Positions 1-64,000 of a stretch of DNA of 64,000 nt are shown here, piece after piece. The notes under the pieces were generated by a model. That model ran no database searches and had not been told where the DNA came from. It saw only the letters and a program-made list of their open reading frames with translations. Position 1 is the first letter of the stretch. Each line of letters opens with the position of its first letter. Both the position numbers and the translations under genes were made by a program. The stretch comes from Bacteroidota bacterium. Lineage in GTDB: Bacteria; Bacteroidota; Bacteroidia; Chitinophagales; Chitinophagaceae. The stretch lies in contig CANGUG010000015.1 in the NCBI GenBank assembly GCA_947457075.1, positions 35,079 through 99,078 on the forward strand, in the 5' to 3' direction.

Positions 1-2
1 GG

Positions 3-92
3 TTAAAAATTGTAGCGAAGGACAACCAGATTTTAACCTCATGCAATTACTTAGGCTTTTTTAATCCTTCAAGTGTGGCGGTAAAAAAGTAA
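3..92 (+). CDS. 3' end of an upstream CDS truncated by the window edge
   Basis: Open frame from base 3 (..KIVAKDNQILTSCNYLGFFNPSSVAVKK*) with stop TAA at 90-92, 3 nt before the next ATG; too short to identify. Confidence 0.4.
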   Translation, partial: LKIVAKDNQILTSCNYLGFFNPSSVAVKK

Positions 93-95
93 AAA

Positions 96-617
96 ATGGA
101 GCTTACGAAAAGGCAGATTGCTGAAAAGCAATGGCATGTAATTTATACCAAATCAAAGTGGGAAAAAAAAGTGGACGAATTGCTCATGCAAAAAGGCTAT
201 GAGAGTTGGTGTCCAGTTCAAAAACAAGAACGTAGATGGTCGGATAGGAAAAAAATAATCGAAGTCCCTTTATTTAGATCCTATGTTTTCATCAAAGTTG
301 CCAAAGAAGATTACAGTTCAATTTTAGCCACTGCAGGGGTTGTGAATTTTTTATATTTTGAAAAAAAACCTGCTATTATCCGTGAAGCAGAAATTGAAGA
401 AATCAAAAAATACTTAGGATTATCTACTGCCTCAATACAAATCATTGACATGACCAACTTACCCGTGCAAACCAAGGTTGAAATTAACCAGGGATTGTTT
501 ATGGGGCGCAGAGGAGAAGTGATTAAATCTGGAAAGAACAATGTATTTGTTCGTTTGGAAAGCTTAAATATGATGATGATTGTGGAATTTAAAGTAAATG
601 AAATCTCACCACTTTAA
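96..617 (+). CDS. NusG-like / UpxY-family transcription antiterminator
   Basis: 173 aa; NusG N-terminal (NGN) signature 'WHVIYTKSKWEKKVDELL..KGYESWCPV....WSDRKKIIEVPLFRSYVFIK' plus a C-terminal KOW-like segment. Confidence 0.85.
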   Translation: MELTKRQIAEKQWHVIYTKSKWEKKVDELLMQKGYESWCPVQKQERRWSDRKKIIEVPLFRSYVFIKVAKEDYSSILATAGVVNFLYFEKKPAIIREAEIEEIKKYLGLSTASIQIIDMTNLPVQTKVEINQGLFMGRRGEVIKSGKNNVFVRLESLNMMMIVEFKVNEISPL

Positions 618-631
618 TTTCGGTACTATTT

Positions 632-1924
632 TTATCTTATTTCCCAATCCACAATTTGGTTACTCCATTCTTCTCTGAATGGGGTAGTTATTCTAATATA
701 ATTATCGGTATATCCTTCCAGCATGGCTTGGTCATTTGGGTCCTTTTGTTTGATTGACTCAAATAAAACAGGCCTAGTAGCGCCTATATGTTGTGCATTA
801 AAATATTGTTGCTTTTGATAAGACAAATTGCGTAATATTTTGTTGCGCTCATTTCTAACAGCAATGGGTACAACAGGTTTGATATCCAATGCTTTGGTCA
901 TGGCTCTTTCGGAATACGTAAATACATGTAAGTAGGAAATGTCCAGCGAATGAATAAAGTCAAAGCTTTCTTTGAAATAGGCCTCGGTTTCCCCTGGTGA
1001 GCCAACAATCACATCTACCCCAATACAAGCATGTGGCATGACAGACTTGATGGTTTGAATCCTTTCTGCATATAAATCGCTATTGTATCTTCTTTGCATT
1101 AGTTTTAACACAGTATCGGAACCACTTTGCAATGGAATATGAAAATGAGGCATAAAGCTTTTGCTGTTGGCCACCCATTCAATAATTTCATTGGTCAATA
1201 AATTAGGTTCAATGGAAGAGATACGGTACCTAGGGATTGTTGTTTCTTGATCAAGCGCTTTGACTAAATCAAAAAAGTTTTCTTCGTATTTTTTACCACC
1301 TTCTCCACCTTTACCAAAATCACCTAAATTAATACCGGTCAACACAATTTCTTTCACGCCATTCGCAGCCAATCCCTGGGCTTGTTTTACCACATTGGCA
1401 ATACTATCGCTTCGGCTTTTACCCCTTGCCATTGGGATAGTACAAAAGGAACAACTATAGTCACATCCATCCTGTACTTTTAAAAAAGTACGGGTACGAT
1501 CATTCACTGAAAATGAACTATTGAATCCGGAGACCGTTTCAATATCGCAACTACAAATTTTTGCTTCCTGTCCTTTGGATAGAGTTGATAAATGTTGCAC
1601 CAAGTTAAATTTTTCAGCAGCGCCTAAAACCAAGTCAACGCCTGGAATATTGGCAATTTCTTGGGGCTTTAATTGAGCATAACAGCCGGTAATTACGACA
1701 AAACTTTCAGGGGCCTGGCGTTGAATTCTTCTTACCAACTGCCTACATTCCTTATCGGCATTTTCCGTAACTGAACAGGTATTAATTACATAAATGTCGG
1801 CCTTGTCTGAAAAGGCTTTTTTTTCAAATCCTTCCTGCTCCAATTGTCTGGAAAGCGTGGAGGTTTCAGAAAAATTAAGCTTGCAGCCTAAAGTATGAAA
1901 TGCGACGGAACGTTGGTTACTCAT
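632..1924 (-). CDS. mtaB: tRNA (N6-L-threonylcarbamoyladenosine(37)-C2)-methylthiotransferase MtaB (radical SAM)
   Basis: 430 aa; N-terminal 'TLGCKLNFSET', radical SAM CxxxCxxC 'CDYSCSFCTIPMARGKSRS'. Confidence 0.9.
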   Translation of the reverse strand: MSNQRSVAFHTLGCKLNFSETSTLSRQLEQEGFEKKAFSDKADIYVINTCSVTENADKECRQLVRRIQRQAPESFVVITGCYAQLKPQEIANIPGVDLVLGAAEKFNLVQHLSTLSKGQEAKICSCDIETVSGFNSSFSVNDRTRTFLKVQDGCDYSCSFCTIPMARGKSRSDSIANVVKQAQGLAANGVKEIVLTGINLGDFGKGGEGGKKYEENFFDLVKALDQETTIPRYRISSIEPNLLTNEIIEWVANSKSFMPHFHIPLQSGSDTVLKLMQRRYNSDLYAERIQTIKSVMPHACIGVDVIVGSPGETEAYFKESFDFIHSLDISYLHVFTYSERAMTKALDIKPVVPIAVRNERNKILRNLSYQKQQYFNAQHIGATRPVLFESIKQKDPNDQAMLEGYTDNYIRITTPFREEWSNQIVDWEIR

Positions 1925-2042
1925 TGGCGCAAAGATAAAAAACCTAAAGGGAACCTTAAAATCTTAAAATTTTGATAATCCGGGGCTTAATTTCCCTTTT
2001 TCATAAGATTAAGTTAAGTTTGCAACTACTAAAACTGTCAAA

Positions 2043-5000
2043 ATGGACTTTAAAAAAGTGAATAATTGGACGGGTTGGATGGTGACCCTTATTGCATGTA
2101 CTGTTTATATCATGACCACCGAAGCAACAAGTAGCTTTTGGGATTGTGGTGAGTTTATTAGCAGTGCTTATAAATTGCAAATCCCCCATCCTCCGGGAGC
2201 ACCTATGTTTGTACTATTAGGTCGTTTTTTCATTATTTTATTTGGTGACAATCCATTAACTGCTGCAAAAGCAGTGAATATCATGAGTGCGTTGGCCAGT
2301 GGCTTTACCATTTTATTTTTGTTTTGGACCATCACGCACTTTGCAAAAAGATTAGTTCAAAAAGGACAGGAAGCATTAAGCGATACACAAATTATATCCA
2401 TCATGGGTGCAGGTGTGGTGGGTGCTTTGGCCTATACTTTTTCTGACTCATTTTGGTATAGCGCTGTGGAAGGGGAAGTTTATGCATTAAGTTCCTTTTT
2501 TACTGCTTTGGTATTTTGGGCTATTTTAAAATGGGATCAAAAAGCCGATCAGCCGGGTGCTGATAAATGGATCATTTTCATCTTTTACATGATGGGTATT
2601 TCCATTGGGGTTCACTTATTGAACTTATTAACGATTCCTGCAATTGTAATGGTTATTTATTTCCGAAAATATAAAGCTAGTTTTTGGGGCGCATTTGTTG
2701 CCTTTTTAATTGGGGTGGTTATTACCGGATTTATTCAAGTGTTTTTAATACAATACACTATTAAATGGGCAGGTGCATTTGACGTTGCTTTTGTGAATAA
2801 TTATAAATTGCCCTTTTTTAGTGGGTTCATCACTTTCTTTGTGTTGGTAGCAGTTATTTTAGGGTTCTGTATTCAATTTGCCAATAAAAAAGGATGGCAT
2901 TATCTTAAATTAGGTGGTTGGGCAACTGTATTTTTCTTATTAGGTTATACGAGTTATATCACTACCATGATCAGATCCAATGCAGATCCTTCAGTGGATA
3001 TGTATAATGTGGACAATCCAGTTACATTGGTGGGCTATTTGAGTAGAGAGCAGTATGGTGACTGGCCAATTTTATACGGACCAGATTATGTGGATAGAGT
3101 AGAAAGCGTGGAAGGAAGTGATCAATATGTTAAATCGGCGAATGGATATGATTTAGCAGGTAAGAATTATAAAAGAGATTGGCGTTCTGCACCATCAGCG
3201 CATTTTTTCCCAAGAATGTGGGACTCTGAAAATGATCGTGGGCAGTTAGATAGCTATAAGGCATTTGCCGGAGTGGGAGAAGGAGATGTTCCTACGGCCA
3301 GAGACAATTTGAAATATTTTTCAAAGTATCAGTTTGGGTTTATGTACATGCGCTATTTCTTGTGGAATTTTGCAGGAAAACAAAATGACTTGCAAGGATT
3401 TGGTAATGTGCGTGATGGTAACTTTATGACAGGCATTTCATTTATTGACAATGTATTTTTTGGCAATCAGTCAGCCATGCCTAAGTCCATTAGCGCTGAT
3501 AATAAAGCCAATAACAAATTATTCATGTTCCCGTTGCTTTTAGGAATCATGGGATTCATTTTCCAAATTCAAAAAGCAAGAAAGGATTTTGCAGTCACTG
3601 GATTACTTTTCTTTTTCACGGGTATTGCCATAGTTATTTATTTAAATCAAGTAAGCTTGCAGCCACGTGAACGTGATTATGCCTATGTAGGTTCCTTTTA
3701 TGCATTCGCGATATGGATTGGCTTGGGTGTATTGCAAGTAATTGCTTGGCTCAACGGAATCCTCACCCAAAAAACAGCGGCAATTGCAGCTACTGGCGTT
3801 TGTTTATTGTTAGTACCTGCATTAATGGCTCAGCAGGAATGGGATGATCATGATAGAAGTCAAAAAACCTTACCGCGCGACTTAGCACGCAACTATTTAG
3901 AAAGTTGTCCTCCTAATGCAATTTTATTTTCATTTGGCGATAATGATACTTATCCATTATGGTATGCACAGGAAGTGGAAGGTATTCGTCCTGACGTTCG
4001 AGTAGTGGTGAATAGCTTATTGGGGTCCGATTGGTACATGAAGGAGTTGCGCTATAAAGTAAATCAAAGCGATAAGTTTGATCTTATCTTTAGCGAGGAC
4101 CAGGTGGCTGGTAATAAATTAAATTATGCTGTATTTACGGAAGTGCCCGGAATCAAAAAAGACGAATTCCATGATATGGATTCTATTTTAAGAAATATCG
4201 TAGGGGATACTACAGGTAAATACCGCGTTAGTTACGATGGCGGACAGGAACAACTTAATATTTTCCCTACCCATAAATTTAAAATGCCAGTAAATAAAGC
4301 CAATGCAATTGCTTCTGGAATTGCAAAAGCGTCTGATAGCATTGTCAATGAAATGTTTATTGAAATGAATCCCAATAAACAATATTTGGTAAAGAATGAG
4401 TTAGCGATGTATGCCATTATTGCCACATCACAATTCAAGCGCCCTATTTGCTTCACTTCAAAACAGGAGCTGAAAGAATTAGGTTTGGAAAAATATGTAC
4501 GCCAAACAGGCTTATCCTATCAATTAGTGCCAATGGTGGGAGATAATGCTGTTAATACCGATGTAGCGTACAACAATATCATGACTAAGTTTACTTTTGG
4601 CAATGCTAAAAATCCAAAAGTATATTTTGATGAAGAAAACAGACGTCATTTAAATTCAATGCGCTATGCCATTGCAGAAATTGCACAAGCGTTGATTGCT
4701 GAAAACAAAAAAGACAAGGCTAAGCAAATACTTAGAAAAATAGACAGTGAAACAAGTGAGGTTAATTTCCCTTACGGTATGACTTCAAACAGAGGCAATC
4801 AGCACGACTATTTCTCTTATGTATTTTTACAATCCTGCTATGCTGCAGGTGATATGGAGTTAGCGAAAAAAGTTTCCACTTCATTGTTAAAAGACCTGAG
4901 TCAGCAAATTAATTATTATAAGTCACTGGGTGATTTGTCGGACGAGCAGTTTGTTAAAAACTTAGAAATTGCCTATCAAGGAAATGAAAGTTTATTGTCT

Positions 5001-5105
5001 AATAAGCAAACGGCGTTCATCAATGATGCTTTAACTGCTTATCAGTTAAAGGCAACTGTAGAAAAAATGGCACAGGAGGCCGCTAAATTAAATGGAGGTA
5101 AATAG
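2043..5105 (+). CDS. DUF2723 (GT117-like, protein O-mannosyltransferase-like) polytopic membrane protein
   Basis: 1020 aa; multi-TM N-terminus with 'WDCGEFISSAYKLQIPHPPGAPMFVLLGR' typical of DUF2723. Confidence 0.85.
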   Translation: MDFKKVNNWTGWMVTLIACTVYIMTTEATSSFWDCGEFISSAYKLQIPHPPGAPMFVLLGRFFIILFGDNPLTAAKAVNIMSALASGFTILFLFWTITHFAKRLVQKGQEALSDTQIISIMGAGVVGALAYTFSDSFWYSAVEGEVYALSSFFTALVFWAILKWDQKADQPGADKWIIFIFYMMGISIGVHLLNLLTIPAIVMVIYFRKYKASFWGAFVAFLIGVVITGFIQVFLIQYTIKWAGAFDVAFVNNYKLPFFSGFITFFVLVAVILGFCIQFANKKGWHYLKLGGWATVFFLLGYTSYITTMIRSNADPSVDMYNVDNPVTLVGYLSREQYGDWPILYGPDYVDRVESVEGSDQYVKSANGYDLAGKNYKRDWRSAPSAHFFPRMWDSENDRGQLDSYKAFAGVGEGDVPTARDNLKYFSKYQFGFMYMRYFLWNFAGKQNDLQGFGNVRDGNFMTGISFIDNVFFGNQSAMPKSISADNKANNKLFMFPLLLGIMGFIFQIQKARKDFAVTGLLFFFTGIAIVIYLNQVSLQPRERDYAYVGSFYAFAIWIGLGVLQVIAWLNGILTQKTAAIAATGVCLLLVPALMAQQEWDDHDRSQKTLPRDLARNYLESCPPNAILFSFGDNDTYPLWYAQEVEGIRPDVRVVVNSLLGSDWYMKELRYKVNQSDKFDLIFSEDQVAGNKLNYAVFTEVPGIKKDEFHDMDSILRNIVGDTTGKYRVSYDGGQEQLNIFPTHKFKMPVNKANAIASGIAKASDSIVNEMFIEMNPNKQYLVKNELAMYAIIATSQFKRPICFTSKQELKELGLEKYVRQTGLSYQLVPMVGDNAVNTDVAYNNIMTKFTFGNAKNPKVYFDEENRRHLNSMRYAIAEIAQALIAENKKDKAKQILRKIDSETSEVNFPYGMTSNRGNQHDYFSYVFLQSCYAAGDMELAKKVSTSLLKDLSQQINYYKSLGDLSDEQFVKNLEIAYQGNESLLSNKQTAFINDALTAYQLKATVEKMAQEAAKLNGGK

Positions 5106-5143
5106 CAGCCTAAGGAAAAGGATACTTTGGTATTAGAAATACA

Positions 5144-5176
5144 ATAGAAAAGGCCCGCATTGCGGGCCTTTTCTAT
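5144..5176. terminator. Bidirectional intrinsic terminator between convergent genes
   Basis: Perfect 15-bp stem ATAGAAAAGGCCCGC-ATT-GCGGGCCTTTTCTAT. Confidence 0.85.
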
Positions 5177-5190
5177 TTAGCAATAATTGG

Positions 5191-6318
5191 TTACAATAAT
5201 GCTTTAAGTGTTTGAATCACCTTGTCAATTTCTGCTTTGGTATTGTTTTTTGAAAATGAAAAACGAATGGTCGCAATATCATTGCCCTTATTCAGTGCAT
5301 TGATTACGTGGGAACCTTGTTGGGCACCACTAGAACAAGCACTTCCGCCACTTGCACATATATGGTGAATATCAAGGTTAAATAACATCATTTCAGATTT
5401 TTCATTTTTGGGAAAATTAACACTTAATAAAGTGTACAAGCTTTCTCCAAAAGGATCGCCATTGAAACTCACTCCTGGGATATGCGCAATCAGTTGATCG
5501 TGCATGTATTTTTTTAATTCATTTATATAGGCGCTGTCCTTTTCATGATTTTCTGTTGCCAATGCTAGCGCTTTGGCGAATCCAACAATACCATATAGGT
5601 TTTCCGTTCCTGCGCGCATGTTTCTTTCCTGTGCTCCGCCATGCACTAATGGATTTATCTTGATATTTTCATTAATGTATAAGATGCCAACTCCTTTTGG
5701 CCCATGAAACTTATGCCCTGCACCTGTAATAAAATCAACAGGGGTTTCACTTAGTTTAAAAGGGAAATGTCCAACTGTTTGAACGGTGTCGCTATGAAAA
5801 TAGGCATTGTATTTTTTACAAATTGACCCAACCGAATGAAGGTCAATCATATTTCCAATTTCATTATTGGCATGCATGATGCTTACAATGGTTTTGTCGG
5901 CATTTGTTTCAAGCAATTCTTCTAAATGCGCTAAATGAATATGCCCATTGGGTAATACATTTACCCAGCTTAATTTAACGCCTGCAGTTTTTGCTAAATG
6001 CTCTACAGTATGCAAAGTGGCATGATGTTCAATGGGGGAACTAATAATATGTTTGCACCCTAAATCATAGATGCTGGCATGTAATATGGTATTACTACTT
6101 TCAGTACCACCACTTGTAAAAAATATTTCACTGGGTTTAGCGCCTAAATGACTGGCTACTGATTTTCTAGCTTGTTCAATGGCCATTCTTGATTCTCTGC
6201 CATAGCTGTATATGGAGGAAGGATTGCCAAATTTTTCAGTCAAATAGGGCATCATGGCTTCTAATACTTGAGGATCCAATGAAGTAGTCGCAGCGTTATC
6301 AAAATAAATTCTCTCCAT
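5191..6318 (-). CDS. Cysteine desulfurase (NifS/IscS-like, class V aminotransferase)
   Basis: 375 aa; 'YFDNAATTSLDP', PLP lysine 'GAGHKFHGPKG', active-site Cys loop 'CASGGSACSSG'. Confidence 0.9.
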   Translation of the reverse strand: MERIYFDNAATTSLDPQVLEAMMPYLTEKFGNPSSIYSYGRESRMAIEQARKSVASHLGAKPSEIFFTSGGTESSNTILHASIYDLGCKHIISSPIEHHATLHTVEHLAKTAGVKLSWVNVLPNGHIHLAHLEELLETNADKTIVSIMHANNEIGNMIDLHSVGSICKKYNAYFHSDTVQTVGHFPFKLSETPVDFITGAGHKFHGPKGVGILYINENIKINPLVHGGAQERNMRAGTENLYGIVGFAKALALATENHEKDSAYINELKKYMHDQLIAHIPGVSFNGDPFGESLYTLLSVNFPKNEKSEMMLFNLDIHHICASGGSACSSGAQQGSHVINALNKGNDIATIRFSFSKNNTKAEIDKVIQTLKALL

Positions 6319-6329
6319 ATTTTGCTAAA

Positions 6330-7712
6330 TTACTTAATTGTCCCAATAATTGCAATGATCTCATCTGCAAGTTCATCAGCAGCAACTTGATGAGGGGCTT
6401 CGGTATAAATACGTATAATGGGTTCGGTATTGCTAGACCTTAAATGCACCCATCTATCCTCAAAGTCAATCTTAAAGCCATCTACTTTATTAATTGGATA
6501 TTGGCCAAATTGGTTTTCAAGGGTGGCAAATATTTTGTCGAGTGAAATAGTAGGGTGTAAATCCATTTTTTTCTTGCTCATGAAATAAGCCGGGTAACTT
6601 GCTCTTAAAGCGGAACAGGTTAAATTACTTTTTGCCAAATGCGTTAAAAATAAGGCAATCCCAATGAGTGCATCTCTTCCATAATGTAAATCAGGAACAA
6701 TGATGCCCCCGTTTCCTTCTCCTCCAATAACTGCCTGCTGCTCCTTCATCATGTTCACCACATTTACTTCACCAACGGCACTTGCAAAATAAGAGCAACC
6801 CTGTTTTTCTGTGATATCTTTTAATGCTCTTGTCGATGACAAATTACTAACGGTGGCACCTTTTTTATTTTGTAAAATATAATCAGCAACAGCCACCAAA
6901 GTATATTCTTCTCCAAATAATGCTCCATCCTCACTTACAAAACATAAGCGGTCCACATCCGGGTCAACAGCAATCCCCAAGTGGGCTTTTTCTTTTACTA
7001 CTGTACTACATAGCTCGGTTAAATGTTCCTTTAAGGGTTCGGGATTATGTGCAAAATTTCCTGTCATTTCCCCGTTTAATACTTTTATTTCTTGTACACC
7101 TATTGCCTTTAATAAAGCAGGCACTGCAAAGGCACCTGAACTATTTATGGCATCCACTACCACTGAAAAATTAGCTGCTTTAATGGCTTGGATATCCACT
7201 AATGGATAATGCACAATGGCATTAATATGTTTTTCTAAACTGTCCTCGTTGTGAAGTAAACTTCCCATATCGTCCACTGAAGCGTAATTAAAATCTTCAT
7301 AGGCAGCTAAGGTTAAAATTGTTTTTCCTTCTTCACCACTCACAAATTCTCCTTTTTCATTTAACAATTTCAAAGCATTCCATTCTTTGGGGTTGTGGCT
7401 AGCAGTTAAAATGATACCACCATCTGCTTTTTCAAAAACCACAGCCATCTCTACGGTAGGGGTAGTGCTTAATCCTACATGAATAACATCAATTCCCAAG
7501 GCCAATAAACTTTGTTCTACCAATGCTTCTACCATTGCACCACTCATTCTTCCATCTCTACCCACCACTACTTTTTTAGGGCCTGCTGACTTATTTTTTA
7601 GCCAACTTCCATAAGCCGAAGCGAATTTGACAATATCAATTGGGGTTAGGTTATCATTGGGTTTACCGCCAATGGTACCTCTAAATCCAGAAATGCTTTT
7701 TATAAGAGACAT
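6330..7712 (-). CDS. glmM: Phosphoglucosamine mutase
   Basis: 460 aa; 'GGIILTASHNPKEWNALK' phosphoserine loop, 'DPDVDRL' metal loop, 'RSSNTEPIIRIYTEA'. Confidence 0.85.
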   Translation of the reverse strand: MSLIKSISGFRGTIGGKPNDNLTPIDIVKFASAYGSWLKNKSAGPKKVVVGRDGRMSGAMVEALVEQSLLALGIDVIHVGLSTTPTVEMAVVFEKADGGIILTASHNPKEWNALKLLNEKGEFVSGEEGKTILTLAAYEDFNYASVDDMGSLLHNEDSLEKHINAIVHYPLVDIQAIKAANFSVVVDAINSSGAFAVPALLKAIGVQEIKVLNGEMTGNFAHNPEPLKEHLTELCSTVVKEKAHLGIAVDPDVDRLCFVSEDGALFGEEYTLVAVADYILQNKKGATVSNLSSTRALKDITEKQGCSYFASAVGEVNVVNMMKEQQAVIGGEGNGGIIVPDLHYGRDALIGIALFLTHLAKSNLTCSALRASYPAYFMSKKKMDLHPTISLDKIFATLENQFGQYPINKVDGFKIDFEDRWVHLRSSNTEPIIRIYTEAPHQVAADELADEIIAIIGTIK

Positions 7713-7786
7713 GGTAGTTATTTTTTCTTTTTAAAAGGATTTACAAATTTACTTTAATTTTTTACACTTCTTGTTATCTTTATCGC

Positions 7787-8383
7787 ATGATGCAAGACTT
7801 TTGGACTAGTTTATTGGCAAAAGATAAGGCCCTATTTTCATTCATCAATGGGGAATGGACCTTTGATTGCTTGGATCAGCTTATGCCCTGGATGAGAGAT
7901 TCCAAAAACTGGGTTCCATTGTACATTGTTATTTTGATTTATCTTTTATATAAATGGCGTATTAAAACTTGGCGTTGGATGGTTTTAGTTGCAGTGAATA
8001 TTACTTTAACCGATCAAATTAGCAGTAGTATTTTTAAGCCTCTTTTTCATCGATTAAGACCCTGTGCGGATCCAGCAATAATGACAAAAGCAAGGTTATT
8101 GGTGGATCATTGTTCAGGCGGATTTAGTTTTACTTCCTCTCATGCGGCTAATCATTTTGGGATTGCCTTATTTATAGTAATGACCTTGCAGCCTTTATTA
8201 AAAAAGTACACTTATGCATTTATACTTTGGGCGGCTATTATTTCCTATGCACAAGTATATGTTGGGGTACATTATCCGCTAGATGTATTTTGCGGAGCAT
8301 TAATTGGACTCACCATTGGTTATTTCAATGGGAAAATATACAATCAATGGCAGGCAAGCGTGGATGCTAAAATGCTTGCTTAG
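7787..8383 (+). CDS. PAP2-family phosphatase (membrane)
   Basis: 198 aa; PAP2 motifs 'KPLFHRLRPC', 'FTSSHAANHFG', 'YAQVYVGVHYPLDV'. Confidence 0.9.
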   Translation: MMQDFWTSLLAKDKALFSFINGEWTFDCLDQLMPWMRDSKNWVPLYIVILIYLLYKWRIKTWRWMVLVAVNITLTDQISSSIFKPLFHRLRPCADPAIMTKARLLVDHCSGGFSFTSSHAANHFGIALFIVMTLQPLLKKYTYAFILWAAIISYAQVYVGVHYPLDVFCGALIGLTIGYFNGKIYNQWQASVDAKMLA

Positions 8384-8442
8384 CGAATTGTATTTATCTG
8401 CTATTCTGAATTGATAATGGCGTTTGTTAGTTCCAGACAAAC

Positions 8443-8931
8443 TTAAAAACTAAAGGAGGTTTTATTTTTAGGGCTAGCCAATTCAAAGCTTTTTCTTTGT
8501 CCACTCGTTTTGGCGTGAATAATATTAATTTGAGCCGGGTCGATACCAAATAAAATTTCGCAAAAAACATCAAGCTGCTTAAGTTGTTTTATGTTGTTAA
8601 TTTCAAAGTAGCTCCAAGTACTTTCTTTTTGAATTTCAAATCCGATAAAGTCCATTTTGCCTTTCACACCATTAGGACTCAGGATCAACTTTTTTTGAAT
8701 GTATAATTGGATATATTGTTCGGCTTTCTCCTTTTGTTTAGGGTCGGCTAAATCAAGTTTGACATTGTATTCTTTTTCTATTCTTGTTTCTAAGTCGGCT
8801 GTAAATGTGCGCACACTTATTTCAATAACAGCTTCTTTATCGTTGTGGTTAATATCAATTACGGAAACATAAAAGGGGTGTAATAAACTAATGATGAATA
8901 GTGCAATTGGTTTTATACCGATCCAAGCCAT
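8443..8931 (-). CDS. DUF6702-like protein
   Basis: 162 aa; 'HPFYVSVIDINHNDKEAVIEISVRTFTADLE..'; adjacent to the HupE/UreJ gene. Confidence 0.65.
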   Translation of the reverse strand: MAWIGIKPIALFIISLLHPFYVSVIDINHNDKEAVIEISVRTFTADLETRIEKEYNVKLDLADPKQKEKAEQYIQLYIQKKLILSPNGVKGKMDFIGFEIQKESTWSYFEINNIKQLKQLDVFCEILFGIDPAQINIIHAKTSGQRKSFELASPKNKTSFSF

Positions 8932-8991
8932 ATTATATATATTTGTGATTGTAAAGTTCCTAATTAATTATCGAGACTAAAAATTTCATTT

Positions 8992-9582
8992 ATGAATGAT
9001 TCGGGCATTTATCTTCATTTAGGGTTTGGTCATATAATGGACTGGGCAGCCTGGGATCATATACTTTTTGTGTTGGTATTGACCCTGCGGTATCAATGGA
9101 CAGACTGGAAAAAATTGCTGGTTTTGGTCACTGCCTTTACCGTTGGTCATTCTGTTACTTTAGCTTTAAGTACTTTACAATGGGTTGACCTACCCTCGGA
9201 TTGGATTGAAATCCTTATACCAATTACCATAATACTGACTGGAATAGCCAATTTTTGGGTAAAATCCTTTCAATTCAAGTCAAAATACCCCTTTATTTAC
9301 TTTCTAGCCCTGTTTTTTGGGTTAATTCATGGTTTAGGGTTCAGTAATTATCTTAAAAGTATGCTCGGACAAGAGGAATCCCTACTTGGACCACTCTTCA
9401 CATTTAATCTGGGTTTGGAGCTAGGACAGGTGCTGATTGTAGGTGGAATTTTAATAATTTCATTTATATTCGTATCCCTATTAAAAGTGAAAAGAGTGCG
9501 TTATTTACAGATAGGTTCTGTACTTGCCATCGCTTTTGCTTTGAATATGGTTTTAGAAAGAATCTTACCGATTATTAAATAG
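8992..9582 (+). CDS. HupE/UreJ-family membrane protein
   Basis: 196 aa; 'GFGHIMDWAAWDHILFVLVL', 'FTVGHSVTLALSTL', 'FGLIHGLGFSNYL'. Confidence 0.85.
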   Translation: MNDSGIYLHLGFGHIMDWAAWDHILFVLVLTLRYQWTDWKKLLVLVTAFTVGHSVTLALSTLQWVDLPSDWIEILIPITIILTGIANFWVKSFQFKSKYPFIYFLALFFGLIHGLGFSNYLKSMLGQEESLLGPLFTFNLGLELGQVLIVGGILIISFIFVSLLKVKRVRYLQIGSVLAIAFALNMVLERILPIIK

Positions 9583-9595
9583 AAAAAAATCACAA

Positions 9596-11971
9596 ATGAA
9601 GAAACTATTGTCCCTCAGTTTTCTTTTATTGAGCACCTGCTCAGTAATCGTTGCACAAGACATACGCAACAACCCAACATCAAATCATGGCAACAAGTTT
9701 GAGCAATTGGGTACTATTTTACCAACGCCCAACGAATACCGTACAGCGAGTGGTGCGCCTGGTCCAAAATATTGGCAACAACGTGCCGACTATGATATCA
9801 AAGCAACCCTTGATGAAAAGAACTTATTATTAACTGGAGCAGAAACAGTTACTTATTTCAACAACTCACCCGATGTGTTAACTTATTTATGGTTACAATT
9901 AGATGAGAATGAACATAGTTCAACAAAGAATGCCGGTTATCCAGAAAGTAGTTCATTGGGAAGAGGGATGAGTCCTGCAGCCATCGATAAATTGGCTGAA
10001 GAACAAACAGACAATGGTTTAGGAGTGAACATTAAAAAAGTAACAGATGCCTTGGGCGCCAATTTAAAATACACTGTGAATAAAACCATGATGCGTATTG
10101 AATTGCCTACCGCATTAAAACCAGGTCAAAAATTTGCTTTCAAAATTGATTGGAATTATAAAATTACTGACCGTATGACTATTGGTGGTCGCGGTGGATA
10201 TGAGTATTTCCCTGAAGACGGCAATTATATATTTACCATGGCTCAATGGTTCCCACGTTTATGTGTGTACTCTGATTTCCAAGGATGGCAACATCATCAG
10301 TTTACAGGAAGAGGGGAATTTGCATTGACTTTTGGAAATTATAATGTAGCTATAACTGTTCCTGCAGACCACGTGGTAATGGCCACAGGAGAGTGTAAAA
10401 ACTATCCAGCCGTATTGAGCCCAGCGCAATTGGCAAGATGGAACAAAGCACAAGCATCTTATACCGAACCAGTAGAAGTAGTTACTTTAGAAGAGGCAAA
10501 AAATGCTGAAAAAAATGCGTTAAAAACAACTAAAACTTGGGTGTTCAATGCCGAGAATGTGCGTGATTTTGCATTTGGTAGCAGCCGTAAATTTGTATGG
10601 GATGCAATGGCAACCAATGTAGAAGGTAAGAAAGTAATGAGCATGAGTGGTTATGGTAAAGAAGCATATGGCTTATACCGTAAGTTTTCAACCAAAGCAG
10701 TAGCGCATACCATCAAAACCTATTCTAAGTTTTCAATTCCTTATCCATATCCTGTCGCACAAAGTATTGAGGCTGCAAATGGTATGGAGTATCCCATGAT
10801 TTGCTTCAACTATGGCCGTACCGAAAAAGACGGAACTTATACCGAGGCAACTAAAAATGGAATGTTAGGTGTGGTGATTCATGAAGTGGGTCACAACTTT
10901 TTCCCAATGATTGTAAACTCTGACGAGCGTCAATGGTCTTGGATGGACGAGGGATTAAATTCTTACGTTCAATACTTAACGCAGGAATTATACGACAATA
11001 AATTCCCATCAAGAGGAGGACCAGCATGGTCTATTGTAGATTATATGAAATTACCTAAGGATCAATTAGAGCCAATTATGACGAATAGTGAAAACATTAT
11101 TGGTTTTGGTCCTAATGCCTACACTAAGCCAGCTACTGGATTGAATATTTTACGTGAAACCATCATGGGGCGTGAATTATTTGATTATTCATTTAAAGAA
11201 TATTCAAGACGTTGGGCATTTAAGCATCCAACACCAGCCGACTTGTTCAGAACAATTGAAGATGCAAGTGCGGAGGATTTAGATTGGTTCTGGAGAGGAT
11301 GGTTCTATAGCATTGATCCTTGTGACATTGCCATTGATACAGTGAAGCATGCGGTATATGATCCAACTGCAGCTGCCCCAACACCAAGAACAGGTGGTAT
11401 GCAAAGAAATTTGGATAAGCCGGCAGTAAATGCTTTTGAGGATATCTCAAAAATCAGAAATAGAGAAGATAAGTCTATCGTATTCTTAACAGATGTTGAC
11501 ACTACTTTACGTGATTTTTATTGGAGATATGACAGAGGTATTGAGCCTTACGATTCAGAAACAAAGCAACCAATGCCTAACTTTGGTACACCCACTGTGT
11601 TAGGGGATGAGGAGAAAGCAAAATATGCGAATGCTAATTTGTATGAAATCACATTCTTAAACAAAGGCGGATTGGTAATGCCCATTATTGTTGAGTTTAC
11701 TTTTGCCGATGGTACAAAGGAAACGAAGCGTATCCCTGCTCAAATTTGGAGAAAGAATGAAAATAAAGTAACCAAAGTATTTTATACTAATAAAAGAGCC
11801 GTATCTATTAAATTAGATCCAATGCGTGAAACAGCCGATATTGATGAAACCAATAATAGCTGGCCAAATCTCGCAGAGCCAAGTAAATTTACTTTGTTCA
11901 AAACAAAATCAGTTGGTCGTGGCCAATCCATTGGATTGTCTCCAATGCAAGCTGCAGCAAATAAAAAATAA
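9596..11971 (+). CDS. M1-family zinc metallopeptidase, secreted
   Basis: 791 aa; signal peptide; 'VVIHEVGHNFFPMIVNSDERQWSWMDEGLNSY' (HExxH-18-E). Confidence 0.9.
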   Translation: MKKLLSLSFLLLSTCSVIVAQDIRNNPTSNHGNKFEQLGTILPTPNEYRTASGAPGPKYWQQRADYDIKATLDEKNLLLTGAETVTYFNNSPDVLTYLWLQLDENEHSSTKNAGYPESSSLGRGMSPAAIDKLAEEQTDNGLGVNIKKVTDALGANLKYTVNKTMMRIELPTALKPGQKFAFKIDWNYKITDRMTIGGRGGYEYFPEDGNYIFTMAQWFPRLCVYSDFQGWQHHQFTGRGEFALTFGNYNVAITVPADHVVMATGECKNYPAVLSPAQLARWNKAQASYTEPVEVVTLEEAKNAEKNALKTTKTWVFNAENVRDFAFGSSRKFVWDAMATNVEGKKVMSMSGYGKEAYGLYRKFSTKAVAHTIKTYSKFSIPYPYPVAQSIEAANGMEYPMICFNYGRTEKDGTYTEATKNGMLGVVIHEVGHNFFPMIVNSDERQWSWMDEGLNSYVQYLTQELYDNKFPSRGGPAWSIVDYMKLPKDQLEPIMTNSENIIGFGPNAYTKPATGLNILRETIMGRELFDYSFKEYSRRWAFKHPTPADLFRTIEDASAEDLDWFWRGWFYSIDPCDIAIDTVKHAVYDPTAAAPTPRTGGMQRNLDKPAVNAFEDISKIRNREDKSIVFLTDVDTTLRDFYWRYDRGIEPYDSETKQPMPNFGTPTVLGDEEKAKYANANLYEITFLNKGGLVMPIIVEFTFADGTKETKRIPAQIWRKNENKVTKVFYTNKRAVSIKLDPMRETADIDETNNSWPNLAEPSKFTLFKTKSVGRGQSIGLSPMQAAANKK

Positions 11972-11985
11972 ACTAACTGTTTATA

Positions 11986-12025
11986 TTACAAAAAAGCCCC
12001 TGAGTAATCAGGGGCTTTTTTGTAA
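11986..12025. terminator. Bidirectional intrinsic terminator
   Basis: Perfect 18-bp stem TTACAAAAAAGCCCCTGA-GTAA-TCAGGGGCTTTTTTGTAA between convergent genes. Confidence 0.9.
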
Positions 12026-12077
12026 TTATTTGAATTTCAATAGCACTTATTGATAAATATTACTTTCATACTAAATT

Positions 12078-13133
12078 TTAGTTCTCCAAACTATGCGCAG
12101 CCGATTTGTAGTTTTTCCATTTGGTAATGGCTGCTTGTATATCTGAAGGTAATTCACTTTCAAAGCGCATTAATTTTTCGGTAGTAGGATGCACAAAGCC
12201 AAGGGTGGCTGCATGTAAAGCACACCTTGGACAAGCTTCAAAACAGTTATCTACGAACTGTTTGTACTTGGTATAAATAGTGCCTTTTAAAATTCGGTCT
12301 CCACCATATTCATTGTCATTAAATAAAGTGTGTCCAATATGTTTCATGTGCACACGTATTTGATGCGTACGCCCTGTTTCTAAAATACATGAAACTAGGG
12401 TAGTGTAATTGTATCGCTCAATTACTTTATAATGTGTAATAGCATGTTTGCCTACATCACCCTCTGGATAGGCATCAAACATTTTTCTAAATGTTTTGTG
12501 TCGTGCAATATGCGCATTAACAGTCCCTTCCTCCTGTTCCATATCACCCCAAACTAAGGCTACATATTTTCTTTCTACTGTATGGTTAAAAAATTGTTTT
12601 GCTAAATGACTTGCTGCTTCGGCTGTTTTTGCCAATACAATTAATCCAGTCGTATTTTTATCAATTCTGTGTACCAATCCAAAACGCGGTAAAACCTCTT
12701 CACTTAAATTGGGGTTTTGAGCTAGTAAATGATAAGCAACTCCATTTAATAAAGTGCCGGTATAATTTCCAATACCAGGGTGTACCACCATATTGGCAGG
12801 TTTGTTAATGACCATTACTGCATCGTCCTCATACACAATATCCAAATTCATCTGTTCTGGTTTCAATTCCGTGTATTCTGGATTCACATAGCTCATATAA
12901 GTAACTTCATCCCCAGGACGCGTTCGATAATTGCTTTTTACTACTTTCCCATTTACCGTTAAAAAGCCCCCTTCGATACCGTTTTGTAATTTACTTCGCG
13001 TCATGCCTTCAATACGCATTTGCACCCATTTGTCAATACGCATCGGTTCCTGGCCTTTATCTACCATAAAAGTCAGTTTCTCATATACTTCCTCGTTATT
13101 TTCGTCTTGTATTAAATCCTGTTCAGTTGACAT
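12078..13133 (-). CDS. Large-subunit pseudouridine synthase, RluD/RluA family
   Basis: 351 aa; S4 domain, 'GLVHRIDKNTTGLIVLAKT', 'GRTHQIRVHMKHIGHTLFND'. Confidence 0.9.
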   Translation of the reverse strand: MSTEQDLIQDENNEEVYEKLTFMVDKGQEPMRIDKWVQMRIEGMTRSKLQNGIEGGFLTVNGKVVKSNYRTRPGDEVTYMSYVNPEYTELKPEQMNLDIVYEDDAVMVINKPANMVVHPGIGNYTGTLLNGVAYHLLAQNPNLSEEVLPRFGLVHRIDKNTTGLIVLAKTAEAASHLAKQFFNHTVERKYVALVWGDMEQEEGTVNAHIARHKTFRKMFDAYPEGDVGKHAITHYKVIERYNYTTLVSCILETGRTHQIRVHMKHIGHTLFNDNEYGGDRILKGTIYTKYKQFVDNCFEACPRCALHAATLGFVHPTTEKLMRFESELPSDIQAAITKWKNYKSAAHSLEN

Positions 13134-13177
13134 GTTGCAAAAGTAGGATATTGCAGCTTAGTTTGTAACTTTGTTCC

Positions 13178-13885
13178 ATGCGTCAACAAGTATATTTTGA
13201 AGATTTAGGGGTTAAATCCTATCAACCTACATGGGATTACCAGGAGGCGCTATTGGCTGCGAATACGCAAATTAAATTTAAAGCAAGGGAAAAGGAGGAG
13301 GATGTGCGCCAAACAGCTACGGAACATAGATTGTTGTTGGTGGAGCATCCGCCTGTATTTACCTTAGGGAAAAATGGGAAAAGAGCGCATGTATTGGTGT
13401 CGGAGGAGCATTTAAATAAGCTTGGAATTGAGTTTTTCCACATTAATAGAGGGGGTGATATCACTTATCATGGACCTCAACAAATTGTGGGGTATCCCAT
13501 TTTAGACTTGGATAAATTTAAAACTGATTTAGGTTGGTATTTAAGAAGTTTGGAGCAAGTAATTATTGATACGATCGCGGAATATGGGTTAATTGGAGAA
13601 AGAAGTTCGGGAGAAACGGGCGTTTGGTTACAACCCGATGATCCATTTATGGCGCGTAAAATTTGTGCTATGGGAATTAAATGCAGTAGATGGGTCACCA
13701 TGCATGGATTTGCTTTAAATGTAAATCCAGACCTCTCTCATTTTGAATACATTGTTCCCTGTGGAATACAAGGGAAAACGGTAACCTCTTTAGAAAAAGA
13801 GTTAGGATATAAAGTGAATTATGAGGAAGTGAAAGAAAAAATCAAGCATCATTTTCAACGAATTTTTGAAGTTGATTTAGTTTAG
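13178..13885 (+). CDS. lipB: Lipoyl(octanoyl) transferase
   Basis: 235 aa; 'LLLVEHPPVFTLGK', 'RGGDITYHGPQQIVGYPI', 'GIKCSRWVTMHGFALNV', 'PCGI'. Confidence 0.92.
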   Translation: MRQQVYFEDLGVKSYQPTWDYQEALLAANTQIKFKAREKEEDVRQTATEHRLLLVEHPPVFTLGKNGKRAHVLVSEEHLNKLGIEFFHINRGGDITYHGPQQIVGYPILDLDKFKTDLGWYLRSLEQVIIDTIAEYGLIGERSSGETGVWLQPDDPFMARKICAMGIKCSRWVTMHGFALNVNPDLSHFEYIVPCGIQGKTVTSLEKELGYKVNYEEVKEKIKHHFQRIFEVDLV

Positions 13886-13886
13886 T

Positions 13887-13906
13887 TTTGTTTGTTTGTT
13901 TGTTTG
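13887..13906 (+). repeat. Tetranucleotide microsatellite (TTTG)x5
   Basis: TTTGTTTGTTTGTTTGTTTG immediately after the lipB stop codon. Confidence 0.9.
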
Positions 13907-13969
13907 TATTCCCGCAATACAGGGCAATTTCAGCTTAATGAATACAGTTAACTTGTTATGAAACTTCAA

Positions 13970-14911
13970 TTAAAAATGAAGCACTCCTTTGGGAAGGGAC
14001 CTATTCCCTTGCAAGCCTCCACTATGTATTATTAAGACCTTACTTTTGGGATTAAAATAATTGGCTTGCATTAACTGCTCCGCAGCGTAAAAAACTTTTC
14101 CTGTATAAACAATATCAGTAGGGATGGAAGCATGCTCCCATAAGCGATTCATGAAATTAATTTGTGCGGGGGTTGTTTTAGCATAACCACCTTGATGAAA
14201 TTCATGTAATAAAGTAAAAGCTGCATTTTTATCCTCCAACAACTCAATAATTTCTGAATGGATCGTGCCTTCATTTTTTAATACTGGAATCCCAATCATA
14301 TTTTGGTGCTTTTCTACAGCATTGATTACTCCAGCAATCATCGTGCCAGTACCAACTGCACATATTATATAATCGTATTCATGAATTGGATTCACAATAT
14401 GAATATTGCTGAAATGAACTGATTCATTGCTTCTATTCATTGGCGCCCAATCGCTAATCATTGTAGAAGCACCTTTAGCACCTAATGCGCCATAACCTCC
14501 TTCGTCAATAAAATAAAGTTTATTTGTAGATGGGTAATTTTGATGGAGCAATTCATTTTTCTTTTCTTGAAATAAGGTTCTTCCTACAAAAACTATATCC
14601 ATTCCATAATCAATAGCCTCTTGTAAAGTAGGGGTAATTGGTTCGCCTTCATTGGAACGGACATAGCCTATGCATTTCAATCCATTTTCTTTGGCTTCAT
14701 AGGCAAGGGCCACTAAATGGTTGGAATAAGGACCTCCAAAACTTGCAATGGTATTAGCCTGGCTTTTTATTGCTTCATGTACATAATAGCGCAACTTATA
14801 CCATTTATTGCCACTGATAATTGGATGAATCTGGTCCAGCCTTAAAGTATCAATGGCAACTTGATTGTTGCTTAAAAAGGGAATAGGCTCAATGTTTGGG
14901 CTAGGGTTCAA
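13970..14911 (-). CDS. PLP-dependent 1-aminocyclopropane-1-carboxylate deaminase / D-cysteine desulfhydrase family
   Basis: 313 aa; 'HPIISGNKWYKLRYYVHEA', 'SFGGPYSNHLVALA', 'AVGTGTMIAGVINA'. Confidence 0.85.
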   Translation of the reverse strand: MNPSPNIEPIPFLSNNQVAIDTLRLDQIHPIISGNKWYKLRYYVHEAIKSQANTIASFGGPYSNHLVALAYEAKENGLKCIGYVRSNEGEPITPTLQEAIDYGMDIVFVGRTLFQEKKNELLHQNYPSTNKLYFIDEGGYGALGAKGASTMISDWAPMNRSNESVHFSNIHIVNPIHEYDYIICAVGTGTMIAGVINAVEKHQNMIGIPVLKNEGTIHSEIIELLEDKNAAFTLLHEFHQGGYAKTTPAQINFMNRLWEHASIPTDIVYTGKVFYAAEQLMQANYFNPKSKVLIIHSGGLQGNRSLPKGVLHF

Positions 14912-14995
14912 TCTGTTTATTTTTAATGAAAATCAGCTATTTTTGTAAACAGTATTTTTACAATAAGTAAAAGTACAAAATATAAATCTTGAATA

Positions 14996-15898
14996 ATGAG
15001 TGCACCTACATTAGTGATATTAGCAGCGGGTATGGCGAGTAGATATGGTAGTCAAAAGCAAACGGAAGGTTTTGGCCCCAATGGAGAAACCATTATGGAC
15101 TATTCTATTTATGATGCAATTAGAGCTGGATTTGGCAAAGTGGTATTTATTATTAGGGAAGATTTTAGCGAAGCATTTAAGGCAAGTTTTGAACCAAAAT
15201 TGAAAGGCAAAATACATACAGCGTATGTTTTTCAATCCTTGGATAAGTTCACCGAAGGTCATCAAGTGCATCCTGATCGTGCCAAGCCATGGGGGACAGC
15301 ACATGCAGTATTGTGCACAAAGGGCATGGTCAATGAACCCTTTGCTGTGATCAATGCCGACGATTATTATGGAGCTGAGGCATTTGCCCAAGCGTATCAA
15401 TTTTTAACAAAGGAGTGCAATGATAAAACCTATTGTATTTTAGGATATGAGTTGGCCAATACTTTAAGTGAAAATGGAACGGTGAGTAGAGGAGTTTGTA
15501 CTGTGGATGAAAATAATACTTTGACAAAAATTGTGGAGCGCACAAAAATTTATAGGAAAGACAATGGTATTGTATTTGAGGAGGAGGGTATTGAAACTCC
15601 ATTGTTGAAAGATACCAGAGTGAGTATGAATTTCATGTGTTTTGCGCCTAATTTCATTGATTTATGCGAAAAAGAGTTTAGCCAATTTTTAGAAAAACAA
15701 GGACAAGCACTAAAATCAGAATTCTATATTCCCTTTGTTGCAGGTCAATTTTCTCATTTAGGTTTAGGCAATGTGAAAGTGATTAGTACCAATGCCAAAT
15801 GGTTTGGTGTTACCTATAAAGAGGATGCTCCAATGGTAAAAGCAAATATAGACGCACTTGTCAATAACCATGTGTATCCTGCGGATTTGTGGAAATAA
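14996..15898 (+). CDS. Sugar-phosphate nucleotidyltransferase-like protein
   Basis: 300 aa; N-terminal 'LVILAAGMASRYGSQKQTEGFGPNGETIMDYSIYDA', 'FAVINADDYYG'. Confidence 0.85.
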   Translation: MSAPTLVILAAGMASRYGSQKQTEGFGPNGETIMDYSIYDAIRAGFGKVVFIIREDFSEAFKASFEPKLKGKIHTAYVFQSLDKFTEGHQVHPDRAKPWGTAHAVLCTKGMVNEPFAVINADDYYGAEAFAQAYQFLTKECNDKTYCILGYELANTLSENGTVSRGVCTVDENNTLTKIVERTKIYRKDNGIVFEEEGIETPLLKDTRVSMNFMCFAPNFIDLCEKEFSQFLEKQGQALKSEFYIPFVAGQFSHLGLGNVKVISTNAKWFGVTYKEDAPMVKANIDALVNNHVYPADLWK

Positions 15899-15919
15899 TG
15901 GACCTACTTGAAAAATATG

Positions 15920-15959
15920 CATAAAAAAAGAGTCAACCTAAGTTGACTCTTTTTTTATG
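15920..15959. terminator. Bidirectional intrinsic terminator
   Basis: 18-bp stem CATAAAAAAAGAGTCAAC-CTAA-GTTGACTCTTTTTTTATG between convergent genes. Confidence 0.88.
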
Positions 15960-15982
15960 AGCGCTGCTCATATATTAAATCC

Positions 15983-17086
15983 TTAATTGAAAGAACGAAT
16001 ATTGTAAATGTAATTTTTCAAATTACTGATTTGCTTTTTTCGATCATTTTTCCCAATAGATTTTTTTGCAATTTTTATGGTATTTTCTTTGGAGGCCGCT
16101 TCAATTAGATCAAATATTTTTGATGACTTAATCGCAAATGCAACACCCTCTGCTTGTTTTTGACGTGTATTAATGATGCCAATAAGCTCGGCATTATCAT
16201 TAAATACAGGCGCTCCTGAATAACCAGGGTTAGCGCTAATTTGTATTTGATAAGCATTGCTATCTCCTTCAAATCCTGATTGAGCACTTAAATACCCCTT
16301 ACCATAAACAATATCATTGTCGTTTCTTGGGTAACCTAAAATATAAATTTCTTCCCCTAATTCGCTTTTCTTATTTCTGATAGAATAAGGAATTGATTTT
16401 GGTTGAACAAAGTCAGCGTCTTCAATTTTTAATAAAGCTAAGTCACTACTTTTATCAGTATAAATAATGGTGGCATTCAATTCCTGTCCAGTGCTACTAA
16501 TTACAATTGCATCATCTCCTTTTAAAACGTGTGCGTTAGTAATGATATAGCCCTTAGTGTCAATTAAAAAACCCGAACCACCACTAATTAATTTTGCATT
16601 TTCAGGAAGTTTGGTTTTCACTTCATTTAATAAGTGACCTTGTACTTTTTGGTTGTTTTTAATAATCTCAATTGCTTTACTAAGCTGCAATACTTGAGAT
16701 CCATTTAAACTCGGAGAGAAATACATTAACATGACTGTGGTAATACCAGCGATAAATCCACCAACAGATGCTGCAATGGCAGTTACTTTTTTGTATTTGG
16801 ACCAAAGTTGAATCACTTTGAATTTGGTGGACTGCTCATTGATTGGAGCCCACTCACCCGCTTCAAATAAAGTATTAAAAGTTATTTCTGTTGTTCTAGT
16901 AAAGTTCTTGCGCTTTGCAAAATTGTCCATTTCATGTAAAAACATGCTATGCTCAACCACCATTTGGTCAATCTCGGGGGTATTTTTACGAATGGACTCA
17001 AATTGAGCAGCCTCAGCAGGGGACATTTCGCCAGCTAAGTATTTTTCAATTGCTTCTAATAATTGTATATCGTCCATTGTTGTCAT
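15983..17086 (-). CDS. Single-pass membrane trypsin-like (HtrA/S1C-type) serine protease with a cytoplasmic, anti-sigma-like N-terminus
   Basis: 367 aa; ~100 aa N-terminal cytosolic region, one TM (VTAIAASVGGFIAGITTVMLMYF), protease domain with H (TNAHVLKG), D (SSDLALLK) and S (NPGYSGAPVF). Confidence 0.8.
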   Translation of the reverse strand: MTTMDDIQLLEAIEKYLAGEMSPAEAAQFESIRKNTPEIDQMVVEHSMFLHEMDNFAKRKNFTRTTEITFNTLFEAGEWAPINEQSTKFKVIQLWSKYKKVTAIAASVGGFIAGITTVMLMYFSPSLNGSQVLQLSKAIEIIKNNQKVQGHLLNEVKTKLPENAKLISGGSGFLIDTKGYIITNAHVLKGDDAIVISSTGQELNATIIYTDKSSDLALLKIEDADFVQPKSIPYSIRNKKSELGEEIYILGYPRNDNDIVYGKGYLSAQSGFEGDSNAYQIQISANPGYSGAPVFNDNAELIGIINTRQKQAEGVAFAIKSSKIFDLIEAASKENTIKIAKKSIGKNDRKKQISNLKNYIYNIRSFN

Positions 17087-17095
17087 TCTATTATT

Positions 17096-17686
17096 TTAAT
17101 CTCCAATATTATACTGCGCAAAAAACAGCTTTTTTAAACGCATCAAACATTTATATTTTTGGTTCTTGGCATTATCTGAATTGGTATATCCAAATTCTGC
17201 CGCTAGGGCTTGCATATCTTTTTTATTCAAATAATATCCTTCCAGCAAACTCTTGCAGGGTTCTCCAAGGCTGTTGAGTGCCCTGTCCATAATTGCAAAA
17301 GCAGCATCCTTTTTTGCGGATTCGTCCATATCCATTTCAAGGGATACAGATTCTTCCTCGGTACTTAATGGGGTACTATACCTTCCCATTTGTTGTAACC
17401 TTTTGAGCCAAAGATGCTTACATATAGAAAAAAGATAGGTTTTTATTTGACAGGTAAGTGAAAATGAGTCAATTTGTACCTTTTCATACAAAGTAATCAT
17501 CGCTTCCTGAAATATATCCCTAGCATCATCCAAAGAGCCGTTATTGTTGGTAACGAAATGCTGAATCATACCAAAATGACTCTTGTAAAGCGTTTCAACC
17601 GCTTTGGAGTCATTGTTTGCGAGCCCCTTTAAAAGGGCTTGTTCGTTGTATTCAGCTTTCAAGATATTAATACTTTGTAAGGTCAA
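17096..17686 (-). CDS. RNA polymerase sigma-70-family (ECF-like) sigma factor
   Basis: 196 aa; region 2 'DARDIFQEAMITLYEKV', region 4 'LGEPCKSLLEGYYLNKKDMQALAAEFGYTNSDNAKNQKYKCLMRLKKL'; the listed start is TTG and overlaps a -7 box, so the true start may be downstream. Confidence 0.85.
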   Translation of the reverse strand: MTLQSINILKAEYNEQALLKGLANNDSKAVETLYKSHFGMIQHFVTNNNGSLDDARDIFQEAMITLYEKVQIDSFSLTCQIKTYLFSICKHLWLKRLQQMGRYSTPLSTEEESVSLEMDMDESAKKDAAFAIMDRALNSLGEPCKSLLEGYYLNKKDMQALAAEFGYTNSDNAKNQKYKCLMRLKKLFFAQYNIGD

Positions 17687-17801
17687 AAGTAACCCAATTT
17701 GCTTATTTAATTTATTTTTTACATTTTTTGGGGTACTGGGGGTTACCTTTTAGCAGTTTCTGTATTAAAAGTATAAATTAAACAATTAAAAATCTTTCCA
17801 A

Positions 17802-17981
17802 ATGAAAAAAGTATTCGCAATTTTCGCTATCGCTGCATTAGCTGCTTGTGGTGGTGCTTCAACTGAAACTAAGACTGACACTGCTGCTGCAACTGTAGAT
17901 ACTGCTGCTGCAACTGTTGACACTGCTGCTAAAGCTGTAGATACTGCTGCTAAGGCTGTAGATACTGCTGCTAAGAAGTAA
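17802..17981 (+). CDS. Small repetitive Ala-rich lipoprotein (59 aa)
   Basis: Translated by eye: MKKVFAIFAIAALAACGGASTETKTDTAAATVDTAAATVDTAAKAVDTAAKAVDTAAKK*; lipobox LAAC; below the 60-aa cutoff of the supplied ORF track. Confidence 0.85.
   Translation: MKKVFAIFAIAALAACGGASTETKTDTAAATVDTAAATVDTAAKAVDTAAKAVDTAAKK
17877..17981 (+). repeat. Five tandem 21-bp repeats encoding DTAA(A/K)(T/A)V heptads
   Basis: GA(C/T)ACTGCTGCT... units at 17877, 17898, 17919, 17940 and 17961; the last unit includes the stop codon. Confidence 0.9.
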
Positions 17982-17984
17982 TTA

Positions 17985-18110
17985 AACTAAATGGACTATT
18001 GGTCCAGATGGGGGAAACCCTGTCAAAGCTTGCCAACCAGTAGTTATCGAACAATTTTCATATGGCAAGCAATCGTTAAGCCGCCCTGTTTCCACAGGGG
18101 GGCTTTTTTA
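17985..18110 (+). ncRNA. Candidate structured RNA / 3'UTR ending in an intrinsic terminator
   Basis: TGGAC/GTCCA hairpin, GGG-GAAA-CCC hairpin, 8-bp GCTTGCCA (18028-18035)/TGGCAAGC (18063-18070), then AGCCGCCCTGT-TTCC-ACAGGGGGGCT-TTTTTA. Confidence 0.4.
18079..18110 (+). terminator. Intrinsic terminator
   Basis: AGCCGCCCTGT(TTCC)ACAGGGGGGCT, one mismatch, followed by a T-run. Confidence 0.75.
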
Positions 18111-18406
18111 TTTTATATGCATAGGCGCCCGCTTCCACTCGTCTTTCACAAGAAAGGAGTGGTTAACATACAATTGTAAAGGATCAGATCAGCAATTAGT
18201 GATTGGTGGAAAATAATAAAATCATCTCTAAAAGGATAATGTAACTAACACATACAAAAAGGACTTTGCCAACTTCTTTGTTCATAACTAGTATTTTGAA
18301 CAAAATTAAAAAAAAATGGCAGTTGGGCAAAAGTCTGCAATACGAATAATTGTTAGTAAAATGTAAAAAACTTTCTGTTTTTGGCCTTAAATAGGGCATT
18401 TTAGCC

Positions 18407-18414
18407 TATATTTG
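18407..18414 (+). promoter_or_regulatory. Bacteroidota-type -7 box TATATTTG (TAnnTTTG) upstream of the aromatic leader peptide
   Basis: Exact TAnnTTTG match 7 nt before the leader ATG; TTTG at 18380-18383 could serve as the -33 element. Confidence 0.65.
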
Positions 18415-18421
18415 TACTACG

Positions 18422-18505
18422 ATGAAAGCAAATAGCAACTGGTTTTACTTTTTCTTTTATTTCTACTTTAATCAAAGTAGCCGGGTAGTATTTGTAAAAG
18501 CATAA
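18422..18505 (+). CDS. Aromatic leader peptide of the pheA operon attenuator (27 aa)
   Basis: Translated by eye: MKANSNWFYFFFYFYFNQSSRVVFVKA*; ten consecutive aromatic codons at 18440-18469; followed by terminator and pheA. Confidence 0.9.
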   Translation: MKANSNWFYFFFYFYFNQSSRVVFVKA

Positions 18506-18554
18506 ACGAAATAACTAAATATACAATCCCGGCCTAAACAGCCGGGATTTTTTT
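18463..18554 (+). promoter_or_regulatory. Transcription attenuator: 1:2 hairpin, 2:3 antiterminator, 3:4 terminator
   Basis: 1:2 CTACTTT (18463-18469)/AAAGTAG (18474-18480); 2:3 GCCGGG (18480-18485)/CCCGGC (18528-18533) plus TTGTA (18492-18496)/TACAA (18522-18526); 3:4 AATCCCGGC (18525-18533)/GCCGGGATT (18541-18549) with T-run. Confidence 0.88.
18525..18554 (+). terminator. Intrinsic terminator of the attenuator
   Basis: AATCCCGGC-CTAAACA-GCCGGGATT-TTTTT. Confidence 0.9.
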
Positions 18555-18621
18555 ATGTAAAAGCGCTACACAGAGTTTAACTAGCTAGGTGGTTCTGCTA
18601 AAAAAGGGTCAACAAAAAAGG

Positions 18622-19458
18622 ATGAACAAAAAAGTAACAATACAGGGATATGAGGGGAGCTTCCACCAAGTGGCAGCAAGGCAGTTTTATGGCAAAACAG
18701 TAGAAGTAATCACTTGTGATACATTTAGGGAAGTTGTAAAAATAGGGGCAGATCCAAAGCAATCGGATGGTGCGGTGATGGCCATTGAAAATTCCATCGC
18801 AGGAAGTATTTTACCTAATTACAATTTATTGCAAAAAAGTAATTTAAAAGTGATTGGTGAAGTGTACTTATCCATTAGTCAAAACTTAATGGTTAATCGG
18901 GGAGTAAAACTTGCTGATATAAAAGAAGTACATAGTCATCCAATGGCTATATTACAATGCTTGGATTATTTGGAACAACATCATTTTAAATTAGTGGAGT
19001 CCGAGGATACAGCCTTAAGTGCAAAGTTGGTCCATCAACATAAAAGTAAACATATAGCAGCCATTGCAAGTAAATTGGCGGCTCAGTTGTATAATTTAGA
19101 AATTATTGGACCAGATATTCATACACAAAAAAATAATATCACGCGCTTTTTAATCTTGGTGCCAAGCAAATCAAAACAGGAAATCAAGGATGCCAATAAA
19201 GCATCTATCTATTTCCAAACCGATCATTCCAAGGGGATACTTTCCAAAGTATTGGCAAAAATAGCAATGGGTGGTGTGAACTTAAGCAAGTTGCAAAGTA
19301 TGCCTATTCCAGGTAGTACTTTCAAGTATGGATTTTATGCGGATTTGGAATTTGAAAATAATAAACAAATTAAAAAAGTATTGGAAGCGGTAAAGGCCAT
19401 GACCAATAATTTTAAAGTTTTTGGATTGTATAAAAAAGGTAAAGTGGTAAAAGGCTAA
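18622..19458 (+). CDS. pheA: Prephenate dehydratase (with ACT domain)
   Basis: 'VTIQGYEGSFHQVAARQFYG', 'VMAIENSIAGSILPNYNLL', 'NNITRFLILVP', ACT 'GILSKVLAKIAMGGVNLSKLQSMP'; MNKK start at 18622 preferred over 18589. Confidence 0.92.
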   Translation: MNKKVTIQGYEGSFHQVAARQFYGKTVEVITCDTFREVVKIGADPKQSDGAVMAIENSIAGSILPNYNLLQKSNLKVIGEVYLSISQNLMVNRGVKLADIKEVHSHPMAILQCLDYLEQHHFKLVESEDTALSAKLVHQHKSKHIAAIASKLAAQLYNLEIIGPDIHTQKNNITRFLILVPSKSKQEIKDANKASIYFQTDHSKGILSKVLAKIAMGGVNLSKLQSMPIPGSTFKYGFYADLEFENNKQIKKVLEAVKAMTNNFKVFGLYKKGKVVKG

Positions 19459-19460
19459 TC

Positions 19461-20624
19461 ATGAATCTAACATTATCAAATAGATTAGAGGGAATTGGTG
19501 AATATTATTTCGCTACCAAACTGCGTGAAATTGACGAGCTCAATAAAGCAGGGAAGCAAATAGTTAATTTGGGCATTGGAAGCCCCGACTTACCACCACA
19601 TCCATCAGTGCTCGCTACTTTAAATGAAGCAGCAGCAAAGGATAATGTACACGGTTATCAATCCTATAAGGGCGCTCCAGTTTTGAGAGAAGCTATTGCC
19701 GAGTGGTATAAAAAATATTATCAAGTGGATAATATTAATCCAGCAACAGAAGTGCTTCCATTACTCGGGAGCAAGGAAGGGATCATGCATATTTGTATGA
19801 CCTATTTAAATGAAGGTGATCAGGTGTTAATTCCAAATCCTGGTTATCCTACCTACACAAGTGCAGTTAAATTAGCAGGGGGCACTCCGCTATACTATGA
19901 GTTAACTGCCGAAAACAATTGGGCACCTGACTTTGAAAATTTAGAAAAATCAGATTTATCAAAAGTGAAATTGATGTGGGTGAACTATCCGCACATGCCT
20001 ACAGGTCAAATGCCAACTAAAGCACTCTTTGAAAAAATAGTGGCATTTGGTAAGCAGCATCAAATATTAATTTGTCATGACAATCCTTATGCGTTCATCT
20101 TAAATAATAAACCTGAAAGTTTATTATCAGTAGAAGGAGCAAAAGAAGTGGTGATTGAATTAAACTCTTTAAGTAAAAGCCAAAACATGGCAGGTTGGAG
20201 AGTAGGTATGTTGATTGCTGCCGAAGAAAGAGTCAACGAAATATTAAGATTTAAATCCAATATGGATAGTGGAATGTTTTTACCTGTGCAATTAGCAGCG
20301 GCAAAAGCATTAAGCTTAGATAAATCTTGGTATGATTCAGTAAATCAAGTTTATACCGAACGTCGCGAAAAAGTATATGAATTATTAGACACATTAGGTT
20401 GTGCTTATTCAAATCAACAAGTAGGGATGTTTGTTTGGGCTAAAATTCCAGCCACATATAAAGATGGATATGCATTAAGCGATAAGGTGTTGTATGATGC
20501 GAATGTCTTTATTACACCCGGTGGCATTTTTGGTTCGGCAGGTAATAATTACATCCGTGTGAGCTTATGCGGTTCAATGGAGAAATTTAATGAAGCAATT
20601 AAAAGAGTGAAAGCATGCGTTTAG
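19461..20624 (+). CDS. PLP-dependent aminotransferase class I/II (likely aromatic aminotransferase by context)
   Basis: 387 aa; 'INLGIGSPDLPPHPSV'-like start, 'IELNSLSKSQNMAGWRVGM' PLP lysine motif; lies between pheA and tyrA. Confidence 0.88.
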   Translation: MNLTLSNRLEGIGEYYFATKLREIDELNKAGKQIVNLGIGSPDLPPHPSVLATLNEAAAKDNVHGYQSYKGAPVLREAIAEWYKKYYQVDNINPATEVLPLLGSKEGIMHICMTYLNEGDQVLIPNPGYPTYTSAVKLAGGTPLYYELTAENNWAPDFENLEKSDLSKVKLMWVNYPHMPTGQMPTKALFEKIVAFGKQHQILICHDNPYAFILNNKPESLLSVEGAKEVVIELNSLSKSQNMAGWRVGMLIAAEERVNEILRFKSNMDSGMFLPVQLAAAKALSLDKSWYDSVNQVYTERREKVYELLDTLGCAYSNQQVGMFVWAKIPATYKDGYALSDKVLYDANVFITPGGIFGSAGNNYIRVSLCGSMEKFNEAIKRVKACV

Positions 20625-21454
20625 CAGTTATTGGTATTGGTTTAATGGGAGGTTCATTGGCATTGTCTTTGAAAAAGAAAGGTTTTGTGTCCAATGTGAT
20701 TGGCGTGGACAATAATCCCGATCACCAAGCCGAGGCATTGCGATTAGGTATTGTCGATGAGATTAGGTCGTTGGAAGACGCCGTAAAATTATCGGACATT
20801 ATTGCCATTGCAACGCCAGTGAATACTGCTGAAATGTTATTGCCTTTGATTTTAGATTTAGTTGACCAACAAATCGTTTTTGATTTAGGATCCACCAAAG
20901 AAGCAGTTGCGCAGATAGCCAGTGCGCATGCTAAAAAAGGAAGATTTGTTCCTACGCATCCAATGTGGGGAACAGAGTTCAGTGGTCCAAGTGCTGCACA
21001 AAGCGATGCTTTTGAAAATAAAGCAACAGTAATATGCAATATGGAACAAGTGGATGCAGATGCGCTATTAACCATAAAGCGTTTGTATGAAACCTTGGGG
21101 ATGCATATTATTTCCATGAATGCCACCAGTCATGACATTCATGTGGCTTATGTGAGTCATATCTCACATATCACTTCTTTCGCATTGGCCAATACCGTGC
21201 TAGAAAAGGAGAGGGAATCGGATAATATATTTGAGTTAGCGAGTGGTGGTTTTGACAGTACAGTGCGTTTGGCAAAGTCCAATGCAGCAACCTGGGTACC
21301 CATCTTTATGCAAAACAAAGAGAATGTATTAGACGTATTAAATGAGCATATCAGTCAATTGAGAAAGTTCAAATCTTGCTTAGAAAAAGAGAATTTTGAA
21401 TACTTAGCTGAATTGATTGAAAATGCAAATGGGATTAAAAGAATTCTAAAGTAG
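20615..21454 (+). CDS. tyrA: Prephenate dehydrogenase
   Basis: 279 aa; 'AVIGIGLMGGSLALSLKKKG', 'THPMWGTEFSGP', 'HDIHVAYVSHISH'; overlaps the upstream gene by 10 nt. Confidence 0.9.
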   Translation: MRLAVIGIGLMGGSLALSLKKKGFVSNVIGVDNNPDHQAEALRLGIVDEIRSLEDAVKLSDIIAIATPVNTAEMLLPLILDLVDQQIVFDLGSTKEAVAQIASAHAKKGRFVPTHPMWGTEFSGPSAAQSDAFENKATVICNMEQVDADALLTIKRLYETLGMHIISMNATSHDIHVAYVSHISHITSFALANTVLEKERESDNIFELASGGFDSTVRLAKSNAATWVPIFMQNKENVLDVLNEHISQLRKFKSCLEKENFEYLAELIENANGIKRILK

Positions 21455-21486
21455 AATTCTTATTTAAGAAAAGTAAAAACAAAAAA

Positions 21487-23310
21487 ATGAAGAAAAAAGA
21501 AGATATGGAAGTTAAGAATGAATTAATTGAAGCAGTTAAAACAAAAATGACCTTTGCCGAATTAGGGGTGAATGAGCAATTGGTAAAATCAGTTACAGAA
21601 TTGGGATACACACATGCCACTGAAATACAAGAACGTTCTATTCCGGTATTAATTAGCGGAACTAAAGATTTTATTGGATTAGCCCAAACAGGAACGGGTA
21701 AAACGGCTGCTTTTGGTTTACCCTTAATTCAATTAATCAAAACAGCCGATAGACATCCTCAGGCATTAGTAGTTTGTCCTACACGTGAATTGTGTATGCA
21801 AATTGTAAACGAAATTAATTTGTTTAAAAAGCATGTTGCTGGTTTACAAGTTTTAGCCGTTTACGGCGGTACCTCTATAGGAATGCAAATTAGAGATTTG
21901 AAAAGAGGGGTTCAAATTGTGGTGGCTACGCCAGGTCGTTTAATTGACTTAATCGAGCGTAAAGCGATTAACTTAGAGCAAATTGAATATGTTGTATTGG
22001 ACGAGGCCGATGAAATGTTAAACATGGGATTCCAGGACGATATTGAATTTATTTTAAAGAACACACCTAACCGCGAGAGTATTTGGTTATTTAGTGCAAC
22101 AATGCCACCTGAAATTAGAAAAGTGAGCAAGCGTTACATGAAAGAGCCAGTAGAAGTAACCATTGGTAAAGTAAATGCAACCAACAAAAGCATTGACCAC
22201 CAATATTATTTAACCTCGGCGCAACATAGATATGAAACCTTAAAACGTATCATTGATTTTAATCCAGGTATTTATGGTATCATCTTTACACGTACCAAAG
22301 CAGATGCGCAAGAAATTACGCAACGTTTAACGCGTGAAGGTTATGATATTGATGCTTTACATGGTGACTTAACACAAGCACAACGTGATAAAGTAATGGG
22401 TCAATTCAGAGATAAAACTTTGCAATTATTAATTGCAACAGACGTTGCTGCTCGTGGTATTGACGTTAAAGGGATTACCCACGTTATTAACTACGAATTA
22501 CCTGATGATGTGGAAGTATATACACACCGTAGTGGACGTACAGGTCGTGCAGGTAGCCATGGTAATTGTATTTCAATTGTACACTCAAGAGAGTCCTACC
22601 GTTTACGCCAAATTGAAAATATCAATAAATGTACTTTCCATAAATTGGATATCCCAAGTGGTAAGGATGTTTGTAGAAAACAATTTTTCCATTTAATGGA
22701 TAAATTAATGTCAACCGATGTTAACCACGGTGATTATGAAACCTATGTTCCAATGCTAGCTGAAAAGTTTGCAGACATGAGCAAGGAAGAAATTTTGACT
22801 CGTTTTGCGGCTTTAGAGTTTAACCGTTTCTTGAGTTATTATGAAAATGCACAGGACTTAAATATTCGCGCTGCTGAAAAAGGCCGTCGTGATGTAGGTG
22901 GTATGCAGGATCGTAACAGAGAAAGAGGACGTAATGAATACGCTGATCGCCGATCAGGTGGTGACCGTTCTAATGCTAGGACGGATAGTCGTAGTGATCG
23001 CGGAGATGGCCGAGGCCGCTCAGCAAATCGCGCGGCGGCAGGTTCGACGCGTTTATTTGTAAACTTGGGTACCAAAGATGGTTTTTATAAAGCTAGTTTC
23101 TTACAATTTGTCTTAGACATGAGCGACTTGAAAAAAGAAGTGTTGGGTAAAATAGACATGAGAGACATGAATAGCTGGATTGAAATTGAATCAGGTTCTG
23201 CGAAGAAAATGATTAGTGCCTTAGACGGTAAAAGTTATAAAGGCCGTCGTATTCGCATGAATGATGCGGATAGCGGTGGACCAAGAGGTTTTAACAAAAA
23301 CGAAGGATAA
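21487..23310 (+). CDS. DEAD-box RNA helicase with RG-rich linker and DbpA-like C-terminal RNA-binding domain
   Basis: 607 aa; 'AQTGTGKT', 'PTRELCMQ', 'VLDEADEML', 'SATMP', 'HRSGRTGRAG'; C-terminal 'RLFVNLGTKDGFYKASFLQFVLD'. Confidence 0.93.
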   Translation: MKKKEDMEVKNELIEAVKTKMTFAELGVNEQLVKSVTELGYTHATEIQERSIPVLISGTKDFIGLAQTGTGKTAAFGLPLIQLIKTADRHPQALVVCPTRELCMQIVNEINLFKKHVAGLQVLAVYGGTSIGMQIRDLKRGVQIVVATPGRLIDLIERKAINLEQIEYVVLDEADEMLNMGFQDDIEFILKNTPNRESIWLFSATMPPEIRKVSKRYMKEPVEVTIGKVNATNKSIDHQYYLTSAQHRYETLKRIIDFNPGIYGIIFTRTKADAQEITQRLTREGYDIDALHGDLTQAQRDKVMGQFRDKTLQLLIATDVAARGIDVKGITHVINYELPDDVEVYTHRSGRTGRAGSHGNCISIVHSRESYRLRQIENINKCTFHKLDIPSGKDVCRKQFFHLMDKLMSTDVNHGDYETYVPMLAEKFADMSKEEILTRFAALEFNRFLSYYENAQDLNIRAAEKGRRDVGGMQDRNRERGRNEYADRRSGGDRSNARTDSRSDRGDGRGRSANRAAAGSTRLFVNLGTKDGFYKASFLQFVLDMSDLKKEVLGKIDMRDMNSWIEIESGSAKKMISALDGKSYKGRRIRMNDADSGGPRGFNKNEG

Positions 23311-23322
23311 CTGAAATAAATT

Positions 23323-23360
23323 AACGAGTCCTTGATATATTGAATTGAGGGCTCGTTTTA
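23323..23360 (+). terminator. Putative intrinsic terminator after the helicase gene
   Basis: AACGAGTCCT ... AGGGCTCGTT (one G-T wobble) followed by TTTT. Confidence 0.5.
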
Positions 23361-23424
23361 AAATTTGATGTAAAAAAACTCAAACTATCAAACACTAAAT
23401 ACTCAATACTAAAATTGGTTTAAC

Positions 23425-24510
23425 ATGGGAGCTTTAACTGAACAACAACAAAAAGTAAGCGCATTATTAAAAAAAGCGCCATTAATTATATCGGGTCCTT
23501 GTAGTGCAGAAACCGAAGAACAAGTAATGGCAACAGCTAGAGGCTTAGCGGCTACTGGTAAAGTAGATATTATGCGTGCAGGTATCTGGAAGCCAAGAAC
23601 TCGTCCTGGAAGTTTTGAAGGGATTGGTACCAAAGGTTTGCCTTGGTTGCAACAAGCAAAAAAGGAAACGGGTATTCCAGTTGCTGTGGAAGTAGCTACG
23701 GGTAAACAAGTGGAAGATGCTTTACATTTTGATGTGGATGTTTTATGGGTAGGTGCTCGTACGACAGTAAATCCTTTTAGTGTGCAAGAAATTGCAGACG
23801 CTTTAAAGGGAGTGAAAGTCCCTGTGTTAATTAAGAACCCCTTAAACCCCGACTTAGAATTATGGGTAGGGGGAATGGAACGTATCGCGAAAGCGGGTAT
23901 TGAAGATTTGGGATTAATCCATAGAGGATTTAGTTCTTATGGCAATACTGAATTCCGTAATGCACCTATGTGGCATTTGGCCATTGAAATGAAACGTCGT
24001 TTCCCGAATGTTCCTATGATTAATGATCCTTCCCATATTTGTGGAAGAAGAGATATTTTACAATCTGTGGCCCAACAAGCCATTGACCTTGATTTTGATG
24101 GTTTAATTATTGAATCACATGTTGACCCTGACAATGCATGGAGTGATGCGAAACAACAAATTACCCCTGCAGTATTAAAGTCCATGTTGGATAGTATGCA
24201 TTGGAGAAAAGAGACGGTACAAAATGCAGATTTCCAAAGTGCACTAGAGGCAATGCGTCAACAAATTAATCAGTTAGATGACGAGTTATTACAAGTATTA
24301 TCTACTCGTATGAAAGTGGCTCAAAAAATTGGTGAATATAAAAAGAACAATGAAATTACCATTTTGCAAACCAATCGTTGGAATGAAATTTTAGATCGTG
24401 CCGTTGCTAAAGGAAATAAATTAGGATTGAGCGATGAGTTTGTTACTAAATATATGGACGCAGTGCATATGGAAAGTATCAATCAACAAAATAAAGTAAT
24501 GAATAGCTAG
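23425..24510 (+). CDS. Bifunctional 3-deoxy-7-phosphoheptulonate synthase / chorismate mutase type II (C-terminal CM)
   Basis: 361 aa; 'IISGPCSAETEEQV', 'DIMRAGIWKPRTRPGSFEG', 'DPSHICGRRD'; C-terminal 'ALEAMRQQINQLDDELLQVLSTRMKVAQKIGEYKK' chorismate mutase helix. Confidence 0.92.
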   Translation: MGALTEQQQKVSALLKKAPLIISGPCSAETEEQVMATARGLAATGKVDIMRAGIWKPRTRPGSFEGIGTKGLPWLQQAKKETGIPVAVEVATGKQVEDALHFDVDVLWVGARTTVNPFSVQEIADALKGVKVPVLIKNPLNPDLELWVGGMERIAKAGIEDLGLIHRGFSSYGNTEFRNAPMWHLAIEMKRRFPNVPMINDPSHICGRRDILQSVAQQAIDLDFDGLIIESHVDPDNAWSDAKQQITPAVLKSMLDSMHWRKETVQNADFQSALEAMRQQINQLDDELLQVLSTRMKVAQKIGEYKKNNEITILQTNRWNEILDRAVAKGNKLGLSDEFVTKYMDAVHMESINQQNKVMNS

Positions 24511-24583
24511 ATGATATACATCTAAATAAATGTATCATTCATTTAGATCAAATATTAATGGTTTATTTTAACAAAAGAAAAGA

Positions 24584-25606
24584 ATGAAAAATTGGAAGGT
24601 TAAGTTTTCAAGCGCCACAGTAACATTTGTATTAGATGGAAAATTTGCTGCTATTGATAAAATGGTAGACAAATCACAGGCCATTTATATTACAGATGAA
24701 AATGTATATGCTTTGCACCAAAAGAAATTCAAGGGTAAAAAAACCATTGTAATTCCTTCAGGGGAGGAGCATAAACATCAAGCAACAGTGGACTTTATTA
24801 TTGAAGCCTTACTTAATTTTGGCGCTACAAGACAATCGGTATTCATTGGCGTTGGTGGTGGCGTAGTGACTGATATGGTGGGCTATGTAGCGGGCGTGTA
24901 CATGCGCGGTGTAGCGGTGGGTTTTGTGCCAACCACTATTCTTGCAATGGTGGATGCTGCTATTGGCGGTAAAAATGGAATTGATGTTGGCTTATATAAA
25001 AATATGGTGGGCATAATACGTCAGCCACAGTTTTTAGTATATGACCTGGACTTTTTACAAAGTTTACCAAAACACCAATGGGAAAATGGCTTTGCCGAAA
25101 TTATCAAACATGCTGCTATTAAAGATGCGGCCATAATGAAAGAATTGGCGGCACATGATATTAACTTTTATCAAAAAAATAAAAAAGCTTTAGCTGCACT
25201 CATTGAAAAAAATGTGCAGTTAAAAGTTAAAGTGGTACAAAAAGATGAGTTTGAAAAAGGAGATCGTAAGCTGCTTAATTTTGGCCATACCCTAGGGCAT
25301 GCCATTGAAAATGAACATGCTTTATTGCATGGACATGCTATTAGTATTGGAATGGTGTATGCCGCTAAAATCTCTCAAGTATTACAAAATTTTAACGGGG
25401 TTGGTGTATTGGTAGAAACCCTAAAAAAATACGGTTTGCCAACTGCCATGCATTTTGATATAGAGGCCGCCATGGAACGAATGCAAAAAGACAAAAAAAA
25501 TGCAAAAGAGGGTTTGCAATATGTATTGCTAAATAAAATAGGCAAGGCAGTATATGAAACCGTTCCAATGAAAACTTTACAAAAATTAATAAAATTATAT
25601 TCCTAG
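24584..25606 (+). CDS. aroB: 3-dehydroquinate synthase
   Basis: 340 aa; 'FIGVGGGVVTDMVGYVAGVYMRGVAVGFVPTTILAMVDAAIGGKNGID', 'LLNFGHTLGHAIE'. Confidence 0.93.
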   Translation: MKNWKVKFSSATVTFVLDGKFAAIDKMVDKSQAIYITDENVYALHQKKFKGKKTIVIPSGEEHKHQATVDFIIEALLNFGATRQSVFIGVGGGVVTDMVGYVAGVYMRGVAVGFVPTTILAMVDAAIGGKNGIDVGLYKNMVGIIRQPQFLVYDLDFLQSLPKHQWENGFAEIIKHAAIKDAAIMKELAAHDINFYQKNKKALAALIEKNVQLKVKVVQKDEFEKGDRKLLNFGHTLGHAIENEHALLHGHAISIGMVYAAKISQVLQNFNGVGVLVETLKKYGLPTAMHFDIEAAMERMQKDKKNAKEGLQYVLLNKIGKAVYETVPMKTLQKLIKLYS

Positions 25607-25607
25607 C

Positions 25608-26915
25608 ATGATTGCAACTGTATTTCCTGGTAAGTTAAATGGTGCTCAAGTTGCTCCTGCAAGTAAAAGTAGCATGCAAAGAGCATGTGCTGCTGCTTTA
25701 TTGCATGTAGGAGAAACAACTATTTTAAATCCAGGACATTCCAATGACGATTTAGCGGCATTGGAGGTGATACAGAAATTAGGCGCAACGGTTGAAATGC
25801 ATAATGCAATAAATGAGCAGGGAGCAACAATTGTTGAATCCTTAACAATACTTTCTAAAGGAGTTCAGCCTATTGGTCCAGAGATGAATTGTGGGGAAAG
25901 TGGTTTAGGAATACGTATGTTTACGCCTATTGCGGCATTAAGTAATCAATCTATAACCATTCAGGGGAAAGGCAGTTTGGTGAAAAGACCGATGCATTTT
26001 TTTGACGAAATTTTCCCTGCTTTAGGAGTGAAAATAGCCTCTCAAAATGGATTTTTACCCATTCAAATACAAGGACCTTTACAAGCACCCAATAGTATCA
26101 CAGTGGATGGTTCATTAAGTTCTCAATTTTTAACAGGGCTATTAATGGCTTACGCAGCAAGTGGAGCGCAAAACGCCGAGATTAATGTAATAGACTTAAA
26201 AAGTAAACCTTATATAGATTTAACTTTAGCGGTGTTACACTCCTTTGGTTGGAAAGTACAACATGATAATTATACTCATTTTAGGTTCTTGCCACATGCG
26301 CCTTTAAAAGATAAGATTCAATATACTGTCGAAGGTGACTGGAGTGGCGCCGCTTTTTTATTAGTAGCGGGTGCCATTGCCGGACCCATTAAGGTAAAAG
26401 GGTTACAAATGAATTCAACACAGGCCGATAAGGCAGTGATGCAAGCATTGCAAAATGCAAATGTATCAATAGCTTTAGAGGAGGATGGAATTCAAATTGG
26501 TTCAACGGATGATGCGGCATTGAGGGCATTTGAATTTGATGCAACCGATTGTCCCGATTTATTTCCTCCCTTGGTTGCTTTGGCATCTGTTTGTATTGGC
26601 GTTTCGGAAATAAAAGGGGTTAGCCGTTTAGCACATAAAGAAAGTGATAGAGGAAAAACCTTACAAGTGGAATTTGAAAAAATGGGTGTTCAAATTGATT
26701 TAGAGGGAGATATCATGAAAATACATGGCGGTGATGAAATTAAATCGGCTACAGTTTTTTCTCAACATGATCATCGGATTGCCATGGCATGTGGAGTGGC
26801 GGCATTAAAAGCAAATGGGCCAGTTGTAATCACAGAAGCAGCGGCAATTAATAAATCTTACACTGATTTTTTCGAACATTTAAGACAATTGGGGGCAAAA
26901 GTGGATATCGCATAA
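25608..26915 (+). CDS. aroA: 3-phosphoshikimate 1-carboxyvinyltransferase
   Basis: 435 aa; 'ASKSSMQRACAAALL', 'NCGESGLGIRMFTPIAAL', 'GSLSSQFLTGLLMA', 'HDHRIAMACGVAAL'. Confidence 0.92.
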   Translation: MIATVFPGKLNGAQVAPASKSSMQRACAAALLHVGETTILNPGHSNDDLAALEVIQKLGATVEMHNAINEQGATIVESLTILSKGVQPIGPEMNCGESGLGIRMFTPIAALSNQSITIQGKGSLVKRPMHFFDEIFPALGVKIASQNGFLPIQIQGPLQAPNSITVDGSLSSQFLTGLLMAYAASGAQNAEINVIDLKSKPYIDLTLAVLHSFGWKVQHDNYTHFRFLPHAPLKDKIQYTVEGDWSGAAFLLVAGAIAGPIKVKGLQMNSTQADKAVMQALQNANVSIALEEDGIQIGSTDDAALRAFEFDATDCPDLFPPLVALASVCIGVSEIKGVSRLAHKESDRGKTLQVEFEKMGVQIDLEGDIMKIHGGDEIKSATVFSQHDHRIAMACGVAALKANGPVVITEAAAINKSYTDFFEHLRQLGAKVDIA

Positions 26916-26981
26916 AGGAAAATTTCAATTGGGTTTAAACGAGTTGGTATAAAATTCTTAACTTGTAATATTAAGATTAAC

Positions 26982-27977
26982 ATGAATAGTTTTGGAACCT
27001 TATTTAAAGTGCAAATTTTAGGAGAGTCACACGGTGCCTGTGTTGGTATAGTGATTGATGGCTGTCCAGCAGGATTAAACTTAGTTCAAGCCGACTTTGT
27101 AACGGATATGGAACGTCGTAAAGGAGGTAAACAAAAAGGAACCACGCCAAGACAGGAAGACGATATGCCCATTTTTAAATCGGGGTTATTCAATGATACT
27201 ACAACAGGGGCACCCATCACAATGTTATTTGAAAACAATAATACAAGAAGTACTGACTATGAAAAACAACGTGCTGTGCCAAGACCAGGGCATTCGGATT
27301 TTACTGCACACCATAAATTTGGCGGATTCGAGGATTATAGAGGCGGTGGACATTTTAGCGGTCGATTAACAGCAGCTTTAGTGGGAGCGGGAGTGATTGC
27401 TAAAAAGTTATTAAATCATATTCAAATTGAAGCCCATATAGTTAGTATAGGAGGGGAAACAGATATTGAAAAGGGTATACAAAAAGCAATTGACCATAAA
27501 GACAGCGTGGGCGGTATAGTGGAATGTGTAGTTAAAGGGTTACCAATTGGGCTTGGAGAACATTTTTTTGACTCAGTAGAATCCTTAATTAGTCATGCTG
27601 TTTTTGCCATACCTGCTATTAGGGGTATTGAATTTGGTACAGGGTTTGCTGCTGCTAGTATGTTTGGCGTTGAGCACAATGATGCAATAATAGATGCAAC
27701 AGGTAAAACAAAAACCAACCATGCCGGTGGAATTGTAGGAGGATATACCAATGGAAATGATTTGGTTTTTCGTATTGCAGTAAAACCAACCTCCTCTACG
27801 CCAAAGGATCAAACAACTTGGAATTGGGAAACCAATGAACAAGCAGTTTTTTCAGTAAAGGGAAGACACGATTTATGTATTGCACTAAGAGTACCCGTTG
27901 TCTTGGAAGCGGTAACGGCAATTGTGCTTGCTGATTTAATGCTATTGGAACAAAAAATACAAAGAATTCTAAGATAA
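26982..27977 (+). CDS. aroC: Chorismate synthase
   Basis: 331 aa; 'FGTLFKVQILGESHGACVGIVIDGCPAG', 'PRPGHSDFTAHHKFGGFEDYRGGGHFSGRLTA'. Confidence 0.93.
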   Translation: MNSFGTLFKVQILGESHGACVGIVIDGCPAGLNLVQADFVTDMERRKGGKQKGTTPRQEDDMPIFKSGLFNDTTTGAPITMLFENNNTRSTDYEKQRAVPRPGHSDFTAHHKFGGFEDYRGGGHFSGRLTAALVGAGVIAKKLLNHIQIEAHIVSIGGETDIEKGIQKAIDHKDSVGGIVECVVKGLPIGLGEHFFDSVESLISHAVFAIPAIRGIEFGTGFAAASMFGVEHNDAIIDATGKTKTNHAGGIVGGYTNGNDLVFRIAVKPTSSTPKDQTTWNWETNEQAVFSVKGRHDLCIALRVPVVLEAVTAIVLADLMLLEQKIQRILR

Positions 27978-28025
27978 AATTCTACGACAGAATTCTTTAT
28001 TGAAAATAATTTAAAAATAAAAAAA

Positions 28026-28331
28026 ATGGAAAGCGAATATATATATCATGTAACTACTCAAGTAGAGTGGGACAACGCAAAAAATCAGGGAGCATACAAG
28101 CCAGCTAATTTTGATGCCGACGGCTTTATTCATTGTTCAACAGAACAACAAGTACCGGGTGTTTTAGATCGATTTTACCAGGGTCAAACTGGATTAGTGA
28201 AATTGAAAATTGAAAAAGCAAAATTATCTAGACCATTATTATTTGAATTGGCAACCGATTTAGATGAACTTTTCCCGCATATTTATGGTGCATTGAATGT
28301 AGATAGTGTTGTTGAAGTGACGGTGCTTTAA
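28026..28331 (+). CDS. DUF952-family protein
   Basis: 101 aa; 'IYHVTTQVEWDNAKNQGAYKPANFDADGFIHCSTEQQV'. Confidence 0.85.
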   Translation: MESEYIYHVTTQVEWDNAKNQGAYKPANFDADGFIHCSTEQQVPGVLDRFYQGQTGLVKLKIEKAKLSRPLLFELATDLDELFPHIYGALNVDSVVEVTVL

Positions 28332-28422
28332 ATAATATACCTAGTTTAATTAGTTTAGTGACAATTAAATTGTTATTTTTTTTAATATTTTATTCCTAAT
28401 TTTACCACAAATATCAAGTACT

Positions 28423-29709
28423 ATGAAAAAGTTTTTATTTTTTACCATGTTGTTGACTATCACGATGCAAGTAATTGCACAGGATTCAGCATTAGTAAAA
28501 CAACCAACCATTGGCCTAAGATTGGGTATGATGGATTTTAAACAAACTCCCAATACGGCAGGAACTTCAAAATCAGCAGCAGAATTTGGAATTCAATATG
28601 TTGATGGATGGACAAAGAAGATAGATTTTGTATCTAATTTAAGTTTTTCCGCATTAAAATATCCATATTATCAATCATTGAGGGTGCCTACTTCAAATAT
28701 TAGTGAGCCTTTCGCCTCTATCGATTTTAATATTAACTACAAGTTATTGACTGATGATCATACAGTGGTACCTTATTTAACCGCTGGTATTGGTATTGCT
28801 ACCGACCGTTTTACAACCTACACTTCCTATGCACCATTTGGAGGGGGACTTCAAATTAAAGCAGCTCAAAATTCTTTTGTTTACGTACAAGCAACTTACC
28901 GCGCTGAAACTTCTTATTTAACTAAAACACATAATAATTACAGTGTGAGTTATGCTTTTCCTTTAAAGTTAAAAGAAAAGAAAGCGGTATTGCCTCCACC
29001 TCCAACTCCAGTAGATACAGACAATGATGGAGTGGTTGATGCAAGTGATAAATGTCCAACAAAATCAGGGTCTGCAAAATATGAAGGTTGTCCTGTGCCA
29101 GATACCGATAACGACGGTGTAGATGATGACCATGACAAATGTCCAAAACAAGCGGGAACAGCTAAGTATGATGGATGTCCAATTCCAGATACAGATAAGG
29201 ACGGGGTAAATGATGAAGAGGATAAATGTCCTTCCATTGCTGGTTTAACCCGTTACAATGGATGTCCAATTCCAGATACAGATAAGGACGGTGTGAATGA
29301 TGAAGAAGATAAATGTCCTACTGAGCCTGGTATCGTAGCCAACAATGGTTGCATTGATATCCAACCTTTGTTAAATGAAATTGCAAGCAATTTTAAATTC
29401 AAAACAGGTAAGTCAATCATCGCTAGCAAAAAATTAAACAAATTAGATGCAGCTATTGCAGAATTAAATAAGTACAAAAATATCAGTATCGACATTATTG
29501 GCAATACGGATAATATTGGTACTAAGAAAGTAAACAAAAAATTATCTGAACGTAGAGCAGCTATTATTTATTCCTATTTAGTGAAAAAAGGAATAGAGGC
29601 AAATAGATTATCTAAACAAGGCGACGCGGATAACAATCCTATTTCAACCAACAAAACTGCCAAGGGTAGGGCTGAAAATAGAAGAACAGATATGAAAGCG
29701 AAGTACTAA
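28423..29709 (+). CDS. OmpA-family outer-membrane protein with beta-barrel and thrombospondin type 3 (TSP3) calcium-binding repeats
   Basis: 428 aa; signal peptide, repeated 'DTDxDGVxDxxDKCPxxxGxxxxxGCPxP', C-terminal OmpA 'IIGNTDNIGTKKVNKKLSERRAAIIYSYLVKKGI'. Confidence 0.9.
   Translation: MKKFLFFTMLLTITMQVIAQDSALVKQPTIGLRLGMMDFKQTPNTAGTSKSAAEFGIQYVDGWTKKIDFVSNLSFSALKYPYYQSLRVPTSNISEPFASIDFNINYKLLTDDHTVVPYLTAGIGIATDRFTTYTSYAPFGGGLQIKAAQNSFVYVQATYRAETSYLTKTHNNYSVSYAFPLKLKEKKAVLPPPPTPVDTDNDGVVDASDKCPTKSGSAKYEGCPVPDTDNDGVDDDHDKCPKQAGTAKYDGCPIPDTDKDGVNDEEDKCPSIAGLTRYNGCPIPDTDKDGVNDEEDKCPTEPGIVANNGCIDIQPLLNEIASNFKFKTGKSIIASKKLNKLDAAIAELNKYKNISIDIIGNTDNIGTKKVNKKLSERRAAIIYSYLVKKGIEANRLSKQGDADNNPISTNKTAKGRAENRRTDMKAKY
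29172..29318 (+). repeat. Near-identical 87-bp tandem duplication within the TSP3 region
   Basis: TGGATGTCCAATTCCAGATACAGATAAGGACGG... at 29172 and again at 29259 (offset 87 nt = 29 codons). Confidence 0.8.
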
Positions 29710-29728
29710 ATGTAATAGTTACGATATA

Positions 29729-29760
29729 TAAAAAAGGCCTCTACAAAGAGGCCTTTTTTA
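29729..29760. terminator. Bidirectional intrinsic terminator
   Basis: TAAAAAAGGCCTCT-ACAA-AGAGGCCTTTTTTA between convergent genes. Confidence 0.9.
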
Positions 29761-29777
29761 TTGAAAAGATATTTGGT

Positions 29778-30791
29778 TTAATAAATATTTACTTCCCTTT
29801 CTAGTTGTATCTTAAATTTTTGAGCGACGGAATGAATAATTTCTTCCGAAAATTCATACACTTCTCTCCCTGAACGGATACCGTAACTTACAATGACCAA
29901 TGCTTGTTTTTCATAGCAACCTACATTTCCTTTTTTCATTCCCTTCCAGCCACAGGCTTCAATAAGCCATCCAGCTGCTATTTTATAAGAATCATCAGAG
30001 ATAGGATAGGCAATGATATTGGGAAATTGTTGTTGTAGCTGCTCCAATTGGGTCTTTGAAACGATGGGGTTTTTAAAAAAGCTGCCTGCATTACCTAGGA
30101 TTTTGGGATCAGGTAATTTTTGAGTTCTAATTTGTATAATGGCTTGAGACAGGCTTTCTAAATTAGGGTGCTTTATGCCTTTTTCATGTAACATGTCTCG
30201 GATAGCACCGTAATCCATTTTTAATTGTGGCTGTTTTTGTAAAACAAATTGCACATGGGTAATAATATACCTTTTGACTGCAACTTTGAAGAGGCTTGTC
30301 CTATAGCCAAAATTACATTCCTTATTAGATAGCTGTATCCATTGTTGGGTAGTTGTATCAAAAGCGGTTACTTGCTGAATACATTCTTGGACTTCTACCC
30401 CATAAGCGCCAATATTTTGAATGGGGCTTGCCCCAACGGTCCCAGGTATAAGGCTTAAATTTTCCAATCCTCCCCATCCTTTTTGTACACAATAACTTAC
30501 AAAATGATGCCAATTTTCACCCGCGCCCACTTCAAGTATTACTTCGGTAGCGGATTCGTTTAATTTTTTTATACCATTAATTTCCATTTTGGCGACCAAT
30601 CCAGGAAAATTTTTCGTGAATACAACGTTTGATCCACTACCTAATATTAAAAAGGGTAAATTTTGTTGATGACACCATTCTATTGCATCCGATACGTCCT
30701 CGTTTTTATGGAGGACTGTAAAATAACTAGCAAGTTCTTCACTAGCAAAAAAATGAAATGGCTGTAAGGAAATATTATGTTCTGTATGCAT
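29778..30791 (-). CDS. murB: UDP-N-acetylmuramate dehydrogenase
   Basis: 337 aa; 'PFLILGSGSNVVFTKNFPGLV', 'LSLIPGTVGASPIQNIGAYGVE', 'GNAGSFFKNP'. Confidence 0.92.
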   Translation of the reverse strand: MHTEHNISLQPFHFFASEELASYFTVLHKNEDVSDAIEWCHQQNLPFLILGSGSNVVFTKNFPGLVAKMEINGIKKLNESATEVILEVGAGENWHHFVSYCVQKGWGGLENLSLIPGTVGASPIQNIGAYGVEVQECIQQVTAFDTTTQQWIQLSNKECNFGYRTSLFKVAVKRYIITHVQFVLQKQPQLKMDYGAIRDMLHEKGIKHPNLESLSQAIIQIRTQKLPDPKILGNAGSFFKNPIVSKTQLEQLQQQFPNIIAYPISDDSYKIAAGWLIEACGWKGMKKGNVGCYEKQALVIVSYGIRSGREVYEFSEEIIHSVAQKFKIQLEREVNIY

Positions 30792-30825
30792 GCTTTTGTA
30801 TAGAAATTGGGGTAGCTATTATTTA

Positions 30826-33261
30826 TTAATTAGGGTCAACATCAATAATTATTTGAACCGTTTTATACCTTGGATGCGCTTGAATTAACTGTATATAATT
30901 AAACAATTGTTTTTTCGCAATTTGTAATTGTGCTGATTGGGTTGCAATTTTCACATACAGCTCCCAAATATATTTATTACGAACCCTATTTACTAAAGGC
31001 TGTGCAGGCCCTAGAACGGTTCTTTGAATTTCAGGACTAAGGGAATGAAGATAATGATTTGCTGCTTCTTCGGCTATTGTATTATCCTTGTGCTTGAACA
31101 AAATACTCAATAATCTACTAAAAGGGGGGTAGGCAAATTGTTTTCTGTTTTGAATTTCATATTGATAGAATCCAGCGTAATCATGTTGTTGTACTAATTG
31201 CACAATGGGATGTTGCACTTGACTTACTTGAATGATTACTTTGCCATTGCTATTTTTTCGACCTGCTCTGCCACTTACTTGCTCCATCATTTGAAAGGCG
31301 CGCTCATTAACCCGATACTGATTAAAATTTAACAAGCTATCTGCATCCACAATACCTACCAAATCAACGTTTTCAAAATCCAAGCCTTTTACTACCATTT
31401 GCGTACCAACTAAAATATCTATTTGTCTTTGTTCAAATTGTTGAATTAACTGATCGTGTTCATTTTTACCTTTTACATTGTCAAAATCCATTCTAGCAAC
31501 GATTACCCCTGGTAAGGCCTGGTTTAGTTTTTCTTCAATTTGTTCTGTGCCAAAACTTTTTTGTTTAAAATGTTGTTTGCCACATGCCTGACATGCTGTT
31601 AAAATTGGATAAGAACAACCACAGTAATGGCAGGATAGTACATTTTTTTGTTTATGGTAAGTAAGTGTTACGTCGCAATGCGTGCAATGAGGAATCCATC
31701 CACAGGTTTCACAAATCATATAAGCAGCATAGCCACGTCTATTTTGAAAAAGAATCACCTGTTTTTGTTGCTCGATTGTTTTTTTGATTTCAGACAATAA
31801 TAAAGGTGTTAAAATTGCCGTTCCAGCGGGTTGTTTCTTGGTATCAATAATTTGAATGCTTGGTAATGCTCCTTTATTGAATCTTTCAGTTAAATGGGTA
31901 TAACCATATTTTTTTGATGCTGCATTATAGTAGGACTCAACCGAAGGGGTTGCAGACCCTAAAATTACTTTCGCATTAATTTGATTGGCATAATAAATAG
32001 CTGTATCTCTGGCTTGATATCTTGGTGCAGGATCCTGTTGTTTGTAGGAACCATCGTGTTCTTCATCAACAATAATTAGGGATAAGTTTTTATAGGGAAG
32101 AAATAATGCCGATCTAGCCCCGAGTACAATCTTAATTTCACCCGACTTAACTTTATTCCATATTTCAACTCTTTCATTGGGGTTGAATTTAGAATGATAA
32201 ATGGCAATTTGATTTCCAAAATATTGTTTTAAGCGTCGAATCATTTGTGCAGTCAATGCAATTTCAGGCAGCATATACAAGGCTTGTTGCCCCTGTTGAA
32301 TTAATTGATTAATGAGTGCAACATAAATTTGGGTTTTACCGCTGCCCGTAATACCATGTAATAAATGAACTGAATGGGTATTTAATTGCGTTTTAATATC
32401 ATTAAATGCAATTTGTTGTTGATCGGATAATTCATGCAATTGATGATTGCCGGAAGGTCCTTCATTTTTCAATCGATCAATTATTCTTTTTTCGGCTACT
32501 AAAACTCCTTTATCTATAAGTGCCTTTAATTGTGCATGCGAGGCACCTGATTTTTCTAAAAGTGATTTTTGACGTACTTCCCCTTCTGTTTTCTCAAAAT
32601 GCAAAAACGACAACAATAATGCCAATTGTTTAGGCGCGCGGGTCCATTCATTAAGCAATTGCGCTATTTTTATTTCGGATTGATAGGCAGGGGTAAGCTG
32701 TATAAAAGTTTCTTCTTTTACTTTGTATTTGTCAGTCATGTTTTCCTGAATGAAACAAACTCCTTTTTGTATCAATTTATTGACAATAGGATATACCGAC
32801 CTTTTATCTAATAATTTTTGAACCTCAGCTAAGCTCAGTTCTTTTTTAATTTGAAGTGCTTCACTAAGTATATACTCCAGGTCATTTAGTTGCTGACTGT
32901 CTATAGCGTAAAGCTCATTGTATATAAATACCGATTCACTAGAAATTTTCAAATGACTTGGGACTGCTGCTTGCATGACTTCCCCTTCGGTACACATATA
33001 ATATTGAGCCATCCATTCCCAAAGGGCTAATTGTGCTGGATAAACTATGGGGGCTTCGTCTAAAACGGAAAGAATTGGTTTGGGATTAAATGCCGCAGGT
33101 TTTTCATTAAATATTTTTTTTACGATTCCTGCATATCTTTTGTTGGCCCCTAACATCACTTCCACGCGCATCCCAATCATCACTTCGTCCAACAGGGTGG
33201 ATGGAATTTCCCAGGTATAATTTTTAGGCAGGGCAAGGGGTATAATGATTTCGGCGTACAT
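30826..33261 (-). CDS. priA: Primosomal protein N' (replication restart helicase)
   Basis: 811 aa; 'LLHGITGSGKTQIYV', 'VDEEHDGSYKQQDPAPRYQARDTA', zinc-binding 'CETCGWIPHCTHCDVTLTYHKQKNVLSCHYCG'. Confidence 0.93.
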   Translation of the reverse strand: MYAEIIIPLALPKNYTWEIPSTLLDEVMIGMRVEVMLGANKRYAGIVKKIFNEKPAAFNPKPILSVLDEAPIVYPAQLALWEWMAQYYMCTEGEVMQAAVPSHLKISSESVFIYNELYAIDSQQLNDLEYILSEALQIKKELSLAEVQKLLDKRSVYPIVNKLIQKGVCFIQENMTDKYKVKEETFIQLTPAYQSEIKIAQLLNEWTRAPKQLALLLSFLHFEKTEGEVRQKSLLEKSGASHAQLKALIDKGVLVAEKRIIDRLKNEGPSGNHQLHELSDQQQIAFNDIKTQLNTHSVHLLHGITGSGKTQIYVALINQLIQQGQQALYMLPEIALTAQMIRRLKQYFGNQIAIYHSKFNPNERVEIWNKVKSGEIKIVLGARSALFLPYKNLSLIIVDEEHDGSYKQQDPAPRYQARDTAIYYANQINAKVILGSATPSVESYYNAASKKYGYTHLTERFNKGALPSIQIIDTKKQPAGTAILTPLLLSEIKKTIEQQKQVILFQNRRGYAAYMICETCGWIPHCTHCDVTLTYHKQKNVLSCHYCGCSYPILTACQACGKQHFKQKSFGTEQIEEKLNQALPGVIVARMDFDNVKGKNEHDQLIQQFEQRQIDILVGTQMVVKGLDFENVDLVGIVDADSLLNFNQYRVNERAFQMMEQVSGRAGRKNSNGKVIIQVSQVQHPIVQLVQQHDYAGFYQYEIQNRKQFAYPPFSRLLSILFKHKDNTIAEEAANHYLHSLSPEIQRTVLGPAQPLVNRVRNKYIWELYVKIATQSAQLQIAKKQLFNYIQLIQAHPRYKTVQIIIDVDPN

Positions 33262-33309
33262 ATAGAAGTTTACAAAAATAAGCTATGCAATTGACACTAT
33301 TTTTATAAG

Positions 33310-34071
33310 TTATGCCAAAGGGTATTGTCTGTATCTTCTTAATCCTTCCTCCATCATTTGATAAACTTCATTTTTTAACAAATCAATATCTTCAAGGGTA
33401 TATTTAGATACCTCAACGGAGGGTAAATACACCACCCGATTAGGGCCAGGGGTAAGGCTAAATACCGACTGGTAATGCATACGGTCAACTGCATCTATCA
33501 TTAAAATAGGTTGAATAGGCACTTGCATTTCAATAGCCAATTTAAAAGCTCCATTAAAGAAGGATTTAAGCGGTTGCTGGCTTGTCATGCTAAATGTACC
33601 TTCAGGGAAAATAAAAATGGAATTACGTTTATGTAATGCGGCTTTTAAATTTCTTAAACTTTTTGCTCTTTTTTCTGGACTACTTCTGTCAACCATAATA
33701 ACCGCTGCACGATAAACCCAACCAAAAACAGGGATCTTGGAGGATTCAAATTTCCCCAAAGGCCTAATGGGTTGATGTTTTAATTGAACAATAGGTGGGA
33801 TATCCATATAGGAATTATGGTTGGCTACGAATATATGTGGTGTTTTGAAATTATGTGTTGACTCAAAAATTTCTTTGTGCCAAACACCAATAAATAAATA
33901 CCATGTTTTAGCCCAGTACCTACAAACTTTATATACTCTTTTACTCAGTTTCGCTTTTCCAAAAGGAAGCAGCAATAGGAGGCAAATAGCTGACACTATT
34001 GTAAGGATGGAAAATACAATTAATGCATAAATACAATAAATAGGTTGCAAAATTTTATAAAGGGCTTTCAT
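33310..34071 (-). CDS. 1-acyl-sn-glycerol-3-phosphate acyltransferase family (PlsC-like)
   Basis: 253 aa; 'FVANHNSYMDIPPI' (NHxxxxD), 'FIFPEGTFS'. Confidence 0.9.
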   Translation of the reverse strand: MKALYKILQPIYCIYALIVFSILTIVSAICLLLLLPFGKAKLSKRVYKVCRYWAKTWYLFIGVWHKEIFESTHNFKTPHIFVANHNSYMDIPPIVQLKHQPIRPLGKFESSKIPVFGWVYRAAVIMVDRSSPEKRAKSLRNLKAALHKRNSIFIFPEGTFSMTSQQPLKSFFNGAFKLAIEMQVPIQPILMIDAVDRMHYQSVFSLTPGPNRVVYLPSVEVSKYTLEDIDLLKNEVYQMMEEGLRRYRQYPLA

Positions 34072-34085
34072 CTAGGCACTAATAT

Positions 34086-34116
34086 AATAAAAAAGGCCCG
34101 AATAGAAATTCAGGCC
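34086..34116 (-). terminator. Intrinsic terminator downstream of amtB
   Basis: Minus strand GGCCTGAAT-TTCT-ATTCGGGCC (one G-U) followed by TTTTTTATTA. Confidence 0.65.
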
Positions 34117-34155
34117 GTACGATTGCTTGCTTAAAACCAATTCCAAAAAAATAAT

Positions 34156-35508
34156 TTATGCTTTGTGTGGATTTCTACCATATTTTTCATCATGTTGTGT
34201 AGCATCTAAACCTAGTTCTTCTTCTTCCTCCGATACCCTTAAGGGCAATAACAAGGAGATGAATTTGAAAATTAAATAGGAAGCGGTGAAACTAAAAGTT
34301 ACCACAATTAACATTGCTTTTAATTGTGTCAGAAAAAAGGCAGGATTGCCATAAAATAGACCATCATTACCTGCTGGGTTTACGCCTTTAGAAGCGAAAA
34401 CGCCCGTTAACAACATACCTACCATTCCGCCAATGCCATGGCATGGAAATACATCCAAAGTATCATCTACTCTTGATAATTTAAAAGCATGACTTAGCAC
34501 ATTGGAGATGACTGCCCCAACAACCCCTATAAATATACTTTGAGGTATTCCTACAAAACCAGCGGCGGGGGTAATGGCTACTAATCCTACCACAGCACCA
34601 ATGCAGAAACCCAAAACAGAAGGCTTTTTTCCGCTCATAACATCAAAAAACATCCATGCCAAACCTGCAGCAGCGGCAGCCGTATTGGTAGTGGCAAATG
34701 CATTTACCGCTAATGAATTAGCGCCAAGAGCAGATCCTGCATTAAATCCAAACCAACCAAACCATAACAAACCAGTTCCAATTAATACATAAGGAATATT
34801 GGCGGGAGGAATTTCATGTTGCTCTATTTTTGAACGTCTTGATTTTAAAACAATCGCACCTGCCAAAGCTGCACAACCTGCACTAATATGAACAACAGTG
34901 CCACCTGCAAAATCCAAAACTCCCATTTTAAATAAAAAACCGTTTGGATGCCAGGACCAATGTGCCAAAGGGGCATATATTAAAGTAATAAATAAAACAA
35001 TGAATAAAATATAAGAAGTGAATTTGATTCTTTCAGCTACAGCACCTACAACAAGGCCGGGGGTAATAATCGCAAACATCAACTGAAACATGGCAAATAA
35101 TAGTAAGGGGATAGTCATTGGAACTCCTCCTTGTAATGCAGGAGCGCCATTGGCTACACCTTTAAAAAATAAATGGGTAGCAGGATTACCAATAATTCCA
35201 TTTAATGATTCACCAAAGCTTAAACTATAACCAAAGGAAACCCAAATCACAGAAACAATCCCAGCAGAAACAATACTCTTAATCATCGTAGAAATAATGT
35301 TTTTGCGATGCACCATTCCTCCATAGAAAAAGGCAAGGCCTGGGGTCATGATAAATACCAAAGCGGTAGCAACCAATATCCAGGCAATATCAGCGGGACT
35401 ATAATTGGCTCCTGCAAAACTAGGAAATTGAGGTACAAATAAGGCGCCAATAGCAACTACTAATAATAGAATAAAGGGGGTGTACTTTTGTACGACTTGA
35501 TTTTTCAT
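34156..35508 (-). CDS. amtB: Ammonium transporter
   Basis: 450 aa; 'VATALVFIMTPGLAFFYGGMVHRKNIISTM', 'DFAGGTVVHISAGCAALAGA', 'FPCHGIGGMVGMLLTGVFA'. Confidence 0.93.
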   Translation of the reverse strand: MKNQVVQKYTPFILLLVVAIGALFVPQFPSFAGANYSPADIAWILVATALVFIMTPGLAFFYGGMVHRKNIISTMIKSIVSAGIVSVIWVSFGYSLSFGESLNGIIGNPATHLFFKGVANGAPALQGGVPMTIPLLLFAMFQLMFAIITPGLVVGAVAERIKFTSYILFIVLFITLIYAPLAHWSWHPNGFLFKMGVLDFAGGTVVHISAGCAALAGAIVLKSRRSKIEQHEIPPANIPYVLIGTGLLWFGWFGFNAGSALGANSLAVNAFATTNTAAAAAGLAWMFFDVMSGKKPSVLGFCIGAVVGLVAITPAAGFVGIPQSIFIGVVGAVISNVLSHAFKLSRVDDTLDVFPCHGIGGMVGMLLTGVFASKGVNPAGNDGLFYGNPAFFLTQLKAMLIVVTFSFTASYLIFKFISLLLPLRVSEEEEELGLDATQHDEKYGRNPHKA

Positions 35509-35659
35509 TAGTGGTAATTTTCCCTTAGATAAATATTATAAATAAATATATATAATGTTTTATAAGACAAATATAATAAAATATCTCAATAATGACAATA
35601 ATAAAATACATTAAAATATATAATAATATTTAAAATAAATTACTATAAATACTTTATTG

Positions 35660-35675
35660 TCAGTTAATTAACTGA
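35660..35675. promoter_or_regulatory. Perfect 16-bp palindrome upstream of amtB (candidate operator)
   Basis: TCAGTTAATTAACTGA in the AT-rich amtB-gltD intergenic region; no T-run hairpin context. Confidence 0.4.
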
Positions 35676-35805
35676 TTTATTTTCACTAATCAAGAAATAA
35701 TGAACAGTCAAATTGTGGAAAAAAATTTGATATTTTACGGGCATAACTTTAAAAAACGTCCCAATTGACGTACGAAAATTCATATTTTAAAATAAATAAT
35801 ATTAA

Positions 35806-37323
35806 TTAGGCAGTTTGCTGATGAAATGATGCATTGACAGTGGTTGCCAATAGGCTTGCATCTTTAGATTCAAGTAAGGTAGCGCCAGTTAAAAATAGAT
35901 CCACTTTTCGAGCACACTCACGGCCTTCGCTAATTGCCCAAACAACCAATGATTGACCACGGCGCATATCTCCTGCGGTAAATACTTTCGCAATATTGGT
36001 TTGAAAGGCGCTTTCAGTTGCTTTCACATTTCCTCTTTCATCTAATTCAATACCCAATTCATTGATCATACCCCTTGCTTGTGGATGTAAAAAACCCATG
36101 GCAAGCAATGCCATTTCACAGGGAATTTCACGAAGACTGCCTTCTTTTTCTGTGAATTTTGCAGGACGACCGTCTGCAGCATGGGTCCATACTAAATCCA
36201 CAATTTGCAATGCTTTTAAATTGCCTTTGTCATCTCCAATAAAAGCTTTGGTAGCCACTTCCCAAACTCTTGAAACACCTTCCTCATGCGAGGTGGTTGT
36301 TTTTAACAACATTGGGTAGGAAGGCCAAGGCATATATGAAGCTCTTTCTTCGGGTGGCTTTGGTAATAATTCAAATTGTGTAACTGTTTTTGCACTTTGG
36401 CGGTTGGAAGTGCCAACACAGTCACTACCAGTATCACCACCTCCAATCACCACTATATTTTTACCTGTAGCTAATAATTCAATTTCATCTATTGGTAAAT
36501 GACTTACTCTTTTGTTTTGTTGTTTTAAAAACTCCATGGCATAATGAACCCCATTTAATTCACGACCTGGTATTTGCAAATCTCTTGGAATAGTAGATCC
36601 ACCGGCTAATACCACTGCATCAAATTCACGCATAATATCATTTACCCTTACATTCACCCCAACATTGGCGTTACATTTAAATACAATGCCTTCTTGTTCT
36701 AGTAAATTGATTCTTCGTTCAACTACTGATTTTTCTAATTTAAAATCAGGAATACCAAAACGTAAAAGGCCTCCAGGTTTTGCATCTCTTTCAAAAACGG
36801 TTACTTCATGTCCCGCGTAATTTAATTGAGCTGCAGCTGCAAGTCCTGCAGGACCTGATCCAATTACAGCTATTTTAAATCCGCTGCGCATATTGGGTTT
36901 TCGCGCTTGAACAAATCCATTTTCAAAAGCAATTTCAATGATATGCTTTTCAATTTCTTCAATAGTGACGGCAGGCTGGTTAATACCTAATACACATGCG
37001 CTTTCACAGGGGGCAGGACAAATACGACCTGTGAACTCTGGAAAATTATTGGTAGAAATTAAAATTTCATAAGCTTCCTTCCAATCTTTTCGATACACTG
37101 CATCGTTAAATTCTGGAATAATATTACCTAAGGGACATCCACTATGGCAAAATGGTACGCCACAATTCATACAACGTGCTGCTTGTTCATTTAATTTTTG
37201 TTCAGGTAATAAAGCAACAAACTCTTTATAGTTTTTCTTTCTTTGCGCTACAGGCAATTTGCTTGGTAGTTCTCGAGTATATTCTTTGAATCCGGTTGGT
37301 TTTCCCATAATTGATGCTTTCAA
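35806..37323 (-). CDS. gltD: Glutamate synthase small subunit (NADPH, beta)
   Basis: 505 aa; 'CMNCGVPFCHSGCPLGNIIPEFND', 'VIGSGPAGLAAAAQLNYAGHEVTVFE', 'IGGGDTGSDCVGTS'. Confidence 0.92.
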   Translation of the reverse strand: MKASIMGKPTGFKEYTRELPSKLPVAQRKKNYKEFVALLPEQKLNEQAARCMNCGVPFCHSGCPLGNIIPEFNDAVYRKDWKEAYEILISTNNFPEFTGRICPAPCESACVLGINQPAVTIEEIEKHIIEIAFENGFVQARKPNMRSGFKIAVIGSGPAGLAAAAQLNYAGHEVTVFERDAKPGGLLRFGIPDFKLEKSVVERRINLLEQEGIVFKCNANVGVNVRVNDIMREFDAVVLAGGSTIPRDLQIPGRELNGVHYAMEFLKQQNKRVSHLPIDEIELLATGKNIVVIGGGDTGSDCVGTSNRQSAKTVTQFELLPKPPEERASYMPWPSYPMLLKTTTSHEEGVSRVWEVATKAFIGDDKGNLKALQIVDLVWTHAADGRPAKFTEKEGSLREIPCEMALLAMGFLHPQARGMINELGIELDERGNVKATESAFQTNIAKVFTAGDMRRGQSLVVWAISEGRECARKVDLFLTGATLLESKDASLLATTVNASFHQQTA

Positions 37324-37385
37324 TAATTGTGTAGAATTAGTAGCTTATTTCTTTTTTAGTCATAAATTTTTAATTGCATACATTT

Positions 37386-40300
37386 TTATCCCACGCGTGT
37401 TGCTGTTTTACCTTTTTGTAAAACATTTTTATAATCACGCGGAAAAACTTTAATAAAGTGGTTTAGTTGATTTTCAAAATCGCTTAATATAAATTTAGCA
37501 ACCCTACTTCCAGTTTTATCAAAATGTGCTTGAATCATTTTTTGTAATGTGTCCATATCTTCGGAACCTACAGGGTCAAGATCTACCATTTCCTTATTAC
37601 ATAAACTATAAAAATCATTTTGAACATTGTAAACATAAGCAATACCTCCGCTCATTCCGGCTGCAAAGTTTCTACCTGTTGGTCCAAGTATTACTGCAAG
37701 TCCACCAGTCATGTATTCACAACCATGGTCTCCAATTCCTTCTACCACTACCGAAGCGCCAGAGTTTCTAACCGCAAAACGTTCACCTGCTTTTCCGTTG
37801 ATAAACGCAGTTCCGCTTGTTGCACCATAAAATGCCACGTTGCCAATTAAAATATTTTCTTCTGGAACAAAAGTGGCTTTTTTATCAGGATATACAATTA
37901 ATTGTGCACCACTTAAGCCTTTACCAAAATAGTCATTTGCATCACCTTCTAATTCTAGAGTAAGGCCTTTGGTATTGAATGCCCCAAAACTTTGTCCAGC
38001 GGTACCAGTAAATTTAAAATGAATGGTATCCTCTGGCAAACCAGCTCCTTTATATTGTTTTGTAATTTCATTAGATACAATGGTACCCACTGTACGATGG
38101 GTATTTTTAATGGTAAAAGAAGCGCTTACTTTTTCTTTTTTCAAAATTGCAGGTTGTGCTGCAGCTAATAATTTCCAATCCAATACTTCCGATAAGCCAT
38201 GATTCTGTGTTTCCGTTTGGTATAAGTCAACACGCGCATCAGCGGGTTGTTTATACAATACCGCACTTAAATCTAAGTGCTTATATTTCCAATGATTGAT
38301 ATTGTTACGCATTTTTAATGCGTCCACCTGACCAATCATGTCATTCACTGTTTTAAATCCAAGTTCAGCCATGATTTCGCGTAATTCTTCGGTCATAAAT
38401 TCAAAAAACTTAACAACGTGATCAGGATTGCCTTTAAAGCGTTTACGCAATTCTGGATCCTGTGTTGCCACGCCAACTGGACAGGTATTCATATGACACT
38501 TTCGCATCATAATACAACCTTCCACAACCAATGCAGCAGTTGCCACACCCCATTCTTCAGCACCTAATAATGCCGCAATCGCAATGTCGCGACCAGTTTT
38601 CATTTGGCCATCCGCTTGAACCACTACACGAGCCCTTAAATTATTTTTCACCAAGGTTTGATGTGTTTCTGCTAACCCTAATTCCCATGGTAACCCTGTA
38701 TGTTTAATTGAACTTAAAGGAGAGGCTCCTGTGCCGCCGTCAAATCCAGCAATTAAAACCACATCTGCTTTTGCTTTGGTAACACCAGCGGCAATCGTTC
38801 CAACTCCTGCTTTAGAAACTAATTTTACATTAATTCTTGCAGTTCTATTGGCATTCTTTAAATCAAAAATTAATTGTGATAAATCTTCAATGGAATAAAT
38901 ATCGTGGTGTGGGGGAGGAGAGATTAACCCAACACCTGGTGTAGAATGTCTTGTTCTTCCAATCCAATCATCTACTTTATCACCCGGCAATTGTCCGCCC
39001 TCACCTGGCTTAGCGCCTTGTGCCATTTTAATTTGTATTTCGTCCGCTTCCGTTAAATACTCACTTGTTACACCAAAGCGTGCACTAGCAACTTGTTTAA
39101 TTGCACTACGCATGGAATCGCCATTTTCCATTTTTTTATAACGGATAGGATCCTCACCGCCTTCACCTGTATTGCTCTTCCCCCCTAAACGATTCATAGC
39201 AATCGCTAGCGTAGTATGTGCTTCCCATGAAATGGATCCAAAGGACATGGCTCCTGTTGCAAAGCGTTTATAAATTGATGTTGCAGGTTCAACCTCGTCT
39301 ATCGAAATAGAAGGACGTGTTGGATTAAAATCAAACAAGCTTCTTAAAGTACAAGCTTTGTCCCCTTGGTCATTAACGAGCTTTGAATATTTTTTGAAAC
39401 TTGCATAGTCGCCCATGCTTGTTGCTTGTTGTAAGGCATGAATAGTTTGCGGATTAAATAAATGCGCTTCTCCACGTCGTTTCCATTGGTAAATTCCCCC
39501 CACGGGTAATCGATCAATTTCGGTTGTCCTTTTAGGAAAGGCAATATTATGTTTTGCTAAAGTTTCTATGGCAATCTCATCTAATCCCATACCCTCGATA
39601 CGAGAAGTAGCACCTGTGAAATGTTTTTTCACAACTTCTTTGTTGATTCCAATAATTTCAAAAATTTGTGCCCCTTGATAAGATTGTAAAGTAGAAATGC
39701 CCATTTTAGAAAATACTTTGTATAAACCTTCATTCACCGCCTTGATATAATTTTTCTTTAAGTATTTGTCTTCTAAATCAGTTTTGATTTGATTATTAAG
39801 TTTCATATCACGTATACTAGACAATGCTAAGTAGGGGTTTATTGCAGTGGCGCCAAACCCAATTAAACAGGCATAGTGATGTACTTCCCAAACATCACCT
39901 GCTTCCACAATGATGCCCACTTTACCCCTTAATCCCTTTTTTATTAAGTGATGGTGGACGGTGGAGCATGCTAATAATGAAGGAATTGCTGCATGTTCTG
40001 AGTCAATGGAACGGTCGGTCAATACCAATACTTCAAAACCATCTTCTACTGCATCAACTGCGTATCTGCATAAGCGATCAAGTCCTTTTTTTAACGAGCC
40101 CTCCTTTGCATCTGCTCTAAAATAACATTGTAAAGTTTTTGCTTGAAAAATTCCTGTATCAATACTTCTTATTTTTTCCAATTCATGATTGCTTAAAATT
40201 GGATGTTTGAGGGCAACACAATGAGAGGCCATCGGGTCCTCAATTAATAAACTACCCTGACTACCAACAAAAGTGGCTAAGGACATTACCATGCGTTCGC

Positions 40301-41903
40301 GAATAGGGTCAATAGGAGGGTTGGTTACCTGTGCAAATAATTGTTTAAAGTAACTGCTGATATGTTGTGGTTGATCACTTAACACTGCCAAAGGAGTGTC
40401 TGTGCCCATTGAACCAATTGGCTCTTTCCCATCTAATGCCATTGGAATAATTAGCTGTTCTAAATCTTCCTTACTATACCCAAATGCTTTCTGGTATTTG
40501 AAAATTTGATCGTGCTCCAAATGTGTAAATTGAATCCTAGGTTTAGGTAATTCTTCTAATCTAATTTTATATTTATTTAACCAGTCACCGTAAGGCTGTT
40601 GGCTACAAATTTTTTCTTTTAATTCCGTGTCGCTAATTATACGGCCTGCTTCCATGTCCACCACAAACATTTTACCAGGCTGTAAGCGTCCTTTTTCAAC
40701 CACAGTAGATTGATCTATGGGTAAAGCGCCTGTTTCAGAAGCCATAATGACGCGGTCGTCCTTGGTAACACAATACCTTGATGGTCTCAATCCGTTTCTG
40801 TCCAAGGTAGCCCCAATCATTTTTCCATTCGTAAAAGAGATAGATGCAGGACCATCCCAAGGTTCCATAAAGGCAGCATGGTATTCGTAGAATGCTTTTT
40901 TAACTGGATCCATCAATTCATTACCATCCCAAGCTTCCGGGATTAACATCATCATTACATGTGGTAAACTACGGCCGCTTAAAGTTAATAATTCAATTAC
41001 ATTGTCTAAGCAAGCGCTATCGGATTGACCATCCGTTACCACTGGTAATATCATATCCAATTCTTCCCTACTAAAATAGGGGGAGAGAAAACTAGATTCA
41101 TTAGAACGCAACCAGTTTAGGTTTCCCTGTAAAGTATTAATCTCGCCATTGTGTGCAATGTATCGGAAGGGTTGCGCCAATTTCCAAGAAGGAAAAGTAT
41201 TGGTAGCAAAACGAGAGTGCACCAAACCAAATGCGGATACCACTCGTTTGTCACTTAAATCAGGAAAGTATTCACGTACCTGATGACTAGTTAGTTGTCC
41301 TTTGTAAACAATAATATTTTGAGAAAACGAAGTCATGTAAAAATCAATCGCCCCTTTTTTAATAGTATTATTAATGGTATGCGAGGCATAATTTTTTAGA
41401 ATAAACAATTTGCGTTCAAAATCATCGGCGTCTTTAACATGATCGGGTTTTTTAACAAACACTTGCTCCATGATAGGTTCTACTGACAATGCAGTATTTC
41501 CAATAGTGGTTCTATTAACAGGAACTTGACGGTAGCCTATAATTTCAATATTTAATTTTTCCGCTGCACGTTCAAATATTTCTTTACACTCTGCAGCAAT
41601 TGCTTTTTCGGAAGGGAAAAAAATAAATCCAACCCCATATTCACCTGCATTGGGTAAGTGTATTCCTTTATACAATAACTCATCAAAGAAAAATTCATGA
41701 GGTATTTGAATCATAATTCCTGCGCCGTCTCCTGTGTTTACTTCACTACCACTGGCACCGCGATGTTCCATATTTTCTAAAATAGTGAGTGCATCACCTA
41801 GGTTTTGATGTGACTTGATTCCTTTTATATGGGCAACAAATCCAATACCGCATGCGTCGTGTTCATAAGATGGATCATACAATCCCAATTGTTGGTTTTC
41901 CAT
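37386..41903 (-). CDS. gltB: Glutamate synthase large subunit
   Basis: 1505 aa; N-terminal 'HDACGIGFVAHIKG' with catalytic Cys, 'GGKSNTGEGGEDP', FMN domain 'LIAGFDGGTGASPLSSIKHTGLPWELGLAE', 'CHMNTCPVGVATQ'. Confidence 0.94.
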   Translation of the reverse strand: MENQQLGLYDPSYEHDACGIGFVAHIKGIKSHQNLGDALTILENMEHRGASGSEVNTGDGAGIMIQIPHEFFFDELLYKGIHLPNAGEYGVGFIFFPSEKAIAAECKEIFERAAEKLNIEIIGYRQVPVNRTTIGNTALSVEPIMEQVFVKKPDHVKDADDFERKLFILKNYASHTINNTIKKGAIDFYMTSFSQNIIVYKGQLTSHQVREYFPDLSDKRVVSAFGLVHSRFATNTFPSWKLAQPFRYIAHNGEINTLQGNLNWLRSNESSFLSPYFSREELDMILPVVTDGQSDSACLDNVIELLTLSGRSLPHVMMMLIPEAWDGNELMDPVKKAFYEYHAAFMEPWDGPASISFTNGKMIGATLDRNGLRPSRYCVTKDDRVIMASETGALPIDQSTVVEKGRLQPGKMFVVDMEAGRIISDTELKEKICSQQPYGDWLNKYKIRLEELPKPRIQFTHLEHDQIFKYQKAFGYSKEDLEQLIIPMALDGKEPIGSMGTDTPLAVLSDQPQHISSYFKQLFAQVTNPPIDPIRERMVMSLATFVGSQGSLLIEDPMASHCVALKHPILSNHELEKIRSIDTGIFQAKTLQCYFRADAKEGSLKKGLDRLCRYAVDAVEDGFEVLVLTDRSIDSEHAAIPSLLACSTVHHHLIKKGLRGKVGIIVEAGDVWEVHHYACLIGFGATAINPYLALSSIRDMKLNNQIKTDLEDKYLKKNYIKAVNEGLYKVFSKMGISTLQSYQGAQIFEIIGINKEVVKKHFTGATSRIEGMGLDEIAIETLAKHNIAFPKRTTEIDRLPVGGIYQWKRRGEAHLFNPQTIHALQQATSMGDYASFKKYSKLVNDQGDKACTLRSLFDFNPTRPSISIDEVEPATSIYKRFATGAMSFGSISWEAHTTLAIAMNRLGGKSNTGEGGEDPIRYKKMENGDSMRSAIKQVASARFGVTSEYLTEADEIQIKMAQGAKPGEGGQLPGDKVDDWIGRTRHSTPGVGLISPPPHHDIYSIEDLSQLIFDLKNANRTARINVKLVSKAGVGTIAAGVTKAKADVVLIAGFDGGTGASPLSSIKHTGLPWELGLAETHQTLVKNNLRARVVVQADGQMKTGRDIAIAALLGAEEWGVATAALVVEGCIMMRKCHMNTCPVGVATQDPELRKRFKGNPDHVVKFFEFMTEELREIMAELGFKTVNDMIGQVDALKMRNNINHWKYKHLDLSAVLYKQPADARVDLYQTETQNHGLSEVLDWKLLAAAQPAILKKEKVSASFTIKNTHRTVGTIVSNEITKQYKGAGLPEDTIHFKFTGTAGQSFGAFNTKGLTLELEGDANDYFGKGLSGAQLIVYPDKKATFVPEENILIGNVAFYGATSGTAFINGKAGERFAVRNSGASVVVEGIGDHGCEYMTGGLAVILGPTGRNFAAGMSGGIAYVYNVQNDFYSLCNKEMVDLDPVGSEDMDTLQKMIQAHFDKTGSRVAKFILSDFENQLNHFIKVFPRDYKNVLQKGKTATRVG

Positions 41904-42095
41904 TATTCTTCATCAATTAATTAAAGGATATATTCGTATTGCAAACGATGTATGGAAAATTACGAATAAAAGAAGGTTTTTGATAGCAGATATCCAATAA
42001 AAATACTAACAGTTTTAGAATATCTAATTTGGAAACGTTTTCGTTAGAAATTATCAAATAACGAACGTTCGCATTTGGGGTTGCACTGAAAAAAA

Positions 42096-42917
42096 TTAAA
42101 TGTAGTCTATCCTAAATTTTTGTTCAAAGGAAAGTGTTGGTTTGTTTTTTCCTTTTGGAAATAATCCAAAGAGAGAACTTCCTGAGCCACTCATGCTGGC
42201 ATAAATAGCACCTTGTTGGTATAATTCAGTTTTTATTTCAGCTAAATAAGGATGTGCCACAAAAATAGGGGCTTCAAAATCGTTGATCAATTCTTCCTTC
42301 CATGTTTCCATTGGTTGAGACACAATAGTTGCAATTGATTTTTCTTTTGCATGAGGCGTTAATTGTCCAAATGCCCAAGCGGTAGATACATGTATTCCTG
42401 GGTGCACTAATACAATGGTGTAATCGGATAAATTGCAAGGAATGGGGGATAAAATTTCACCTCTTCCTGTTGCATGACAGGGGTTGTCATAAATAAAAAA
42501 GGGACAATCGCTTCCTAGTTGTGCGGCGTAGGCAACTAATTGCGTTACAGACAATCCAAGATTAAATTGTTGATTTAATAATTTTAACACCGCTGAACCA
42601 TCGCTGGAACCTCCGCCGAGTCCAGCTCCCATGGGTATATGCTTATGTAAATGCATTTTTATCGCAGGGATGGAAGGGAAATCTTTTTTTAATAAGTGAT
42701 AGGCTTTAATACAAAGGTTGTTTGTTTCGTCTCCTGGAATGTTCAGTCCTGTATTTGAAAATTGAATTTCAGATGATGTATTATCGCTGTGCACAATTTC
42801 AACCATATCTTGCAATGCAACAGGATAAAATACGGTTTCTAGTTCGTGGTATCCGTCTGCTCTTTTGGCAATAATGGATAAGCCTAAATTAATTTTACAA
42901 TGGGGAAATGCAATCAT
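42096..42917 (-). CDS. ispE: 4-diphosphocytidyl-2-C-methyl-D-erythritol kinase
   Basis: 273 aa; 'CKINLGLSIIAKRADGYHELETVFYPV', 'PMGAGLGGGSSDGSAVL', 'MSGSGSSLFGLF'. Confidence 0.92.
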   Translation of the reverse strand: MIAFPHCKINLGLSIIAKRADGYHELETVFYPVALQDMVEIVHSDNTSSEIQFSNTGLNIPGDETNNLCIKAYHLLKKDFPSIPAIKMHLHKHIPMGAGLGGGSSDGSAVLKLLNQQFNLGLSVTQLVAYAAQLGSDCPFFIYDNPCHATGRGEILSPIPCNLSDYTIVLVHPGIHVSTAWAFGQLTPHAKEKSIATIVSQPMETWKEELINDFEAPIFVAHPYLAEIKTELYQQGAIYASMSGSGSSLFGLFPKGKNKPTLSFEQKFRIDYI

Positions 42918-42928
42918 GATTCAATGAG

Positions 42929-43528
42929 TTAGGATTTCTTTTGCTCATTTCTTTTTGCAATTTCATCTCTGATATCTATTGCGCGTATATAATCTTCCTG
43001 TTCCAAAACCTCATTCAATAGTTCGGTTAGTTCACTCATTGATAAGGTAGATAAGTCGCTTGTATTGTTACTGGCCGTTACTTCACCAAGTGGATTTTCA
43101 GTTGTGTCATTTTCGCTAGCGTCCATTTCATTGCCAGCCTTGTCTAAAACTGTAGCATTAACATATATTGGACATCCAAAGCGAACGGCTAGGGCAAGTG
43201 CATCACTAGTTCGACTATCAATTTCAATGGTATCATTGGCAATATAGCAAACTAGTTTAGAATAAAAAATACCCTCTTGTAAATCAGAGATATACACTTC
43301 CTGCAATTGAATATCAAAAGCAGTCATGAAGTTTTTCATTAAGTCATGTGTCAATGGGCGAGATGGCTGCATGTTTTCCAATGCAACCGCTATTGCCTGC
43401 GCTTCAAACCCACCAATTACAATGGGCAGTCGGCGAATACCACCTACTTCCCCTAAAATAACTGCATAGGAGTTAGATTGGGTGACACTATGAGAAAGGG
43501 CAACAATTTCTAATTCTATCTTTTGCAT
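42929..43528 (-). CDS. Bifunctional nuclease (DUF151) family protein with C-terminal UVR-like motif
   Basis: 199 aa; 'RRLPIVIGGFEAQAIAVALEN..RPLTHDLMKN', 'SRTSDALALAVRFGCPIYV'; 'LLNEVLEQEDYIRAIDIRDEIAKR'. Confidence 0.88.
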   Translation of the reverse strand: MQKIELEIVALSHSVTQSNSYAVILGEVGGIRRLPIVIGGFEAQAIAVALENMQPSRPLTHDLMKNFMTAFDIQLQEVYISDLQEGIFYSKLVCYIANDTIEIDSRTSDALALAVRFGCPIYVNATVLDKAGNEMDASENDTTENPLGEVTASNNTSDLSTLSMSELTELLNEVLEQEDYIRAIDIRDEIAKRNEQKKS

Positions 43529-43562
43529 TGATCAATTAATGATACAAATTTAAAGATAAAAT

Positions 43563-44525
43563 CTATGCGTTGCTCTTTGATTTTAAAATTGCGGCAGTTA
43601 AGGCTGGAACCACTTCAAAAGCATCTCCCACAACACCATAGTCAGCAGCCTTAAAGAAAGGTGCTTCGGAATCTTTGTTGATGACTACAATGGTTTTGCT
43701 TCTGTTTACCCCTGCTAAATGCTGGATAGCCCCAGAAATACCAATGGCAATATATAAATTGGGTGCAATTTGAATCCCTGTTTGGCCCACATGTTCATGA
43801 TGAGGTCTCCAGTCGGCGTCAGATACTGGACGACTACAAGCGGTTGAAGCGCCCAAAGCTTTGGCTAAATCTAACAAAACACCCCAATGTTCAGGGCCTT
43901 TTAAACCACGGCCACCACTTACCACTAAACTGGCTTCTGTTAAAGGAACTTCGCCTTCTATTTTATTGACTGAAGTAATTTTCAGGGTACTTGCTGGAAC
44001 AGTTAGGGCTAAATCACTAACGGTCGCATTACCATCGGACATCACTGCACCAAAACTATTTTGATTAATGGATATCACTTTAACTGCTGTGTCAATTTGA
44101 ATGGAAGCAAATGCTTTTCCAGAGAAAACGGTTTTAGTAACTACAAAACCTGCATCTGTTTTTGGCAATGCACAAGCGCCTGTAACAATACCAGCCCCAA
44201 GTTTAACTGCAACGGCAGGCGCAACCGCCCTTCCATTTAAATTATGTGCAAAAATCAAAACAGTTGCACCAAGCATTTTTGCTGCTTCTGCAATCACCGT
44301 TGAATTTATTTTTGCATCAAAACTGTTTAAAGCTGTATTATTTACTTGGTGCACTTTAATTGCGCCCCATTTTCCTAAGTCAGTTAGGTTGTCTTTAACG
44401 GTTCCTAACAACAATGCTTCTGCAGTAGTGCCCAATTGTTTTGCTAATGCAGCTCCATAGGAGATGGCTTCAAAACTTGCTTTTTTTATTTCTTGTTGGT
44501 CTTGGTCAATATATATAAGTACCAT
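43563..44525 (-). CDS. etfA: Electron transfer flavoprotein subunit alpha
   Basis: 320 aa; '[50 protein letters not shown]', '[15 protein letters not shown]'. Confidence 0.92.
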
Positions 44526-44563
44526 AAAATATAATTAAATGTTGAATTAAAATTTTGAATTCA

Positions 44564-45307
44564 TTAAATCACTTTTGCTTCTTCTTTTAAAAGTCTTACC
44601 AACTCATCCATATTGGCAGGGTCCACTAATTTCACGCCTGATTTAGCTGGCGGTAGTTCAAAGTTTTTAATATGGGTAGTTGCCGAAGAAACGCTTGCTT
44701 CTGTTACTTTTAGCGGTTTAGTTCTAGCAGCCATAATTCCCCTCATATTGGGAATTCTTTGCTCCGCCATTCCTTTTTGACAACTAATAATAGCAGGTAA
44801 ATTTAATTCACAGGTTTCTTCACCTCCATCAATTTCTCTCACTACATGAAGCGAATTTCCATTAATATCCAATTTAACTGCAGCAGAGATGAAATTTTGA
44901 TCAAGTAGTGCGCAAAGCATTGATCCAATACTCGCACTATTATAGTCGATCGTTTCTTTACCGGTTAATACTAAATCGTAGGCACCTTCTTTTGCAATGG
45001 CTGCAATTTCCTGGGCCACTACAAATGAGTCGTTACTATTATTATTTACGCGAATGGCTTCATCACCACCCAAAGCAAGGGCTTTTCTAATGATGGGTTC
45101 AGTGTCAGCACCACCAACCGTAATTAGGTGAATAGTCACTGCTGCATCTTTTTCTTTTAATTCAATTGCTTTAACTAATGAATACCATTCGTCATAAGGA
45201 TTAATGATCCATTGCACTCCGTTTTCATCTAACTTTGTATTACCTTCGGTGAAAGCAATTTTAGTGGTAGTGTCAGGTGTTTTACTGATACAAACTAAGA
45301 TCTTCAT
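44564..45307 (-). CDS. etfB: Electron transfer flavoprotein subunit beta
   Basis: 'MKILVCISKTPDTTTKIAF', 'NPYDEWYSLVKAIELKEK', 'DLVLTGKETIDYNSASIGSMLCALL'; MKILVC start preferred (ORF extends to 45316). Confidence 0.92.
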   Translation of the reverse strand: MKILVCISKTPDTTTKIAFTEGNTKLDENGVQWIINPYDEWYSLVKAIELKEKDAAVTIHLITVGGADTEPIIRKALALGGDEAIRVNNNSNDSFVVAQEIAAIAKEGAYDLVLTGKETIDYNSASIGSMLCALLDQNFISAAVKLDINGNSLHVVREIDGGEETCELNLPAIISCQKGMAEQRIPNMRGIMAARTKPLKVTEASVSSATTHIKNFELPPAKSGVKLVDPANMDELVRLLKEEAKVI

Positions 45308-45401
45308 GATAGCCAATTTTGTTTTTTAATAAATAGTTGTTTATGCAACTAATGCAAATATAGGATAGTTTTTTGACCCAAAACATTGAATTTTTTATAG
45401 G

Positions 45402-45713
45402 ATGAATAGAATAGAAAAAATATTGGAATTTTTAGCCCAACAGCCCAAGGATAATTTCCTGAGACATGCTTTGGCATTAGAATACATTAAAATGGAGGAG
45501 CTTCAAAAGGCCCGCAATTTATTCCTTGAAATTTTACAAGAATCCCCTGATTATGTAGGTTCCTATTATCATTTGGCTAAAGTTTTAACCCTATTACAGG
45601 AAAAAGAGGCTGCCATAGAATGGTATGAAAAGGGGATGGCTGCGGCCAAATTGGCTAAGGACGACCATGCATACAGGGAGCTACAAGGTGCTTACGAGGA
45701 ACTAGTTTATTAG
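45402..45713 (+). CDS. Small TPR-repeat protein
   Basis: 103 aa; 'HALALEYIKMEELQKARNLFLEILQESPDYVGSYYHLAKVLTLLQEKEAAIEWYEKGM'. Confidence 0.8.
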   Translation: MNRIEKILEFLAQQPKDNFLRHALALEYIKMEELQKARNLFLEILQESPDYVGSYYHLAKVLTLLQEKEAAIEWYEKGMAAAKLAKDDHAYRELQGAYEELVY

Positions 45714-45731
45714 TTAAAAATAAACGGGAGC

Positions 45732-46307
45732 TTAGTCAAAGGTCAATCGGTCACCTAATTTTTTGTCAATCATTAAAAAGAAATCCTCCGGTTTATAAGT
45801 TCTCCACTTTTCAAAGTCCATTAATTCAATATACCTATTTAATTTTTTTTGTAAGAAATCGTGCTGCGAAGCTTGGTGCATATTTACCATCACTGCCCAT
45901 CCGTTTTCGTCGGCTAATTCCTCGTATAATTCTTCATAATAATCTCTGTCGCCATTGTGAAAATTAAAAACATTTTCACCAATCAGAATAAATTTATAAA
46001 TGCCTTCGTCCATTAATTTTTCTAAAATTTCACGTTTCAAGGTCATGATATCATTTTCAATGGCATCATTCCACTCTCCAATCATTTCGATAATGGCAAA
46101 GCCCAAATCGTAATCGGCATAAATAATTTTTAGGTACAAGGTTTTGCTACCCATTTCATCCCACTGTGGATGGATATAATAATTGTAAACTGTTTGAGAG
46201 AACTCAAATTCGCTATAAGTTTGACCAAAAAAAGGGGACCTTGCATCTTCCTCAGCCATATACAAATGTCGCCAGTGATAATAAGGTTCAATCTCGTGCA
46301 TGCCCAA
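45732..46307 (-). CDS. Conserved hypothetical protein
   Basis: 191 aa; 'MHEIEPYYHWRHLYMAEEDARSPFFG..'; directly upstream of and co-oriented with neighbours. Confidence 0.7.
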   Translation of the reverse strand: MGMHEIEPYYHWRHLYMAEEDARSPFFGQTYSEFEFSQTVYNYYIHPQWDEMGSKTLYLKIIYADYDLGFAIIEMIGEWNDAIENDIMTLKREILEKLMDEGIYKFILIGENVFNFHNGDRDYYEELYEELADENGWAVMVNMHQASQHDFLQKKLNRYIELMDFEKWRTYKPEDFFLMIDKKLGDRLTFD

Positions 46308-47159
46308 TTACTTTTCTTGCTGATGGTAAACTAGTAAGCCTTCCATGGGAGATTTTATAATTTTCCCAATTTCAAGTTCATAAGCGGTTGCTAATTGTTG
46401 GATCACATCCCTAAAAACATAAGCCACAGAACCTGCAAAATGAATGGGGTACAACCAGGATTCATTCAATTTGTTTAAATGGGCAAAAAAGAAATCGTTA
46501 ATACCATCTTCAATAATATTTTCAATCATATAATGTCCTCGATGCGCTGATAAAAATTCGGCAAATGAAGCCATGTATCTATTAGGAAGGGGTTGCTTAT
46601 AAATTGAATCTAAAATTTGATCCTTATTCACTTGGTATTTACTTTCAAATGAATGCATTAATTCCTCATCGAATGTTTGGTATAAATAATATTGTAATAC
46701 TTTTTTGCCTAAATAGGCGCCACTTCCTTCATCCCCTAAAACATAGCCAAGGCCGGGGCTATTTTTAACAATTTTCTTCCCATTATAATACCCTGTATTG
46801 GAGCCGGTGCCTAAAATGCAAGCAACACCTTTATGGTGTTGACAAGTCGCGCGCGCAACAGCAACTAAATCGGTTTGAATGTCTAATTTGGCTTTAGAAA
46901 AAACCGATTTTAATGCTTTTTTAATTGAAGCCACATTTAATGGATTACTTAATCCAGTGCCATAAAAATAAACGGCATCAATAGAAGATGGGTCGATTTT
47001 TTTTTGAAAACCCTTTTGAATTGTTTCAATTATTTGACTCGTTGACAAAAAATAGGGGCTAATACCAATGGTCGTAATTGTTTTTTTCTGTTTCCCAATT
47101 ACAAGGGTCCATTGGCACTTGGTAGCGCCACTATCGGCGATGATATAATTGTTTCGCAT
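46308..47159 (-). CDS. N-acetylglucosamine kinase-like BadF/BadG/BcrA/BcrD ATPase-family protein
   Basis: 283 aa; 'IIADSGATKCQWTLV', 'CILGTGSNTGYYNGK', 'GYVLGDEGSGAYLGKKVLQ'. Confidence 0.85.
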   Translation of the reverse strand: MRNNYIIADSGATKCQWTLVIGKQKKTITTIGISPYFLSTSQIIETIQKGFQKKIDPSSIDAVYFYGTGLSNPLNVASIKKALKSVFSKAKLDIQTDLVAVARATCQHHKGVACILGTGSNTGYYNGKKIVKNSPGLGYVLGDEGSGAYLGKKVLQYYLYQTFDEELMHSFESKYQVNKDQILDSIYKQPLPNRYMASFAEFLSAHRGHYMIENIIEDGINDFFFAHLNKLNESWLYPIHFAGSVAYVFRDVIQQLATAYELEIGKIIKSPMEGLLVYHQQEK

Positions 47160-47221
47160 GGGTAAATTCTTATGTGTGAAAATAACCTTTTTACTGTAAT
47201 TTTAGCCGATAGAATATTAAC

Positions 47222-48793
47222 ATGCAAGAAAATAACAAATCAAACTGGTTTACGCCCTTCTCTTATGCGATTGTATTAATTATCGGGCTAGGCATTGGTC
47301 TTTTTTTTAAGGGTAATTTTTCCCTGCAAAGTTTTACAATGAATGGAGCAAATCCAATACAAGAGATATTGGATTTAGTAAAAACAAAATATGTTGAAGA
47401 ATTAAAAGGGGATAGTGCGGAAATAAAATTGGCTAATTATTATTTAGCTCAACTAGATCCTCATTCAGTATATATAGCGCCTTCGGAGTTGAACGACGTA
47501 AATGAGCAACTTATGTCCAATTTTAAAGGAATTGGCATTGAGTTTCAGCAATACCGTGATAGCATATTTGTATCCTATGTAATAAAAGGGGGGCCTGCTG
47601 AAAAAGCGGGGGTGCAATTGGGCGATATTTTATTAAAAGCAGATGATTCTATAAAGCTTTCTGGGAAAAAATGGGATGCGGAGCAAATAAGGGCAAAAAT
47701 TAAGGGACCAGATAATACAAAAGTGAAACTTCAAATTTTATCGGGGAAAACCACCAAGGAAATTGTGATTACCAGGGGCAATGTACCTGTTTCATCGGTG
47801 GATGCAGCTTATCAAATAAAGCCTGGCGTTGGTTATATCCGAATTAACAAATTTGCAGATAGGACCTATGAAACCTTTATGCAAGCGTTAGAATCGCTTA
47901 TTAAAGACAGTGTTAAATCATTAGTGATTGATTTGAGGGGTAATGGGGGAGGTTTGCTTTCAGAAGCAGTTGCTATTGCCGATGAACTCATTCCAGGGAA
48001 TAAATTATTGGTATATACACAGGGAGCACACTCTCCTAAAACAGAATATGTTAGTAAAAGAGAGGGACTGTTTGAGGAAGGCGACATCACTGTTTGGATG
48101 GATGAGTCCTCGGCTTCAGCGAGTGAAGTATTGGCCGGTGCTTTGCAGGATTGGGACAGAGCAACTATTATTGGAAGAAGGTCCTATGGCAAGGGTTTGG
48201 TGCAACAACAATATAGGTTATCCAATGGAGGCGCTGTAAGAATTACCACAGCAAAATATTTTACCCCATTGGGTAGAAACATTCAACGACCTTACGAGCA
48301 AGGTAAGATGGCGTATGAGCATGACTTAATGAACCGAATACAAGACAATGCAAAGGGCAAGCAAGATACGGCTGCAAAAGGTAAAGCGTTTAAAACACCA
48401 AAAGGGCGTTTAGTATATGGTGGCGGCGGAATTTATCCCGATAAGTGGGTGAATCCCAATGCGCTTATTTTGGATTCGGCGTATCGAATGATTGTAGAAC
48501 AAAGTTTACTCAATGACTTTGTATTGCATTGGTATATAGCCGAGCAACAAAATATTAAAAAGTACAAGAATACAAAGGACTTTTTAACGGGGTATCAGAA
48601 AGTGGATTTATGGAGTGCATTGGTCAAGTTTGCCAATCCCCAACAAAAAAATAATTTAAGGGCAGTTGAAAAAAATAAAACGCAAATTCAAAACCAATTG
48701 CTTGCTTTGATTGCAAGGATGCAGTGGTATAAGCAAGGATATTTTGAAGTGCAAAATGCATTGAACCCGCAAATAGGAGAGATGATACCTTAA
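47222..48793 (+). CDS. S41-family C-terminal processing peptidase with PDZ domain
   Basis: 523 aa; 'SVYIAPSEL', PDZ 'GGPAEKAGVQLGDILLKAD', 'VIDLRGNGGGLLSEAVAIAD', 'DESSASASEVLAGALQDW', 'SYGKGLVQ'. Confidence 0.92.
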   Translation: MQENNKSNWFTPFSYAIVLIIGLGIGLFFKGNFSLQSFTMNGANPIQEILDLVKTKYVEELKGDSAEIKLANYYLAQLDPHSVYIAPSELNDVNEQLMSNFKGIGIEFQQYRDSIFVSYVIKGGPAEKAGVQLGDILLKADDSIKLSGKKWDAEQIRAKIKGPDNTKVKLQILSGKTTKEIVITRGNVPVSSVDAAYQIKPGVGYIRINKFADRTYETFMQALESLIKDSVKSLVIDLRGNGGGLLSEAVAIADELIPGNKLLVYTQGAHSPKTEYVSKREGLFEEGDITVWMDESSASASEVLAGALQDWDRATIIGRRSYGKGLVQQQYRLSNGGAVRITTAKYFTPLGRNIQRPYEQGKMAYEHDLMNRIQDNAKGKQDTAAKGKAFKTPKGRLVYGGGGIYPDKWVNPNALILDSAYRMIVEQSLLNDFVLHWYIAEQQNIKKYKNTKDFLTGYQKVDLWSALVKFANPQQKNNLRAVEKNKTQIQNQLLALIARMQWYKQGYFEVQNALNPQIGEMIP

Positions 48794-48966
48794 ATCCTTT
48801 TTATTATTTTTGGTTCATCTTTCTTTTTTCCATTCACTTTGTCTCAGTTGGTTTGAGCATTGTACAATCGACCTTATGGGCAATGCAGTTTGCTTTTTTT
48901 AATGTAAATTTCAGAAAGTCCATGATTTTTAGTTGTATATTTAACACAATTAATTCTTTACTATTT

Positions 48967-50316
48967 ATGAAACCTATTTTACTAGCAATTTTACTTTTGT
49001 TTGTCGTTGAAATTTCGTTTGCACAAGTAATTGTAAAGCGAGATCCAGAAATTGAATCCATGCTGAATGAAATAAGTGCGGACTCTTTAAAAGTAAATAT
49101 GTATAAGTTAGTCTCATTTGGCACTAGAAATACATTGAGTACACAACTAAGTGCAACCAGGGGTATTGGAGCTGCCAGAAATTGGATACTAGGTAAGTTT
49201 CATGAATATGCTAAAAATTCAAATGGTAGATTAACTGCCTTTATTGATACAGTGAGGTATATGCCAGACGGTAAGCGTGTTGATAGACCCATTAATTTAG
49301 GCAATGTGGTGGCCACTTTAAAAGGGACAGATCCAAATGATAAACGCATTTTTATCATAAGTGGTCATATGGATAATATGAGAACCAAAGTAATGGACAG
49401 CGTAGGGGATGCACCAGGTGCAAATGATGATGGAAGTGGAACAGTAGCGGTGATGGAGTGTGCAAGAGTAATGAGTAAGCGTTCATTTCCCGCAACAATT
49501 ATTTTTGTGACCGTTGCTGGAGAGGAACAAGGTTTGATTGGTGCCAACTTTATGGCAAAAAAAGCAAGGAAAGAGAATTGGGCAATTGAAGCTGTTTTAA
49601 ACAATGATATAATGGGTAGTAATAACAGTAATGAAACCAATATTATTGACAATACCAAGTTGCGTGTTTTTAGTGAAGGCCTTTCAATCACAGATACTGG
49701 TAAAGCAGCAATGCAGTTAAGACAACTAGGGCTTGAAAATGATGGGAGATCAAGACAATTGGCAAGATATATTAAAGAAGTAGCTGAACGCTATATTGAT
49801 AATATGCAAATTGTAATGATTTATCGCAATGACCGTTTTTTAAGAGGAGGAGATCATACCCCTTTTGTAGAGAATGGCTATGCTGCAGTTAGATTTACTG
49901 AAATGAATGAAAATTATACGCGTCAACACCAGGATGTTAGAACGGAAAATGGAATAGCGTATGGTGATTTACCTGAGCATATTGATTTTGAATATTTAAG
50001 AAAAAATAGTGGCGTGAATTTGGCGAACCTAGCAAATTTAGCAAAAGCACCCTCCGTTCCAGAGGAGGTTAAAGTGGATGTAAGTAAATTAAGTAATTCA
50101 ACTTATTTATATTGGAAGTCTCCAAAAACGGGTCGCGCAAAAGGATATTATATTTTAATAAGAGAAACAACAAGCCCGGTTTGGCAAAAGAAAATTTACA
50201 CCGAACAATTAAATATAAGAATGCCCTTTAGTAAAGACAATTACTTCTTTGGAGTACAAAGTGTCAATGAATTGGGTAATGAAAGTTTACCAGTGATTCC
50301 AGCGGTAGGCAGATAA
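48967..50316 (+). CDS. M28-family secreted zinc aminopeptidase
   Basis: 'IISGHMDNMRTKVMDSVGDAPGANDDGSGTVAVMECARVM', 'VAGEEQGLIGANF'; signal peptide start MKPILLAILLLFVVEISFAQ at 48967 preferred over 48853. Confidence 0.88.
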   Translation: MKPILLAILLLFVVEISFAQVIVKRDPEIESMLNEISADSLKVNMYKLVSFGTRNTLSTQLSATRGIGAARNWILGKFHEYAKNSNGRLTAFIDTVRYMPDGKRVDRPINLGNVVATLKGTDPNDKRIFIISGHMDNMRTKVMDSVGDAPGANDDGSGTVAVMECARVMSKRSFPATIIFVTVAGEEQGLIGANFMAKKARKENWAIEAVLNNDIMGSNNSNETNIIDNTKLRVFSEGLSITDTGKAAMQLRQLGLENDGRSRQLARYIKEVAERYIDNMQIVMIYRNDRFLRGGDHTPFVENGYAAVRFTEMNENYTRQHQDVRTENGIAYGDLPEHIDFEYLRKNSGVNLANLANLAKAPSVPEEVKVDVSKLSNSTYLYWKSPKTGRAKGYYILIRETTSPVWQKKIYTEQLNIRMPFSKDNYFFGVQSVNELGNESLPVIPAVGR

Positions 50317-50456
50317 GTGATCGTATTGCCTTTGATTTGTCCACCCAACTGTTGCAAACCTATGAAAATCAATAGATTGCATTTTTTATGATATAAGAAA
50401 ATAGTTACATAGTTTAGTTTGTAAATTTATAAGAATTCCTATCTTTATTATCAATT

Positions 50457-50882
50457 ATGAAAACAGTAAAACTTTTATTAGTAGCCCTTCCTTTTTTACT
50501 TGCTTCTTGTAGTAAAGGAGGAGAATCTCCAGCACCTAAACCACCAGACCCTCCAAAGCCAACAGAGGCGACAATTAACTTTACCGTTGATAAGGATCCA
50601 GGAGCAGGAAGTATTTTAGGAGTGGTTGGTACATCTCAACCTATTGTTGTCAAAGTCACATCAGTACTTCCCACAGGAGGCGTTACAATAAATGTTCAGG
50701 TTACTAGGGATTCAGATAATTCTACTGTATTTACAAATTCAAATTCTAGTGTTGCTATAGATAATAATGTGACAATTTCTGGATTAACAGCAGGTGTATT
50801 GTGTACTGCAACAGTAACGGTAACTTCAAAGTCAACCATTACCAATACAAAGTCTATATCATTTAAATTAGCGTCTAAGTAA
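50457..50882 (+). CDS. Putative lipoprotein with Ig-like domain
   Basis: 141 aa; lipobox 'LLASC', Pro-rich linker 'PAPKPPDPPKP', beta-rich C-terminus. Confidence 0.65.
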   Translation: MKTVKLLLVALPFLLASCSKGGESPAPKPPDPPKPTEATINFTVDKDPGAGSILGVVGTSQPIVVKVTSVLPTGGVTINVQVTRDSDNSTVFTNSNSSVAIDNNVTISGLTAGVLCTATVTVTSKSTITNTKSISFKLASK

Positions 50883-50907
50883 TTTTTAAAACTGCTAGGT
50901 TCAGTTT

Positions 50908-51723
50908 TTATTTTTTATTTTTCGGACCTGTAGGAAAAGTATATCCCAAATTCAAAATGAATTCAAGTGTACCAAAACTTTGGCTAGCTTTTCCTTGGTA
51001 AACATCAAGGCCATAATAATAAGCATAATCCAATTTGCCGGCAAATTCAAGGTATAAGCCTTTTTTATAAGTACTTCTTAGGGCGTATTCAACACCTGTA
51101 TTCCAGCCGCCAAGTTGAAATTTGGCATCATTTTTTTCTCCAAACAATGAATTTTCCACATGAGGAATAACTGGTCCAACGCCAATTTTTGCTAATCCAT
51201 CGATGTCAAAGTATTTGTTTGAAATTTTATTGAATCTGTTTCTCTTAACTATGTTGAATAATAAAAAATTAGCCCCATTGTTTAAATAGTAATAGTTTCT
51301 TGATTTACCAGTACCTGTTTTTGAAAAAACAAAACTTGAGTCAATAGGTCGGCCACCATAAGTACCCACCATACGCACTGTTTGATTGTCTCTAAACAAA
51401 GCCTTCGTGTGGTCAAAATTAATTTCAAATGCAAGGTCCTTTTCGAAAAAATAACCAATCCGATAATTGTATTGTGGGATACTCAACTCCATAGTTAATA
51501 ATGCATGATCCCAGCCTGGATTATCTACCAATTGAGTATTTTTGAAAACAAAATTATTGCCTAAGTTTTGTTGGAAAACACTTACGTTAGTTCGTGTATA
51601 CCATTCTTTGTTATAACCCCATGAAAAATAAAATTCTCCTTTTCTTAGTTCACTTTGAGCAACTACATTGAGTGTCAGGGTCAGTAATATGAATGCAAAA
51701 CTTACTTTAGCAATTATTTTCAA
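50908..51723 (-). CDS. Secreted/outer-membrane beta-barrel-like hypothetical protein
   Basis: 271 aa; signal peptide 'FAFILLTLTLNVVAQ', alternating aromatic beta strands, terminal 'LEFILNLGYTFPTG'. Confidence 0.6.
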   Translation of the reverse strand: MKIIAKVSFAFILLTLTLNVVAQSELRKGEFYFSWGYNKEWYTRTNVSVFQQNLGNNFVFKNTQLVDNPGWDHALLTMELSIPQYNYRIGYFFEKDLAFEINFDHTKALFRDNQTVRMVGTYGGRPIDSSFVFSKTGTGKSRNYYYLNNGANFLLFNIVKRNRFNKISNKYFDIDGLAKIGVGPVIPHVENSLFGEKNDAKFQLGGWNTGVEYALRSTYKKGLYLEFAGKLDYAYYYGLDVYQGKASQSFGTLEFILNLGYTFPTGPKNKK

Positions 51724-51822
51724 TTTGTTTCTTTTTGTAAAGGTACTGTAATTTACACTTTGAATAAGTATAATATCAATTGTACCTCAATTTTAGGTAA
51801 TTTCGCATTCGAATAATTGATT

Positions 51823-54735
51823 ATGAAGCAGCCACTAAAACATCTTTCTACTTTATTAGCAGGGGATTTGTTTTATGACAAAATGATGCGTACATTATAT
51901 GCTACAGACGCTTCAAGTTACAGAGAGTTGCCGTTGGCTGTGGCAATTCCAAAAACAAAAAATGATATTGCTGTTTTAATTGATTTTGCAGCAAAAAATA
52001 ATACATCCTTAATTCCAAGAACAGCAGGTACCTCATTGGCTGGACAAGTGGTGGGTAATGGAATTGTAGTTGACGTTTCAAAACATTTTAATAAAATTAT
52101 AGAATTTAACAAGGAGGAGCAATGGGTGCGTGTGCAACCTGGTGTTATTAGAGATGAGTTAAATTTATTTTTAAAAGAACATGGTTTATTTTTTGGACCT
52201 GAAACATCCACAGCAAACAGGGCAATGATTGGTGGAATGGTGGGTAATAATTCATGTGGCTCCAATTCGGTTGTATATCGAAGTACTAGAGAACATTTAT
52301 TGGAAGTAACTGCTTTTTTAAGTGATGGATCTGAAGTAGTTTTTAATAGCTTGTCCACCGATGATTTTCATGCAAAATGTGCGCTCCCAAGTTTAGAAGG
52401 TAATATTTATAAATCGGTTCGAAGTATTTTGGGCAATTATGATAATCAGGTTGAAATAAGAAAAGAATTTCCTAAAAAATCGGTAGAGCGAAGAAACACA
52501 GGGTATGCCATTGATTTATTAATTGAAACTGATCCCTTTACTGCAGGAGGAGCGCCCTTTAATTTTTGTAGTTTAATAGCAGGTTCTGAAGGAACCCTTG
52601 CTTTTATCACAGAAATTAAACTAAATGTTGTGCCGGCACCTCCTAAAGAAACGGGATTGTTATGTGTACATTTTTATTCGATAGATGAAAGTTTACATGC
52701 CAATTTAATTGGTTTAAAATACAAACCAAGTGCTAGTGAATTAATTGATCATTATATTTTAGAATGCACAAAGGAAAATACAGCGCAAAGTAAAAACCGT
52801 TTTTTTGTACAAGGTGATCCTGGAGCCATACTAGTTATTGAATTTGTAAAAGAAACTAGGGAGGAAATTTTGGCATTGACCCATGCGGTAGAAGCTGAAA
52901 TGCGCGCTGCGGGATTAGGTTATCATTTTCCAGTTTTATTTGGGGAGGACACCAAAAAAATATGGACCCTACGCAAAGCTGGCTTAGGTTTGCTGAGTAA
53001 TTTACCAGGGGATGAAAAAGCAGTGCCCGTAATTGAGGATACCGCTGTGGATGTAAATGATTTACCCAATTATATCAGAGATTTTAATGAAATTTTAAAG
53101 AATCATGGTTTGTATTCGGTGCATTATGCACATGCAGGTTCAGGAGAGATTCACTTAAGGCCCATCATTAATTTAAAAACCAAGGAAGGCAATCAATTGT
53201 TTCGCACTATTGCCGAAGAAGTAGCCACCCTTGTTAAAAAATACAATGGTTCCTTAAGTGGGGAACATGGAGATGGAAGATTAAGAGGAGAGTTTATTAA
53301 AAAAATGGTAGGGGAGAAAAATTATGCTTTATTAAAACAGGTTAAAACCATTTGGGATCCCAATAACATTTTTAATCCCAATAAAATTGTGGATACCCCT
53401 TCCATGAATACTATGTTGCGTTATGAGCCAGGACAATTTACCCCTGAGTTTAAAACCATCTTCAGATTCCATCATCAGGATATATTGCAACATGCGGAAC
53501 AATGTAATGGTTCGGGAGATTGCAGAAAAACACATTTGTCTGGTGGAACTATGTGTCCTTCCTATATGGCTACTAGGAATGAAAAAGATACAACAAGGGC
53601 ACGTGCTAATATCTTAAGAGAGTTTTTAACACATTCAGATAAGCAAAATAGGTATGATCATAAGGAAATTTATGATGTAATGAGTTTGTGTTTAAGTTGC
53701 AAGGCTTGTAAAAGTGAGTGTCCTTCCAATGTGGATATGGCAAAATTGAAAGCTGAGTTCTTACAACATTATTATGATGCAAATGGCGTTCCATTTAGGT
53801 CAAAATTAATTGCCAATTTCACCGCAACAGCTAAATTGGGCTCATTGATGCCTTCAGTATATAATTTTGTGATGCATAATGCGATTACTGGGGGCCTTTT
53901 AAAAAAGATTTCAGGCTTTGCTTTGAAAAGATCCATGCCTTCTATGTCCACACAAACACTTGAGAAATGGTATCGTAAAAATTATATTGCTCCCTCCAAT
54001 CCAATTAAGAAATTGTATTTATTCTGCGACGAGTTTACCAACTATAACGACGCGGCTATTGGGATAAAAGGGGTTCAATTATTAACTAAGCTTGGGTATG
54101 AAGTAATTATTCCCAAACATATAGAAAGTGGAAGAACTTGGTTATCCAAAGGGCTGGTAAGAAAAGCAAAAGAAATTGCCAATACCAATATTCCCTTATT
54201 AGGCTCAATCGTATCCCCTCAAACACCAATTATCGGTTTCGAACCCTCGGCTATTTTAACCTTCCGTGACGAGTATCCCGATTTAGCCACTGATGAAAAT
54301 CTTGCCACTGCAAAACTATTGGCTAAAAATAGTTTTTTCGTCGATGAATTTCTCGCCCAAGAAATGGCGGCAGGTTTAATTTCAAAAGATAGGTTTACAC
54401 AATCCCCCAAAACCATATTATTACATGGGCATTGCCAGCAAAAAGCAGTGGGATCATTAGCCGATTCTGTAACTATATTGTCATTTCCTTCCAATTATAA
54501 AGTAGAAACGATCCCATCAGGATGTTGCGGAATGGCTGGTTCTTTTGGATATGAAAAAGAACATTATGAAGTTTCTATGAATATTGGTGAATTGGTATTA
54601 TTCCCGAAAGTGCGTGAAAATTTGCATCATGCAATTATCGCAGCGCCAGGAACAAGTTGTCGTCATCAAATTAAAGACGGGACTGGTGCAAAAGCATTGC
54701 ATACGGTTGAAGTGTTATATGATGCTTTGCAATAA
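51823..54735 (+). CDS. FAD-binding and (4Fe-4S)-binding fused oxidoreductase (GlcD/Dld-like + GlcF/CCG-like)
   Basis: ~970 aa; 'IPRTAGTSLAGQVVGNGIVVDVSKHFNKI', 'GEHGDGRLRGEF', 'CLSCKACKSECPSNVDMAKLKAEF', 'GCCGMAGSFGYE'. Confidence 0.9.
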   Translation: MKQPLKHLSTLLAGDLFYDKMMRTLYATDASSYRELPLAVAIPKTKNDIAVLIDFAAKNNTSLIPRTAGTSLAGQVVGNGIVVDVSKHFNKIIEFNKEEQWVRVQPGVIRDELNLFLKEHGLFFGPETSTANRAMIGGMVGNNSCGSNSVVYRSTREHLLEVTAFLSDGSEVVFNSLSTDDFHAKCALPSLEGNIYKSVRSILGNYDNQVEIRKEFPKKSVERRNTGYAIDLLIETDPFTAGGAPFNFCSLIAGSEGTLAFITEIKLNVVPAPPKETGLLCVHFYSIDESLHANLIGLKYKPSASELIDHYILECTKENTAQSKNRFFVQGDPGAILVIEFVKETREEILALTHAVEAEMRAAGLGYHFPVLFGEDTKKIWTLRKAGLGLLSNLPGDEKAVPVIEDTAVDVNDLPNYIRDFNEILKNHGLYSVHYAHAGSGEIHLRPIINLKTKEGNQLFRTIAEEVATLVKKYNGSLSGEHGDGRLRGEFIKKMVGEKNYALLKQVKTIWDPNNIFNPNKIVDTPSMNTMLRYEPGQFTPEFKTIFRFHHQDILQHAEQCNGSGDCRKTHLSGGTMCPSYMATRNEKDTTRARANILREFLTHSDKQNRYDHKEIYDVMSLCLSCKACKSECPSNVDMAKLKAEFLQHYYDANGVPFRSKLIANFTATAKLGSLMPSVYNFVMHNAITGGLLKKISGFALKRSMPSMSTQTLEKWYRKNYIAPSNPIKKLYLFCDEFTNYNDAAIGIKGVQLLTKLGYEVIIPKHIESGRTWLSKGLVRKAKEIANTNIPLLGSIVSPQTPIIGFEPSAILTFRDEYPDLATDENLATAKLLAKNSFFVDEFLAQEMAAGLISKDRFTQSPKTILLHGHCQQKAVGSLADSVTILSFPSNYKVETIPSGCCGMAGSFGYEKEHYEVSMNIGELVLFPKVRENLHHAIIAAPGTSCRHQIKDGTGAKALHTVEVLYDALQ

Positions 54736-54920
54736 AATAAATTTCACTAATCAATTCAATGTATATATAAAAAATAAATATGTAGTGTATTTGTATACAT
54801 ATATATATAAACGGTTTTTCATTTCCCAACAGCACAGTTAGTGCAAACTTTCATGTTTAATAAATTGTTAATTTATTTTCCTTATTTTAGACATATATTA
54901 AATAATTAAAAACTAACAAA

Positions 54921-55217
54921 ATGGGACAAAAACAAACACTGCCAAATTCTACTGCAGTATTAATATTAGGGATTTTATCAATTATTACAAGTTGTTTCTT
55001 AGTCGGACTTATATTAGGAATTATTGGTTTAAGTATGGGTTCTAAAGGCAAGAAATTATACAGAGATAATCCAGATGCATTTGAGGGGTATGGTACTTTA
55101 AATGCTGGCTATATCATGTCAATTATTGGTACCGTTTTTGGAGGGTTAACTGTATTGTATTATTTAATTTGGGTTGCAATTTTAGGTGGAGCCGCCTATT
55201 CATTAAGTAATTTGTAG
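54921..55217 (+). CDS. Small membrane protein (DUF4190 / CCC-motif-like)
   Basis: 98 aa; 'NSTAVLILGILSIITSCFLVGLILGIIGLSMGSKGKKLY..AGYIMSIIGTVFG'. Confidence 0.7.
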   Translation: MGQKQTLPNSTAVLILGILSIITSCFLVGLILGIIGLSMGSKGKKLYRDNPDAFEGYGTLNAGYIMSIIGTVFGGLTVLYYLIWVAILGGAAYSLSNL

Positions 55218-55244
55218 TTGATTAGAATTATTATTAACGTGTAA

Positions 55245-55547
55245 ATGCTAAATGTACTTCTATTAGATTTTCAGTTTAAAATGTTGCCATGTGCATCAAA
55301 ATCCTTGTTCAATTTGGATTGCCCTCTTTGTGGCTTTCAGCGTTCATTGATTTTTTTAATAAACGGAGATTTTAAGAAAAGTTTTATGCAGTATCCACCA
55401 TTAATTCCAGTTTGCTTACTTATGGTTTTATTTATGATACATTTGTTTTCTAGACAAATGGTAACAAAAAAGTTAATGGATTATAGTTCGGTAATCGTGT
55501 TATTGATCGTATCTGTAAGCTATATTACTAAATTAATCATTGCCTAG
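55245..55547 (+). CDS. DUF2752-family membrane protein
   Basis: 100 aa; 'LFNLDCPLCGFQRSLIFLINGDFKKSFMQYPPLIPV'. Confidence 0.75.
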   Translation: MLNVLLLDFQFKMLPCASKSLFNLDCPLCGFQRSLIFLINGDFKKSFMQYPPLIPVCLLMVLFMIHLFSRQMVTKKLMDYSSVIVLLIVSVSYITKLIIA

Positions 55548-55567
55548 AAAACTGTATAGACATATTC

Positions 55568-55602
55568 AATAAAATAGCCACCATAAAGGTGGCTATTTTA
55601 TT
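55568..55602. terminator. Bidirectional intrinsic terminator
   Basis: AATAAAATAGCCACC-ATAAA-GGTGGCTATTTTATT between convergent genes. Confidence 0.85.
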
Positions 55603-55613
55603 AGTAAAACAAT

Positions 55614-56354
55614 TTATTTCTTATTAAATACCCTTTTCAACAAATCAGTTGTTCTAGCAACTGGATTAGCCCGAATGTCTTTCTCTTGCAATGCAATTTC
55701 AGTGTAAATACCCAGCATCGATTTTTCGGTAACATAGGCTGCTAAGTCTGGATTGACTTTCTTGTTGACTAATGGAATAGCGTTATAAGTAGTAACGATT
55801 TTCTCCCAATATTTTGTGGCATCCACTTTGTCTAATGAGTTTTTAATGATGGGCTTAAATTTTGCAGTTAAGCTGTCCTGTGTTTTAGTTCTTAAATAAG
55901 TCGTGGCGGAACTATCTGCCCCCTTTAAAATTTCAATGCCATCGGTAATAGACATTTCTTTAATGGCTTTGACAAAAATAGGAGCGGCAGTTTTGCAGGC
56001 GTCTTCGGCAGCTCGGTTCATGCTTATAATAAAGTCATCCGCTAATTGATTGAATCCTATACCTCGAAGTGTTTTTTCAACTTTTTGTGCTTCTGGGGGC
56101 ATGAGTATTTTTAAAGCAGCATTTTTTAAAAAGGCATCGGTTTGAGAAAGCTTAGAACAGCCTTTTTCAGCTCCAATGGTGAGTGCTTCTTTTAGTCCAT
56201 TGGCAATGTCTTCCTGGTTTAAGCTAAGGCTTTGCTTTTTGGTGGTATCAGTCAGTACTTTAGTAGCTTTTTTAAGTAAATCTTTTACAGTTTGGGCGTT
56301 GCTTATGCTAGTTAAAAGCAAAAGGCCAAGGAGGAGTATGTTTTTCAAAGTCAT
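55614..56354 (-). CDS. DUF4197-like secreted protein
   Basis: 246 aa; 'LNQEDIANGLKEALTIGAEKGCSKLSQTDAFLKNAALKILMPPEAQKVEKTLR'. Confidence 0.8.
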   Translation of the reverse strand: MTLKNILLLGLLLLTSISNAQTVKDLLKKATKVLTDTTKKQSLSLNQEDIANGLKEALTIGAEKGCSKLSQTDAFLKNAALKILMPPEAQKVEKTLRGIGFNQLADDFIISMNRAAEDACKTAAPIFVKAIKEMSITDGIEILKGADSSATTYLRTKTQDSLTAKFKPIIKNSLDKVDATKYWEKIVTTYNAIPLVNKKVNPDLAAYVTEKSMLGIYTEIALQEKDIRANPVARTTDLLKRVFNKK

Positions 56355-56504
56355 ATTTGCAGGTTGAGTTAAAATTAAGACTTTATATATTTATAAAATG
56401 TTAAATAGATGGTATTGTCAAGATTATTTTCATTTTAACTTTTATAAAAATATTGGGAATTATAGATTTTATTCTTAATTTACTATTATATCAAAACACA
56501 TCAA

Positions 56505-56915
56505 ATGAAAAGGATTTTTTTGTTCACTGTTGCGGCTTTTTTGACATTAAACTCATTTAGCCAGTCCTTGCCTAAGGGAAGTTTAGTGGGCGTACATCAT
56601 TTTACGGTAAGTTTAAATGGTACGACTACACTTCAGGAATTTATGGATTTTCAAAAAAACAAATGGGCTCCTGCTGCGGCCAAAGTGTATGGCTGTGAAA
56701 TTCATTATATGAAACATGCGAGGGGAGAAAATGAGAATAAAGTGGGACTTATCATGATTTTTAAAACGGAGGCGCAAAGAAATAAGTTTTATGATCAGGA
56801 TGGAAAATTAAATGATGCTGGTAAAGCAGCTAATGCAAAATTAAAAGCAATTAATGACGAGTCCAATAAGTTAGGCACAACAACAGGTGCTTATACTGAC
56901 TGGATTGTAGAATAA
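56505..56915 (+). CDS. Secreted hypothetical protein
   Basis: 136 aa; signal peptide 'MKRIFLFTVAAFLTLNSFSQ'; followed by a terminator. Confidence 0.65.
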   Translation: MKRIFLFTVAAFLTLNSFSQSLPKGSLVGVHHFTVSLNGTTTLQEFMDFQKNKWAPAAAKVYGCEIHYMKHARGENENKVGLIMIFKTEAQRNKFYDQDGKLNDAGKAANAKLKAINDESNKLGTTTGAYTDWIVE

Positions 56916-56931
56916 TATATGCTTGTTAAAT

Positions 56932-56971
56932 AAAAAACCTCCATGCTCTTTTGATGATGGAGGTTTTTTTT
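56932..56971 (+). terminator. Intrinsic terminator
   Basis: AAAAAACCTCCAT ... ATGGAGGTTTTTTTT. Confidence 0.8.
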
Positions 56972-57150
56972 TATTGGTACATGAATCGTTGTTTTTCTTT
57001 ATTGAACATTGGGGGATAAATGGGTATGTGGTTTATCCATCTGTAAATCTGGACTTGGTTCGTTTCCCATTGGAATTTATACCGTGTTTTTATACATTTT
57101 GCAGACTTGCCATTTTAGGTTAATTTTGAGTACCTAATTTTGGTGATTTT

Positions 57151-57816
57151 ATGGCAAAAATGCTATCCTTGATTTTTGGGTTGTTTTTTATAATACCACT
57201 GTTTGCACAGACAGGTATTGGCACCACTTCGCCCAATGCTTCTGCTAAATTAGAAATTGCAGCAACGGATAAAGGGTTGTTAATTCCTAGGATGACCATT
57301 GCCCAAAGAGGGAGTATCAGTTTGCCCGCTAATGGCTTATTAATTTACCAAACGGATGGGGTAGTCGGTTTTTATGTAAATACTGGCACTGCTGCGTCGC
57401 CAGTTTGGACTAGGATTAATATGGATTGGACAAGAACGGGTAATGATATTGCTTATACGGTGGGTAATGTATCTACTACGGGTACTTTAACTGGGGGTAA
57501 TTCCAGTACTTCATCCTTGTCTGGTTTTGGTGTAAATATCAATACACAAGCAGGAACTACTTATACCATTGATGCAACCGATAATGGAAAAGTGATACAA
57601 ACTACTGGGGCAAGTGCAATAACCATTACGATACCTGCTGGCTTGCCTACTGGCTTTAATTGCACGGTTATTCAAATGGGCGCAGGGCAAATTACTTTTT
57701 CGGGTACTTATTTTAATAGAACTGGTTTTACAAAATCTGCCAGCCAGTATTCGGTAATCAGTATTCTGAACTTGGGATCCAATAATTATATTGTTACAGG
57801 TGAAATGAGTAATTAA
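57151..57816 (+). CDS. Secreted surface protein with N-terminal '[18 protein letters not shown]' module
   Basis: 221 aa; signal peptide; module shared with the truncated ORF at 63360; Thr/Gly-rich beta-type C-terminus. Confidence 0.7.
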
Positions 57817-57818
57817 TT

Positions 57819-60335
57819 ATGAAACATTTAATTACGTTATTCTTATTTTCTTTTTATTCAATATTTACTAGCGCACAAATAGGACTTCCAATCCAACGAT
57901 CCTTGATACCTAAAAATAACCTTGTCGTGAATTATGATTTTTCCAAATCAGCAGGGTTTACGCGTGGAGGAACGGCTGTTACAAATTTAGCAGGCACTGC
58001 TTCGGGGAATGCGACCTTGTATAATGCACCTTTTTTTATTAACTCTTTAGGGTATGTTTCTTTTAATGGGTCTAATCAATATTTGGCGACACCTAATATT
58101 AGAACTTATTTTAAGTCTGCCAACGGAACAGCCCAAAAAAGTTTTACGATGAGCTTTTGGTTTTATCCCACCACAAGCACCGGAGTTGTGATTAGTGAAT
58201 TGGATTCACATGTGCCAAGTGGTGGGTGGCATGCTTCTAATGTTGAAATTATCAACGGGTTTATTAAATATCGCATTTGGAATGGTCCAATTATTACTTC
58301 AGCAACAGCAGTGAATTTAAATCAATGGCATCATATTGCTTTAGTGTATGATGGCGTATCGGTTAAAGGTTATTTAAATGGAGTTTTGCAAGGTACTCAA
58401 GCTGGTGCTAGAGAAATTCCTCCAACGAGTCAAAATTATGCGATAGGTGCAGGTGAAACCACCAATATGGGCACAGGGGCTTATGGTAGATTTAATTTAG
58501 CTCAATTTAAAATTCATAATTTGCCATTAAGCGATAAAGAAATTGATTTAGAATATGAGTTGAGAAAAAATGAGTTTGATTATACCGTTCATAGTCCATC
58601 CACCAATACAACTCCTGTCTATTGGAATATTTCAAGTGCTTGGAATAGTGTTACTGCAGGTTCAGGATCATCTGATCCATTTGGCACTAATCATTTTACC
58701 CCATGGCTAAATTCTGATTTAGGATGGGCCGCACAAGCACTTGATGCAAATCAGTTCATCACATTAAATTATGATGAGCCCGCTTATATTAAAGGTATAG
58801 TGGTGCAGCCCAGAGCAAATTCCGGGGGTCAATGGGTCACAAAAGCAGATATTCAAACAAGTTTAACTGGTTCTGCTCCTTGGGTGACTGTTTTAAGCAA
58901 TGTAAATATCAACAATAGTATAGCTGACGATAATCGTATTGATTTTCCAAGTCCTGTATTTGCCAAATCTGTAAAAGTGATTCCTACTACATGGAATAAC
59001 CATATCACCATGCGAATGGGCTTATTGGTGAAGCCCAATATTACAAGTACTTCTGATAATTTAGTACTTCACTATAACCCAAGTATGCCAGAAAGTTATT
59101 CTGGAACAGGTACCAGTTTAATTGATTTGGCTGGTAATGGATTAAACGGAACCATGTCCAATGTTACCTTTGCTAATCCTGCATTTACCTTTAATGGAAC
59201 TACTTCCCAAGTAAATATTCCTGACAATGCGCTCTTGGAACCGGGTACAGGAAGTTGGTCAATTGAAGTATGGATGAAACCGAATAATATAACAGGTACT
59301 GTGATTGGAAAATATAGAAATGGGGGAGCCGGAGCTGATATTTCTTATGCATTGAGACTGGTTAGTGGTAATGCAATTCGTGCAGATTTTAGCAACGGTA
59401 GTGGGGTTATTACTACAGATAATTTTATCCTTAGGGCTAATAATTGGGTACATATGGTATATGTTTGGGATAGGGCTAATAATTTTATTTATACCTATGC
59501 GAATGGAGTTTTAAGACAATCAAAAGCCAATGCTAGTGTTACAAGTATTTTAAACACTTCTACCAATTTATTTTTGGGTTCTTATAATGGAGGCGAGTAT
59601 AGTCAGTATTATGATGGACAATTAGGAATTGTCAGAATGTATAAAAAAGCGTTAACCGCAACCGAGGTTTTAAAAAATTATGATGCAAGTAAGTCCTTGT
59701 ATGGTGTTGTTCAAAATGGATTGGTAATGAATTTAGCCACTGCGCCAAGCACTGGTTCAACTTGGACGGATATTTCTGGAAATGGAAATAATGCCACTTT
59801 GCAAAATTCACCAACCTATATCTCTACTAATGGAGGTGGAATAAGAACTTCTGGTACTTCTTATATTTCTACTAGCTATAATTTGACAAGTAATTTTACG
59901 GTAAGTGTAGCATCCTCCTTTAATCCAACCAACTATTGGTCTGTGATATGGGCAAACGAAAGTTGGACAGCACAAAGAGGGTATATCGCTTATTTAAGTA
60001 GTGCCAATGGAATTGACTTTGGCAGCCCTCCAGCACCTCCTACCATTCCAATGAATGATATTAATACTATTCACATTTGGGACTTTACAGTTAACGGGAC
60101 CACTTATACTTTATATAAAGACGGCGTACTTGTGCAAACAGGCACATTCACTGCGCCTCCGGGTGGACTAAGTACCAATGGACTTTATTTTGGTGCAAGG
60201 CATACTAACGGCGGAACAGGGGTGACTGACATTAGTCCAGGCACTTTTTATAGTATGCGAGTGTACAATAGAGCCTTAAATGAAGAGGAGGTAAAAATTA
60301 ATTTTTCTGCTTTGAGAAGTACCTATGGGTTGTAA
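57819..60335 (+). CDS. Multidomain secreted protein: LamG-like, F5/8 C (discoidin)-like, then two LamG-like domains
   Basis: 838 aa; 'QKSFTMSFWFYPTT..LNQWHHIALVYDGVSVKGYLNG', 'TGSWSIEVWMKPNN..NNWVHMVYVWDRANNFIYTYANG', third C-terminal copy ending 'YSMRVYNRALNEEEVKINFSALRSTYGL'; central 'HFTPWLNSDLGWAAQALDANQFITLNYDEPAYIKGIVVQPR' discoidin-like. Confidence 0.75.
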   Translation: MKHLITLFLFSFYSIFTSAQIGLPIQRSLIPKNNLVVNYDFSKSAGFTRGGTAVTNLAGTASGNATLYNAPFFINSLGYVSFNGSNQYLATPNIRTYFKSANGTAQKSFTMSFWFYPTTSTGVVISELDSHVPSGGWHASNVEIINGFIKYRIWNGPIITSATAVNLNQWHHIALVYDGVSVKGYLNGVLQGTQAGAREIPPTSQNYAIGAGETTNMGTGAYGRFNLAQFKIHNLPLSDKEIDLEYELRKNEFDYTVHSPSTNTTPVYWNISSAWNSVTAGSGSSDPFGTNHFTPWLNSDLGWAAQALDANQFITLNYDEPAYIKGIVVQPRANSGGQWVTKADIQTSLTGSAPWVTVLSNVNINNSIADDNRIDFPSPVFAKSVKVIPTTWNNHITMRMGLLVKPNITSTSDNLVLHYNPSMPESYSGTGTSLIDLAGNGLNGTMSNVTFANPAFTFNGTTSQVNIPDNALLEPGTGSWSIEVWMKPNNITGTVIGKYRNGGAGADISYALRLVSGNAIRADFSNGSGVITTDNFILRANNWVHMVYVWDRANNFIYTYANGVLRQSKANASVTSILNTSTNLFLGSYNGGEYSQYYDGQLGIVRMYKKALTATEVLKNYDASKSLYGVVQNGLVMNLATAPSTGSTWTDISGNGNNATLQNSPTYISTNGGGIRTSGTSYISTSYNLTSNFTVSVASSFNPTNYWSVIWANESWTAQRGYIAYLSSANGIDFGSPPAPPTIPMNDINTIHIWDFTVNGTTYTLYKDGVLVQTGTFTAPPGGLSTNGLYFGARHTNGGTGVTDISPGTFYSMRVYNRALNEEEVKINFSALRSTYGL

Positions 60336-60470
60336 AGGGTGTAATTGTTATAGGAGTGTTCCAGATTATTTGCTACTTATTTATTTTAATATAGCATATA
60401 TGCGTTAATATATAAATTATTTGTAATTTTATAGGGAGATTTTCTAAAGTATCTTCTAATTCGCAATTTA

Positions 60471-61043
60471 TTGAAAAACGTATTTTTAGTTTTCGTTTTT
60501 TTGCTTTCTGTTTTTATTTCAGGTTGTTCTAAATCTGATAATGAGGGAGCATTATTAACAAATAAGCCAAGTTGGACGCTAAAGCTTGGCGATAAAAATT
60601 ATAGTTGGTCTGGCCCATTTCCATCAATTTCAAATAATATTAGTCAGGCAATATATTCTTCAACTTTAGGTTTGAATCCAACAGCGATTATTGCTTTAGC
60701 TAAAAGCGCTAATCCCGAACCATCTCCTTTGATCATTACTATTGAGTTGTCAAGTGTCAATACTGGTACATTTAACATGAACCCTTCTACGTATCCAACA
60801 TCAACGACAAATGGAAATTCAATGATAATTACTTTAAATGATAGTAGTTCAACTATATACTCAACATCTTATCCTGGTTCAAACATAGTATTTAAAGTAA
60901 ATAGTTTAAGTGAAAAGTCTTTTTTAAGCACAAGATTTACTAGTTATGGTTTTGTTACAGGAGAATTTACTGGTAAAATTGCAGACGTTAATGGAGTTGC
61001 ACTAGATATAAGTGGTAAATTTAATGCTGTTAGGAATCAATAG
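60471..61043 (+). CDS. Putative lipoprotein, hypothetical (TTG start)
   Basis: 190 aa; 'LLSVFISGCSKSDNEG' lipobox. Confidence 0.6.
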   Translation: MKNVFLVFVFLLSVFISGCSKSDNEGALLTNKPSWTLKLGDKNYSWSGPFPSISNNISQAIYSSTLGLNPTAIIALAKSANPEPSPLIITIELSSVNTGTFNMNPSTYPTSTTNGNSMIITLNDSSSTIYSTSYPGSNIVFKVNSLSEKSFLSTRFTSYGFVTGEFTGKIADVNGVALDISGKFNAVRNQ

Positions 61044-61076
61044 CTATTTGTTAATTTTATTTAATTTTTTTTGTGT

Positions 61077-61838
61077 ATGAGATTGATTATTTTTTTTACT
61101 TTCCCTTTGTTGCTTATTACTTCGGTATTATTCTCTCAAAAAAAATCTGCTATTCCAATTGGCTATAAAACTAAAATTTCTCAACTTGATGTTAGTAAAC
61201 TAAAGTCTGCTTATGCTAATTTATTGACTATTGACTCTAAAATTAAGTTCATCAATAAATTAGCTACTACTTTAAGTTATCAAAACTCCAATCTTGATAT
61301 TGATCATTTAATTATTGGTATTATAAAAGATGATTTTATTTCAAAAATTGAGCAATTAACTGATGATCAAGTTGAAAAATTAAAATTGGCAAATTTCCCA
61401 ATTCCAAAATCAAAAAAGACGTTAAATATCTTTATAAGGGATAAAAATATCGAAAATTTAATTTTATTTAAATCTCAGGTAATTTATGAAGAAGAAGATA
61501 TAAGAAATGACAGTATTTTTTATGTAGGAATTGGAGTTGCTTTTGTTGAGAATAATAATTTATTGGTTTATCATGAAAGTGGAGGCAAAATGGCAAGTGA
61601 GGAAGGCATTTTTGACTTTATAAAAAAAATAAAATCGTATTTTTTTTATAGCACTTTAGGTGGAGGTAGTGGTAGTATGTATTACCAAAAATTTAATGGA
61701 GATAAAATCGTTGATAAGAAACAAATTAACTACCTAGATAAAATTAATAAGCAATATGAACTTTATTTTAATGGTTACTGGAATTTGACTGATGAGTATG
61801 ATGAGTATTTATTTGGGGTTAAGTCAAATATGATGTAA
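61077..61838 (+). CDS. Secreted hypothetical protein
   Basis: 'MRLIIFFTFPLLLITSVLFSQ' signal peptide; no family recognised; ATG at 61077 preferred over TTG 61071. Confidence 0.6.
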   Translation: MRLIIFFTFPLLLITSVLFSQKKSAIPIGYKTKISQLDVSKLKSAYANLLTIDSKIKFINKLATTLSYQNSNLDIDHLIIGIIKDDFISKIEQLTDDQVEKLKLANFPIPKSKKTLNIFIRDKNIENLILFKSQVIYEEEDIRNDSIFYVGIGVAFVENNNLLVYHESGGKMASEEGIFDFIKKIKSYFFYSTLGGGSGSMYYQKFNGDKIVDKKQINYLDKINKQYELYFNGYWNLTDEYDEYLFGVKSNMM

Positions 61839-62072
61839 ATTTATTTTTATTTTGCTGCTATGAAAAGAAGAAATTAAATTTTCAATAAATTTATTCTTAT
61901 AGATAAAGTTAAAACCTAATTAAAAACAAATATAAAAGCAAAACATTTTAATATTAGTCTATTCATTGATAAGTGTTTTACAAAATTTAATAAATATTTC
62001 TTTTTCTGTTTCAAAATTTGAGGTAAGGTAAATTATTATGATTTAGTTTTAGAATAATGAAATTTTTAATAT

Positions 62073-62486
62073 ATGAAAAAAGCATTTAGTATATTTTTTG
62101 GATTGATACTTTGTAATTGTCCTGTAATATTTGCCCAGAATAAAATAAATACGAGTACTAACAATTTTAAAATTTATAATATTGGCAATTATCAAATTAA
62201 GTATGCAAAAGGCGCAAAATTAGATTGGGGGCAAATAACCGATTTGGATTTTAAAGAAGGTGAGTCAAATTTGAATGAGTGGAGACTACCTTCTTTAGAA
62301 GAATTAAAAGAAATATATTCTTATAAACAAACAATCGGAATTACAAGTGGTGAGTTTTGGAGTACAACCCTGTGTCCACCATTTAGAATGTATTTTAATT
62401 GTACAATAGATTTTGCAAAAGGTGAAGAGAGAAAAAGGAGTGAAGGAAAGTGTTTTTATCTTCTTGTTAAACACGCCAAGTATTAA
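62073..62486 (+). CDS. Secreted protein with DUF1566/Lcl C-terminal-like motif
   Basis: 137 aa; signal peptide; 'NEWRLPSLEELKEIYSYKQTIGITSGEFWSTTL'. Confidence 0.6.
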   Translation: MKKAFSIFFGLILCNCPVIFAQNKINTSTNNFKIYNIGNYQIKYAKGAKLDWGQITDLDFKEGESNLNEWRLPSLEELKEIYSYKQTIGITSGEFWSTTLCPPFRMYFNCTIDFAKGEERKRSEGKCFYLLVKHAKY

Positions 62487-62514
62487 AATAGTAGCTTAAA
62501 ATATATATAAAATC

Positions 62515-63243
62515 ATGAAAAAATTCTTGGGAATAAGCGGAGCTGTAATTTTAGTTATACTCGTTAGATTATTAGTTAAAGATTATTTCATAAAAGAAAT
62601 GAAAAAGGATAATGCTAATTTTGCAGAGTATAATAAGTCAATTAAAACAGCTAAGAATCGTAAAGATTCTATTTCAATAGCTTTAAAATACGGCATTATC
62701 AAAGCAGAGCAATTTGTTGATTCATCTTATAAAAATAATCCACAATTCAATAATTCATTAATACATCTTTTTGAAATAGGTGTTAAAAGAAGTGAAATTG
62801 ATTCTTTTATGAGAGAAAATTATCCTTATCCTATTTATAATTTATACTTGAATAAAATTGTTGCTGAAGTATTAAAAAGAAATCAAAATTTCAAATTCGT
62901 CAACAATGATAAAAAAAATAATAAAGATTTCGAATTCGCTACTTGTGTTAAAAATGTGCTAGGAAACCTTGCTGAATATACGCTTGTGTTTAATGAAGAT
63001 AAAAATTTGATCATTTATAAAGATGTAAGTAGATTCAAGAACGCTGAATATGTCTTTGCCAGAAACGGAGAGTTTTGTTATCAAGATGAAAATGGGCAAA
63101 GGGATTATGGATCTTGGAAATGCTTAAGTGACAATAATTTTGAATGCTACATCAATAAGAAAAGCATCACTGACACGCTCTATTTTGATAGCGAACATAA
63201 TATTATTAATTCAAGGCATTTTGCAAGAATTAAGTTTGAATAA
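62515..63243 (+). CDS. Hypothetical membrane-anchored protein
   Basis: 242 aa; N-terminal TM 'FLGISGAVILVILVRLLV'; no family recognised. Confidence 0.55.
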   Translation: MKKFLGISGAVILVILVRLLVKDYFIKEMKKDNANFAEYNKSIKTAKNRKDSISIALKYGIIKAEQFVDSSYKNNPQFNNSLIHLFEIGVKRSEIDSFMRENYPYPIYNLYLNKIVAEVLKRNQNFKFVNNDKKNNKDFEFATCVKNVLGNLAEYTLVFNEDKNLIIYKDVSRFKNAEYVFARNGEFCYQDENGQRDYGSWKCLSDNNFECYINKKSITDTLYFDSEHNIINSRHFARIKFE

Positions 63244-63326
63244 GTTATCGTTAATAACTGTTCCTTTACTGAGCTTTCCATAAAAAGCCCATTAGTTAAT
63301 GATTTATATAGTACAAAAATTTCATC

Positions 63327-63334
63327 TATATTTG
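63327..63334 (+). promoter_or_regulatory. -7 box TATATTTG upstream of the last CDS
   Basis: Exact TAnnTTTG, 25 nt before ATG 63360. Confidence 0.5.
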
Positions 63335-63359
63335 TATCTAGAATCTTACTATTTTATTG

Positions 63360-64000
63360 ATGAAAAGAATACTTGTTTTACTTTGCTTCATTGCTGCATT
63401 TAACCTGAATGCACAAACGGGTATTGGAACCACCACCCCGCATGCTTCTGCAAAATTGGAAGTGGCTTCAGATAGGCAAGGTTTTTTGCCTCCACAGGTT
63501 TCATTAACTAGCACCACCGATATAACTACTATTAAAAATGCAGCTGGTACTTCAATTACTCCCGCAACCGGTTTATTAGTGTATTGTAAAGGAGATGCTG
63601 GACTTGCTGCAGGGTACTATTTTTGGAATGGAAACGCTTGGGCAACCATTGCAACTGCCGGAGGAAGTGGAAGCTTTGCGTCCTCTTTTTTACGTGGATC
63701 CAGAATTGCAACCCAAACACTTGCAGTAGGTGGGGTAGTTACTTTTACCAATGTTGATAATACGGCAGGTACTGACATTTCATTAAACACATCCACAGGA
63801 AGAATAACTTTAGCTGCAGGTAACACTTATCGATTACGTGCAGCCGTGCCTAATTATTCAGGTGGTCAACGTCCTGCATTTATTTGGTACAATGAAACTA
63901 CTTCCTCCAATATAGGAAGTGCAAGTTTTTCCTATAACCCAGGTGACAATGCTTCTTTCACTGCTAATGGAGGCATGGCGGAAGTCATTATTACCCCAAA
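63360..64000 (+). CDS. Secreted surface protein with 'QTGIGTTTPHASAKLEVA' module, truncated by window end
   Basis: Translated by eye: [55 protein letters not shown]...; open to the window end, absent from the supplied ORF list. Confidence 0.75.
   Translation, partial: MKRILVLLCFIAAFNLNAQTGIGTTTPHASAKLEVASDRQGFLPPQVSLTSTTDITTIKNAAGTSITPATGLLVYCKGDAGLAAGYYFWNGNAWATIATAGGSGSFASSFLRGSRIATQTLAVGGVVTFTNVDNTAGTDISLNTSTGRITLAAGNTYRLRAAVPNYSGGQRPAFIWYNETTSSNIGSASFSYNPGDNASFTANGGMAEVIITP

Follow-up and report, generated by a model that had tools for sequence, protein, structure and literature searches.

The best described counterparts of the element considered here are the pheA, trp and his attenuators of E. 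coli and Salmonella, with which it shares codons for the end product, mutually exclusive 1:2, 2:3 and 3:4 pairings, and a terminator before the first gene. For a long time, Proteobacteria and Actinobacteria were given as the only groups in which leader-peptide attenuation had been demonstrated (PMC2965389). Within Bacteroidota, where it has received only brief mention, the main text of a study on F. psychrophilum reports strong clues for leader peptide attenuation at the structured 5' elements of pheA, hisG and other genes, and describes the pheA element as conserved in other genera of the Flavobacteriaceae without an Rfam hit (Guerin et al. 2021, PMC9723704). Those elements share with ours the phylum, the target gene pheA and the setting of an amino-acid operon, yet the main text of that study gives no leader sequence or segment model (PMC9723704), and the family treated here belongs to the Chitinophagaceae and has a predicted leaderless arrangement. 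In the open-licence full-text literature we found nothing more specific than PMC9723704 on such leaders in Bacteroidota. Also comparable are the Bacteroid-trp RNA motif (RF01692; Weinberg et al. 2010, PMC2864571), a predicted cis-regulatory RNA of Bacteroidetes that is related to trp by name, and the leaderless Cys-rich small ORFs of mycobacteria (PMC4633059), which are candidate attenuating upstream ORFs on leaderless transcripts, but which concern another phylum and amino acid and are called speculative in that paper.

The locus lies in a 64-kb window (the whole stretch of DNA that was analysed, 64,000 nucleotides) from a freshwater Bacteroidota relative. We consider it very probable that the region upstream of pheA works as a ribosome-mediated attenuator of transcription, built like the trp, his and phe leaders and serving pheA, an aminotransferase gene and tyrA, and that its leader gene is almost leaderless. 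No sequence relation is shown between this leader and those of E. coli and Salmonella, from which it differs in mixing Phe and Tyr in a run of ten codons, in a segment 2 whose core falls within the ORF, at a distance of 22 nt from the stop codon, and in a predicted 5' UTR of 3 nt. No Rfam family reaches its threshold; Phe_leader (RF01859) scores 32.2 bits (E 0.021 in 7 kb) against a gathering threshold of 55, Trp_leader (RF00513) scores 20.1 bits against 41, and RF01692 has no match with E up to 5 across window positions 17000-24000, and none with E up to 1 around trpE and hisG of the same genome. The features of the locus, in window coordinates, are as follows.

18380-18383, forward strand: possible -33 element TTTG of the Bacteroidota housekeeping promoter (consensus from PMC7366714, PMC9723704)
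18407-18414, forward strand: putative -7 promoter box TATATTTG (consensus TAnnTTTG), conserved in the family loci
18419-18421, forward strand: predicted transcription start and 3-nt 5' UTR, from the position of the box (PMC9723704)
18422-18505, forward strand: leader peptide ORF MKANSNWFYFFFYFYFNQSSRVVFVKA, ATG at 18422 (base-by-base check, conservation)
18428-18451, forward strand: segment 1, arms 18428-18434, 18439-18443 and 18446-18451, pairing with segment 2 (minimum-energy fold, swap test)
18440-18469, forward strand: putative regulatory codons W F Y F F F Y F Y F (coordinates, conservation)
18474-18495, forward strand: segment 2, within the ORF, core GCCGGG at 18480-18485 (co-variation, folding)
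18516-18533, forward strand: segment 3, pairing with segment 2 through the core CCCGGC at 18528-18533 and a second helix at about 18516-18522 (co-variation)
18525-18533, forward strand: the part of segment 3 that is also the 5' arm of the terminator (co-variation)
18541-18554, forward strand: segment 4 (18541-18549) and T-run, a predicted intrinsic terminator with 18525-18533 (sequence, conservation)
18622-19458, forward strand: prephenate dehydratase (pheA), putatively the first controlled gene (NCBIfam E down to 7.7e-58; PDT Pfam over cut-off)
19461-20624, forward strand: class I aminotransferase (best NCBIfam models LL-diaminopimelate aminotransferase-like, under their cut-offs)
20615-21454, forward strand: prephenate dehydrogenase (tyrA; NF006307, 348.1 bits, over the cut-off of 295)
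21487-23310, forward strand: DEAD-box RNA helicase (profile match; spacing)

Judging from gene spacing, the DEAD-box helicase is probably the last gene of the operon, and a stem-loop follows it at about 23326-23356; the gene context suggests that the aminotransferase may be specific for aromatics. In 19 relatives the gene after tyrA encodes a DAHP synthase/chorismate mutase, while the helicase takes that place in the window's Sediminibacterium-like clade. Eight of the relatives of the DAHP synthase/chorismate mutase type carry a DEAD-box helicase upstream of pheA. At 17803-17981 of the window there is also a small ORF (MKKVFAIFAIAALAACGG...), lipoprotein-like and with repeated VDTAAKA units, and the region in which it ends has a separate terminator near 18084-18099.

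The leader had been proposed in a sequence-only reading of the window, and the ORF from the ATG at 18422, its ten consecutive W/F/Y codons (6 F, 3 Y and 1 W), the GCCGGG and CCCGGC cores and the terminator at 18525-18549 all proved to lie exactly where that reading had put them, the ORF and its run being verified base by base. When both strands of the whole window were scored for aromatic content, 10/10 was reached in just two 450-nt tiles, which overlap and thus fit one single site, the pheA leader run. Across the 2.2-Mb genome, however, at least seven consecutive F/Y codons occur in six separate places, and a reversed control pattern is equally frequent, so that the run by itself is weak evidence. 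The fold of the window sequence alone is only mildly unusual (z -1.5, or -2.7 when started at the predicted transcription start). A chance run of T-rich codons in an AT-rich genome is ruled out by conservation, by the terminator and by co-variation, and given these three the predicted leader is confirmed as an observation beyond chance.

A scan of genome contigs for relatives of pheA returned 80 loci, nearly all Chitinophagaceae or Sediminibacterium-like, and an ATG-started aromatic leader lies upstream of pheA in 76 of 81 loci when the window is included. The cultured relatives Sediminibacterium salmoneum and Lacibacter cauensis are among the carriers of the leader. Three of the others (L059, L069 and L022) possess the aromatic run but an ATG start was not found, L022 being cut by the contig end; L037 begins too near the end of its contig; and the pheA of Prolixibacter (L082) is without an aromatic leader in this upstream scan of 81 loci. 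In a separate sample of the class Bacteroidia, 17 of the 29 further pheA genes are preceded by a leader, taken here as a short ORF in which 7 or more of 10 residues are aromatic; among 750 control stretches from the same loci there is none. A covariance model built from a MAFFT alignment (A1), which captures the terminator helix only and whose class and phylum matches are reliable in strong cases only, matches 44 genomes in a set of 289 from the Bacteroidia and 47 in a phylum sample of 247, four of the latter lying outside the class. Among these four, the one that was inspected (L172) has MKQNYKQARYYFYFYFYFFSSPGGYCLF and a stop codon preceding a pheA, while several inspected matches with E above 3e-4 have no leader ORF. 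The predicted pheA leader switch is conserved across the phylum, occurring in many families.

Immediately before the leader lies a putative promoter box that was absent from the sequence-only account. TAnnTTTG is the housekeeping -7 element of the phylum (PMC9723704, PMC7366714), and in 74 of 76 loci such a box precedes the ATG of the leader by 4-8 nt; as a control, only 4.3% of all ATGs in those loci have one 3-9 nt upstream. The candidate -33 element TTTG, which is weak by itself, is spaced 23 nt from the -7 box. In F. psychrophilum the sigmaA -7 box spans -12 to -5 (PMC9723704), and the same placement would set +1 at 18419 in the window, three bases before the AUG. The position of the box therefore predicts a 5' UTR of 0-4 nt and, with it, a leaderless mRNA for the leader peptide. 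Leaderless mRNAs are a minority in the phylum: in B. thetaiotaomicron 3.7% of 5' UTRs are shorter than 10 nt, and in F. psychrophilum the share of leaderless mRNAs is 5.5% (PMC7366714, PMC9723704). In the other Bacteroidia families sampled, the distance from box to ATG is usually 15-33 nt, with one exception of 4 nt (L157), and the near-leaderless arrangement would consequently be mainly a trait of the Chitinophagaceae. At 18370-18406 of the window and the corresponding place in L003-L016, close relatives show a direct repeat, TTTTAGCCTAT-N-TTTTAGCCTAT, which extends into the -7 box and may be an operator.

Downstream of the leader, an intrinsic terminator is found 18-38 nt past the stop codon in 73 of 76 loci (the script did not detect one in L050, L060 and L063); in the window it is formed by 18525-18533 and segment 4, GCCGGGATT at 18541-18549, followed by T's, as had been proposed. 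The core of its 5' arm, CCCGG, could pair equally with a CCGGG in the leader ORF, the core of segment 2, which lies 9-12 nt past the last aromatic codon in 69 of 73 loci. In each of their three roles the cores of segments 2, 3 and 4 are complementary. Pairs were counted on anchored segments, since the MAFFT alignment shifts segment 2 by one base in places; on these, both pairings are kept at the four central core positions in 30 of 30 representatives. The mean energy of cognate 2:3 pairing is -21.1 kcal/mol, compared with -17.6 for segments exchanged among loci, and none of 20000 permutations does as well, although the window's own 2:3 is slightly weaker than its swap mean (-14.7 versus -15.5). 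Swap and permutation tests of this kind do not fully remove shared ancestry. Support independent of that concern comes from compensatory triples: in L068 three core positions are replaced in segments 2, 3 and 4 together (GAGGAT / ATCCTC / GAGGAT), and in L072 one triple at a flanking position changes from G-C-G to A-T-A.

The antiterminator had been described as the GCCGGG/CCCGGC core reinforced by TTGTA with TACAA. The core co-varies and stands, whereas L031 reads CATACAG at the place of the TACAA that the reinforcement would need. A better position for the second antiterminator helix is about 18488-18494 with 18516-18522, where the pairing co-varies as well (-6.5 kcal/mol, and -5.0 for swapped segments; none of 20000 permutations is as good in the full set, and 18 are in a subset with fewer close relatives). 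A 1:2 pairing also co-varies, though elsewhere than was first thought. The sequence-only reading had paired 18463-18469 with 18474-18480; that hairpin exists as sequence, but it shares one base only with the GCCGGG core and so would not block 2:3, and it is rejected as a functional protector of segment 2. The segment 1 that co-varies is in the first codons, with partners at 18474-18484 and 18489-18495. Folding from the predicted start gives GCAAAUA (18428-18434) with UAUUUGU (18489-18495), CUGGU with GCCGG and UACUUU with AAAGUA, alongside the terminator. In 28 of 30 representatives cognate 1:2 pairing is stronger than the mean after swapping (on average -12.9 versus -10.7), and none of 20000 permutations equals it; in a subset of 18 loci, chosen to hold fewer close relatives, a single permutation of 20000 does.

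As is characteristic of an attenuator, the locus thus combines, at the level of sequence, a short ORF with clustered codons for the end products, a terminator between the leader stop and the first gene, an antiterminator that excludes it by sharing its 5' arm, and a 1:2 helix that flanks or overlaps the aromatic run, where a stalled ribosome is predicted to disrupt it. The attenuator reading is supported by comparison with orthologous pheA upstream regions, the check suggested along with the sequence-only reading, in which the aromatic codons and the stems are both conserved and co-varying. We infer the following sequence of events. RNA polymerase would start at about 18419, so that a ribosome could load on the 5'-end AUG without a Shine-Dalgarno site. 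Where charged Phe or Tyr tRNA is scarce, the ribosome would stall in codons 7-16, disrupting 1:2 and freeing segment 2, which would pair with segment 3 before segment 4 is synthesised, and transcription would go on. With charged aromatic tRNAs the ribosome would reach the stop codon and mask segment 2, allowing 3:4 to form and transcription to terminate before pheA. If there were no translation, 1:2 would hold segment 2 and 3:4 would again be allowed.

The geometry and relative stabilities agree with this scheme. If a ribosome is assumed to cover 12 nt past the first base of the codon in its A site, a stall on the last aromatic codon would put the segment 2 core 0-4 nt beyond the ribosome's edge in 29 of 30 representatives, and 8 nt beyond it in the remaining one. 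Folding with a stalled ribosome and segment 4 absent yields 2:3 in 30 of 30 representatives, and with the ribosome at the stop codon 3:4 in 30 of 30, while the full free RNA gives 3:4 in 28 of 30. Once segment 4 is present, equilibrium favours 3:4 in spite of the stall in 24 of 30 representatives, and 2:3 in 6 of 30, which implies that antitermination would have to rely on the order of synthesis, as a kinetic switch. Kinetic switching is usual for attenuators.

Which amino acids are sensed is best read from the leaders and the genes together. All 39 distinct leader peptides contain at least 3 Phe and at least 2 Tyr, and the genes are pheA, the aminotransferase gene and tyrA, making sensing of Phe plus Tyr the best reading. 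Of the control by Phe, Tyr and possibly Trp that had been suggested, the Phe and Tyr part would therefore hold for all leaders; sensing of Trp is doubtful and Trp appears optional, 18 of the 39 peptides being without it. It is unlikely, in our estimate, that the same attenuator responds in practice to Phe only, with Tyr and Trp codons as tolerated one-mutation substitutions. Phe does outnumber any other residue in each of the leaders, with a share of 22% where Tyr has 12%, and F and Y swap between lineages (e.g. WFYFFFYFYF and FFFFYYFFFF), but at least 2 Tyr are kept in 39 of 39 distinct leaders and 3 or 4 in 35, and the operon makes both Phe and Tyr through pheA and tyrA.

Within the close clade the peptide is nearly invariant, and trans-acting leader peptides are reported (PMC7298713), so that an action of the peptide in trans, like that of peTrpL of Sinorhizobium, might be imagined besides or instead of read-through sensing. 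We regard this as highly improbable. The conserved N- and C-terminal parts correspond to segments 1 and 2, which co-vary as RNA, and outside the clade the termini vary freely with pairing kept; the peptide start (KAN or KAY) and tail (VFVKA or LLLK) would be conserved because both are RNA arms. Moreover, synonymous F/Y codons are near-fixed in the close clade (98.7% identity at 18443-18469, against 73% for conserved F/Y codons of pheA), indicating that the RNA or the codons, rather than the peptide, are under selection; only part of this F/Y run falls in a predicted helix. Barely credible is a role of the leader ORF in boosting pheA by translational coupling or reinitiation, with the hairpin as a mild pause or mRNA stabiliser. 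Reinitiation has been put forward as general at leader genes (PMC4833913), but in the window the leader stop is 117 nt from the pheA ATG, with a strong hairpin and T-run between them, the distance from terminator to pheA ranges from 7 to 180 nt across relatives, and co-varying, mutually exclusive helices would be unneeded. Returning to attenuation by Phe and Tyr sensing, we tentatively suggest, while thinking it rather doubtful, that the Chitinophagaceae possess a distinct design of their own, in which a leaderless sensor gene loads ribosomes at the 5' end of the nascent RNA, the Phe and Tyr signals are pooled, and codon choice is selected to set the response.

Leaders for other amino acids are found in the same genome, on contig C15. 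One precedes trpE (MIKLNNMWWWHTNSVGVL, with WWW; L122:1285-1341) and has a terminator AAACCCCGGCATATCATGTCGGGGTTT; its ATG is 17 nt past a TAAATTTG box, and hence not leaderless. Another lies directly upstream of hisG (MNLNNHTHHHLLSKG, with HTHHH; L123:1224-1271), also with a terminator, and its ATG is 4 nt past a TAAATTTG box. Inspection of leuA and thrA of the genome revealed no leaders. In another Bacteroidia genome (L159) the pheA leader model found a Thr/Ile leader, MIFNTSIITTIIITTGINQRG, before aspartokinase-homoserine dehydrogenase, and in L163 and L170 an aromatic leader (MLITAAIYFTFFYFYFRSQSRIGAVYCLAKN and a close variant) precedes DAHP synthase instead of pheA.

The proposed mechanism is classical and barely documented in Bacteroidota, its predicted leaderless start and mixed-codon sensing being the distinguishing traits. 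One Bacteroidota element is here resolved into four co-varying RNA segments, and it occurs in many families of the phylum, which also has leaders of the Trp, His and Thr/Ile kinds. Should this be confirmed, coupling of transcription to translation would underlie amino-acid control in a phylum that is prominent in the environment and the gut, and the near-leaderless start without a Shine-Dalgarno site would offer a clean system for testing how early coupling is set up.
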